This document shows positions 1 through 42,711 of a DNA stretch of 42,711 bases, piece by piece. The translations under genes were made by a program, and so were the position numbers. The first letter of the stretch is position 1, and each line of letters opens with the position of its first letter. Location: the NCBI GenBank assembly GCA_947463235.1, contig CANHST010000002.1:1-42711 (forward strand), in the 5' to 3' direction. The DNA is from Acidimicrobiaceae bacterium (GTDB lineage: Bacteria > Actinomycetota > Acidimicrobiia > Acidimicrobiales > Ilumatobacteraceae). Under the pieces are notes generated by a model, which ran no database searches, was not told where the DNA came from, and worked only from the letters and a program-made list of their open reading frames with translations.

Positions 1-2385
1 AACCAGGTGATCGAGCGCTGGGCGCCCGCGCCCATCGAACCGCACTTCATCGACGCCACGGCCACCGCAGACCGCACCGTCGATCACGTGGCCGTCACCA
101 ACCTCACCGACGACGAACTGCAGTCATTGAGCCGCGAACGAGGTCTCAGCCTCGACCTCGCCGAACTGCAAGCCATCGCCACCCATTACCGCGGCGTGGG
201 CCGCGAGCCCACCGATGTGGAACTGGAGACGCTGGCGCAGACCTGGAGTGAGCACTGCAGCCACAAGACGTTTCGGGCGCACATCACCACTCCCGACGGC
301 ACCGAGATCACGCCGCTGTTGAAGCAACTGCGCAACTGCACCGACCGCATCGATGCGCCCTTCGTGGTGAGCTCGTTCGTCGGCAACGCCGGCATCGTCC
401 GCTACTCCCCCGGCGTCACGCTGGCGGTGAAGGCCGAGACCCACAACCATCCGTCGGCCATCGAACCGTTCGGTGGTGCGAACACCGGCGTGGGTGGCGT
501 CATCCGCGACGTGATGGGTGCGGCGCATCACCCCATCGCCGTCACCGACATCCTCTGCTTTGGGCCCACCGACCTGCCAGCCGATCAACTGCCCGAAGGC
601 GTGCTGCACCCTCGCCTCATCGAGAGCGGCGTCATCGCCGGTGTCGCCGACTACGGCAACAAGATCGGTCTGCCCAACGTGGCCGGTGCGGTGCTGTACG
701 ACCCCGGCTACATCGCCAACCCACTGGTGTACGCCGGGTGCATCGGTATCGCTGCCGACGTACCCGAACTGCCCGGCCCGCAGCCCGGCGACCTGGTCGT
801 GGTGATCGGCGGGCGAACGGGCCGAGACGGGCTGCGTGGTGCCACGTTCAGCAGCGCCACGATGGACGCCACCACCGGCGACGTGGCGGGCGCCAGCGTG
901 CAGATCGGCGACCCGATCGTGGAGAAGTTGGTCATTGACGCCATGGCCGAATGCCACGGTCTCTACAGCGCCGTCACCGACTGCGGCGCTGGCGGCCTGT
1001 CGAGCGCCGTCGGCGAGATGGCCGAGGGCGTCGGCGCCGATGTCGACGTGACGCTGGCGCCGCTGAAGTATCCCGGCCTACGCCCGTGGGAGATCTGGCT
1101 CAGCGAGGCACAGGAACGCATGGTGTTCGCCGTGCCACCCGCATACTGGCCATCGATGCAGGCCGTCTGCGCACGACACGGCGTGGAGGCCGTGAGCCTG
1201 GGCACCTTCACCGGCGACGGCGTGCTGCGCGTGCGCGCCGGCGACCTCACCGTGCTGGAACTCGACACGCACTTCCTGCACGACGGTCGGCCACAGCGGT
1301 CGATGGTGGCCACCCTGCCAACGCCCCACCGCGGCGATGCCGCCGCCCCCGAATGTGCGAACCCAACCGCCACGCTGCTGGCGTTGTTGGCACACCCCAA
1401 CATCGCCTCCAAGGAGCGCGTGATCCGCCGCTACGACCACGAGATTCGCGGCGCCACTGCAGTGCGTCCACTCGTTGGTGCGCACCACGATGGCCACGCC
1501 GATGGTGTGGTGCTAGCCGAGCCCACCGACACGCACGGATTCGCCGTGGGCATCGGCGTAAACCCGTGGTTCGGCCTGGCCGACCCCGAGCGCATGGCCC
1601 ACGCCGTCATCGACGAAGCCATCCGCAACGTGGTGGCCGTGGGCGCCGACCCCGACATGGTGGTGCTGCTCGACAACTTCAGCTGGGGCGACCCGCGACG
1701 CGAGACCACCTTGGGCGAATTGGTGATGGCCGTGCAGGGTTGCTGCGACGCTGCCGAACACCACGGGGCACCATTCGTGAGTGGCAAGGATTCGTTGAAC
1801 AACGAGTACCTCGGCAGCGACGGTCAGCGACACGCTGTGCCGCCCACGCTGGTGATCACTGCGATGGCGCACGTACCGAACGCCGATGCCACTGTCACCC
1901 CCGATCTGAAGCACGCCGGCAACGTGCTGGTGCAGGTGGGCGACACCGACGTGGAGTTCGCGGGTAGCCACTTCGCCAAACTCCACCCGGTTGGCCCGGC
2001 AGTGGTGCCGGCGCCGGTGGCCGATGCGCATGATCGCTATCGCCGCCTGCACCGCGCGCTGGAGAGCGGCCGAGTGTTGGCGTGCCACGACCTCAGCGAG
2101 GGCGGCCTTGCGGTGGCGTTGGCCGAGATGGCCATCGGCGGCCGAATGGGCGCAGAGATCCACACCCTCCCGCATGCCGACGCGACCACTGCATGGTTCA
2201 GCGAAAGCAACGGAAGGTTCGTGGTGGAACTCCGCCCCGGAGATCTCACATGGTTCACCGAACTGGTGGGCGGGCCCGTCCACGTGCTCGGCGAGACCAC
2301 CGCCCATGGCCGCTTCGAGGCACCCGGGATCTCCGCATCGGTGGAGCAACTCGTCGCCGCATTCCGCCAGGAGGCGGCGCGATGA
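1..2385 (+). CDS. purL: Phosphoribosylformylglycinamidine synthase, PurS-PurL fusion (5' partial)
   Basis: This is the synthetase subunit of FGAM synthase, which converts FGAR, glutamine and ATP to FGAM in de novo purine synthesis. The motif SEHCSHKTF (about residue 84 counted from position 7), the stretch ETHNHPSAIEPFGGANTG and the late GKDSLNNEY segment identify PurL. The frame is open to the window edge. A GTG at position 7 could be read as the start, but the first residues NQVIERW look like the C-terminal end of PurS (usually NPVIEDY or similar), and no ribosome-binding site is visible. I therefore infer a PurS domain lying mostly outside the window, fused to PurL. The helical linker before SEHC resembles that of large PurL. 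The stop overlaps purQ by ATGA. The PurL assignment is very secure; the fusion is likely but unproven here. Confidence 0.93.
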   Translation, partial: NQVIERWAPAPIEPHFIDATATADRTVDHVAVTNLTDDELQSLSRERGLSLDLAELQAIATHYRGVGREPTDVELETLAQTWSEHCSHKTFRAHITTPDGTEITPLLKQLRNCTDRIDAPFVVSSFVGNAGIVRYSPGVTLAVKAETHNHPSAIEPFGGANTGVGGVIRDVMGAAHHPIAVTDILCFGPTDLPADQLPEGVLHPRLIESGVIAGVADYGNKIGLPNVAGAVLYDPGYIANPLVYAGCIGIAADVPELPGPQPGDLVVVIGGRTGRDGLRGATFSSATMDATTGDVAGASVQIGDPIVEKLVIDAMAECHGLYSAVTDCGAGGLSSAVGEMAEGVGADVDVTLAPLKYPGLRPWEIWLSEAQERMVFAVPPAYWPSMQAVCARHGVEAVSLGTFTGDGVLRVRAGDLTVLELDTHFLHDGRPQRSMVATLPTPHRGDAAAPECANPTATLLALLAHPNIASKERVIRRYDHEIRGATAVRPLVGAHHDGHADGVVLAEPTDTHGFAVGIGVNPWFGLADPERMAHAVIDEAIRNVVAVGADPDMVVLLDNFSWGDPRRETTLGELVMAVQGCCDAAEHHGAPFVSGKDSLNNEYLGSDGQRHAVPPTLVITAMAHVPNADATVTPDLKHAGNVLVQVGDTDVEFAGSHFAKLHPVGPAVVPAPVADAHDRYRRLHRALESGRVLACHDLSEGGLAVALAEMAIGGRMGAEIHTLPHADATTAWFSESNGRFVVELRPGDLTWFTELVGGPVHVLGETTAHGRFEAPGISASVEQLVAAFRQEAAR

Positions 2386-3092
2386 GCAACCCCACCGCCA
2401 TCGTGCTCGCCGCACCGGGCACCAACCGCGACCACGACGTCTCGTTCGCACTGGAACTCGCAGGTGCCTCGCCACGCATCGTGCTGCTGGCCGAACTACT
2501 GGACGACCCGTCGGTGCTCGGCGCAGCACAGATGCTGGTGGTGGCCGGAGGTTTCAGTTACGCCGATGCACTCGGCGCCGGTCGCATGTGGAGCCTGGAG
2601 CTCTCGCACGGCGTAGGCGATGCCCTCACCGGGTTCGTGGCGGCGGGCAAGCCCGTCATCGGCATCTGCAACGGCTTTCAGGTGCTCACCCGAACCGGCC
2701 TGTTGCCCGGCTCGCTCGGCCACAACGAGAGCGGTCACTTCCAGTGCGATTGGGTGCGCCTCGAGGCGCCACCGAGCAAGAGCATCTGGACCGCCGGGCT
2801 CGAACCCATCGAATGCCCCATCGCCCACGGCGAAGGCCGCTACGTGCACCCCGACGTGGCAGCGCTCACCGCCGCCGGACAGGTGGCGCTGCGCTACAGC
2901 GGCACGAACCCCAACGGCTCGCTCGATGCCATTGCCGGCGTGTGCGACGAGAGCGGCGTGGTGCTGGGCCTCATGCCCCACCCGGAGAACCACGTGCTGG
3001 CTCGCCAACACCCGCGCCGCACGCGGGGCACACAGCACGGCCTCGGCCTGCAGTTGTTCGAACAGGGCGTGCGACACGCCCGGGGGATGTGA
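2382..3092 (+). CDS. purQ: FGAM synthase glutaminase subunit PurQ
   Basis: The class I glutamine amidotransferase subunit supplies ammonia to PurL. It is 236 residues long, within the usual PurQ range. The nucleophile elbow GICNGFQ places the catalytic Cys at residue 96, and the His-Glu part of the triad is in MPHPENH near the C-terminus. The early VVAGGFSYAD segment matches the PurQ oxyanion-hole region. The ATG lies inside the purL stop (ATGA), so translation is probably coupled. Eight bases separate its stop from purC. PurQ works in a complex with PurL and PurS, and all appear to be encoded together here. Confidence 0.95.
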   Translation: MSNPTAIVLAAPGTNRDHDVSFALELAGASPRIVLLAELLDDPSVLGAAQMLVVAGGFSYADALGAGRMWSLELSHGVGDALTGFVAAGKPVIGICNGFQVLTRTGLLPGSLGHNESGHFQCDWVRLEAPPSKSIWTAGLEPIECPIAHGEGRYVHPDVAALTAAGQVALRYSGTNPNGSLDAIAGVCDESGVVLGLMPHPENHVLARQHPRRTRGTQHGLGLQLFEQGVRHARGM

Positions 3093-3100
3093 GGCACCAG

Positions 3101-4063
3101 ATGACCACCCCGATTGCTCCGTTCCTCGACATCGACCTGTCGCTGCCGGACCGGCGCGATGGGAAGGTACGTGTCTCCTACGAACTGCCACCCGGCAACG
3201 ACGGCGAAGGACGCCGACTGTTCGTCACCACCGATCGCCTGTCGGCGTTCGACCGCATCATCGCTGGAGTGCCGTACAAGGGGCAGGTGCTGAACCAGTT
3301 GGCGGCATGGTGGTTCGCAGAGACCGCCGACATCGTGCCCAACCACGTGCTGTCGGTACCCGATCCGAACCTGCTCGTCGCCCGCTCCGCCACACCGCTG
3401 CCGGTGGAAGTGATCGTGCGCGGCTACATCACCGGCGTCACCTCCACTTCGCTGTGGCAGCAGTACGCCGACGGCGCTCGCGAGATCTACGGTCACCGCT
3501 TCCCCGATGGGTTGCTGAAGAACACCGAGCTTCCAGCAGCACTGGTGACACCCACCACCAAAGGCACCGAGGGCGTGCACGACGTACCCCTCACCGTGGC
3601 CGAGGTGGCGCAGCGCGGCCTGGTCGGGCACCGCCGCTGGGGCGAGGTGGTGGAGGCAGCGCTGCTGCTGTTTCGCCGCGGCCAACAGAAGGCGGCCGAA
3701 GCGGGCCTCATCCTGGCCGACACGAAGTACGAGTTCGGCACCGCTGCCGACGGCAGCCTGCTGGTGATCGACGAGATGCACACCCCCGACTCCTCGCGCT
3801 ATTGGGTGGCGGAGAGCTACGAGCAACGCCTCGCTGCCGGCGACGAACCCGAGAGCCTCGACAAAGAAGTGGTGCGCCGCGCCCTCCTCGCCGCTGGGTA
3901 CCGCGGCGATGGCGAACCACCCACGCTGGCCGACGACGTGTGGGCCGAGACCACGCGTCGCTACATCCACGCCTTCGAACGCCTCACGGGCACCACGTTC
4001 GAACCCGGCGCCTACCCCGTGCCGCCCCGCATCCAGGAGCAACTGCGCGATGTTTCCCTCTGA
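3101..4063 (+). CDS. purC: SAICAR synthetase PurC
   Basis: PurC joins CAIR and aspartate using ATP to make SAICAR. The 320-residue protein shows GKVRVSYEL near the N-terminus, LSAFDR, a VIVRGYITG segment in the first third, and ADTKYEFG with VIDEMHTPDSSRYW in the second half; these are standard PurC signatures. The ATG chosen gives the conserved N-terminal start and sits 8 bases after purQ. The 3' end overlaps purF by 14 bases. It is slightly longer than the short bacterial form of about 240 residues, like many actinobacterial PurC proteins. Confidence 0.95.
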   Translation: MTTPIAPFLDIDLSLPDRRDGKVRVSYELPPGNDGEGRRLFVTTDRLSAFDRIIAGVPYKGQVLNQLAAWWFAETADIVPNHVLSVPDPNLLVARSATPLPVEVIVRGYITGVTSTSLWQQYADGAREIYGHRFPDGLLKNTELPAALVTPTTKGTEGVHDVPLTVAEVAQRGLVGHRRWGEVVEAALLLFRRGQQKAAEAGLILADTKYEFGTAADGSLLVIDEMHTPDSSRYWVAESYEQRLAAGDEPESLDKEVVRRALLAAGYRGDGEPPTLADDVWAETTRRYIHAFERLTGTTFEPGAYPVPPRIQEQLRDVSL

Positions 4064-5534
4064 CGAAATCTGGCACACCGACTCGACGTCCGGTGCCGAC
4101 CACGAGTGCTACGACGACAAACCGCATGAGGAATGCGGTGTGTTCGGTGCATCCACCCCACTGGGTGAAGGCCTCGGGCAACTCGCCTTCTTTGGTCTCT
4201 TCGCGTTGCAGCATCGCGGCCAGGAAGCCGCCGGTATCGCCATCAGCGACGGCTCGCGCGTGCGTGTGCACAAGGACTCCGGCCTGGTGAGCAACGTGTT
4301 CACCCCGGCCACGATGGCGGGTCTCACCGGCTACCACGCCATTGGCCACACCCGCTACAGCACCACCGGCGGCAACTCCCACAAGAACATCCAGCCGTTC
4401 GTGGTGGAGACCATGCATGGCCCGCTGGCCGTGGCCCACAACGGCAATCTGGTGAACGCCGCGGCGCTGCGCGACGAGTTGCTGTCGCGAGGCTTCGGAC
4501 TCACCGCCACCAGCGATACCGAGGTGATCACGCTGATGCTGGCGGCTGCCGGCGGTCGCACCTGGGAAGACCGTGTGGAGCGCACCCTGCCTGCCTGGAA
4601 GGGCGCCTTCTCGTTGGTGATGCTGGTGAACGATCGGGTGATCGCCGTGCGCGACCCGTGGGGTTTTCGACCAATGCATGTCGGCCGTCTGCCGCACGGT
4701 GGCTACGCCGTCGCCTCAGAGACCTGCGCCCTGAACACCTTGGGCTGCCTGGAGATCGACGAAGTACGACCCGGCGAAATCGTCACGCTGCAAGGCGCAG
4801 AGATGCACCGGCGTCAGGCCCTCACGCCAGCCGCCACCCCGGCACGCTGCACGTTCGAGTTCGTCTACTTCAGCCGCCCCGACAGCAACTGGGCGGGCCA
4901 CAACGTGCACCACGTTCGTCAGCGCCTCGGTGAGCAGTTGGCGATGGAGAGCGGGGTGGATGCCGACGTGGTGATTCCGGTGCCCGACAGCTCCATCCCT
5001 GCGGCCATCGGCTACAGCCGTCAGAGCGGTATCCCCCACAACGACGGCCTGATCAAGAACCGCTACATCGGCCGCACGTTCATCGAACCCACCCAAGATC
5101 TACGCGAGCGCGGCGTGGCGTTGAAGTTCAACGCTCTCAGCGAGAACCTTGCCGGCAAACGAGTGGTGATGATCGACGACTCGCTGGTGCGTGGCACCAC
5201 CGCTGGGCCGCTCGTGAAGTTGCTCCGCGATGCCGGTGCCACCGAGGTGCACCTTCGGATCACCTGCCCACCCATCACTGATGCGTGCCACTTCGGCGTC
5301 GACATGGGCCACGACGGCGATCTGATGGCGGCTCGCCTCACCGTGGAGGAGATGCGCGAACTGATCGGCGCCGACTCACTGCACTTCCTCTCGCTGGAAG
5401 GAATGATGACCGCCATCGAGCCAGCCAGCGGAGGGGCCAGCACCGGCTACTGCAACGGCTGCTTCACCGGTCAGTACCCGATGCCCGTCGACGAAGCCCC
5501 GCCCAAGCTGCGCTTCGAAGGCGCCTTGGCATGA
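4050..5534 (+). CDS. purF: Amidophosphoribosyltransferase PurF
   Basis: PurF makes phosphoribosylamine from PRPP and glutamine, the committed step of purine synthesis. The class II glutaminase nucleophile is Cys29 in EECGVFG, so a 28-residue propeptide should be cleaved. The PRPP loop is VVMIDDSLVRGTT. Cysteines in CTFEFVYF, in the TCPPITDACHFG region and in YCNGCF match the 4Fe-4S ligands of the Bacillus-type enzyme, so this is the oxygen-sensitive iron-sulfur class. The ATG at 4050 has an AGGAG about 11 bases upstream inside purC, and it overlaps purC by 14 bases. The 494-residue length is typical. The stop overlaps the next gene by ATGA. Confidence 0.95.
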   Translation: MFPSDEIWHTDSTSGADHECYDDKPHEECGVFGASTPLGEGLGQLAFFGLFALQHRGQEAAGIAISDGSRVRVHKDSGLVSNVFTPATMAGLTGYHAIGHTRYSTTGGNSHKNIQPFVVETMHGPLAVAHNGNLVNAAALRDELLSRGFGLTATSDTEVITLMLAAAGGRTWEDRVERTLPAWKGAFSLVMLVNDRVIAVRDPWGFRPMHVGRLPHGGYAVASETCALNTLGCLEIDEVRPGEIVTLQGAEMHRRQALTPAATPARCTFEFVYFSRPDSNWAGHNVHHVRQRLGEQLAMESGVDADVVIPVPDSSIPAAIGYSRQSGIPHNDGLIKNRYIGRTFIEPTQDLRERGVALKFNALSENLAGKRVVMIDDSLVRGTTAGPLVKLLRDAGATEVHLRITCPPITDACHFGVDMGHDGDLMAARLTVEEMRELIGADSLHFLSLEGMMTAIEPASGGASTGYCNGCFTGQYPMPVDEAPPKLRFEGALA

Positions 5535-7699
5535 ACGTGCTCGTCATCGGGTCGGGTGGGCGCGAGGCCGCCATTGCGTGGGCCTGCGCGCGGCACGGAC
5601 ACGCCGTGCGAACCGCTGCCGATCTACCCACGCCCATCGATGCCGACGTGGTGATCGTCGGCCCCGAGGCAGCCCTCGTGGCCGGCGTGGCCGACCGCTG
5701 CGCCGACGCCGGTGTGCCGTGCTTCGGCCCCACCGCCGGACTCGCCAAGTTGGAGAGCAGCAAGGGTTTCACCCGCACGCTGGCGCACAGCCTCGGGCTT
5801 CCGTCGCCCGCCTTCCACCTGTCGTCGTCGGCCGACGACGCACTGGCGTGGTGGAGGGCGTTCGGGCGACCCATCGTGGTGAAGCTCGACGGTCTCGCTG
5901 CCGGCAAGGGCGTGATCGTGCCCGATGGTGCCGAGGCCACCGAGGCTGCCATCCGCGAACTGCTCGAGCAGGGCCCCATCGTGCTGGAAGAACGCCTCAC
6001 CGGCCCGGAGTGCAGCCTGATGGCCATGTGCGATGGCACCGTGGCCCGCCCCCTGCCCATCGCCCAAGACCACAAGCGCATCGGCGAGGGCGACACCGGC
6101 CCGAACACGGGCGGCATGGGCGCCTACGCCCCGGCACCGGTGCCCTACGACCCCGACGAACTCACCGCCACCTTCATCCAGCCCGTCATCGACTATCTGG
6201 CCGAGGTGGGCGCCCCCTACATCGGCGTGCTCTACGCCGGGCTGATGTGCACCCCAGATGGCCCGAAGTTGCTGGAGTTCAACTGCCGCTTCGGCGACCC
6301 CGAAGCGCAGACGGTGCTTCCACTGGTCACCGACGACCTCGCCGAGTTGGCACTGGCCTGCTGCAACGGCTCGCTCGGCGAACGACACATCGCATACGAA
6401 GGTGCCGCTTGCACCGTCGTGGCAGCCGCCCCGGGCTACCCGGCAGCGCCGATCGCGGGTGCCACCATCGACTTCGGCAGCGACAGCGCCGATGCGCTGC
6501 TGTTCCGTGCCGGCACCGACGGCAACGTGGTCACCGGCGGGCGCGTGCTGGCTGTCACCGGCATCGGCGCCGATCTGACTACCGCCCGATCCCGCGCCTA
6601 CGAGCGGATGGCATCGGTCGCGTTCGATGGCCGTCAGATTCGGCGCGACATCGGCTGGCGCAGCATCGGTGCGCAGCTCACCTCGTATGCCGCCGCAGGT
6701 GTCGACATCGACGAAGGCACCCGTGCAGTGGAACAGATGAAGGCCGCCGTCGAGCGCACACACGGCGAGGCTGTTCTGCGCGGAGTCGGCAGTTTCGGAG
6801 GCGTGTTCAGCCTCGCCGCCATCAAGCAGATGGACGATCCCCTCCTGGTGGCCAGCACCGATGGCGTGGGCACGAAGGTGGAGCTGGCGGCCCGCCTCGG
6901 GAAGTACCGCGGTGTGGGCATGGACATCGTGAATCACTGCATCGACGACGTGCTGGTGCAGGGTGCTCGTCCGCTGTTCTTTCTCGACTACGTGGCCAGC
7001 AGCAAGCTGCACGCCGAGCATGTGGCCGAGGTGGTCACCGGCATGGCGGAAGCCTGTGAGGTGTCGGGGTGCGCGCTGCTCGGCGGCGAGACCGCCGAAA
7101 TGCCGGGCGTCTACGCCGAAGGAGCGTTCGACATCGCCGGCACGTTGGTGGGCGTAGTGGATCGCGCCGACCTCCTGCCTGCCGGCGTGTTGGAGGCGGG
7201 CGACGTGTTGATCGGCGTCGCCAGCAACGGACCGCACACCAACGGCTACTCGCTGCTGCGCAAGGTGTTCGATTGGCTGCCGATGGACAGCACCCCTCCA
7301 GGGTTCGACGCCACACTCGGCGACACCCTGCTGCGCCCGCACCGCAACTACCTTCCGGTGCTCGATGCAGCACTGCAGCACCGGCAGGTGAAGGCACTGG
7401 CCCACATCACCGGCGGTGGTCTGCCCGAGAACGTGCCCCGCGTGCTGCCCGATGGCATCGATGCGCACATCGATCTCACCTCGTGGCCGGTGCCGCCGCT
7501 GTTCCGACTGGTGCGCGAACTCACACCCGGCATGCCCACCGAGGAGTTGTACCGCACCCTCAACATGGGCATCGGCATGGTCATCATCTGCAGCCCGGAA
7601 CACGCCGACGGCGTGCAGGCGCTGATCGACGAGCCCACCTGGCGAATCGGCACGCTCGTGACCGCACTCGGCGACGGCCGAAAGGTGCATCTCGGATGA
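5531..7699 (+). CDS. purDM: Bifunctional GAR synthetase / AIR synthetase (PurD-PurM fusion)
   Basis: One 722-residue open frame carries two enzymes. Residues 1 to about 380 are an ATP-grasp PurD: NVLVIGSGGRE at the start, VVKLDGLAAGKGV, GPNTGGMGAY and EFNCRFGDPE. Residues about 384-722 are PurM: SYAAAGVDIDEG, ASTDGVGTKVELA, GGETAEMPGVY, SNGPHTNGYSL and HITGGGLPEN. The PurM half has normal length; the PurD half is somewhat short. No in-frame ATG or GTG sits at the junction and no stop separates the halves, so this is a true fusion rather than two adjacent genes. PurD makes GAR and PurM closes the imidazole ring to AIR. The ORF starts inside the purF stop and ends inside the purN start, both ATGA. 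Confidence 0.94.
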   Translation: MNVLVIGSGGREAAIAWACARHGHAVRTAADLPTPIDADVVIVGPEAALVAGVADRCADAGVPCFGPTAGLAKLESSKGFTRTLAHSLGLPSPAFHLSSSADDALAWWRAFGRPIVVKLDGLAAGKGVIVPDGAEATEAAIRELLEQGPIVLEERLTGPECSLMAMCDGTVARPLPIAQDHKRIGEGDTGPNTGGMGAYAPAPVPYDPDELTATFIQPVIDYLAEVGAPYIGVLYAGLMCTPDGPKLLEFNCRFGDPEAQTVLPLVTDDLAELALACCNGSLGERHIAYEGAACTVVAAAPGYPAAPIAGATIDFGSDSADALLFRAGTDGNVVTGGRVLAVTGIGADLTTARSRAYERMASVAFDGRQIRRDIGWRSIGAQLTSYAAAGVDIDEGTRAVEQMKAAVERTHGEAVLRGVGSFGGVFSLAAIKQMDDPLLVASTDGVGTKVELAARLGKYRGVGMDIVNHCIDDVLVQGARPLFFLDYVASSKLHAEHVAEVVTGMAEACEVSGCALLGGETAEMPGVYAEGAFDIAGTLVGVVDRADLLPAGVLEAGDVLIGVASNGPHTNGYSLLRKVFDWLPMDSTPPGFDATLGDTLLRPHRNYLPVLDAALQHRQVKALAHITGGGLPENVPRVLPDGIDAHIDLTSWPVPPLFRLVRELTPGMPTEELYRTLNMGIGMVIICSPEHADGVQALIDEPTWRIGTLVTALGDGRKVHLG

Positions 7700-8307
7700 A
7701 GCGCCTCGTGGTGATGGCATCCGGTAACGGTTCGAACCTTCAGGCGATCATCGATGCCTGCGCAGAGGCTCGCATCCCTGCCGTGGTCACGGCGGTCATC
7801 AGCGACAACAGCGACGCCTTCGCCCTCCGCCGCGCCGACGCAGCAGGCATTCCCGCCGTCCACATCGGCCGTCGCCCTGGCGAGAGCCGCGCCGACTACG
7901 ACGCCCGACTCGCCGACCTCGTGAGCGGCTTCGATCCCGACTGGGTGGTGCTGGCCGGCTGGATGCGATTGCTCACGATGAACTTCCTGGGCTGGTTCCC
8001 GGGCATGGTGGTGAACCTGCATCCGGCGCTCCCCGGCGAACTGCCCGGCACCCACGCCATCGAGCGAGCGTTCGACGAGTCACGCACCGGCACGCGCACG
8101 TCGTCCGGCGTGATGGTGCATCTCGTCGCCGATGAGGGCGTGGACGACGGCCCGGTCTTGGCCACCGCCGTAGTGCCGATCCTCGCCACCGACACGCTCG
8201 ACGACTTCGAGACCAGAATGCACACCGCGGAGCACACCCTGCTCGTGTCGGCATTGCATGCACTGTGCAGCCAGATCCACCCCATCACCCACGGAGCAAC
8301 CGCATGA
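7696..8307 (+). CDS. purN: GAR formyltransferase PurN
   Basis: PurN transfers a formyl group from 10-formyl-THF to GAR. The 203-residue protein begins with the [17 protein letters not shown] nucleotide-binding segment. It carries [12 protein letters not shown] with the catalytic Asn and His, and a [11 protein letters not shown] segment containing the catalytic Asp. It overlaps the purD-purM ORF by ATGA and guaB by ATGA. It acts on the product of the PurD half encoded immediately upstream and makes the precursor used by PurL, so the three domains are placed for close co-translation. Confidence 0.94.
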
Positions 8308-9809
8308 GCAACGACGACCTGTTCGACCGCTTCGAAGCACTCACCTTCGACGACGTGGTGATCGTGCCCGGCTACAGCGATGTGCTGCCCGACACCGTGG
8401 ACACCGCCGCCACCTTCGCCGCCGACATCGTGCTGCAGGTGCCCATCGTGAGCGCTGCGATGGACAAGGTGACCGAGGCCCGCATGGCGATCGCCATGGC
8501 CCGTGAGGGCGGCATCGGCGTGATCCACCGCAACCTGTCCATCGCCGATCAGGCCGCCGAGGTGCAGAAGGTGAAGCGCAGCCAGAGCGGGATGATCACC
8601 GACCCCGTCACCCTTCCGCCTACCGCCACCCTGGCCGACGCCGAGGAACTGATGAGCCGCTTCAAGTTCAGCGGCATGCCCATCACCGACGCCGACAACC
8701 GTTTGGTGGGCATCCTCACCAACCGCGACATGCGGTTCTGCGAACCCTCCGACTATCGGCGACTGGTCACCGAGTTCATGACCAGCGAGCGTCTCATCAC
8801 GGCCAGGCTCGGCACCACCCTGCACGAGGCCAAGGCCATCCTGCAGAAGTACCGGATCGAGAAGCTGCCCCTGGTCGACGACGACGGTCACCTCACCGGC
8901 CTGATCACGGTGAAAGACATCCAGAAGAGCCAGGAGTTTCCGAACGCCACGCAGGACAGCGGCGGGCGACTGCGTTGCGCCGCTGCTGTCGGGGTGGGTG
9001 CCGAACTCGAGGAGCGTGTGGAGGCATTGGTCGCCATGGGCGTCGATGCCGTCGCACTCGACACGGCGCACGGTCACTCGGCCGGTGTGATCAAGGCCAT
9101 CGAACGCATTCGTGGCTCGTGGCCCGATCTGCCGATCGTGGCGGGCAACGTGGTCACCGAAGACGGCGTGGAAGCGCTCCACAAGGCCGGAGCCGCCGCC
9201 GTGAAGGTGGGCGTGGGTGCCGGTTCCATCTGCACCACTCGCGTGGTCAGCGGTGCAGGAATGCCGCAGCTGTCGGCCATCTACTTCGCCGCCCAGCACG
9301 CTCGGCGCCGAGGCATTCCCATCATCGGCGACGGTGGCATCACGTACTCGGGCGACGTGGTGAAGGCCATCGCGGCGGGCGCCGATTGCGTGATGCTGGG
9401 GTCGTTGCTGGCCGGCACCGATGAAGCCCCAGGCGAGCTGGAATTGTTCGAAGGCCGGCGCTACAAGAGCTACCGCGGCATGGGCTCGATGGGCGCCATG
9501 CAGGGCCTGGGCGCCGACCGCTACGCCACGGCACAGTCCAGCGGTTCACAAAGCCAGGTGGCCGGGCAGTCGCGCAAGCTGGTGCCCGAGGGCATCGAAG
9601 GTCGCGTGCCCTACGCCGGCACGCTGGGCGACGTGGTCTACCAGCTCGTGGGTGGCCTGCGCAGCGGCATGGGCTACGCGGGTGCAGCCACCTTGCCGGC
9701 GTTGCGCAGCGGCGCCAGGTTCATGCGGGTCACCACGGCTGGCCGCAACGAGAGCCACCCCCACGACGTGACCATCACCAAAGAAGCCCCCAACTACCAA
9801 CGCACCTGA
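8304..9809 (+). CDS. guaB: IMP dehydrogenase GuaB
   Basis: IMPDH oxidises IMP to XMP using NAD+, the entry to guanine nucleotides. The 501-residue protein has the N-terminal [20 protein letters not shown] and an inserted pair of CBS domains (about residues 95-215). The catalytic loop [15 protein letters not shown] carries Cys310, and the flap region includes [10 protein letters not shown]. The ATG at 8304 lies inside the purN stop. An in-frame ATG at 8265 would add 13 unconserved residues and is rejected. It ends the purine operon and is followed by a repeat and hairpin region. Confidence 0.95.
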
Positions 9810-9843
9810 TCCCCTCGCCCCCTATGGGTGCCGTCGCGCCCAC

Positions 9844-9917
9844 GGGCGCGAAGTGACCCGGAGGCAGGAGGTTGCGCTCCCGTGGGCGCGAAGTGACCCG
9901 GATGCGGGAGGTTGCGC
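9844..9917. repeat. Two-copy direct repeat after guaB
   Basis: Two 34-base copies (9844-9877 and 9884-9917) match at 32 of 34 positions with a 40-base period. Each holds the core GCGCGAAGTGACCCGG followed by GGAGGTTGCGC. They lie in the non-coding gap between the convergent guaB and VWA genes. Two copies are too few for an array. They could be part of a genome-wide interspersed repeat or a local duplication. Confidence 0.75.
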
Positions 9918-9943
9918 GCGCCGGAGGTTTGGCTCACAACGGA

Positions 9944-9999
9944 CCCACGGGTGGGCAATGCGCCATGGGTGGCGCGTTTCGGACCCGTGGGTCCGAAAC
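9944..9999. terminator. Three consecutive hairpins between convergent genes
   Basis: Three inverted repeats follow each other: CCCAC/GTGGG (9944-9955, 2-base loop), GCGCCA/TGGCGC (9960-9975, TGGG loop) and the perfect 11-base stem GTTTCGGACCC/GGGTCCGAAAC (9976-9999, 2-base loop). The last starts 3 bases after the VWA stop on the minus strand. No T-run follows in either direction, so this would be a non-canonical bidirectional terminator or an mRNA 3'-end stabiliser. Confidence 0.5.
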
Positions 10000-10002
10000 G
10001 GG

Positions 10003-11439
10003 TCAGGCGAGCTTCTCGACGAAGCCTTCGAGTTGGCGCAGGTTGCGGCACTCGTAGACGCCGTCGGTGTGGGTTCCGTAGTCGCCCACGATGGAATCGC
10101 CGGTGTTCCAGTAGCTCTTCGGCTCGGGGTTCAGCCAGTACACGTGACGTGCCTTCTGGCGGATCTCCTTGATCACCCAAGCCTGCGATGCGTGATAGTT
10201 GTTGCGAGCATCGCCCAGCAGCAGCACCGTGGTCTTCGGGCCGACGTCCTTGCCGTAGCGCTCCCAGAACACCTCGAACGCATGGCCGTAGTCGCTATGG
10301 CCGTCCACCCACACCACGTCGGCTTCGGTGTTCACGCGATGGATGGCGTTGGCGATGTCTTCCTCGCCGCGGAAGTAGTCGGTGACCTCGTCGATGCCGT
10401 CGATGAACACGAACGACCGCACCTTGGAGAACTGTCCCTGGATGGCGTACACGAGCATCAAGGTGAAGCGAGCGAACGCGGCCACTGAACCAGAGATGTC
10501 GGCGATCACCATCAGTTCCGGCTTGGCCGGGCGCGGGTACTTGAACTTCGGCTCGGCAGGCACGCCGCCGTAGCTGAGGCTGTGCCGCACGGTGTTGCGG
10601 AAGTCGAGCGGGCCCTTGCGACCGTGACGACGCTTGCGTGCCAGACGCGCCGCGAGCTTGCGGGTGAGCGGCTGCAGTGCCTTCTTCAGGTTCTGCATCT
10701 CGTCGCGCGACGCATGCATGAACTCCACGTCTTCGGGCAGCGGCTTGCGCAGCGTCTTGGCCATGGCCTCTGCGCCTCGGTCGGCGACGAGGCGTCGACG
10801 GATCTCGGCCTCGATCTCCTTCTTGAACTGCTCGATGCGATCGTTGTACTCGTCGTGCTCGAGGCGTTCCTCGAGCGGGGTGAGCTCGCCGCCCACTTCC
10901 TCGCGGCTCTTCTCCATGAGCTTGTCGAGCATGCCATCGAGATCAAGGTTCCGGAGCGTGCGGTACAGGTAGTAGGTGCCGCCCACCGGCCGGCCCGGCT
11001 CCATGCCCGCGAACCGCTGCACGGCCTGGCGAGCCAGCGCGCGCATCATCGCCTGATCGCCGTTCATCAACGCCGACATCAGCATCTGGGCGAGCTCTTC
11101 GGGCGTGAGCTGATCCATCGACCCGCCCTGCGCTCCACGGTTGTCGCCCTGGCGCATCTGCTCTTGCATCTCGCGCCACATCTCGTCGAGATCCGTGTCG
11201 CCGTCGGCAATGTTGTACTCGGGGCCGCGCATCGAGAAGTAGACCTCGAATACGGTCTCGAACGCCCGCCAGTGCGCGTTGTTCTTCACCATCGTTGCGC
11301 CGAGTGCGTACTTGAACGCGTCGCGGTCTTCGATGGGGATGTGTTGCACCGCCTCCATGGCGTCGAGGTTCTCGGTGAGCGACACCGGGAGCCCCGCGTT
11401 GCGGAGTTCGGTCACGAAACCGGCAAGCAGGTCGAGCAT
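10003..11439 (-). CDS. VWA-domain protein, CoxE-like, MoxR partner
   Basis: This 478-residue protein has a C-terminal von Willebrand A domain with a MIDAS motif DISGS (residues 314-318), preceded by a long charged helical region. The N-terminal LLAGFVTELRNAGLPVSLTENLDAMEAV is typical of the CoxE-like VWA family. Such proteins pair with MoxR AAA+ ATPases, and together they act as metal-dependent chaperones inserting cofactors or remodelling target complexes. The MoxR gene is immediately upstream, 13 bases away. No carbon monoxide dehydrogenase or other obvious client is in the window, so the substrate is unknown. Confidence 0.85.
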   Translation of the reverse strand: MLDLLAGFVTELRNAGLPVSLTENLDAMEAVQHIPIEDRDAFKYALGATMVKNNAHWRAFETVFEVYFSMRGPEYNIADGDTDLDEMWREMQEQMRQGDNRGAQGGSMDQLTPEELAQMLMSALMNGDQAMMRALARQAVQRFAGMEPGRPVGGTYYLYRTLRNLDLDGMLDKLMEKSREEVGGELTPLEERLEHDEYNDRIEQFKKEIEAEIRRRLVADRGAEAMAKTLRKPLPEDVEFMHASRDEMQNLKKALQPLTRKLAARLARKRRHGRKGPLDFRNTVRHSLSYGGVPAEPKFKYPRPAKPELMVIADISGSVAAFARFTLMLVYAIQGQFSKVRSFVFIDGIDEVTDYFRGEEDIANAIHRVNTEADVVWVDGHSDYGHAFEVFWERYGKDVGPKTTVLLLGDARNNYHASQAWVIKEIRQKARHVYWLNPEPKSYWNTGDSIVGDYGTHTDGVYECRNLRQLEGFVEKLA

Positions 11440-11452
11440 GAGCGGTGGCCGA

Positions 11453-12319
11453 CTACTTGTCGACGCTCAGTTCCTTGGCGGCCTTGGCGATGTCGGTCTG
11501 GTACTTCAGCAGGATGTGAAGGGTTTCCTTGGCCTGCTGCGCATCGATGCTCTCGATGCCGAGCAGCACGAGGGTGCGGGCCCAGTCGATGGTCTCGCTG
11601 ACGCTCGGCGCCTTCTTCAGATCGAGCTGGCGGATGCTGCGCACGATGCGAGCGATCTGGTCGGCGAGGTTGTCGCTCACCTCGGGCACGCGAGCGAGCA
11701 CGATTTCCTTCTCGCGGTCCATGCTCGGGTAGTCGACGTGGAGATACAGGCAGCGGCGCTTCAGCGCCTCGCTGAGCTCGCGGGTGTTGTTGGAGGTGAG
11801 GAACACCATCGGGATCTGCTTGGCCGTGATCGTGCCGAGCTCGGGGATGGACACCTGATACTCCGACAGGATCTCGAGCAGCAACGCCTCGGTCTCCACT
11901 TCCACGCGGTCGACTTCGTCGATCAGCAGCACCACGGGGTCGGGGGCGCTGATGGCCTCGAGCAGCGGGCGGGTGAGGAGGAACTCATCGCTGAAGATGT
12001 CGTCGTGCACATCGCTCCAGCTGTCGCTGTTCTTGTCGGCCTGGATGCGCAGCAGCTGCTTCTTGTAGTTCCACTCGTACAGCGCTTTGCTCTCGTCGAG
12101 GCCCTCGTAGCACTGCAGACGAATAAGGCGGCTGCCGGTGATCTCGGCGATGCTCTTGGCGAGCTGGGTCTTGCCGGTACCAGCCGGACCCTCCACCAGA
12201 ACAGGCTTACCGAGGCGATCGGCGAGGTAGGCGACGCCGGCGATACCGTCGTCGGCGAGGTAGTTGACGTCCTTCAGGCCCTGGCGGACCTGTGCGACGC
12301 TCTCGAAGCGATGAGCCAT
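11453..12319 (-). CDS. MoxR-family AAA+ ATPase
   Basis: The 288-residue AAA+ protein has Walker A GPAGTGKT (residues 44-51), Walker B VVLLIDEVDRVE (about 129-140), and TSNNTRELSEALKRRC covering sensor 1 and the arginine finger region. The family is MoxR, chaperone-like ATPases acting with a VWA partner, here the next gene downstream. The ATG lies only 6 bases after a TAGGGT box, which suggests a leaderless transcript. Function beyond the family level cannot be read from the sequence. Confidence 0.88.
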   Translation of the reverse strand: MAHRFESVAQVRQGLKDVNYLADDGIAGVAYLADRLGKPVLVEGPAGTGKTQLAKSIAEITGSRLIRLQCYEGLDESKALYEWNYKKQLLRIQADKNSDSWSDVHDDIFSDEFLLTRPLLEAISAPDPVVLLIDEVDRVEVETEALLLEILSEYQVSIPELGTITAKQIPMVFLTSNNTRELSEALKRRCLYLHVDYPSMDREKEIVLARVPEVSDNLADQIARIVRSIRQLDLKKAPSVSETIDWARTLVLLGIESIDAQQAKETLHILLKYQTDIAKAAKELSVDK

Positions 12320-12325
12320 ACGGGC

Positions 12326-12356
12326 ACCCTACTGGCCGTCTTGACCGGGAGGTCAA
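12326..12356 (-). promoter_or_regulatory. Putative moxR promoter with overlapping palindrome
   Basis: On the minus strand a TTGACC -35-like box (12356-12351) precedes TAGGGT (12331-12326) with a 19-base spacer, and the ATG begins 6 bases later. The -35 box is half of a perfect palindrome TTGACC-GGGA-GGTCAA (12341-12356), so a regulator could bind over the -35. The 19-base spacer is longer than ideal. Confidence 0.4.
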
Positions 12357-12410
12357 TTGGACGCCACCGGCACCGGCTCGTGGTCACCCCAACACGCTCC
12401 GTAGTACCTG

Positions 12411-12439
12411 TTTTCAAGGCCTTGCCGCTGATCTAGGGT
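12411..12439 (+). promoter_or_regulatory. Putative promoter of the subtilase gene
   Basis: TTTTCA (12411-12416), a 17-base spacer and TAGGGT (12434-12439) form a plausible actinobacterial promoter. They are followed by a roughly 40-base leader carrying GGAGGA at 12474-12479, ahead of the ATG at 12488. Confidence 0.35.
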
Positions 12440-12487
12440 GCCGCCATCCGCTCTACGGGGGGCGGTTTCAGACGGAGGATTCCACGC

Positions 12488-15400
12488 ATGAAACGCGCCA
12501 TTGCCACCGGCGTCGCGTTGCTCACTGCTGTCGGCTTCGCGGCTTCCACCGCGGCGCAGGCACCGGCTTCGGGGCACGCTCGATTCACCCAACGGCCCAT
12601 CCCCAAGGAGTTCGACCTTTCGAACCTGCCCAGCCAGGCAGATCCGAACAAGGTGGTCTCTGCAGTCGTGATGCTGAGCGCCGATTCGGTGAGCGGGAAG
12701 AAGGTGCAGGCCGACCAGGCAGGCGCGGCCTTCGACCGCAAGGCCGCCGAGCGCCAAGTGCGCGCGTCGCAGGCCTCGGTGCTCCCGGCATTGCGCGCCG
12801 CTGGCGCCAAGGTGGGCACCTCCACCTACACCGTGCTCAACGCCGTCACCGTCCGGGCCACAGTGAAGGACCTTCGGGCCATCGCGTCGATCGCTGGTGT
12901 GTCGGGCGTGCATGTGTCGCGTCCCATCACTCGCGACAACGCCCACTCGAACGCCTACACCGGCGTACCCCAGGTGTGGCAGGCCCTCGGCCTCACCGGC
13001 AAGGGCATGACCGTCGGCATCATCGATGACGGCATCGACTACTACCACGCCGATTTCGGCGGCACCGACGGCGCAGCCAAGTACGCCGCCGACGACCCCA
13101 CCATCATCGAGCCCGGCACCTTCCCCACCGCCAAGGTGGTGGGCGGTTACGACTTCGTGGGCGACGCCTACGACGCCGACCCGGGTCCAGGCGAGACCGA
13201 CGTGCCCGCACCCGACGCCGACCCACTGGCCTGCGGCGAGCACGGCACCCACGTGTCGGGCACCGCTGCCGGCGCCGGCGTGCTGGCCGACGGCACCGCC
13301 TTCACCGGCCCCTACAACGCCACCACGCTCACCGACCATTCGTTCTCGGTGGCGCCCGGTAGCGCACCCGAAGCATCGATCCGCATGTACAAGGTGTTCG
13401 GCTGCGATGGCAGCGTGAACGACGACATCATCCTCGCCGCCATCGACAAGGCCGTCGCCGACGGTGTGAGCGTCCTCAGCATGTCGCTCGGCAGCACCTG
13501 GGGCACCGGCACGGGTGTGGAAGAACTCGCCCTCGACAACGCCACCAAGCTCGGCGTGCTCAGCGTGGTGGCCGCCGGTAACTCTGGCCCCAGCGCCTAC
13601 CTGGTCGGTTCGCCGTCCACCGCCAGCAGCGTGCTCTCCGTCGCCGCTGCCGATACGTCGGAAGCGACGCTGCCCGAGGTGGCCATCACCGGCGATCTCG
13701 CTCTGTCGGGTCAGAACTCGAACCTGTTCGACTTCGCCGGCGGCTCGGTGTCGGGCACCACGGTGGATGTTGGCCTCGGCTGCGATGCCGCCGACTACGA
13801 CGGCCTCGCCGGCATGATCGCGGTCACCCATCGTGGCGTCTGCGACCGAGTGGCCCGAGCCATCCTCGGCTCGGCCGCCGGTGTCGCCGCCGTGATCTTC
13901 GTGAACAACGCCGACGGATTCCCGCCGGTCGAAGGTGCCATCCCCGGCGCGACGGTGCCGTTCGTGGGCGTGCCCAAGTCGGTGAACATCGCCAACGGCA
14001 CCAACCTCACGTTGGCCGCCGGTGCCGGCATTCCCAACCCGGCGTACACCAACTTCGCCAGCTTCACCTCCAACGGCCTCCGCCTCGACAACGCTCCCAA
14101 GCCCGACATCACGGCACCCGGCGTGAGCATCCTGTCGGCGTTCGCGGGCAGCGGCGATCAGGGTGTGCCGCTCTCGGGCACCTCCATGGCCACCCCGCAC
14201 ATGTCGGGTATCGCTCTGCTCGTGCGCCAGGCTCACCCCACCTGGGGCCCGATCGCCGTGAAGGGTGCCCTAATGAGCACCGCCGACCCGTCTCGGGTGG
14301 GCGACTGGAACGTCGTTCGTGGCGGCGTCGGCATGGTGACCGCACCTGCGGCCGTCGATGCCGTCACCTACCTCTCCACGGCGAACGGCGCCAACCATCT
14401 TGCCTTCGGCTTCAAGGACATCACCGAGAACTACGAAGCGAGCCGCACCATCACGCTGACGAACACCTCGAGCAAGGCCATCACCTACGACCTTGCCACG
14501 GAACTCGACAGCCTTGGCCTCACCAGGTTCAGCGCCACGGTGAACCCGAGCAGCACGAAGGTGAACGCTCGCAGCAGCAAGGTGATCACCGTCACGCTCA
14601 AGATCCGCGACCCGCAGAACCTTCCTGAGGCATCGATCAACACGGCGGGCACCCAGCTGAGCATCAATGGTCTGCTCGTGGCCACGCCTCGCGGCACCAC
14701 CGCCGGCGTGCACACTCTGCGGGCACCGTTGGTGCTCGTGCCCTACGGCGCCAGCGACATCCGCGCTCGCGCCAAGGCCACGGCTGGCACCACCAGCAGC
14801 ATTGCGCTGGCCAACCGCGGGGTGCACACCGGCACCGTGGATACCTACCAGTGGATCGCCACCGACGATGCCGGCGACACCACGTCGCCGTTGGTGCCCG
14901 ACGTCCGCGACGTCGGTGTGCAGCAGTTCGACATAGGCGGCGACGACCTGCTGGTGTTCGCCATCAGCTCGAACAACCGGGTCACGAGTGCAGCGACCGC
15001 CGAGTACGACGTGTTCATCGACACCAACAACGACGGCGATCCCGACTTCTGGATCCTGGCGGCCGACTTCGGACTGCTCGCTTTCGGAGACCCCACGGGC
15101 GACATCGCGGCGTTCACCATCGATCTGGCGACGTTCGACATCGTTGATGTCGAGAGCGTCTTCGCACCGAACAACGGGAGCGTCGTGGCAGTGCCTGTCC
15201 TCGCCTCGGCGCTCGGTGCCACCGGCCCGATGGGAGTCTCGGTGAGCACGAACACGGTGATGGAACTCGCAATGAGCGACGACGTGGCAACGGGCTACTA
15301 CGACCCCACCCGCCCCGCCGTCAGCAACGGCGACTTCTTCGCGCTCGACCCGCTGGCTTCGGCGAATCTGCCCACCTCGGTGGATGCCGAGGCTGCCGCC

Positions 15401-15496
15401 CAGCAGGGTGCCCTCGGTTGGCTGGTCGTGTCGGTGGATGATGCCGCCGGCTCGCGGGAAGCCGACCGGGTGCCGCTGCACCCCGTGCGCGACTGA
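12488..15496 (+). CDS. Secreted S8 subtilisin-like serine protease with PA insert
   Basis: The 1002-residue exported protease has a signal peptide (residues 1 to about 24: a Lys-Arg start, a hydrophobic core, then an AQA-like cleavage region). An I9-type propeptide covers about residues 55-145. The S8 catalytic domain has Asp180 (IIDDGID), His252 (HGTHVSG) and Ser566 (GTSMATPHMSG). A PA-like domain is inserted between His and Ser, around CDAADYDGLAGMIAVTHRGVCD. The C-terminal 350 residues are beta-rich and include DTNNDGDPD, a calcium-loop-like stretch. No sorting signal or C-terminal membrane anchor is visible, so it is probably released. GGAGGA lies 8 bases before the ATG. Its substrate is unknown; it is transcribed alone and followed by a strong hairpin. 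Confidence 0.92.
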   Translation: MKRAIATGVALLTAVGFAASTAAQAPASGHARFTQRPIPKEFDLSNLPSQADPNKVVSAVVMLSADSVSGKKVQADQAGAAFDRKAAERQVRASQASVLPALRAAGAKVGTSTYTVLNAVTVRATVKDLRAIASIAGVSGVHVSRPITRDNAHSNAYTGVPQVWQALGLTGKGMTVGIIDDGIDYYHADFGGTDGAAKYAADDPTIIEPGTFPTAKVVGGYDFVGDAYDADPGPGETDVPAPDADPLACGEHGTHVSGTAAGAGVLADGTAFTGPYNATTLTDHSFSVAPGSAPEASIRMYKVFGCDGSVNDDIILAAIDKAVADGVSVLSMSLGSTWGTGTGVEELALDNATKLGVLSVVAAGNSGPSAYLVGSPSTASSVLSVAAADTSEATLPEVAITGDLALSGQNSNLFDFAGGSVSGTTVDVGLGCDAADYDGLAGMIAVTHRGVCDRVARAILGSAAGVAAVIFVNNADGFPPVEGAIPGATVPFVGVPKSVNIANGTNLTLAAGAGIPNPAYTNFASFTSNGLRLDNAPKPDITAPGVSILSAFAGSGDQGVPLSGTSMATPHMSGIALLVRQAHPTWGPIAVKGALMSTADPSRVGDWNVVRGGVGMVTAPAAVDAVTYLSTANGANHLAFGFKDITENYEASRTITLTNTSSKAITYDLATELDSLGLTRFSATVNPSSTKVNARSSKVITVTLKIRDPQNLPEASINTAGTQLSINGLLVATPRGTTAGVHTLRAPLVLVPYGASDIRARAKATAGTTSSIALANRGVHTGTVDTYQWIATDDAGDTTSPLVPDVRDVGVQQFDIGGDDLLVFAISSNNRVTSAATAEYDVFIDTNNDGDPDFWILAADFGLLAFGDPTGDIAAFTIDLATFDIVDVESVFAPNNGSVVAVPVLASALGATGPMGVSVSTNTVMELAMSDDVATGYYDPTRPAVSNGDFFALDPLASANLPTSVDAEAAAQQGALGWLVVSVDDAAGSREADRVPLHPVRD

Positions 15497-15510
15497 CGCA
15501 GCAATGAGTC

Positions 15511-15554
15511 GATGGTGCCGTCCGGCCTGGGCAACCTCGCCGGACGGCACCATC
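15511..15554 (+). terminator. 16-base perfect hairpin after the protease
   Basis: GATGGTGCCGTCCGGC (15511-15526) and its exact reverse complement (15539-15554) flank a 12-base loop, 14 bases after the protease stop. No T-run follows. It most likely ends the protease transcript. Its right arm abuts the putative murJ -10 box. Confidence 0.6.
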
Positions 15555-15558
15555 CGAC

Positions 15559-15564
15559 TACCCT
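15559..15564 (+). promoter_or_regulatory. Putative murJ -10 box
   Basis: TACCCT lies 7 bases before the GTG used as the murJ start. This is the spacing expected if transcription begins at the start codon. No convincing -35 is visible because that region is inside the hairpin at 15511-15554. Confidence 0.3.
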
Positions 15565-15571
15565 TTCGCAC

Positions 15572-17155
15572 GTGAGCAGCCTGCTGAAGTCGAACGTGGC
15601 GGTTGCCACCGGCACGGCGCTCTCCAGAGTCACCGGCCTCGCTCGCGTGGCAGTGCTGGGTGCGGTGCTCGGCACCCCTAGCGCCGTTGCCGATGCCTAC
15701 GACCTGGCGAATGGCACGCCGAACATGATCTACGAGCTGCTCATCGGCGGCGTGCTCAGTAGTTCGCTCGTTCCCCTCTTCACTCGTCTGCACGACGATG
15801 ACGACGAGGAGGGCACCAGCGCGGTGATCACCGTGGCAGCGATCGCAATGGTGGTGATCACGCTCGCCGCCGTGGTCTTGGCGCCGCTGATCTTCCACCT
15901 GTACTCGATGCTCACCTCGGCAAATGTGGATGCCGATCGGTATCGACAGGTGGGTACGGCGTTGGCCCGCCTCTTCCTGGTGCAGATCTTCTTCTACGGC
16001 CTCAACGCGCTCGCGTCGGCGTTGCTCAATGCGCGCCGACGCTTCTTCGCCGCAGCGTGGGTACCCGTGCTCTCGAACATCGTCATCATCGCCTCACTGC
16101 TACTGGTGCCCACCGTGACCGACGGCAAGGTGCCCACCCTCGACGACGTACTGAACAACGCGCAACTGAAGTGGTTGCTCGGTGGTGGCGCCACACTCGG
16201 CATCGCCGTGATGGCGCTCGCGTTGCTGCCGGCATTGGCGGCAGCCAAGGTGCGCGTGCAGTTCCGACCCGACTTCCATCATCCTGCCGTGCGCACGCTA
16301 CGCAACCTGTCGGGCTGGGCGCTGGGCTACGTGGTGGCCAACCAGGTCGCGGTGGTGGTGATTCGCAACCTCTTGCGCGGCGGCGACGGCGCCCAGTTCG
16401 CGTACTCACGCGCCTACCTGTGGTTCGTTCTGCCCCACGGCTTGCTCGCGGTGAGTATCGCCACCACGTTCCTGCCCGAGATGAGCAGTGCCATCAACCG
16501 AGGCGATCGCACTCGCCTGATCGATCGCACCTCGCTCGGCATCCGGCTCATCGCATTGGTCACGCTGCCCGCCGGGTTCGGGCTGTTCGTGTTGCGCCGC
16601 TCGATCATCGGCGCCGCCTTTCAGCACGGCAACGTCACCGCGCAAGATGCCCTGAACACCTCACGAGCCCTGGGCGGGTTTGCGTTGGGCCTCGTGGGCT
16701 TCTCGATCTACCTGTTCGTGCTGCGTGTCTTCTATGCACATCGCGACGCCCGCACGCCTTTCGTCATCAACCTCTTCGAGAACGCCATCAACATCGTGGT
16801 GGCACTGTTCCTCGTGGCGCGCTATGGGCTACTCGGCCTTGGCATCTCCTTCGCAGTCGCCTACCTGCTGAGCGCAGTGTGGGCGATGCAGGTGGCGAGT
16901 TACAAGGTGCCCGGGTTCGAACTGCGCGGCATCCTGCTCGCACTCAGTCGAATGTTGCTGGCCTCGGTGGTGATGGCCGAAGCGGTATGGATCGTGGCCC
17001 GATCCGTGGGCGGCAACGTCGGCGCCGCTGCGGTCGTTCGGGTCGTTGCCGGCACGACCGTGGGCGCGGTCGTCTACCTGGGCATGTTGTTGGCGCTGCG
17101 GGCACCCGAACTCGACCAATTACGGGCGCGGTTCAGCCGTCGCTCGGCCGCCTAG
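15572..17155 (+). CDS. murJ: Lipid II flippase MurJ
   Basis: This 527-residue polytopic protein of the MVF/MATE-like fold moves lipid II across the membrane for peptidoglycan synthesis. The N-terminal ATGTALSRVTGLARVAVLGAVLG and LANGTPNMIYELLIGGVLSSSLVPLFTR match the conserved first helices of MurJ, including the Arg-containing cavity segment. Many further hydrophobic helices follow to the C-terminus. I chose GTG at 15572, which starts VSSLLKSN. An ATG at 15512 in the same frame would run through the terminator hairpin and is unlikely. The stop codon is shared with proB in a CTAG (17152-17155). Confidence 0.92.
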   Translation: MSSLLKSNVAVATGTALSRVTGLARVAVLGAVLGTPSAVADAYDLANGTPNMIYELLIGGVLSSSLVPLFTRLHDDDDEEGTSAVITVAAIAMVVITLAAVVLAPLIFHLYSMLTSANVDADRYRQVGTALARLFLVQIFFYGLNALASALLNARRRFFAAAWVPVLSNIVIIASLLLVPTVTDGKVPTLDDVLNNAQLKWLLGGGATLGIAVMALALLPALAAAKVRVQFRPDFHHPAVRTLRNLSGWALGYVVANQVAVVVIRNLLRGGDGAQFAYSRAYLWFVLPHGLLAVSIATTFLPEMSSAINRGDRTRLIDRTSLGIRLIALVTLPAGFGLFVLRRSIIGAAFQHGNVTAQDALNTSRALGGFALGLVGFSIYLFVLRVFYAHRDARTPFVINLFENAINIVVALFLVARYGLLGLGISFAVAYLLSAVWAMQVASYKVPGFELRGILLALSRMLLASVVMAEAVWIVARSVGGNVGAAAVVRVVAGTTVGAVVYLGMLLALRAPELDQLRARFSRRSAA

Positions 17156-18252
17156 CCCGGCGAGGGCGAGGCCAGCACCATCAGGTCGTCGCGGTGGATG
17201 GCTTCGTGCGCCACCGTGGCCGGCAGGTCGGTGGTGCGCCGACCCTTCACTTCGCGCATCGTGTCGGCATCGACGAGCACCATGCCACGAGCGATGACCA
17301 TGCCCTGCACATCGCGCACCTCCACAACATCGCCCACATCGAATTGCCCGATCACGTCGGTGACACCCGCCGGCAGCAACGACGTACCCCGCTCGAGCAA
17401 CGCCCGCCGAGCACCGTCGTCGACCACCAACGCGCCCTCCACGTTCGTGGCAAAGCCGATCCAGAGCTTGCGAGCCGGAAGGTTGCGGTCGCTGGGAAGG
17501 AACGTGGTGCCCACGCTGGCCCCGTTCACGGCATCGACGAGCACATCGGGCCTGGCCGAACTGGCGATGACCGCACGCACACCAGCCCACGACGCCATCC
17601 GCGCCGCCGAGAGCTTGGAGGCCATGCCGCCGCTACCTCTGGTGCTGCCACTGGCGGTGGCGGCCACCGACAGCAACGGGTCGTCGGCATCCACCGTGTC
17701 GATCAAGGTGGCAGTGGCATCGGTGCGCGGGTCGGAGGTGTACAGGCCCGGCATGTCGGTGAGCAGCACCAGCAGATCGGCAGCCACGTTGTGCGCCACC
17801 AGTGTGGCGATTCGGTCGTTGTCGCCGAAGCGAAGTTCGTCGGCTGCGATGGCATCGTTCTCGTTCACGATGGGCACACAGCCCAGTTCCATCAGGCGCA
17901 GCAGCGTCTGGCGGGCATGAAGGTATTGTCGCCGGTCGACAAAGTCGTGCGGCACCAGCAACACCTGCGCAGCCACCAGACCGTGCCGATCGAGCGAACG
18001 GTTGTAAGTCTCCATCAACCGACTCTGCCCGGCTGCGGAGATGGCCTGCAGTGTGGGCATGTCGGTGGGCCGCGAGCCAAGGCCAAGAGCCGACACGCCC
18101 GCCGACACCGCTCCGGAGCTGACCAAGATCACCTCGTGGCCATCGGCGCGCAGCGCAGCCAACTGGTCGCACATCGCATCGATCACCGCAGTGGAGATCA
18201 CACCCAAGTGGTCGGTGATCGACGACGTGCCGATCTTCGCGACGACCCGCAT
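17152..18252 (-). CDS. proB: Glutamate 5-kinase ProB
   Basis: ProB phosphorylates glutamate in the first step of proline synthesis. The 366-residue protein has an amino-acid kinase domain (VVAKIGTSS at the start, ILVSSGAVSAG, PIVNENDAIAADELRFGDND, GSGGMASK) and a C-terminal PUA domain (about 280-350). It starts 2 bases after the obgE stop, so the two are probably cotranscribed. proA, the usual next gene, is absent; murJ meets it tail to tail. Proline feedback through the kinase domain is expected from the family. Confidence 0.93.
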   Translation of the reverse strand: MRVVAKIGTSSITDHLGVISTAVIDAMCDQLAALRADGHEVILVSSGAVSAGVSALGLGSRPTDMPTLQAISAAGQSRLMETYNRSLDRHGLVAAQVLLVPHDFVDRRQYLHARQTLLRLMELGCVPIVNENDAIAADELRFGDNDRIATLVAHNVAADLLVLLTDMPGLYTSDPRTDATATLIDTVDADDPLLSVAATASGSTRGSGGMASKLSAARMASWAGVRAVIASSARPDVLVDAVNGASVGTTFLPSDRNLPARKLWIGFATNVEGALVVDDGARRALLERGTSLLPAGVTDVIGQFDVGDVVEVRDVQGMVIARGMVLVDADTMREVKGRRTTDLPATVAHEAIHRDDLMVLASPSPG

Positions 18253-18254
18253 GA

Positions 18255-19496
18255 TCAGGCTTCTTCCTGGTACTCGAAACTGAAGCTGGCGATCCAGACG
18301 ATGTCGCCGTCGCGAGCGCCAGCACGAGCCAGCATTCGGGGCACGCCGAGCCGCTTCAACGCGTAGTCGATGTAGGTGAGTGCCTCAGGAGTGGTGACGT
18401 CGTTCAACGCAACGATGCGCTCGACCTGGCGACCCTGGAGGCGGAATTCGTTGTCGCCGAGGCGCTCAACCATGGCGCCCTCTTGCTCGGGACGGATGAT
18501 GACGATGCCTTCGTTGGCCGGCTGCGATTGACGCGCCTCGAACACCAACTCCGAGAGTTTCGACACCAGCTCGCGGATGCCCTGCTGGGTGATCGACGAG
18601 ATCATTTCGCCGTCCCAGTCGAAGATGGCAGAGTCGCTCTTGGTGCCCACCACCAGGCGCGGGCGCTCCAGCAGTTCGGGCTGATACTCGCCCAGCTCGT
18701 GCAGCAGAATGCGCACCTGCTCTTCCGGCGGCGGTCCTTCGATGTCTTCGAGATCGACCATGATGCACAACACTCGGGCGCGTTCGATGTGCTTGAGGAA
18801 CTGGTGGCCCAAGCCCTTGCCCTCACTGGCACCTTCGATGAGGCCGGGGATGTCGGCAACCACGAACTCGGTGAGGCCCGGGTAGCGAACCACACCGAGG
18901 TTGGGTTCGAGCGTGGTGAATGGGTAGTTGGCGATCTTTGGCTTTGCTGCACTGATGACGCTGATCAGCGTGCTCTTGCCGACGTTCGGAAACCCGACAA
19001 GCGCCACGTCGGCCATCAGCTTCAGTTCCAGCTTCAGCCACTTCTCTTCACCGTGCTCGCCCTGCTCGGCGAAGGTTGGGGCGCGGCGGCGGTTCGAGGC
19101 GAACTTGGCGTTGCCGCGACCCCCGCGACCACCACCGGCACACATCCAGCGGTCGCCATGGTTGGCCAGGTCGGCCAACAGTTCCCCGGTGTACAGATCG
19201 GTGACCACGGTGCCTTCGGGCACATGAACCTCGAGGTCCTTGCCACGGCGACCGTGCATGTCTTTGCCCTGCCCGTGCACGCCACTCTCGGCCTTGCGGT
19301 GCGGGTGGTCCTTGAAGGCGAGCAGCGACGCGACGTTGCGGTCGGCGATGAGCCAGATGTCGCCACCTTTGCCGCCGTCACCGCCGTTCGGACCGCCAAA
19401 GGCCACCGGACCCTCGCGACGGAACGACACACAGCCGGCGCCACCATCACCGGCTTGAACGTTCAGTTGCGCTTCGTCGACAAATCCGCTGCTCAT
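18255..19496 (-). CDS. obgE: GTPase ObgE/CgtA
   Basis: Obg is an essential GTPase of large-subunit ribosome assembly and stress signalling. The protein is 413 residues from ATG 19496. It has a glycine-rich Obg fold (about 3-160, FRREGPVAFGGPNGGDGGKGGD), a G domain with GFPNVGKST (168-176) and DIPGLIEGAS, and a C-terminal OCT domain (about 345-413). The longer frame starting at 19595 would add 33 unconserved residues across the dgt promoter and is rejected. Its location near rplU-rpmA and upstream of proB is the common bacterial order. Confidence 0.94.
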   Translation of the reverse strand: MSSGFVDEAQLNVQAGDGGAGCVSFRREGPVAFGGPNGGDGGKGGDIWLIADRNVASLLAFKDHPHRKAESGVHGQGKDMHGRRGKDLEVHVPEGTVVTDLYTGELLADLANHGDRWMCAGGGRGGRGNAKFASNRRRAPTFAEQGEHGEEKWLKLELKLMADVALVGFPNVGKSTLISVISAAKPKIANYPFTTLEPNLGVVRYPGLTEFVVADIPGLIEGASEGKGLGHQFLKHIERARVLCIMVDLEDIEGPPPEEQVRILLHELGEYQPELLERPRLVVGTKSDSAIFDWDGEMISSITQQGIRELVSKLSELVFEARQSQPANEGIVIIRPEQEGAMVERLGDNEFRLQGRQVERIVALNDVTTPEALTYIDYALKRLGVPRMLARAGARDGDIVWIASFSFEYQEEA

Positions 19497-19515
19497 AGGA
19501 CCCCATGAGGCTACC

Positions 19516-19544
19516 GGGACACGGGCGGTGGGGGTCGGTAGGGT
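19516..19544 (+). promoter_or_regulatory. Putative dgt promoter with inverted repeat
   Basis: GGGACA (19516-19521), a 17-base spacer and TAGGGT (19539-19544) lie 8 bases before the dgt ATG, which predicts a leaderless or near-leaderless mRNA. A perfect inverted repeat GTCGGTA-GGGT-TACCGAC (19534-19551) covers the -10 and could be an operator. Confidence 0.4.
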
Positions 19545-19552
19545 TACCGACG

Positions 19553-20677
19553 ATGAGCGGAATGGACGAACGAGCCGAGAAGTGGGCCTCCACAATGGCC
19601 GGTCACGCCGCGCCCGCCGGCATCCATCTGGCCCATGCCGATTCGTGGGCCGGCAGCGGCAGCAACCTGCTGCTCCCCCGCTTGGCCCGTGAGGAACGCG
19701 AGGCCGGGCAACTCGCCACCCTCGCGACGCGCAGCTTCGGCGGTGGCAACCGCGTCGTCGAGGAAGCCGCCGACCCCTGGCGCACCTGCTTCGAACGCGA
19801 CCGCGACCGCATCCTGCACGCCGCGGCCTTCCGACGACTCGCCGGCAAGACGCAGGTGTTCGTGTTCCCCGACGACCACCAGCGCACCCGCCTCACCCAT
19901 GCGCTCGAGGTGGCCCAGGTGGCGGTCAGCGTGGCGCGAGCCCTCGGTCTCAACATCGCGCTCACCGAGGCCATCGCACTGGGGCACGACTGCGGGCATG
20001 GCCCCGGCGGCCACGCCAGCGAGGATGCCCTCAGCCCCTACGTGCCGGGCGGCTTCGATCACGCCACGTGGGGCGCCGACGTCACCCTTACCTCGCTGAA
20101 CCTGTGCAACGAGACGCTCGATGGCATTCGCAACCACAGCTGGAGCCGACCGGCACCCGGCACACCAGAAGGCGAAGTGGTGAGCTGGGCCGACCGCATT
20201 GCCTACGTGTGCCACGACTTCGAAGATGCCGTCGCCTCCGGCGTGGTCAGCGAAGAGCAGTTGCCCGCGCTGGTCCGTGACCGCTGCGGCACCGCCCGCC
20301 GAGAGCAGCTCGGTGCCTTCATCTACGGCATGATCGACGCCGCCGCCGAGACCGGCCGGATCGGCATGACAGCCCGCCAGGCCGAAGCACTGGCGGCATT
20401 CCGCAAGTTCAACTACGAAAACATCTACCTGCGCGCCGAGAGCCGGGCCCAGGCAAGCTCGGTCATCAGCCTGCTGCGCGCCCTGGTGGAGCACTTCGCG
20501 CAGCACCCGGCCGACCTACCCGACACGGTGGCGGCCGATCCTGGCGACGCCCAGGCCCTGCACGAGGCGGTCACCTACGTGGGTGGCATGACCGACCGGT
20601 TCGCCTGCCGCCAGGCGGTGGCGCTGCTCGGCTGGTCGCTCGACCAGCTGCCCCGCGGCATCGACACCCCCGTCTGA
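19553..20677 (+). CDS. dgt: Deoxyguanosinetriphosphate triphosphohydrolase-like protein
   Basis: This HD-superfamily dNTP triphosphohydrolase-like protein has 374 residues. The first metal His is H116 in TRLTHALEV, the HD pair is H145-D146 in ALGHDCGHGPGGH, and a later Asp is in SWADRIAYVCHD. FRRLAGKTQVF is also diagnostic of the Dgt family. It would hydrolyse dNTPs to deoxynucleosides and triphosphate. The chosen ATG is preceded by a promoter rather than a ribosome-binding site; ATG 19562 is a close alternative. It sits on the opposite strand to the obgE and rplU-rpmA genes around it. Confidence 0.88.
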   Translation: MSGMDERAEKWASTMAGHAAPAGIHLAHADSWAGSGSNLLLPRLAREEREAGQLATLATRSFGGGNRVVEEAADPWRTCFERDRDRILHAAAFRRLAGKTQVFVFPDDHQRTRLTHALEVAQVAVSVARALGLNIALTEAIALGHDCGHGPGGHASEDALSPYVPGGFDHATWGADVTLTSLNLCNETLDGIRNHSWSRPAPGTPEGEVVSWADRIAYVCHDFEDAVASGVVSEEQLPALVRDRCGTARREQLGAFIYGMIDAAAETGRIGMTARQAEALAAFRKFNYENIYLRAESRAQASSVISLLRALVEHFAQHPADLPDTVAADPGDAQALHEAVTYVGGMTDRFACRQAVALLGWSLDQLPRGIDTPV

Positions 20678-20705
20678 CCGACCGCTGGCATCGGTTCCGG
20701 GTGGC

Positions 20706-20730
20706 GTGATTCCCGGTTTCCGGGAATCAC
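20706..20730. terminator. 11-base perfect hairpin after dgt
   Basis: GTGATTCCCGG (20706-20716) and its exact complement (20720-20730) surround a TTT loop, 28 bases after the dgt stop. No T-run follows on the plus strand. It probably marks the dgt 3' end or is a repeat element. Confidence 0.45.
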
Positions 20731-20825
20731 ACCACCGAGAAGCACTTTTGGGAAGCATCACGCCGAGAAGCCATGGCGAACCGACGCGGGCTCGGCGGGT
20801 TCGGTGGGCTCGGTGGCAGAAAACG

Positions 20826-20859
20826 ACGAAGGCCCGGTCCGTGCGGACCGGGCCTTCGT
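20826..20859 (-). terminator. Intrinsic terminator of rplU-rpmA
   Basis: A perfect 16-base stem with a 2-base loop (20826-20841 with 20844-20859), GC-rich with ACGAAGG at the base, is followed on the minus strand by CGTTTTC. It begins 15 bases past the rpmA stop. This is the only classical stem plus T-tract I see in the window. Confidence 0.8.
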
Positions 20860-20874
20860 GCAGATCTGGGTTCG

Positions 20875-21129
20875 TCAGGCGACGGGTTCGATGTCGATGA
20901 CGCGGCGACCCTTGCGCTCGCCGAACTTCACCTGACCGTCGGTGAGGGCGAACAGGGTGTCGTCGCCACCGATGCCGACGTTGCGACCCGGGTGGAACCG
21001 GGTGCCGCGCTGGCGGACGAGGATGGCGCCGGCGGTGACAGTGGTGCCACCGAAGGCCTTCACGCCGAGGCGCTGTGCGTTGCTGTCGCGGCCGTTACGA
21101 GTTGAGCCGCCGCCCTTAGTCTTCGACAT
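20875..21129 (-). CDS. rpmA: 50S ribosomal protein L27
   Basis: L27 lies at the peptidyl transferase centre of the large subunit. The 84-residue sequence begins [20 protein letters not shown], the conserved N-terminus, and contains [21 protein letters not shown]. It lacks the N-terminal extension cut by the Prp protease in Firmicutes, and no Prp gene is present. It starts 6 bases after rplU and ends before a strong terminator. Confidence 0.96.
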
Positions 21130-21135
21130 TTTCGG

Positions 21136-21447
21136 TCAGCCCTTCTTGATGGAGGTGATCTCGACGACGTGGTACTTCTGACGGTGACCGTAACGGCGAC
21201 GCTGGTTGGTGCGACGCTTGTAGGTGAAACCATCGATCTTGGGGCCCTTGGCCCAGCCCACCACCTTGGCGGTGACGGTGGCGCCCTTCAGTTGGTCGGG
21301 CGTGGCGAGCACGGACTCGCCGTCGACCAGGAGGACGGGGGTGAGGGAAACATCGGAGCCCTGTTCGGCGTCGAGCAGTTCCACATGGATCTGCTGACCT
21401 TCCTCGACTCGTGCTTGTTTCCCACCGGAAGCGATCACTGCGTACAT
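21136..21447 (-). CDS. rplU: 50S ribosomal protein L21
   Basis: This is a large-subunit protein of 103 residues. MYAVIASGGKQARVEEG at the start and GFTYKRRTNQRRRYGHRQKYHVVEI near the end are the L21 signatures. It is the first gene of a two-gene operon with rpmA. A TAGGAT box lies 9 bases before the ATG, and AAGG is within the short leader. Confidence 0.96.
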   Translation of the reverse strand: MYAVIASGGKQARVEEGQQIHVELLDAEQGSDVSLTPVLLVDGESVLATPDQLKGATVTAKVVGWAKGPKIDGFTYKRRTNQRRRYGHRQKYHVVEITSIKKG

Positions 21448-21456
21448 AGCCCTTCG

Positions 21457-21462
21457 ATCCTA
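21457..21462 (-). promoter_or_regulatory. Putative rplU -10 box
   Basis: TAGGAT on the minus strand lies 9 bases from the rplU ATG, with a weak GGGACC-like -35 about 16 bases upstream. The geometry implies a very short leader. Confidence 0.35.
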
Positions 21463-21602
21463 ACGGCTCGACCGCCGTGGTCCCACCCCGCGCCGCCGAG
21501 AAAACCCGATCAACGGCCCCGGGCGACCCGATCAGCGGCGTGGCGCGGATCTGCAAGGATTCCCAGGGCGCCGAATGGCACCCCCACGGAAGGAACTCAG
21601 GT

Positions 21603-22130
21603 ATGGACGCGACCACGCTGAAGGAAGTCCAAGGTCCGTTGAAGGCCCGTTACTTGGATGACCCCACCGCTGCAATGGTCACCCTGCAGGCCACCGGATC
21701 GGTGGACGGCGAGGGTGTGACCTGCAAGATCGACACCGGCCGGGCCCTGGCCACCGCAGGCCTGCATCCTGCCACGGGCGGGAGCGGACTCGAGCTCTGC
21801 TCCGGCGACATGCTGCTGGAAGCGTTGGTCGCCTGCGCAGGCGTCACATTGAAAGCGGTAGCCACCTCGCTCGACATTCCGATCAAGGGCGGCACGGTGA
21901 CCGCCGAGGGCGATCTCGATTTTCGCGGCACGCTCAGCGTGTCGCGCGACGCTCCCGTTGGCTTCGTGCGAATCGGCTTGCAGTTCGATCTGGACACCGA
22001 TGCCGATGACGACCAACTGAGCACGCTGCTTCGGCTCACCGAGCGTTATTGCGTCGTGCTGCAGACCATCCGGTCGGCCGCACCCACGACGGCAACGGTT
22101 CGACGAGGTGGTCAGTCCAACATTGCGTGA
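21603..22130 (+). CDS. OsmC-family protein
   Basis: This 175-residue OsmC/Ohr-fold protein belongs to a family of thiol-dependent peroxidases acting on organic hydroperoxides. The two conserved cysteines are visible: C78 in LLEALVACAGVTL and C150 in TERYCVVLQ. The preceding GGSGLELCSGDMLL adds a third nearby Cys (C66). GGAAGGAA lies 7 bases before the ATG. The gene overlaps the 3' end of the RNase E/G gene by 19 bases, tail to tail. Whether it is a true peroxidase or an uncharacterised OsmC subfamily cannot be told from sequence alone. Confidence 0.82.
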   Translation: MDATTLKEVQGPLKARYLDDPTAAMVTLQATGSVDGEGVTCKIDTGRALATAGLHPATGGSGLELCSGDMLLEALVACAGVTLKAVATSLDIPIKGGTVTAEGDLDFRGTLSVSRDAPVGFVRIGLQFDLDTDADDDQLSTLLRLTERYCVVLQTIRSAAPTTATVRRGGQSNIA

Positions 22131-24289
22131 TCGATGACCAGGCCACGGCCCTCGCAGTTGGGGCACTGGTCGGCGAAGTTCACCAACAGACCCTCCCCGA
22201 TGCGCTTGCGGGTCATCTCCACCAGGCCCAGTTCGCTGATGTCGAACACCTGCGTGCGGGTCTTGTCGCGAGCCAAGGCGCTGCGGAACGAATCCACCAC
22301 CTTGCGGCGGTTGTCCTTGATCTCCATGTCGATGAAGTCGATCACCACGATGCCGCCGATGTCGCGCAGGCGCAGCTGCTTGGCCACCTCTTCGGCCGCC
22401 TCGAGGTTGTTGCGGAAGACGGTCTCTTCGAGGTTCGACGTACCGACGTTCTTGCCGGTGTTCACGTCGATCACCGTGAGCGCTTCGGTGTGCTCGATGA
22501 TCAGCGAACCACCACTCGGCAGCCACACCTTGCGGTCGAGCGCCTTGTGGAGCTGCTCATGGATGTGGAATCGCTCGTACATCGGCAGGCCCTCTTCGGC
22601 CGCGTCGTAGAACTCCACGCGGTCGGCAAGTTCGGGGTTGAACGCCGACACGTAGTCCTTCACGTCGTCGTGCAGGCGCTGGTCGTCGATGACCACGCCG
22701 CGATACTCGGCGTTGAACTCCTCGCGGATGACGCGCACGGCCAGCTCGGGCTCGCGGTACAGCAGCGCCGGACCCTGGGCCTTCTTGGCCTTGGCCTCGA
22801 TGGCGTTCCACTGGTCGAGCAAGCGGGTCATGTCGGCCCGCAATTCGTGTTCGGTGGCGTTCTCCGCGGCAGTACGCACGATGAGACCGTGCTCGGCCGG
22901 CTTCACCCGGTCGAGGATGTTGCGCAGACGCTTGCGCACATCGTCGGGCAGGCGCTTGGAGATGCCGTAGGTCTTCGAGTTCGGGATGAGCACCACGAAC
23001 CGGCCGGGCAGCGACACCTCCTGGGTGAGGCGAGCACCCTTGGCCCCGATGGGGTTCTTGGTGACCTGACACACGATGAGCTGCTTGGCCCGCAACATCT
23101 GCTCGATGCGCGGCTGGGCCGAGTTCTTCTCGACGATGTCCTCGGCGTCGTACTGCACGTCGCCGCGATAGAGCACCGCATTCTTCGGGGTGCCGATGTC
23201 GACGAACGCAGCCTCCATACCGGGCAGCACGTTCTGCACCTTGCCCACGTAGATGTTGCCGTGGATCTGACTCACGTCGTCGGCAGGGCGGCTGACGTAG
23301 TGCTCGATGAGGTTGCGACCCTCCAACACGGCCACCTGAGTGAGCGTGGGGCGAACCTGCACGCACATGAGATACCGACCGATGGGGCGACCGTTGCGCT
23401 CGCGGCCGCGCCGACGCTCGAGCACATCGGGGTCCATCTCCGACAAACCACTGTCGGGACGACCCTGAGTGCCGGCGCCCGTGCCCGCACCCCGGCCCTT
23501 ACCGCCGCGGCGACGCTTCTTCTTGGCGCCCTCGCCCTCGGGACGCGGTTCGCGAGGAGTGTCGCTCTTGGGCGGTGCGGCGACCTGACCGGACTGGTTC
23601 CCCTGCCCGCCCTGAGCGCTCTTCGCGCCACCCTGCTTGTTCCGATTGCGGCTGTTCTGCTGGCCGGCCTGGCCCTGCGGTGCTGCCGACGCAGCGGGCG
23701 CGGCGGGCGACGGCCGGGTGTCGCCGATGGACGGCCGGGTGTCGCCGATCTGCGGGCGGCGCACGAGCGCCTGCTCGGCAGCGGCAACCGACGGACGGTT
23801 CTCGCCGATCCGATCCGGGAGTTCGGGATGCTCGTCGCCGGCCCGACCGGTGACGTCGTGATGGCCGTGCTCGCCACCCTCACCGTCGTCGGCGAAACCA
23901 TCCTGTGCGTCGGCGTCATCATCGTCATCGCCGCCGTCGAGGTCGCCCTCCACTTCGCTGCCCGGTTCGCCAGCGGGACGCGGCGGCCGCTTGCGGTTCT
24001 TTCCGCCACGCGAACCGCGACGGCGCTTCTTGGCAGCACCGGCAGCGGTGGTCACATTCGGATCGGCGATGGTGTCATCGTCCTGATCGTCCGCGTCGTG
24101 GTCGTCCGCGTCCTGATCGTCCGCGTCCTGATCGTCCGCGTCCTGATCGTCTACGTCCGAGACAACCGAATGGGGTTCAGCAGGCGGTGCTGCTGCCATC
24201 GGATCGGCAGAGGGTGCCTCGGCCGCCGCTGATGCAGTGGGTTCCGGTGCGCCGGAAGGCGCCGCCGTGTCGAAGTCGGATGTGTCCAT
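22112..24289 (-). CDS. rng: Ribonuclease E/G family endoribonuclease
   Basis: This 725-residue enzyme processes rRNA and mRNA. The catalytic core starts near residue 300 and has an S1-like domain (IYVGKVQNVLPGMEAAFVDIG). Catalytic aspartates are D608 (TVIDVNTG) and D651 (VVIDFIDM), and the zinc-link pair is C709/C712 (CPNC). The 43-residue and 61-residue spacings between these equal those of E. coli RNase E. Instead of a C-terminal scaffold, it has an N-terminal extension of about 295 residues with Asp-rich repeats, basic KKRRRGSRGGKNRKR-type patches and a Gln/Gly-rich stretch, likely disordered and possibly a binding platform. It lies 15 bases after the preceding gene. Confidence 0.93.
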   Translation of the reverse strand: MDTSDFDTAAPSGAPEPTASAAAEAPSADPMAAAPPAEPHSVVSDVDDQDADDQDADDQDADDHDADDQDDDTIADPNVTTAAGAAKKRRRGSRGGKNRKRPPRPAGEPGSEVEGDLDGGDDDDDADAQDGFADDGEGGEHGHHDVTGRAGDEHPELPDRIGENRPSVAAAEQALVRRPQIGDTRPSIGDTRPSPAAPAASAAPQGQAGQQNSRNRNKQGGAKSAQGGQGNQSGQVAAPPKSDTPREPRPEGEGAKKKRRRGGKGRGAGTGAGTQGRPDSGLSEMDPDVLERRRGRERNGRPIGRYLMCVQVRPTLTQVAVLEGRNLIEHYVSRPADDVSQIHGNIYVGKVQNVLPGMEAAFVDIGTPKNAVLYRGDVQYDAEDIVEKNSAQPRIEQMLRAKQLIVCQVTKNPIGAKGARLTQEVSLPGRFVVLIPNSKTYGISKRLPDDVRKRLRNILDRVKPAEHGLIVRTAAENATEHELRADMTRLLDQWNAIEAKAKKAQGPALLYREPELAVRVIREEFNAEYRGVVIDDQRLHDDVKDYVSAFNPELADRVEFYDAAEEGLPMYERFHIHEQLHKALDRKVWLPSGGSLIIEHTEALTVIDVNTGKNVGTSNLEETVFRNNLEAAEEVAKQLRLRDIGGIVVIDFIDMEIKDNRRKVVDSFRSALARDKTRTQVFDISELGLVEMTRKRIGEGLLVNFADQCPNCEGRGLVIDHAMLD
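23709..23750. repeat. 21-base tandem duplication in the rng N-terminus
   Basis: Two adjacent 21-base copies (23709-23729, 23730-23750) differ only at the last base and encode the repeated IGDTRPS motif in the disordered N-terminal region of RNase E/G. Confidence 0.85.
24080..24154. repeat. 15-base tandem repeat, five copies, in rng
   Basis: Five consecutive 15-base units encode DQDAD-type repeats in the acidic N-terminal segment of RNase E/G. Units 1, 3 and 4 are identical and the others carry a few changes. In-frame units could vary in number between strains without breaking the gene. Confidence 0.85.
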
Positions 24290-24304
24290 GGGTGGGGTCC
24301 CTTC

Positions 24305-25036
24305 TCATGCGCACTCCACTGGGGTGCGCGTCGCGAACGGCACGGCGGGGATGATTTCCCGGCGCAAGCCATCGCGCTCGATCCATTGCTGTGTGCGCAA
24401 CACCCGCGCGGCCGTGTCGACCGGGTCGAGTGCAGGGAACATGGCGGCCAGCAGTTCGACCGGCCGAAGTCCCCGTCCGTTGGTGGCCAACATCGCGCAC
24501 AGATGTGGCCGCGGGTCGTCGGTGGAGGGTGCCACCGACAGGTCCAAGATGGCAGGCCGCACGTCGTCGGTGCTGCGCTGCCCCTTGCGTTCGCGGTCGA
24601 CCATCAGCGAGGGCACGGCCAGCGTGCGCTCGATGGTGTCCCGCAGTTCGTGGGCTTCCACACCCTCGAGGGTGAGGACCCAGGTGCAGGCCACGACATC
24701 CTCCTGCAGCGAGGGCACGCTGTCGGCGTCGCGGGCCACCACGTGGGTGACCTCGTAGCCGACCGGCAGCTCGGCGCTGAAGCGCACGGCCAGATCGGCG
24801 AGATCGATGTCGGGACCAGCCTCGGGGGCCAGTTCCATGTCGAGATACTCAGCCAGGCTCTCGGCACCCGTGGGTAGCGCCAAACCAAACGACATGCGCG
24901 GCCGCGGGGTGAACCCGGCCGAGTACGCCAACGGCACCTGCGCCTTGCGCACCGCACGCTCCCAGTGGCGAGCCGTGTCGCGATGACTGGTGAAGCGGAT
25001 CTTGCCGAGCTTCGTGTGACGCAGGCGCAGCTTCAC
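24305..25036 (-). CDS. TIGR03936-family protein (DUF2344), radical-SAM partner
   Basis: This 243-residue protein is of the family found next to, or fused with, the TIGR03960 radical SAM protein. The conserved N-terminus LRHTKLGKIRFTSHRDTARHWERA and the PLAYSAGFTPRPRMSFGLALPTG segment support this. Its GTG start overlaps the stop of the radical SAM gene (GTGA), implying tight coupling. The family has no established biochemical function that I know of; the fixed neighbourhood with RNase E/G, L21 and L27 suggests a role in RNA or ribosome modification. Confidence 0.85.
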   Translation of the reverse strand: MKLRLRHTKLGKIRFTSHRDTARHWERAVRKAQVPLAYSAGFTPRPRMSFGLALPTGAESLAEYLDMELAPEAGPDIDLADLAVRFSAELPVGYEVTHVVARDADSVPSLQEDVVACTWVLTLEGVEAHELRDTIERTLAVPSLMVDRERKGQRSTDDVRPAILDLSVAPSTDDPRPHLCAMLATNGRGLRPVELLAAMFPALDPVDTAARVLRTQQWIERDGLRREIIPAVPFATRTPVECA

Positions 25037-27057
25037 GACACGCCCTCGCTGTCGCTCGCTGGCACGACGACCGGCACGACGGCACGGTCGGTCGCTGGCT
25101 CGGAGGTGTGCTCCCGGCGACGCGGTAGCAGCGCCACGGGAATTTCTCCGCCGCGGCTGAGATCTTGGCCGGTCCCCTGGCTGCCACCGGCAGGGGGAAC
25201 GGGCGAGGCCACGATGTGTTCGATGCCGTAACCGGTGCACACGCCGCAGTCGTAACAAGGGGTCCAGCGGCAGTCGGGCAGACCGTGCTCGGCCAGCGCC
25301 TCTTTCCAGTCGAGCCACAGGAAGTCCTTGTGGAGCCCTGCCGACAGGTGGTCCCACGGCAGCACTTCATGCTCGTCGCGGTGCCGATGCACGTACCACT
25401 CGATCGAGAGACCTTCGGCGGCCATCGCATCTTCCCAGCGGCCCAGTCGGAAAAACTCGCTCCACTCCTGGAAGATGCCGCCGGCTCGCCAAACCCGCTC
25501 CATCACGGCTCCGATGCGCCGGTCGCCGCGGGCGGCGATGCCTTCGGCCAGCGTCGCGGAAGGGTCGTGCCACTTCACGTTCACGCCCTTGGCGCGCCCA
25601 CTGGCCTCGCGCACCAGTTGCACCTTGCGGCGCAGTTCGTCGTTGGTGTTCTGACCGAACCACTGGAACGGGGTGTGCGGCTTGGGTACAAACCCGCCGA
25701 GGCTGACGGTGACGCTGGCCCGGTTGGTGTGCTTGCGTCCGATCTGCACGCAGTTGCGGGCAAGGTCGATGATGCCCAGCGTGTCGGCGTCGGTCTCGGT
25801 GGGCAGGCCCGTGAGGAAGTACAACTTCGCCCGATACCAGCCCTGCGAGAACGCACTCTCCACGGCGCCGTAGAGGTCTTCTTCGGTGATGAGCTTGTTG
25901 ATCACCTGGCGAAGGCGCCAACTACCAGCCTCGGGGGCGAACGTGAGGCCACTGCGACGACCGCCCGCCACCTGGCCCGCAAGGCCGACGGTGAAGGCAT
26001 CCACCCGCAGCGACGGCAGCGAGATGGAAATGGTGTCGGAGGTGCCGCAACCCGCCGGGTTGATGGCCTGCGTGACCTGCTCGATGCCGCTGAAGTCGGC
26101 GGTGCTCAGCGAGGTGAGGCTCACTTCGTCGTATCCGGTGCGGCGCAGCCCGTTCTGGATCATGGTGCGCACCTGATCCGCGGGCCGTTCACGCACGGGC
26201 CGGGTGATCATTCCCGCCTGACAGAAGCGGCAACCACGGGTGCAGCCACGGAACACCTCGACCGCGAGGCGATCGTGCACCACTTCGGTGAGCGGAGCCA
26301 GCGGGCTCTTCGGGTACGGCCACTCCCCCAGGTCGGCCACCGTGCGCTTGTGCACCACGGCAGGCACGTCGGCGTACTTCGGGGTGACCGCACGCAATGC
26401 AGGCCCGTCGTACTCCACGTCGTACATCGCCGGTGCATAGACACCGGGAATCTTGGAGAGCTCGCGCAGCACGCCGTCGCGGCTGCCGGGTGTCTGACCG
26501 GACGCCTTCCATTCGCGCACCACCTCGGTGATGTCGCCGATCACCTCTTCGCCCTCGCCGAGCACGACCAGGTCGACGTAGTCGGCCAGCGGTTCGGGGT
26601 TGAAGGCGCAGTGGCCGCCGAGCACGATCAGCGGGTCGGTGGTCTCGCGGTGCGCCGATCTCACGGCCACGCCGGCGAGATCGATCATGTTGATCACGTT
26701 CGTGTAGACCAACTCGGCGGCCAGGCTGAACGCCAACAGGTCGAAATCGCCTGCCGCCCGGTGCGTATCGACCGAGAACAGCGGCACGTTGCGCTCGCGC
26801 ATCAAGGCTTCGAGGTCGTGCCATGGCGCGTACGTACGCTCTGCGACGGCATCGTCGCGCTCGTTCAGAATTTCGTTGAGGATCTGGAGCCCCTGGTTGG
26901 GCAAGCCAATTTCGTACGTGTCGGGGTAGGCGAGCAGCCAGGACACCTTGCCGGGCGCATGCCGGGGGGTGATGGCGCCGTCCTCGCACCCGATGTAACG
27001 GGCTGGTTTTTGTACCCGGGCCAGGAGCGGTTCGACCCGCGCCCAGAGAGAAGTCAT
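25033..27057 (-). CDS. TIGR03960-family B12-binding-type radical SAM protein
   Basis: This 674-residue protein has an N-terminal cobalamin-binding-like domain (about 1-240, with LLAYPDTYEIGLPNQGL and VVLGEGEEV) and a radical SAM core with the 4Fe-4S motif C272-x3-C276-x2-C279 (RGCTRGCRFCQAG). A C-terminal Cys cluster CRWTPCYDCGVCTGYG could bind metal. The start MTSLWARVEP has GGGAA just upstream and a TACACT box. An upstream extension to 27489 overlaps rodA and is rejected. The reaction is not established for the family. Confidence 0.88.
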   Translation of the reverse strand: MTSLWARVEPLLARVQKPARYIGCEDGAITPRHAPGKVSWLLAYPDTYEIGLPNQGLQILNEILNERDDAVAERTYAPWHDLEALMRERNVPLFSVDTHRAAGDFDLLAFSLAAELVYTNVINMIDLAGVAVRSAHRETTDPLIVLGGHCAFNPEPLADYVDLVVLGEGEEVIGDITEVVREWKASGQTPGSRDGVLRELSKIPGVYAPAMYDVEYDGPALRAVTPKYADVPAVVHKRTVADLGEWPYPKSPLAPLTEVVHDRLAVEVFRGCTRGCRFCQAGMITRPVRERPADQVRTMIQNGLRRTGYDEVSLTSLSTADFSGIEQVTQAINPAGCGTSDTISISLPSLRVDAFTVGLAGQVAGGRRSGLTFAPEAGSWRLRQVINKLITEEDLYGAVESAFSQGWYRAKLYFLTGLPTETDADTLGIIDLARNCVQIGRKHTNRASVTVSLGGFVPKPHTPFQWFGQNTNDELRRKVQLVREASGRAKGVNVKWHDPSATLAEGIAARGDRRIGAVMERVWRAGGIFQEWSEFFRLGRWEDAMAAEGLSIEWYVHRHRDEHEVLPWDHLSAGLHKDFLWLDWKEALAEHGLPDCRWTPCYDCGVCTGYGIEHIVASPVPPAGGSQGTGQDLSRGGEIPVALLPRRREHTSEPATDRAVVPVVVPASDSEGVS

Positions 27058-27066
27058 GTTCCCTGC

Positions 27067-27072
27067 AGTGTA
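27067..27072 (-). promoter_or_regulatory. Putative -10 box before the radical SAM gene
   Basis: TACACT on the minus strand lies 9 bases before the ATG, within the 62-base gap after rodA. It would separate expression of the radical SAM pair from the cell-shape operon. No good -35 is visible. Confidence 0.3.
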
Positions 27073-27119
27073 CAAGAGATTCTCGCCGAGTTTCGGGATG
27101 CGCGCGAACAGTGGTCGGT

Positions 27120-28292
27120 TCAGCGGTATCTGCGCATGTGCACGTTCTGCACCAGACCCAGGAGGGCGAAGAAGGTCACGATGCCCGACCCCCCGTAACT
27201 GATGAACGGCAACGGAAGACCGGTGATGGGCATGATGCCCAGGGTCATGGCGATGTTCTGGAACGCCTGCCAGAGCAGCATCGAGAACACCCCGACGCAC
27301 AGATAGGTGCCCAGCAGGTCGCGCGACAGGTGGGCGATGCGCCACACCCTCAGCAACACCAACGCGTAGAGGCCCACCACCACGGCGCATCCGATCAAAC
27401 CGAACTGCTCGCCCACCGCCGAGAAGGGGAAGTCGGCCCACTGCACCGGAATGTCGTTCTTCGCGTTCGTGATCGGACCCTGCAGCCAACCCTTGCCGGT
27501 GATGCCGCCCGTGGCGAGGGCCCGGATGGCGTTGCGTCCCTGGTAGAGCACGTCCTTCAGGTTCACGTCCTTGGAGTTCTGGTTGAAGAACGCCGTGAAT
27601 CGTCGGAGTTGGTACTCATTCACCACCCGCGTCACCACGGCGGCGCCCACGGTGGCCAGCGACAGCACCGTGATCATCAGGATGTAGCGAGCCTTGGCGC
27701 CGGCCACCAGCATGATGCCCATGGCCATCGCCACCAGCACGCTGGCCGAACCGAGGTCGGGCTGGATGATGATGAGTGCCGTCGGGGCACCCACGATCAT
27801 CAGACCCACGATGAAGCGGTGATAGGGCAGGTCGTCGGCGCGATCTTCGGCCAGGTACGACGCCACCATCAACAGTGTCGTGAACTTGGCGAACTCGGCG
27901 GGTTGCAGGTTCAGTGGGCCGAGGTCGAAACTCAGCACGGTGGCGTTACCGCGCACGTGCAGCAGGTTCATCAAGGTGATCAGCGTCAGCAGCATCAGCG
28001 CAACGCCGTAGAGGAACCTGGCGTGGTCCTTCCACCAGTCGTAGTCGACCGACATCACCACCACCATCGTCACCACCGCGCCGATGAGGAAGACCTCCTG
28101 GCGGGTGACGAACAGGAACGGGTCGGGGAACTTCGTGTGCGACGCCGAGTAGATCACCAGCAGGCCGATGATCGACAGGGCGCCCTGTGCGAAGAGCAGC
28201 ACGTAGTCGATGTTGCGGCCAGGTGCCGATGGGCTGGCATGGATGTTGCCGAGACCGGAGTCCGGCTTGCGCTGCATGAAGCTCAATGCCAT
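27120..28292 (-). CDS. rodA: SEDS peptidoglycan glycosyltransferase RodA
   Basis: RodA polymerises lipid II for side-wall elongation together with PBP2. The 390-residue protein has about ten membrane segments. QWADFPFSAVGEQFG holds the family's catalytic Asp region, and the C-terminal LPFISYGGSGIVTFF is the classic FtsW/RodA signature. ATG 28292 sits 4 bases after the PBP2 stop, with GAGGG of the stop region as ribosome-binding site. The GTG at 28322 overlaps PBP2 further and has no such site. Confidence 0.94.
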   Translation of the reverse strand: MALSFMQRKPDSGLGNIHASPSAPGRNIDYVLLFAQGALSIIGLLVIYSASHTKFPDPFLFVTRQEVFLIGAVVTMVVVMSVDYDWWKDHARFLYGVALMLLTLITLMNLLHVRGNATVLSFDLGPLNLQPAEFAKFTTLLMVASYLAEDRADDLPYHRFIVGLMIVGAPTALIIIQPDLGSASVLVAMAMGIMLVAGAKARYILMITVLSLATVGAAVVTRVVNEYQLRRFTAFFNQNSKDVNLKDVLYQGRNAIRALATGGITGKGWLQGPITNAKNDIPVQWADFPFSAVGEQFGLIGCAVVVGLYALVLLRVWRIAHLSRDLLGTYLCVGVFSMLLWQAFQNIAMTLGIMPITGLPLPFISYGGSGIVTFFALLGLVQNVHMRRYR

Positions 28293-28296
28293 GTCG

Positions 28297-30609
28297 TCAC
28301 CCTCGACCGAGGTCCCCGCCACCGGACACGCCGAGGCACGTCGAATCCGTGAGGGTCTGCGGCAGGGCGGCCACCGTGGAGTTCAGGTCGAGCGGGTCGC
28401 TGGCGAACACCGGGTCGGTGGTGGCCTGCCCGGCCAATGCCAGGAACATGCACTTGGTGACGGGTGCCGCGGCCTTCGAGCCGTAGCCGCTCTTCTCCAG
28501 GTAGCTCACCACCGTGTAGGGCAGTTCGGGTACTTCGCTGTAGGCGCCGAACGCTGAGGAGTCGTTCCACGGCAGCGTTGCGGCGCCCTGCGCCGTGCCG
28601 GTCTTGCCCGAGATGTTCACGGGGAAACCCTTGAACAGGATCTCGCCGGTCGTGGAGTGGTAGATCCCGAACTTGACGCCCTGGCCATGCACCACGCGAT
28701 GCAGGCCGTCCTTGATGGGCCCGAGAATCTCCGGCGGCATCTCCAGGATGTCCTTCACCACCGGAGCGTCGAACGACTGGCGCACCTCGCTCGCAAGCAG
28801 GTCGGCAACCCCGGGGCTGGAATCGGGGGTGAGTGGCGCATAGATGGCCTTCACGATGCTGGGCTGCAGGCGGAAGCCATCGTTGGCGATCGTGGCGTAG
28901 GCGTCGGTGATCTGCAGCGGGGTTGCAGCCATCAGGCCTTGACCGATGGCCACCTGCACGTTGTCACCCACCACGAGGCGCGGCACCTCACCCTTTGCCA
29001 ACACACCCTTGTCGACCAGTGCCTTCTTCACGGCGTCATCGGGCACACGGCCCTTCCATTCGAACGGCAACTGCACGCCCGTCTTGGTGCCGAACCCGAA
29101 CCGCTGCAGGTCTTCCTTCAACAGGCTCTTCTGGTCGGGCAGGTTCTCACTGAGCTGCCAGAACTGCTCGCCCAAGTGGTAGAAGAACGTGTCGCTGCTC
29201 ACGGCCAGCGCATCGCTGACGGTGAGTGGGCCATAGACGGCAGGCAGTTGGGTGGCCTTGCTGGTGGCGTTCTTGAAGATGCAGCGGGCGATGCCACCGT
29301 TCTGCTGACAGTCGCTGGGGTCGATCGATTGAAGGGTGTAGGTGCCCTGGTCTTGCCACACGGTGTTGGCGTCGATGAGACCCGAGTGCATGGCCGCCCA
29401 CGCCACGAACGGTTTGATGGTGGAGCCAAGGTTGTAGTTGCCCTGCACTGCCCGGTTCACCAGGATCGACTGGTCGGGGTCGATGGGCGTCACGCCGTCG
29501 GCTTGCACGCTGGGGAACAGCTGCCGGTACTTGTCGATCCCGATACCGCTTTCCATCCAGCGGTTGTCGAAGGTGGGGTAACTGGCCATCGCGATGATCT
29601 GGCCGTTGTCGTGATTCATCACCACCACGGAGCCCGCTGGTGCTTTGTGCTGCACCCACTCCGGGTAGTCCTCCTTGCTCCCATCGGACAACGTGCGGCG
29701 ATAGACGCGGGTCTTGCAGTTGGTCTTCAGATCGCACGGGTTGTGCGGTGCGGAGTCGCGCTGGGTGATGTCGGTGGCCAGGTTGCGACGGTTGCGGAGT
29801 TCGGTCTGCAACGCCTGCTCGGCGTACTGCTGCATGTCGAGGTCGATGCTCAACTGCACATCGAAGCCCGCCACCGGCTCGACGCGCTGATCGATCAGTT
29901 CGCGCACGATGGCGCCCGAAGCGTCGACCTCGTAGACCCGCTTGCCCCACTGGCCGTGGAGCTCGCGTTCCATGCTGCTCTCCACACCGAACTGGCCGAC
30001 GCGTTCGTTGCGCTTGTAGCCCTGAGCGAGATAGCTCTTCAAGTTGTCGGCATTGATCGACCCCATGAAGCCCACGACATGCGAGGCCAGCGGCGCATAC
30101 GGGTACACCCGTCGCCATTGCTCCACCACATCCACGCCCGGGTAGTCCTCGCTGCGCTCCTTGAGGAAGTTCACCACCGACTCGTCGACGTCTTCCTTCA
30201 ATGGCAACGGCAACAACGAGTCGAACCGCTGGCTCTTTCCGCACGAGCCCGACTTGGCGGGGTAGCACGGCTCGTAGCGGCGCATGAGATCGTCGACCGG
30301 TGTCTTCAGCGGCCCCGACAGACGCTCGAACAGTGCCAGTCGGTTCTTTGCTTTGCGCAGCACGTTCCAGTCGACCGTCACCGTGAGGATGCGCTGGTTG
30401 TCGGCAACCACTCGCCCTTTGGCGTCGAAGATGCGACCACGTTCGGGGGCGACGAACACCTCGCGCACCTTGGCTGCTTCCACGGTGGCCTGGTAGTCGG
30501 CGCTCTTCACTCCCTGCAGGAACCAGAGGCGTGCGCCGAGGAGGCCGATGAGCAGCAACGAGACCGTGGCGAGGACGCCCAGGCGGGCGGAGCGCTTGTC
30601 AACGGCCAT
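28297..30609 (-). CDS. mrdA: Penicillin-binding protein 2 (elongation transpeptidase)
   Basis: This 770-residue class B PBP has an N-terminal membrane anchor (about 9-30), a dimerisation domain (ERGRIFDAKGRVVADN) and a transpeptidase domain. The SxxK motif is S396-TIK, the second motif is SSD (as SAD in E. coli PBP2) in VSSDTFFYHLG, and KTGTA is in NISGKTGTAQ. It crosslinks peptidoglycan in the Rod complex with RodA, MreC and MreD, all adjacent here. Unusual extracytoplasmic cysteine pairs (C115/C123, C292/C298 and later ones) could form disulfides. Confidence 0.94.
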   Translation of the reverse strand: MAVDKRSARLGVLATVSLLLIGLLGARLWFLQGVKSADYQATVEAAKVREVFVAPERGRIFDAKGRVVADNQRILTVTVDWNVLRKAKNRLALFERLSGPLKTPVDDLMRRYEPCYPAKSGSCGKSQRFDSLLPLPLKEDVDESVVNFLKERSEDYPGVDVVEQWRRVYPYAPLASHVVGFMGSINADNLKSYLAQGYKRNERVGQFGVESSMERELHGQWGKRVYEVDASGAIVRELIDQRVEPVAGFDVQLSIDLDMQQYAEQALQTELRNRRNLATDITQRDSAPHNPCDLKTNCKTRVYRRTLSDGSKEDYPEWVQHKAPAGSVVVMNHDNGQIIAMASYPTFDNRWMESGIGIDKYRQLFPSVQADGVTPIDPDQSILVNRAVQGNYNLGSTIKPFVAWAAMHSGLIDANTVWQDQGTYTLQSIDPSDCQQNGGIARCIFKNATSKATQLPAVYGPLTVSDALAVSSDTFFYHLGEQFWQLSENLPDQKSLLKEDLQRFGFGTKTGVQLPFEWKGRVPDDAVKKALVDKGVLAKGEVPRLVVGDNVQVAIGQGLMAATPLQITDAYATIANDGFRLQPSIVKAIYAPLTPDSSPGVADLLASEVRQSFDAPVVKDILEMPPEILGPIKDGLHRVVHGQGVKFGIYHSTTGEILFKGFPVNISGKTGTAQGAATLPWNDSSAFGAYSEVPELPYTVVSYLEKSGYGSKAAAPVTKCMFLALAGQATTDPVFASDPLDLNSTVAALPQTLTDSTCLGVSGGGDLGRG

Positions 30610-30681
30610 TGCAGCATTCTTGTCGATCTGATGACGGAAGTGGCCGCGCGCGACAGTCGGACGCGGCGGTCGAACCAGCGA

Positions 30682-31206
30682 TCATTCGAGCATCGCCTTC
30701 CACTTCTTGCGCTTCACACCCATCATCCAGCGACCCACCGGCATCAGCGGCGGACACGCCAGCGCAGCGAAGCCGGCCACCAGTGGAATCGTGATGCGCA
30801 CGTCCGAGGTGATCCACCCACTCTGACCGGTGATCACCTCGGCCAAGGGAATCGCGATCTCCCCCACTGCCGCCCCGAAGAAAGCGAAGATCGAAGCCAG
30901 CCACCACTGCGGGTCCGGGGTGAAGCTGTGCACGTAGCCAGCGGTCATTCCGGCCAAGCCATACGACAGGGCCATCAGGCCGAGCGGCGTGTTACCGCTG
31001 GCGTCGTAGAGCAGACCGAGCACGAACCCGGCAACCGCACCTCGATCCGCACCGCCTCCGGCACCGGCCGCCACCACCAACGCCAGCACAAACTGCAGCT
31101 TCACGCCGTAGATCGGGTGTGCGCCGAAGACCACACGCTGGATGGACAACGCGACCAGACCGACGGGAACGAGGCGAAGCAGTGGGCCGAGAATGATGTT
31201 CCGCAC
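30682..31206 (-). CDS. mreD: Rod shape-determining protein MreD
   Basis: This 174-residue membrane protein has about five hydrophobic segments. It is identified by size, topology and position between mreC and the PBP2 gene; VAGFVLGLLYDASGNTPLGLMALSYGLAG resembles the MreD core. The GTG start is 2 bases after the mreC stop. It acts in the elongasome, probably linking MreC to the PBP2-RodA pair. The 72-base gap to PBP2 contains no obvious site. Confidence 0.85.
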   Translation of the reverse strand: MRNIILGPLLRLVPVGLVALSIQRVVFGAHPIYGVKLQFVLALVVAAGAGGGADRGAVAGFVLGLLYDASGNTPLGLMALSYGLAGMTAGYVHSFTPDPQWWLASIFAFFGAAVGEIAIPLAEVITGQSGWITSDVRITIPLVAGFAALACPPLMPVGRWMMGVKRKKWKAMLE

Positions 31207-31208
31207 GG

Positions 31209-32291
31209 TTACTTACCGATGGCGTCCTGGTTGGAGACGTACAGCACCACAGCCACGAAGTTCAGACTCTTCAGGTTCGCATTCGGGGTGACCTCCACGA
31301 GCGCGCTGCTGCTACCGGTCTGTCGCTCGATGTGCGTGATGATGCCGATGGGAATACCTTGCGGCGCATTGCTGCTGGTGCCGCCGGCGGTGTCCACCAC
31401 AGCACCAACCTTCACACTGGTGACGGCCGAGGTGGTGTCGACGAAGCGCAGCAACATCGGCTGATCCGCACCCTGGCCCTGCAGCGTGCCGGTCTCGCGC
31501 ACCACCGGCGGCAGCGTGGTGGAGGTGGGTACGGCCACTGCGGTGGACGTGGTGACGCCCGGCACCAACGGCACCACCGTGGTGGTGGTGTCGATCGGCT
31601 GCAGTTCGGGCGGCAACGGTTGCGTGGTCGTGGTGGTGGTCGTGGAAGTGGTGCTACTGGTGAGGTCGCTCACCGGCTGACCGTTCAACAGCGTGCTCTC
31701 GGTGGGAGTGGTGGTGCCGGTGCCGGGCGAATCGGACGACGACAGCACCTGTGCCGCGATGGAGTAGCCCGGGTCGGTCACCAACAGCACGATGCTGCGG
31801 TCGGCGAACACCTTCGTGATGCGACCGATCAGACCCGCACCGTCGGTGACGGGCATACCGACCGCCACACCCTGGCGGCCACCCACGTTGATCTCGACGG
31901 TGTTCTGGAAGTTGCTCGGCGACTCACCCACCACCTGCGCCTTCACGGTGTCGAATTGGAACTTCGACGTGAGCTGGCTGATCTTCAGCAACTCTCGGTA
32001 CTGCAGCACTGCGGAGCGGGCCTCCACGTCGTTGCCGCGCATGTGCTCGAGTTGGTCACGCAGCGCCTCGTTCTCGCTCTGCACGTCATCGAAGTTGACG
32101 ATGCCGTCCCATACCCGCTCGATCGGCAGCATCAACGCCTGAGTGGCAGTGTCGATGGGCTGGACCACACGAGCGAAGAGACTGCGCGCTCGATCGATGA
32201 CGGCGTTGCCGCGCTTATCCAGCGTGATGAGCAGCACACACGTGAGCACCACGAGCAGAAGGACTCTGCGGCGGCTGAGGCCCGAGAACAT
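31209..32291 (-). CDS. mreC: Rod shape-determining protein MreC
   Basis: This 360-residue protein has an N-terminal membrane anchor (about 8-24), a coiled coil (about 66-107) and a beta-barrel region. The MreC signature lies around VVGESPSNFQNTVEINVGGRQGVAVGMPV and GLIGRITKV. An approximately 80-residue Ser/Thr/Pro-rich segment (184-264) with long runs of Thr interrupts the beta-domain. It activates PBP2-RodA from outside the membrane. It sits between mreB and mreD in one operon. Confidence 0.91.
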   Translation of the reverse strand: MFSGLSRRRVLLLVVLTCVLLITLDKRGNAVIDRARSLFARVVQPIDTATQALMLPIERVWDGIVNFDDVQSENEALRDQLEHMRGNDVEARSAVLQYRELLKISQLTSKFQFDTVKAQVVGESPSNFQNTVEINVGGRQGVAVGMPVTDGAGLIGRITKVFADRSIVLLVTDPGYSIAAQVLSSSDSPGTGTTTPTESTLLNGQPVSDLTSSTTSTTTTTTTQPLPPELQPIDTTTTVVPLVPGVTTSTAVAVPTSTTLPPVVRETGTLQGQGADQPMLLRFVDTTSAVTSVKVGAVVDTAGGTSSNAPQGIPIGIITHIERQTGSSSALVEVTPNANLKSLNFVAVVLYVSNQDAIGK

Positions 32292-32309
32292 GGTGGGTCC
32301 CGCCGTGGC

Positions 32310-33344
32310 TTATTCGTCGCCACCGAGCGACATGAGCCCCCGCATCGCATCGATGTTCTCGAGCGCACGGCCGGAGCCGATGACCACACTGAACAGCGGG
32401 TCGCGCGCGATGTTGATGGGCATGCCGGTCTCGTGCGACAGGCGGCGGTCGAGGCCGGCGAGCAGGGCGCCACCACCGGTGATCATGATGCCCTGTTCCA
32501 TGATGTCGGCCGCCAGTTCGGGCGGCGTGCGGTCGAGCGTGGTCTTCACGGCATCGACAATGGCAGACACCGGCTCGGCAAGGGCTTCGCGCACCTGTTC
32601 GGTGGTGAGGGGAATGGTGCGGGGCAGGCCGGAGATCAGGTCGCGACCGCGGATGTCGGCGGTGAGTTCCTCGTCGAGCGGCCACGCCGAACCCATGTGG
32701 ATCTTGATTTCTTCGGCGGTGCGGTCGCCGATGGCCAGCGAGAATTCCTTCTTCACGTACTGCATCACGGCATCGTCGAGTTCGTCGCCGGCCACGCGCA
32801 CCGACTGCGCTGTCACGATCCCGCCGAGCGAGATGACGGCCACCTCCGTGGTGCCACCGCCGATGTCGACGATCATGTTGCCGCTGGGCTCGTGCACCGG
32901 CATGTCGGCACCGATGGCTGCCGCCATGGGCTCTTCGATGATGTGGACCGGCTTGCGGGCCCCCGCGTACTCGGCAGCATCCTGCACGGCGCGCTGCTCG
33001 ACGCCCGTGATGCCGGACGGCACGCAGATCACCATGCGCGGCTTGCTCCAACGACTGGCGTGCACCTTCTGGATGAAGTAGCGCAGCATCTTCTCGCAGA
33101 CCTCGAAGTCGGCGATGACGCCGTCCTTGAGGGGGCGGATGGTCTTGATTCGACCGGGGGTGCGGCCCATCATCCGCTTCGCTTCCAACCCTACCGCGAC
33201 GGGCCGGCCGTCGGTGATGTCGATGGCCACGACCGAGGGCTCGTTCAAGACGACGCCCTGGCCGCGGGCATAGATGAGGGTGTTGGCGGTTCCGAGGTCG
33301 ATCGCAAGATCGCGGCCCAGGGCCAGCGGATTGCTACGGGCCAT
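32310..33344 (-). CDS. mreB: Actin-like cell-shape protein MreB
   Basis: MreB forms cytoskeletal filaments that organise side-wall synthesis. The 344-residue protein has phosphate 1 LAIDLGTANTLIY, phosphate 2 VDIGGGTTEVAVISLGG and the adenosine motif ITGGGALLAGLD. A very good ribosome-binding site (GAGGAGG) precedes the ATG. It is the first of mreB-mreC-mreD-mrdA-rodA, with a promoter candidate in the 59-base gap after ndk. Its presence suggests a rod-shaped or elongating cell. Confidence 0.96.
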   Translation of the reverse strand: MARSNPLALGRDLAIDLGTANTLIYARGQGVVLNEPSVVAIDITDGRPVAVGLEAKRMMGRTPGRIKTIRPLKDGVIADFEVCEKMLRYFIQKVHASRWSKPRMVICVPSGITGVEQRAVQDAAEYAGARKPVHIIEEPMAAAIGADMPVHEPSGNMIVDIGGGTTEVAVISLGGIVTAQSVRVAGDELDDAVMQYVKKEFSLAIGDRTAEEIKIHMGSAWPLDEELTADIRGRDLISGLPRTIPLTTEQVREALAEPVSAIVDAVKTTLDRTPPELAADIMEQGIMITGGGALLAGLDRRLSHETGMPINIARDPLFSVVIGSGRALENIDAMRGLMSLGGDE

Positions 33345-33381
33345 CAGTGGCCTCCTCGACTCGGCGTGAACATGACGGGCC

Positions 33382-33387
33382 AGTGTA
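33382..33387 (-). promoter_or_regulatory. Putative mreB operon -10 box
   Basis: TACACT on the minus strand lies 37 bases before the mreB ATG, giving a short leader that includes the GAGGAGG ribosome-binding site. No clear -35 is seen. Confidence 0.3.
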
Positions 33388-33403
33388 GCGGCCCATCGGA
33401 TTG

Positions 33404-33814
33404 TTACAGATTCGGGAAGAAGATCCCGATTTCACGCTGCGCAGACTCCAGCGAGTCGCTGCCGTGGATGAGGTTCTCGGTGAACGAGGCGCTGAGGTCG
33501 CCACGGATGGTGCCGCCGGCGGCCTTCCGCGAGTTGGTGGCGCCCATGAGCGTGCGCATGACTTCCCACGTGTCTTCGGGACCCTCGACCACCATGGCCA
33601 CCACGGGGCCACTGCTCATGAAGGACACGAGGTCGGCGTAGAAGCCCTTGCCGACATGCTCGGCGTAGTGCTGCGAGAGCGTTGCCTCGTCGAGCTGGCG
33701 GAGGTCCATGGCGACGATGTCGAGACCCTTGGCCTCGATACGGGCGATGATCTGGCCGGCGAGCTTGCGCTGGACGGCATCGGGCTTGAGGAGAACGAGG
33801 GTACGGTCGGACAT
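33404..33814 (-). CDS. ndk: Nucleoside diphosphate kinase
   Basis: Ndk balances NTP and dNTP pools by phosphate transfer through a phospho-His. The 136-residue protein starts RTLVLLKPDAVQR and has the catalytic H117 in NLIHGSDS. It lies between folC and mreB, the common actinobacterial order. A TAGCCT box 8 bases before the ATG suggests a leaderless mRNA independent of folC. Confidence 0.96.
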   Translation of the reverse strand: MSDRTLVLLKPDAVQRKLAGQIIARIEAKGLDIVAMDLRQLDEATLSQHYAEHVGKGFYADLVSFMSSGPVVAMVVEGPEDTWEVMRTLMGATNSRKAAGGTIRGDLSASFTENLIHGSDSLESAQREIGIFFPNL

Positions 33815-33822
33815 GGCGAGCA

Positions 33823-33828
33823 AGGCTA
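33823..33828 (-). promoter_or_regulatory. Putative ndk -10 box
   Basis: TAGCCT on the minus strand ends 8 bases before the ndk ATG, the spacing expected for a transcript starting at or next to the start codon. Confidence 0.35.
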
Positions 33829-33887
33829 TCGACCCTTCGTCGCTCACCGTCTCGATCCTTCGCGAACTTACGCCCGCGCCAAGGTGA

Positions 33888-35183
33888 TCAGTTGATGACC
33901 TTACGGAGATACGGGCGAGCAGCGCCCACGATGTAGAGCGACCCGGTGACGACGATCGCGTCCTCGGCCATGGAGTCGGCGCGAGCCATGTCGATGGCTT
34001 CTTCCACCGTCTCGGCCTGCACCACGTCGTCGCAGCCCAACTCGCGGGCAGCGATGGACAGTTCCTCGGCCGGCAAACCACGGGGGCTGGGCGCAGTGCA
34101 GGTGATGACCACGTCGAACTCGTCGGCACGCAATGCCGCCAACATCTCGCGCGGGTCGCGACCGCGTAGACATCCGACCACGAGCAGCCGTCGGCCCTCG
34201 GGTTCGAAGTCGTCGAAGAACACCGTTGCACACGAGTCGGCGCCTGCCGGGTTGTGGGCGCCGTCCACGATGACGAGCGGCTGGTGGCCCATCACCTCGA
34301 ACCGGCCCGGCATCTTCACGTCGGCGAACCCCTCCGCCACGATCTCACCGGGGACCGGCGATGCGAAGAACGCCTCCACTGCCGTGAGCGCAACCGCCGC
34401 GTTGTCGGCCTGATGGCGACCGTGCAGCGGCACGAAGATCTCGGGGTAGACGGTGGTGGGCGTGCGCACATCGATGAGGCGGCCGCCGAGCGCAAGTTGC
34501 TGTTCGAGCACATCGAACTCTTCGCCGCGCACGAAGTACGACGCCCCGCCGGCTTCGCGGAACACCTGCACCAGCTCGGGATCGGACTCGCCGATCACCA
34601 CGGCACTGGTGCTCTTGATGATGCCGGCCTTCTCCGCAGCGATGTGGGCTCGGGTGGGGCCGGCGAACTCGGTGTGATCCAGCCCGATGTTGGTGACCAC
34701 CGCCACCTGCGACTCGCACACGTTCGTGGCATCCCACCGACCGAGCAAACCCACCTCGATGACGGCTACATCCACCGCTACGTCGGCGAACCAGCGATAG
34801 GCGGCTGCGGTGAGCGCTTCGAAGTACGAAGGACGCGCCCCGGTGAGCACCTCGAGATTGGCGATCGCGGCGATCTGTTCGGCGAAATCGTCGTCGGGGA
34901 TCGGTTCGCAGTTCACGCTGATGCGTTCGTTCAAGCGCTCGAGATGCGGGCTGGTGTAGGTACCCACGGTGAGTCCGTGCGCCATCAGCAACCGAGTGAT
35001 CATCTGGGTGGTGGAACCCTTGCCGTTCGTACCCGTGATGTGAATGACGGGGTACGACAGCTGCGGGTCGCCCATGGCGGCCACGAGGGTGCGCATGCGG
35101 TCGAGCGTGGGCGACTCGATGCGGCCCGTGGTCTCGTAGCTCGCGTGCGCGTCGAGATAGTCGAGTGCGTCCTGGTAGGTCAT
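33888..35183 (-). CDS. folC: Folylpolyglutamate / dihydrofolate synthase FolC
   Basis: FolC adds glutamates to folates and may also make dihydrofolate. The 431-residue Mur-ligase-fold protein has the P-loop GTNGKGST (51-58), TSPHLERLNERI, VTNIGLDHTEFAG and VIVDGAHNPAG. ATG 35183 gives the conserved MTYQDALDYL start, 31 bases after clpX; the longer frame to 35321 overlaps clpX. In many actinobacteria valS lies between clpX and folC; it is absent here. Confidence 0.94.
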   Translation of the reverse strand: MTYQDALDYLDAHASYETTGRIESPTLDRMRTLVAAMGDPQLSYPVIHITGTNGKGSTTQMITRLLMAHGLTVGTYTSPHLERLNERISVNCEPIPDDDFAEQIAAIANLEVLTGARPSYFEALTAAAYRWFADVAVDVAVIEVGLLGRWDATNVCESQVAVVTNIGLDHTEFAGPTRAHIAAEKAGIIKSTSAVVIGESDPELVQVFREAGGASYFVRGEEFDVLEQQLALGGRLIDVRTPTTVYPEIFVPLHGRHQADNAAVALTAVEAFFASPVPGEIVAEGFADVKMPGRFEVMGHQPLVIVDGAHNPAGADSCATVFFDDFEPEGRRLLVVGCLRGRDPREMLAALRADEFDVVITCTAPSPRGLPAEELSIAARELGCDDVVQAETVEEAIDMARADSMAEDAIVVTGSLYIVGAARPYLRKVIN

Positions 35184-35214
35184 CGCAATGGCTGCATCGC
35201 TGAGCGAAGCAGGA

Positions 35215-36495
35215 TCAGCTCGCCTGCCGACGCGGCCGCTTGGTGACGGGCTCGCGTGGCGTGAGGGTGGGCATGACCTTGGAGGCCACGGTGTCGGCAT
35301 CGATGACCACGGTGCCCACATCGGCGCGACCGGGCAGCTCGTACATCGTGTTCAACAGCACCTCTTCGAGGATGGCGCGCAGGCCGCGAGCACCCGTGCC
35401 GCGGGTGAGCGCCTGCTCGGCAATCGCGTCGAGTGCCTCGCGAGTGAACTCCAGATCCACGTCCTCGAACTCGAACATCTTGCGGTACTGCTTCACCAAC
35501 GAGTTCTTCGGTTCGACGAGGATCTTCACCAACGCCTCGCGGTCGAGACTGCTGACCGCACCGATCATCGGCAGACGGCCGATGAACTCGGGAATCATGC
35601 CGAACTTCAACAGGTCTTCCGGCTGCACCTGGGTGAACAGTTCGCCGGGGTCGCGGTCGGCCTTGCTGCGCACGCTGCCGTTGAAGCCCATGCCGCGGTG
35701 ACCGATGCGGCCTTCGATGATCTGGTCGAGGCCTGCAAATGCGCCACCGCAGATGAACAGCACGTTGGTGGTGTCGATCTGGATGAACTCCTGGTGCGGG
35801 TGCTTACGACCGCCCTGCGGCGGCACGGAGGCAACGGTGCCTTCCAAGATCTTCAGCAGTGCTTGCTGCACGCCCTCGCCCGAGACGTCGCGGGTGATGG
35901 AGGGGTTCTCGCTCTTGCGGGCGATCTTGTCGATCTCGTCGATGTAGATGATGCCGGTCTCGGCCTTCTTCACGTCAAAGTCGGCGGCCTGGATGAGCTT
36001 GAGGAGGATGTTCTCCACGTCTTCGCCCACATAGCCGGCCTCGGTGAGCGCGGTGGCGTCGGCCACGGCGAACGGCACGTTGAGGAGACGGGCCAACGTC
36101 TGGGCGAGGTGGGTCTTGCCGCAACCCGTGGGGCCGAGCAGCAGGATGTTGCTCTTCTGCAGTTCCACCTCGTCGCGCCGGCCGACGGAGTTGTTCTGCT
36201 GGTACTGAATGCGCCGGTAGTGGTTGTACACCGCTACGGCGAGGATCTTTTTCGCCGCCTCTTGGCCGACCACGTAGTCGTCGAGGAACGTGCGGATCTC
36301 GCGCGGGGTGGGCAGTTCGTCGAAGCGCAGTTCACCCGTGTCGGTGAGCTCTTCCTCGATGATCTCGTTGCAAAGGTCGATGCACTCGTCGCAGATGTAC
36401 ACGCCCGGGCCAGCAATGAGCTTCTTCACCTGCTTCTGCGACTTGCCGCAGAACGAGCACTTCAGCAGCTCACCGGTGTCGCCGAATTTCGCCAC
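35215..36495 (-). CDS. clpX: ATP-dependent Clp protease unfoldase ClpX
   Basis: ClpX unfolds tagged proteins for ClpP. The 426-residue protein has the N-terminal zinc finger C13/C16/C35/C38, Walker A GPTGCGKT (121-128), Walker [34 protein letters not shown] and a sensor-2 C-terminal domain ([14 protein letters not shown]). The GTG start is preceded by GAGGAGA at good distance. It is 54 bases after clpP in the same direction, consistent with one operon. Confidence 0.96.
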
Positions 36496-36549
36496 TGCGT
36501 TCTCCTCAGAACTAAGCCTCTACGAGGACTGATGTCGAGATCGAGGCGA

Positions 36550-37188
36550 TCAGCGGATCGGACCGGTGCGGTCGACCATTTCACGCGACGAGATGACATC
36601 ATCGATGATGCCATACGCGAGGGCCTCGGATGCTTCCATCACGAAGTCTCGGTCGGTATCGGCGTGGATCCGCTCGATGGGCTGACCGGTGTGCTGGGCC
36701 AACATCTCCTCGAGCAGATCGCGCATCCGCAGGATTTCCTTGGCAGCGAGCTCGAGATCGGTGACCTGGCCGTAGCCCACCTGACCGTACGGCTGGTGCA
36801 GCAGGATGCGGCTGTGCGGCAGTGCAAGGCGCTTGCCCTTGGTGCCTGCAGCGAGCAACACGGCGGCCGCAGAGGCGGCCTGGCCGAGGCAGATCGTGGC
36901 CACGTCGTTCTTGATGAACTGGATCGTGTCGTAGATCGCGAACAGCGCGGTGATGTCGCCACCGGGGCTATTGATGTAGATGCTGATGTCCTTGTCGGGG
37001 TTCTCGCTCTCGAGATACACCAACTTGGCGCAGGTGAGGCTGGCGGACGCATCGTCGATCGGCGTGTCGAGCCAGATGATGTTGTCGCGCAGGAGACGGC
37101 TGTAGAGGTCGTAGCTGCGCTCGCCGCGGCTGGTCTGCTCGACCACACCCGGGATCTGGTAGCCCGACATCATCTGGAAATCGTTCAC
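36550..37188 (-). CDS. clpP: ATP-dependent Clp protease proteolytic subunit ClpP
   Basis: This serine peptidase assembles into the ClpP barrel. With the GTG at 37188 it is 212 residues long, with S106 (GQAASAA) and H131 (RILLHQP) 25 residues apart as in E. coli ClpP, and the Asp in ADTDRDF near 177. The GTG is chosen over the ATG pair at 37173/37170 because GAGGAG lies 6 bases before it, overlapping the trigger factor stop, so translation is probably coupled. Only one clpP is present in the window. Confidence 0.94.
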
Positions 37189-37198
37189 GCGTCGCTCC

Positions 37199-38704
37199 TC
37201 AGTGCTGGTGGTCGTGGTGGTCGTGATCGTGATCGTGGTCGTGATCGTGATCGTGATCGTGGTCGTGGTCGTGGTCGTGATCGTTGTTGCCGAGCAGCAG
37301 CGTGCGGTCGATGGCCGCACCCTTGTCGTCCACCACTTCCACGTGCTCGAGCAGCCAGTCGAGGGCCTTGGTCTTCTTCAACTGGGCGGCGAGGTCGGTG
37401 ACCGCGTCGTTGTCCTCGTAGGCCCTCTTCACCTGGCTGGCCTTCTGACGCACCTGCACGGCGATGCGCACGTACTCGAGGTCGAGGTCCTCCTCGGACA
37501 CGTCGAGGCCTTCAGCGGCAGCCACGGCACGCAGGGCGAGATCCACCCGCACGGCCTTCTCGCTCTGCACGCGCAATGCGCCCACGAACGAGTTGGCGTC
37601 CTGACCCGTGGCTTGCAGCCACTGGTCGATGTTGATGCCCTGCTGCTGGAACTGTTGCACCGTGTTCTGCACGCGAGCCTGCAGGTCGCCCTGCACCATG
37701 CTCTCGGGCACGGCGTCCTCCACCAGTTCGGCCAACGCCGAGGTGGTGCGCTCGACGAACAGGTTGCGTGCCTGGTTCAGCTTGGCGGTGCCGATGCGCT
37801 CGGCCACAGCGCCGCGCCACGCTTCCACCGTGTCGTGCTCGCCGAGGTTGTCGGCGACCCACTCGTCGGTGATCTCGGGCAGCTGCATCTCCTGCACATT
37901 GGTGACGGTGACGGCGAAGTCGGCCGGCTCGTCGGTGCCGCTGGGGTTCGCGGTGAACGCAAGGTCGGCACCCTTGGAAGTGCCGATGATCTGATCGTCG
38001 AAACCTTCGGCGACCCAACCCTTGCCCACTTCGTAGAGCCAATCCTCGGTGTTGAGGCCGGGAACCGGCTCGCCGTCGCGGCTGGCTGCCAGCGTGAGGG
38101 TGACATGGTCGCCGGCGGCTGCCGGACGATCCACATCGACGAGGCTGCCCTGGCGGCGACGCTCGGCATCCACCGCTTCGTCGATCTCTTCTTCGGAGGC
38201 CACCGGGCTGGGCAACTCCACGCGGAGACCGCCGTAGCCGGGCACCGTGATGACGGGGCGCACTTCACAGATGGCCTCGAACGACACCGGGCCGCTCTCC
38301 GTGCCACCGGTGATGTCGAGCTCGGGGGTGGCGATCAGGTCGATGTCGTGCTCGCGCACTGCCTTGGCGAGGTACACCGGCAGGGCGTCGCGCAACGCTT
38401 CTTCACGAGCAGCGGCCAGACCGATACGGGCCTCGAGCACCTTGCGCGGCACCTTGCCCGCACGGAAGCCGGGCAGCCGGGCCTCTTTGCCGATCTTGCG
38501 GAACGCCCGATCGATGTCGTGGTCGAACTCGTCCTCGTCGATCGTGACGTCGAGCTTCACCAGTTGGCGGGGGGCGGGGGCAACGACTTCGCCGCCGTCG
38601 AACGCCTCAATGGCGTCGTCGTCGGTGGTCTCGGGAGCATCGTCGTCGATCTCCTCGAGGACGTAGGCGGGCGTGTCGTCGAACGGTGCAATCGTGCTTT
38701 TCAC
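37199..38704 (-). CDS. tig: Trigger factor with Asp-His-rich C-terminal tail
   Basis: This ribosome-bound chaperone and peptidyl-prolyl isomerase has 501 residues. The ribosome-docking motif GFRAGKVP is at 79-86, about 36 residues further in than in E. coli, because of an acidic N-terminal extension (about 1-46). A PPIase-like domain covers about 195-280, with the helical C-domain after it. The last 27 residues hold 14 His and 12 Asp in alternation. The GTG start at 38704 has no ribosome-binding site but lies 9 bases after a TAGAGT box. An internal start nearer VKLDVTID would remove the acidic extension; none has a better signal. clpP follows with coupled translation. Confidence 0.93.
37202..37282. 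repeat. Hexameric repeat encoding the Asp-His tail of trigger factor
   Basis: Alternating GTG and GTC/ATC triplets (plus-strand reading) repeat for 81 bases. They encode (Asp-His) x 11 followed by HDHQH at the end of trigger factor. Short-period repeats of this kind can change length by slippage. Confidence 0.85.
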
Positions 38705-38713
38705 AGAGCGTCG

Positions 38714-38719
38714 ACTCTA
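38714..38719 (-). promoter_or_regulatory. Putative tig -10 box
   Basis: TAGAGT on the minus strand lies 9 bases before the GTG start of trigger factor, in the divergent region with the small plus-strand gene. Confidence 0.3.
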
Positions 38720-38783
38720 CCGGGCACCTCAGCAATCCTGCCGAATGCCCAACTTGGGAGTCGCATCGGGCAGAATGGTGGCC

Positions 38784-39050
38784 ATGACGTTCTGGAAGCC
38801 GCACGCCCTGGCAAAGCCCCATGCGAACCAGCTCGACCTGCGCATTGGCGACAAGGTGAAGAGCACTGTCGATCTCGACGGAGTCCCGTGCTGCACCGAG
38901 GGCAAGGTCCTGCTGGCCAACGGCTTCAACTGGCAGCGCTACCGCGTGTTGTTCGTGAACGGTGTGGAGATGGGCGACCTCGACCATCGCAACATCGAGC
39001 CCTCGGGCCGCACCGCCAAGCGCCTCGCCAAAGCCGCCAAGCGCCCCTGA
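38784..39050 (+). CDS. Small SH3-like hypothetical protein
   Basis: This 88-residue protein is not recognised as a named family. The middle part (IGDKVKSTVDLDGVPCCTEGKVLLANGF and WQRYRVLFVNGVEMGDLDHRNIEP, in two parts) has the pattern of a small SH3-like or KOW-like beta-barrel: a turn at GDKV, a Gly in EGKV and a late RV-VNG strand. The C-terminus is Lys/Ala-rich (KRLAKAAKRP), suggesting nucleic-acid or ribosome contact, but this is only inference. The ATG at 38784 lies 7 bases after CAGAAT, fitting the short-leader pattern; ATG 38775 is possible. It is divergent from tig. Confidence 0.7.
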   Translation: MTFWKPHALAKPHANQLDLRIGDKVKSTVDLDGVPCCTEGKVLLANGFNWQRYRVLFVNGVEMGDLDHRNIEPSGRTAKRLAKAAKRP

Positions 39051-39157
39051 CCCCCTCCCCTGCCCCACGCGGGCAGGAATTCGTGCACCCAGGGCAGGAT
39101 TTCCTGGCCACGTGCAGGGTGGGTCGCTCAGGGTGGAGTGTGGCAGGCTCTACGCCC

Positions 39158-40327
39158 ATGTCCTTCATCTCGCTGCGTCATCGATTCCCCGGCTGCTCCG
39201 ACGGGTGGGCCCGATTCGACGGCCCCGCCGGCACCCAGGTCGTGGACTCCGCCATCACGGCGATGACCACGTGGCTCACCGACGGATCCAACGGTTGCGG
39301 TGGCGGCTACTTCTCTGCAGCGATCAAGGCCGACGAACTGGTGGATCGCACTCGCGCCACGGTGGGTCGACTGTTCAACGCCGATCCGAACGGTGTGACC
39401 TTCGGACCGAACATGACCACGCTCACCTTCGCCTTCTCCCGTGCCATCGGCTCCACCCTGCAGCCCGGCGATCGCATCGTGGGCACTCGCCTCGACCACG
39501 ACGCCAACGTGAGCACCTGGATGCGCGCTGCGCAGACCGCCGGCGCAGAGCATGTGCTGGCCCCGTTCGACCCGATCACCGGCACCCTGCCGCCCGAGAA
39601 CGTGATCGCCCTCATCGACGAGCGCACCAAGTGGGTGACGCTGCCCGGCGCCAGCAACCTGCTGGGCACGGCCCCCGACCTGAAGCCCATCATCGACGCC
39701 GCCCATGCGGCGGGCGCCAAGGTGTTCATTGATGCCGTGGCGCTCGCGCCGCACCAGCAGATCGACATCACGGCACTCGACTGCGATGCCCTGGTGAGCT
39801 CGCCCTACAAGTGGTACGCCCCGCACTCGGGAATGCTGTGGTGCCGTCCCGAACTGCTGCAGGCGCTGCCGGTGTTCAAGGTGCGCCCGTCGCACGACGA
39901 GGGCCCGTCGCGGTTCGAGACCGGCATGCCGAACTTCGAAGCCATCGCCGGCATCGAAGCCACCGCACGTTTCCTCATGGAAGAGGGCATGAGCAACGTA
40001 GAGGCCGCCGAGCGCGAACTGTTCGCTCCTCTGCTGCATGGCCTGCAGGGAATGCCCGGCGTCACGGTGTACGGCGTGCAGGGCCTCGAAGGCCGCACCC
40101 CCACCGCAGCGTTCACGGTGCAGGGCCACACACCCGCAGCCGTGGCCGAGGCATTGGCCAACGCCAAGGTGGCGGTGTGGGACGGCCACAACTACGCCAT
40201 TGAGGTGGTCGGCCAGCTCGGCCTCGCCGACACCGGTGGTGTGGTCCGGGCAGGCATCTCCCGTTACCTCGAGCCGAGCGACGTCGATCGCTTGCTGAAC
40301 GTGGTGGAAGGTCTCGCTGCGCGCTGA
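39158..40327 (+). CDS. Class V aminotransferase / cysteine desulfurase-like protein (TIGR01976-like)
   Basis: This 389-residue PLP-dependent fold-type I enzyme has the PLP Lys K218 in VSSPYKWYAPHSG, the pyridine-nitrogen Asp D192 in VFIDAVALAPH, and an N-terminal FDGPAGTQV. It resembles the VC1184-type 'cysteine desulfurase family' branch. None of its four cysteines (12, 47, 209, 229) lies in the usual late active-site loop, so a sulfur-mobilising role is doubtful. It may act on a different amino acid substrate. The ATG at 39158 lies within a frame open far upstream, but only this start begins a conserved domain. Confidence 0.82.
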   Translation: MSFISLRHRFPGCSDGWARFDGPAGTQVVDSAITAMTTWLTDGSNGCGGGYFSAAIKADELVDRTRATVGRLFNADPNGVTFGPNMTTLTFAFSRAIGSTLQPGDRIVGTRLDHDANVSTWMRAAQTAGAEHVLAPFDPITGTLPPENVIALIDERTKWVTLPGASNLLGTAPDLKPIIDAAHAAGAKVFIDAVALAPHQQIDITALDCDALVSSPYKWYAPHSGMLWCRPELLQALPVFKVRPSHDEGPSRFETGMPNFEAIAGIEATARFLMEEGMSNVEAAERELFAPLLHGLQGMPGVTVYGVQGLEGRTPTAAFTVQGHTPAAVAEALANAKVAVWDGHNYAIEVVGQLGLADTGGVVRAGISRYLEPSDVDRLLNVVEGLAAR

Positions 40328-40339
40328 CCCGCGACGCGT

Positions 40340-40355
40340 TGGGACTTTGGTCCCA
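40340..40355 (+). promoter_or_regulatory. DosR/DevR-like palindrome
   Basis: TGGGACTTTGGTCCCA holds a GGGACT...GTCCC palindrome that matches the mycobacterial DosR core GGGACTWWAGTCCC at 13 of 14 positions. Its centre is 65 bases before the copper-protein ATG. A weak TACTGA at 40377-40382 would put a start point about 42 bases from the box centre. It could alternatively be a short 6-base-stem hairpin ending the upstream gene. Confidence 0.5.
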
Positions 40356-40394
40356 GCGGCCGCACCCTTCCTGCCCTACTGACTCCTCGACACA

Positions 40395-40408
40395 GCCAGC
40401 ACGCTGGC
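40395..40408 (+). promoter_or_regulatory. Inverted repeat just before the copper-protein start
   Basis: GCCAGC-AC-GCTGGC is a perfect 14-base inverted repeat ending 4 bases before the ATG. In RNA it could form a small hairpin over the initiation region, where no ribosome-binding site is visible. Confidence 0.35.
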
Positions 40409-40412
40409 AGCC

Positions 40413-41789
40413 ATGAGCAAGGATGACCGGTCAGTACTCAGTTGGCTCGCGTTCGTGGCAGCACTTGCTGCCCTGTGCGTGGCGATCTTCGGCCTCAAGG
40501 ACAACGGAAGTTCGTCCGGCAGCGCCGCAGGTGGTGGTGGAGGCGCCAAGCCCACCGTCAACGTCACGTTGAAGGACTTCGTGTTCGACCCTGCCACGAT
40601 CACCATCCCCACGGGTGGCGCCACGCTGCACCTGATGAACGGTGGAGCGACGATCCACAACTTCAAGGTGGCCGAACTCGGCATCACCAGCATCGACATC
40701 GCCGCCGGTGCCTCGTACGACCTCAACATCCCCGCCACCCCGGCAGGCACGTACAAGGTGATCTGCCCGCAGCCCGGCCATGAGGGCGCCGGCATGGTGG
40801 GTTCGCTGGTGGTCAGCGACTCGGCCAGCGGCGACGGCGGCAGCGCAGGTGGCACCCCCACCACGACGCCCGTCGACGCGGGCCACGATGCTTCATCGAA
40901 CTCGGCAATGGATGCCCGCATGCTGGCCGCAGCGCAGCTGTACCCGGCCAAGACCGCCGGCCACGGTGGCGATCTGGCCACCTTCACCGTCGCCGCCGAT
41001 GGCTACAAGGAGTTCGTGGTCGAGGCGAAGATCGTCGACTGGGAAGTGGAGCCGGGCAAGATCGTCAAGGCCTGGACCTACAACGGCGTGGTGCCCGCCC
41101 CGGAGATCCATGTGAGCTCGGGCGACAAGGTGCGCATCATCTTCAAGAACGCCCTACCGCAGACCACCTCGCTGCACTTCCACGGCATCAGGGTGCCGAA
41201 CGTGATGGACGGTGTGGACCCGTACACCGAGGCCCCCACCACGCCGGGCGGCGAGCACATCTACGAGTTCACGGCAAAGGGCCCGGCCGTGGGCATCTAC
41301 CACTCGCACCACAATGCGCAGGAGCAGATCCCGAACGGCATGTTCGGCGCCCTCACCATCGATGAGATCCCCACCCCGCAGGTGCTCATCGACAAGGGCT
41401 ATCCCGAGAAGCCCACCAAGAGCGTGAACATGGTGCTCAACGACGCCGGCGTGATCGGCCTCAGCCTCAACGGCAAGAGCTTCCCCGCCACCGAGCCGTA
41501 CACCATCCGAGTCGGCCAGACGATGCTGGTGAACTACATGAACGAGGGCCTGCTGGTGCACCCCATGCACATGCACCAGCCGCTCGGATGGATCATCGCC
41601 AAAGATGGCGTGCCGCTGATCACCCCGATGCCCACCGACACGCTGCTCATCGCCCCAGGCGAGCGCTACACGGTGCTCTACATGGGCACCGACCCCGGCG
41701 TGTGGGCGTGGCACTGCCACATCCTCACCCACGCCGAGACCGCCGATGGCATGCGCTACATGGTGACGGCCCTCATCGTGGAGCGATGA
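40413..41789 (+). CDS. Membrane-anchored multicopper oxidase with N-terminal cupredoxin (three cupredoxin domains)
   Basis: The 458-residue protein has a single N-terminal membrane helix (about 9-28), then a plastocyanin-like domain (46-135) with type 1 copper ligands H82, C118, H123 and M128. A Ser/Gly/Thr-rich linker follows, then a two-domain multicopper oxidase. Oxidase motifs are H255/H257 (HFHG), H297/H299 (YHSHH), H383/H386/H388 (HPMHMH) and H434/C435/H436/H440/M447 (WHCHILTHAETADGM), which give a full trinuclear set plus a second type 1 site. Domain 2 lacks the Cys that copper nitrite reductases need there, so a laccase-like oxidase is more likely. The extra cupredoxin may pass electrons. 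It is 4 bases upstream of the USP gene. Confidence 0.85.
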   Translation: MSKDDRSVLSWLAFVAALAALCVAIFGLKDNGSSSGSAAGGGGGAKPTVNVTLKDFVFDPATITIPTGGATLHLMNGGATIHNFKVAELGITSIDIAAGASYDLNIPATPAGTYKVICPQPGHEGAGMVGSLVVSDSASGDGGSAGGTPTTTPVDAGHDASSNSAMDARMLAAAQLYPAKTAGHGGDLATFTVAADGYKEFVVEAKIVDWEVEPGKIVKAWTYNGVVPAPEIHVSSGDKVRIIFKNALPQTTSLHFHGIRVPNVMDGVDPYTEAPTTPGGEHIYEFTAKGPAVGIYHSHHNAQEQIPNGMFGALTIDEIPTPQVLIDKGYPEKPTKSVNMVLNDAGVIGLSLNGKSFPATEPYTIRVGQTMLVNYMNEGLLVHPMHMHQPLGWIIAKDGVPLITPMPTDTLLIAPGERYTVLYMGTDPGVWAWHCHILTHAETADGMRYMVTALIVER

Positions 41790-41793
41790 GCGC

Positions 41794-42693
41794 ATGACCC
41801 CCCGGGCGACACGGCTCATCGTCGGTGTGGACGGCACCGAAGGTTCGGTGGAGGCACTGCGGTGGGCTGCTCATGCAGCCGCCCGCCGCGGCGCTCCGCT
41901 GCATGTGATGACGTGCGCCGAACTGCCCGTCGCCGTTGAGGCCAGCCTCATTGGCGGTGCTGTCACGACCGGCGAAGCGTTCGACGGTGTCGTCGCCGAG
42001 CACGAAGCCGTGAACCAACGGGCCGTCGCACTCGCCCGCTCGATCGGACCCGACATCATGGTCACCGGCGACACCGTGCTGGGCGCCCCCGCCTACGCGA
42101 TGGTCGGAGCATCCCACGACGACGACATCATCGTCGTGGGCGCCACGTCGCACCCCGGTCGACTCACCGAAGTACTCGGCTCCGTGGCCACCGTGGTGAC
42201 GCACCGAGCCCACTGCCCAGTGGTGGTGGTGCACGGCACCGATCGCAAGGACGCCAGCGTGGGCCGGATCGCAGTGGGGGTCGACGGCTCGGAGTGCGGC
42301 GACCAGGCCCTCATGTGGGCCATCGAGGAAGCGACGCTCTGCGGAGCGGAACTGCTGCTGGTGCATGGCTGGACCTACCCGTATCAGGGCCCGCGTACCG
42401 GAATCACCGAATCGCGCGAGGACATGAAGCTCGACGCGATGCGCACCCTCGAGGCCTGCGCACACAAGGTACGCAGCGTGGCACCCGCACTGCGGTGCCA
42501 TTCGATCATCAGCGAGGACAGCCCCGCCAAAGCCATCATCGATGCTGGCAAGGAAGCCGACTTGCTGGTGGTGGGGTGTCGCGGACACGGCGGGTTCGCT
42601 GCGCTGCTCCTGGGCTCGGTGAGCCGCACGGTGCTGCAGCATGCGTCGGTGCCCGTCGTGGTCGTTCGACATCAGTCCGCTGAGCGCCGCTAG
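41794..42693 (+). CDS. Tandem universal stress protein (two USP domains)
   Basis: The 299-residue protein has two USP domains (about 6-147 and 157-293). The second has a clean nucleotide loop, VVGCRGHGGFAALLLGSVSRTV, of the G-x2-G-x9-GS type that binds ATP. The first, VVGATSHPGRLTEVLGSVATVV, has the same shape with Pro-Gly variation. Size and two-domain layout match the DosR-controlled USPs of mycobacteria. It begins 4 bases after the copper-protein stop, so the two genes form an operon. The remaining 18 bases of the window hold no feature. Confidence 0.92.
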   Translation: MTPRATRLIVGVDGTEGSVEALRWAAHAAARRGAPLHVMTCAELPVAVEASLIGGAVTTGEAFDGVVAEHEAVNQRAVALARSIGPDIMVTGDTVLGAPAYAMVGASHDDDIIVVGATSHPGRLTEVLGSVATVVTHRAHCPVVVVHGTDRKDASVGRIAVGVDGSECGDQALMWAIEEATLCGAELLLVHGWTYPYQGPRTGITESREDMKLDAMRTLEACAHKVRSVAPALRCHSIISEDSPAKAIIDAGKEADLLVVGCRGHGGFAALLLGSVSRTVLQHASVPVVVVRHQSAERR

Positions 42694-42711
42694 GCTCCCG
42701 GGCGCCGGGGA

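Follow-up and report, generated by a model that had tools for sequence, protein, structure and literature searches.

A predicted DosR/DevR-family operator in front of a multicopper oxidase-universal stress protein operon of an Acidimicrobiaceae bacterium

A short palindrome upstream of a two-gene operon was studied in a 42,711-nucleotide stretch of DNA from an Acidimicrobiaceae bacterium, which is referred to as the window at its full length. A DosR/DevR-family response regulator in all likelihood uses this palindrome as its operator and is predicted to activate the operon that encodes a multicopper oxidase (MCO) and a universal stress protein (USP). The genomes show directly that the box exists, that it is conserved and coupled to the MCO, and that a regulator and a kinase are encoded. 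The preliminary description, which had proposed DosR-type control of a copper oxidase-USP operon, is largely supported, with corrections. The features of the region are the following.

39158..40327, forward strand: cysteine-desulfurase-like aminotransferase gene (TIGR01976 above cut-off), outside the circuit
40341..40354, forward strand: DosR/DevR-type box GGGACTTTGGTCCC, the primary site (exact match, kept before MCO orthologues)
40363..40376, forward strand: possible weak secondary DosR site CACCCTTCCTGCCC, 22 bp from the primary site
40377..40382, forward strand: -10-like hexamer TACTGA, with its TA spacing after the box in close orthologues
40413..41789, forward strand: MCO of 458 aa, putatively membrane-anchored (Pfam, copper ligands and N-terminal helix)
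41794..42693, forward strand: two-domain USP of 299 aa (two Usp domains), the second gene of the operon

The box GGGACTTTGGTCCC is present as a single copy in the window, even when three mismatches are allowed in the motif count, and does not recur exactly anywhere else in the 3.12-Mb draft genome. Agreement with the mycobacterial core GGGACTWWAGTCCC at 13 of 14 positions, as originally reported, was borne out. Compared with the full mycobacterial 20-mer consensus TTSGGGACTWWAGTCCCSAA, only 14 of 20 positions agree because the flanks of the window box deviate. The TA hexamer begins 22 nt past the box in the window, L035 and L036 and 23 nt past it in L037, which places a predicted transcription start near 40389, about 42 nt from the box centre. 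The spacing in these four close orthologues is thus compatible with the earlier suggestion of a start point about 42 bases downstream, and the box would overlap the -35 region as in a DosR regulon. The secondary site keeps its 3' half as TGCCC and is regarded as tentative because of its weak matrix score in the window itself (5.8 of 11).

Conservation of the box was analyzed across the class Acidimicrobiia, where the MCO was sought in 296 genomes and found in 64. The 66 loci that were compared comprise 60 of these 64 genomes (up to 13 kb around the gene), five further loci and the window. A box was counted where a site differing from GGGACTNNNGTCCC or its complement by no more than one base fell in the 200 bp preceding the MCO. 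Such boxes were detected in 25 of the 66 loci versus 15 matches in the remaining 755 kb. At this background rate 0.004 matches per locus would be expected, and the enrichment before the MCO exceeds 90-fold. A DosR/OsdR-consensus matrix, chosen with some sites already known and applied to related and therefore non-independent genomes, scored at least 10 in 38 of the 66 MCO promoters versus 0.9% of background windows of the same length from the same loci. The other 28 loci scored below 10, and a few loci with an adjoining regulator have no good box, L038 being an example. Common further forms in these promoters belong to the DosR/OsdR consensus type GGGACCTTCGGCCC. The identical 14-mer stands before MCO orthologues that share between 66-83% (L036, L037) and as little as 42% (L126) protein identity, and close orthologues keep it within an approximately 85-bp gap that has otherwise diverged, with one end base changed in L035 (MCO 96% identical). 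Across 44 MCO promoters a second box at 22 bp was the best of all shifts, followed by -22. In more distant families outside the class, 10 of 20 loci reached a matrix score of at least 10 versus 1% of the background.

Exact 14-mers were also found elsewhere in the class, at 29 sites in 24 genomes, where they precede not only the MCO but also dosR and pyridoxamine-oxidase-like genes. Homologous genes for a Rieske ring-hydroxylating oxygenase follow an exact 14-mer at L133:1-1416 (reverse strand) and L138:1693-3012 (forward strand), and this enzyme is a possible second conserved target. In four genomes, a family of approximately 200 aa is encoded directly 3' of an exact 14-mer, on the forward strand of L142:1634-2269, L145:1572-2171, L147:1572-2180 and L156:1586-2188; the three of these four members that were scanned had no Pfam match. 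A gene of this family and the MCO gene diverge from one box between them in G199. In L039, a contig that is labelled as a Gemmatimonadetes MAG but perhaps mis-binned, the genes for DosR, PAS kinase and MCO form a set as in Acidimicrobiia, and the kinase is preceded by a very good DosR box, tttGGGACGAAAGTCCCgtc.

The dosR-like gene that a DosR-type reading presupposes is present in the genome on contig G000:C204. Its product P0001 consists of a receiver and a LuxR/GerE DNA-binding domain, and the best solved relative is DevR (3c3w, 251 bits) followed by VraR (148 bits). P0001 and M. tuberculosis DevR are identical at 118 of 210 positions (56%), and DevR residues Asp54, Lys104, Lys179, Lys182 and Asn183 are kept while Thr205 in the C-terminal helix is replaced by Val. 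In DevR, Asp54 is the phosphorylation site and K179, K182 and N183 contact bases; Thr205 is not regarded as essential for membership in the DosR/DevR family. In a family scan, the NCBIfam models MadR and MadS scored below their cut-offs. The P0001 gene and the MCO lie on separate contigs of this genome. Among the 296 class genomes, 160 encode a DosR homologue, and the protein co-occurs with the MCO, being present in 58 of 64 MCO genomes versus 102 of the 232 others (Fisher p 4e-12). Physical linkage to the MCO within the fetched region was observed for 21 of the 66 class loci, and in more remote families of the phylum the regulator lies close to the MCO in about 15 of 20 loci, usually 0.8-1.5 kb upstream of it. 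All eight family members that were inspected have a box-like site in the regulator's own promoter, which in G240 is the exact 14-mer. Across the class, a box immediately in front of the regulator gene is not the rule, probably because this gene is often the second in its operon.

Control of the box by a protein other than the DosR homologue, either a different NarL-family regulator or a copper-responsive repressor, has to be weighed, given that at least six other NarL/LuxR-type regulators are encoded in the genome and that MCO genes in general are frequently copper-regulated. It is nevertheless unlikely: of the GerE-domain proteins encoded in the genome, the C204 regulator alone carries the DosR recognition helix AEKTVKNYVS, it is the DosR-like regulator that accompanies the MCO in linkage and co-occurrence, and the motif matches DosR/OsdR sites.

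The kinase gene on C204 is convergent with the regulator gene and its product P0002 has a PAS-HisKA_3-HATPase architecture. In PDB matches, its ATPase part is closest to DevS and its PAS part to FixL and DosP; a DosS-type heme GAF domain with an equivalent of His149 was not found in this protein. From the anticipated dosR/dosS-like pair, the DosR homologue was thus recovered, but its partner is a PAS kinase and not a heme-GAF protein of the DosS/DosT type. A comparison of 23 kinases (22 from MCO loci and the C204 kinase) revealed 10 of the GAF type, all with the DevS His149 position (H in HPPM..FLGVP; one was checked against the PDB), and 13 of the PAS type, all with His at the FixL F-alpha ligand position. 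Such an F-alpha-type His occurs also in heme-free PAS domains. The position of the FixL distal Arg220 is Leu in the C204 kinase, as read by eye. Sensing of hypoxia or nitric oxide by this kinase is plausible.

The possibility that the palindrome marks the 3' end of the transcript of the upstream aminotransferase gene, as a terminator or a 3'-end hairpin, had been named at the outset as one that would overturn the operator reading. The palindrome begins 14 nt past the aminotransferase stop and as RNA can form an 8-pair stem capped by a tetraloop (-14.4 kcal/mol), and the look-alike GGGACTTCGGTCCC at C99:5523 does resemble a terminator. However, the stem in the window is short and lacks a T run, many other sites are consensus forms of the DosR/OsdR type, and exact copies elsewhere precede dosR and pyridoxamine-oxidase-like genes. 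In the comparison, the aminotransferase is missing upstream in 20 of the 25 box-bearing loci, so that the palindrome goes with the MCO while the upstream gene changes, and the terminator reading is very unlikely. In L076 the aminotransferase gene lies downstream of the MCO. The sequence GGGACTTCGGTCCC (L003:1501-1514) was itself rejected as a box, being the core of an intrinsic terminator with a 15-pair stem and a T run. This strong terminator sits after a pilin-like gene and is a trap for box searches.

Within its own genome, the box is not enriched; GGGACTNNNGTCCC with at most one mismatch occurs 23 times versus 29 times for the reversed control. Near matches are no commoner in the genome than for the control, so that by counts alone the box is not beyond chance, and its significance derives from the conservation before the MCO in other genomes. 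The expectation of further boxes forming a larger regulon was accordingly disappointed at these control-level counts, as was that of a box before another USP: the genome contains two USP genes, and the second one, on contig C146, lacks a box even with one mismatch allowed. A DosR regulon with many boxed operons and several USPs was not found in this genome, and its other exact boxes are not conserved within the genus. The box GGGACTGAAGTCCC at L002:516-529 (G000:C38) shows ideal promoter geometry with TAGGCT 23 nt downstream and precedes a 232-aa ORF of unknown family; it was discarded as a conserved target, the pairing of box and ORF not being found in the genus. Boxes at C12 (fasciclin gene) and C252 (DUF2231 gene) were likewise rejected, having no -10-like element at the expected spacing. 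A functionless chance occurrence, with which the equal near-match counts in the genome would agree, is hardly credible and already statistically refuted because the 14-mer is kept in diverged orthologues and is more than 90-fold enriched before the MCO.

The product of the first gene of the operon is an N-terminal cupredoxin fused to a two-domain laccase-type core, and Pfam assigns the domains Cupredoxin_1, Cu-oxidase_3 and Cu-oxidase_2. Copper ligands of the N-terminal cupredoxin are H82, C118, H123 and M128, and those of the core are H255, H257, H297, H299, H383, H386, H388, H434, C435, H436, H440 and M447. All of these type-1 and trinuclear ligands are present in 44 homologues and strictly invariant with the exception of the axial M447, which is nearly so. 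The type-1 Cys resides in the second core domain as in type B two-domain multicopper oxidases, and the best sequence matches in the PDB are two-domain laccases (2zwn, 3g5w). A helix at residues 7-26 in the structure model suggests an N-terminal membrane anchor. This model has low confidence (pLDDT 64) and its fold matches were therefore used for domain order alone; the top Foldseek match is the three-domain nitrite reductase of Hyphomicrobium denitrificans (6tfo, 2dv6). Assignment as a copper nitrite reductase (NirK) was rejected. Core domain 1 has no type-1 Cys and contains HSHH at 297-300 instead, and this absence together with the laccase-type trinuclear set argues against NirK by active site; the NirK model TIGR02376 gave 47 bits versus a cut-off of 296. 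As a guess, the enzyme may oxidize Cu(I) or Fe(II) at the expense of oxygen; equally a guess, it might pass on electrons of the respiratory chain via its cupredoxin.

The USP gene starts after a 4-nt gap behind the MCO stop. The predicted composition of the operon, a three-cupredoxin copper oxidase followed by a two-domain USP of about 300 residues, was confirmed in its domains and in the length of 299 aa. The USP had also been taken as a hallmark of DosR regulons; its two Usp domains are present, but a USP directly after the MCO is confined to the window and 5 of the 65 other loci, all of them close relatives of the window. The conserved target is the MCO, to which the USP was added at the level of the genus. 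Elsewhere in the window, the reverse strand at 37199-38704 encodes a trigger-factor-like protein that ends in an extended His-Asp repeat (NNDHDHDHD...HHDHQH), which might serve as a metal-binding tail.

From these observations we infer binding, the direction of regulation, the signal and the substrate of the oxidase. The C204 PAS histidine kinase would sense a low-oxygen, NO or redox signal and phosphorylate the DosR homologue at its Asp54-equivalent. The phosphorylated regulator would bind 40341-40354 as a dimer, perhaps with the weak second site 22 bp downstream, where it would overlap the -35 region and aid RNA polymerase in starting near 40389. The output would be a membrane-anchored, outward-facing copper oxidase, to which the USP is added in this genus. 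Points against an operator are the lack of genome-wide enrichment, the flank mismatch, the separate contigs, the exchange of Thr205 for Val and the lack of a GAF domain. A broader proposal is put forward tentatively: the MCO could be a core and perhaps ancestral DosR output across non-mycobacterial Actinomycetota, in a kinase-DosR-MCO circuit whose heme-GAF and FixL-like PAS sensors are swapped and which, at low O2 or with NO, would direct reducing equivalents via a tethered cupredoxin to a laccase-type site.

DosR has mostly been studied as a dormancy switch of tuberculosis. A widespread DosR-MCO circuit of environmental actinobacteria, with an oxygen-reducing copper enzyme under the control of this regulator family, would offer a clean comparative system for the original purpose of DosR signalling, in which the exchange of sensors (heme-GAF versus PAS) can be studied while regulator, operator and target remain together. 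It also provides the cupredoxin-fused oxidase with a testable physiological setting. A search of the open-access literature, with subscription papers outside its scope, for DosR/DevR together with a multicopper oxidase, Acidimicrobiia or Thermoleophilia yielded nothing relevant, and the claim of a copper oxidase as a new effector holds in that the MCO appears undescribed in this role. The novelty seems to lie in the way a DosR-type regulator and a cupredoxin-fused multicopper oxidase have stayed coupled, apparently as a small dedicated circuit, and this coupling points to a little-known output of low-oxygen and nitric-oxide signalling.

The window system resembles the DosR/DevR system of M. 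tuberculosis in its regulator (56% identical, with Asp54 and the base-contacting Lys and Asn residues kept), in the palindromic GGGAC-N4-GTCCC core, in the -35-overlapping geometry and in the USP target; relatives of the window also share the 22-bp tandem sites, and some have DevS-like GAF kinases beside the MCO in the manner of DosS/DosT. DevR promoters have a proximal site that overlaps the -35 element and a weaker adjacent secondary site that is filled cooperatively (PMC3029386). The window system differs from that of M. tuberculosis in its PAS kinase, in a small circuit without a visible large regulon, in a multicopper oxidase as the conserved target and in the loss of Thr205. A DosR-type response outside mycobacteria, which had been presented as novel, is supported here but has a precedent in OsdR/OsdK of Streptomyces coelicolor, where OsdR recognizes DevR sites of M. 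tuberculosis and has USP genes under its control among about 50 likely target genes or clusters (PMC5069765). Both systems have a non-mycobacterial DosR orthologue and USP targets, and the OsdR consensus AGGGCCGATCGGCCCT (PMC5069765) resembles the GGCC-type boxes in MCO loci. Unlike the window kinase, OsdK is similar to DevS/DosT, and the OsdR paper names no copper protein (PMC5069765). The oxidase itself resembles the type B two-domain laccases (2zwn, 3g5w) in its HxH, HxH, HxxHxH and HCHxxxH ligands, its two-domain core and the type-1 Cys in the second core domain, but has an additional N-terminal plastocyanin-like cupredoxin and a putative membrane anchor. The low-confidence model shares with the nitrite reductase of Hyphomicrobium denitrificans the apparent order of an N-terminal cupredoxin and two further cupredoxins, from which the MCO is distinguished by a core domain 1 without type-1 Cys and by its laccase-type trinuclear ligands.
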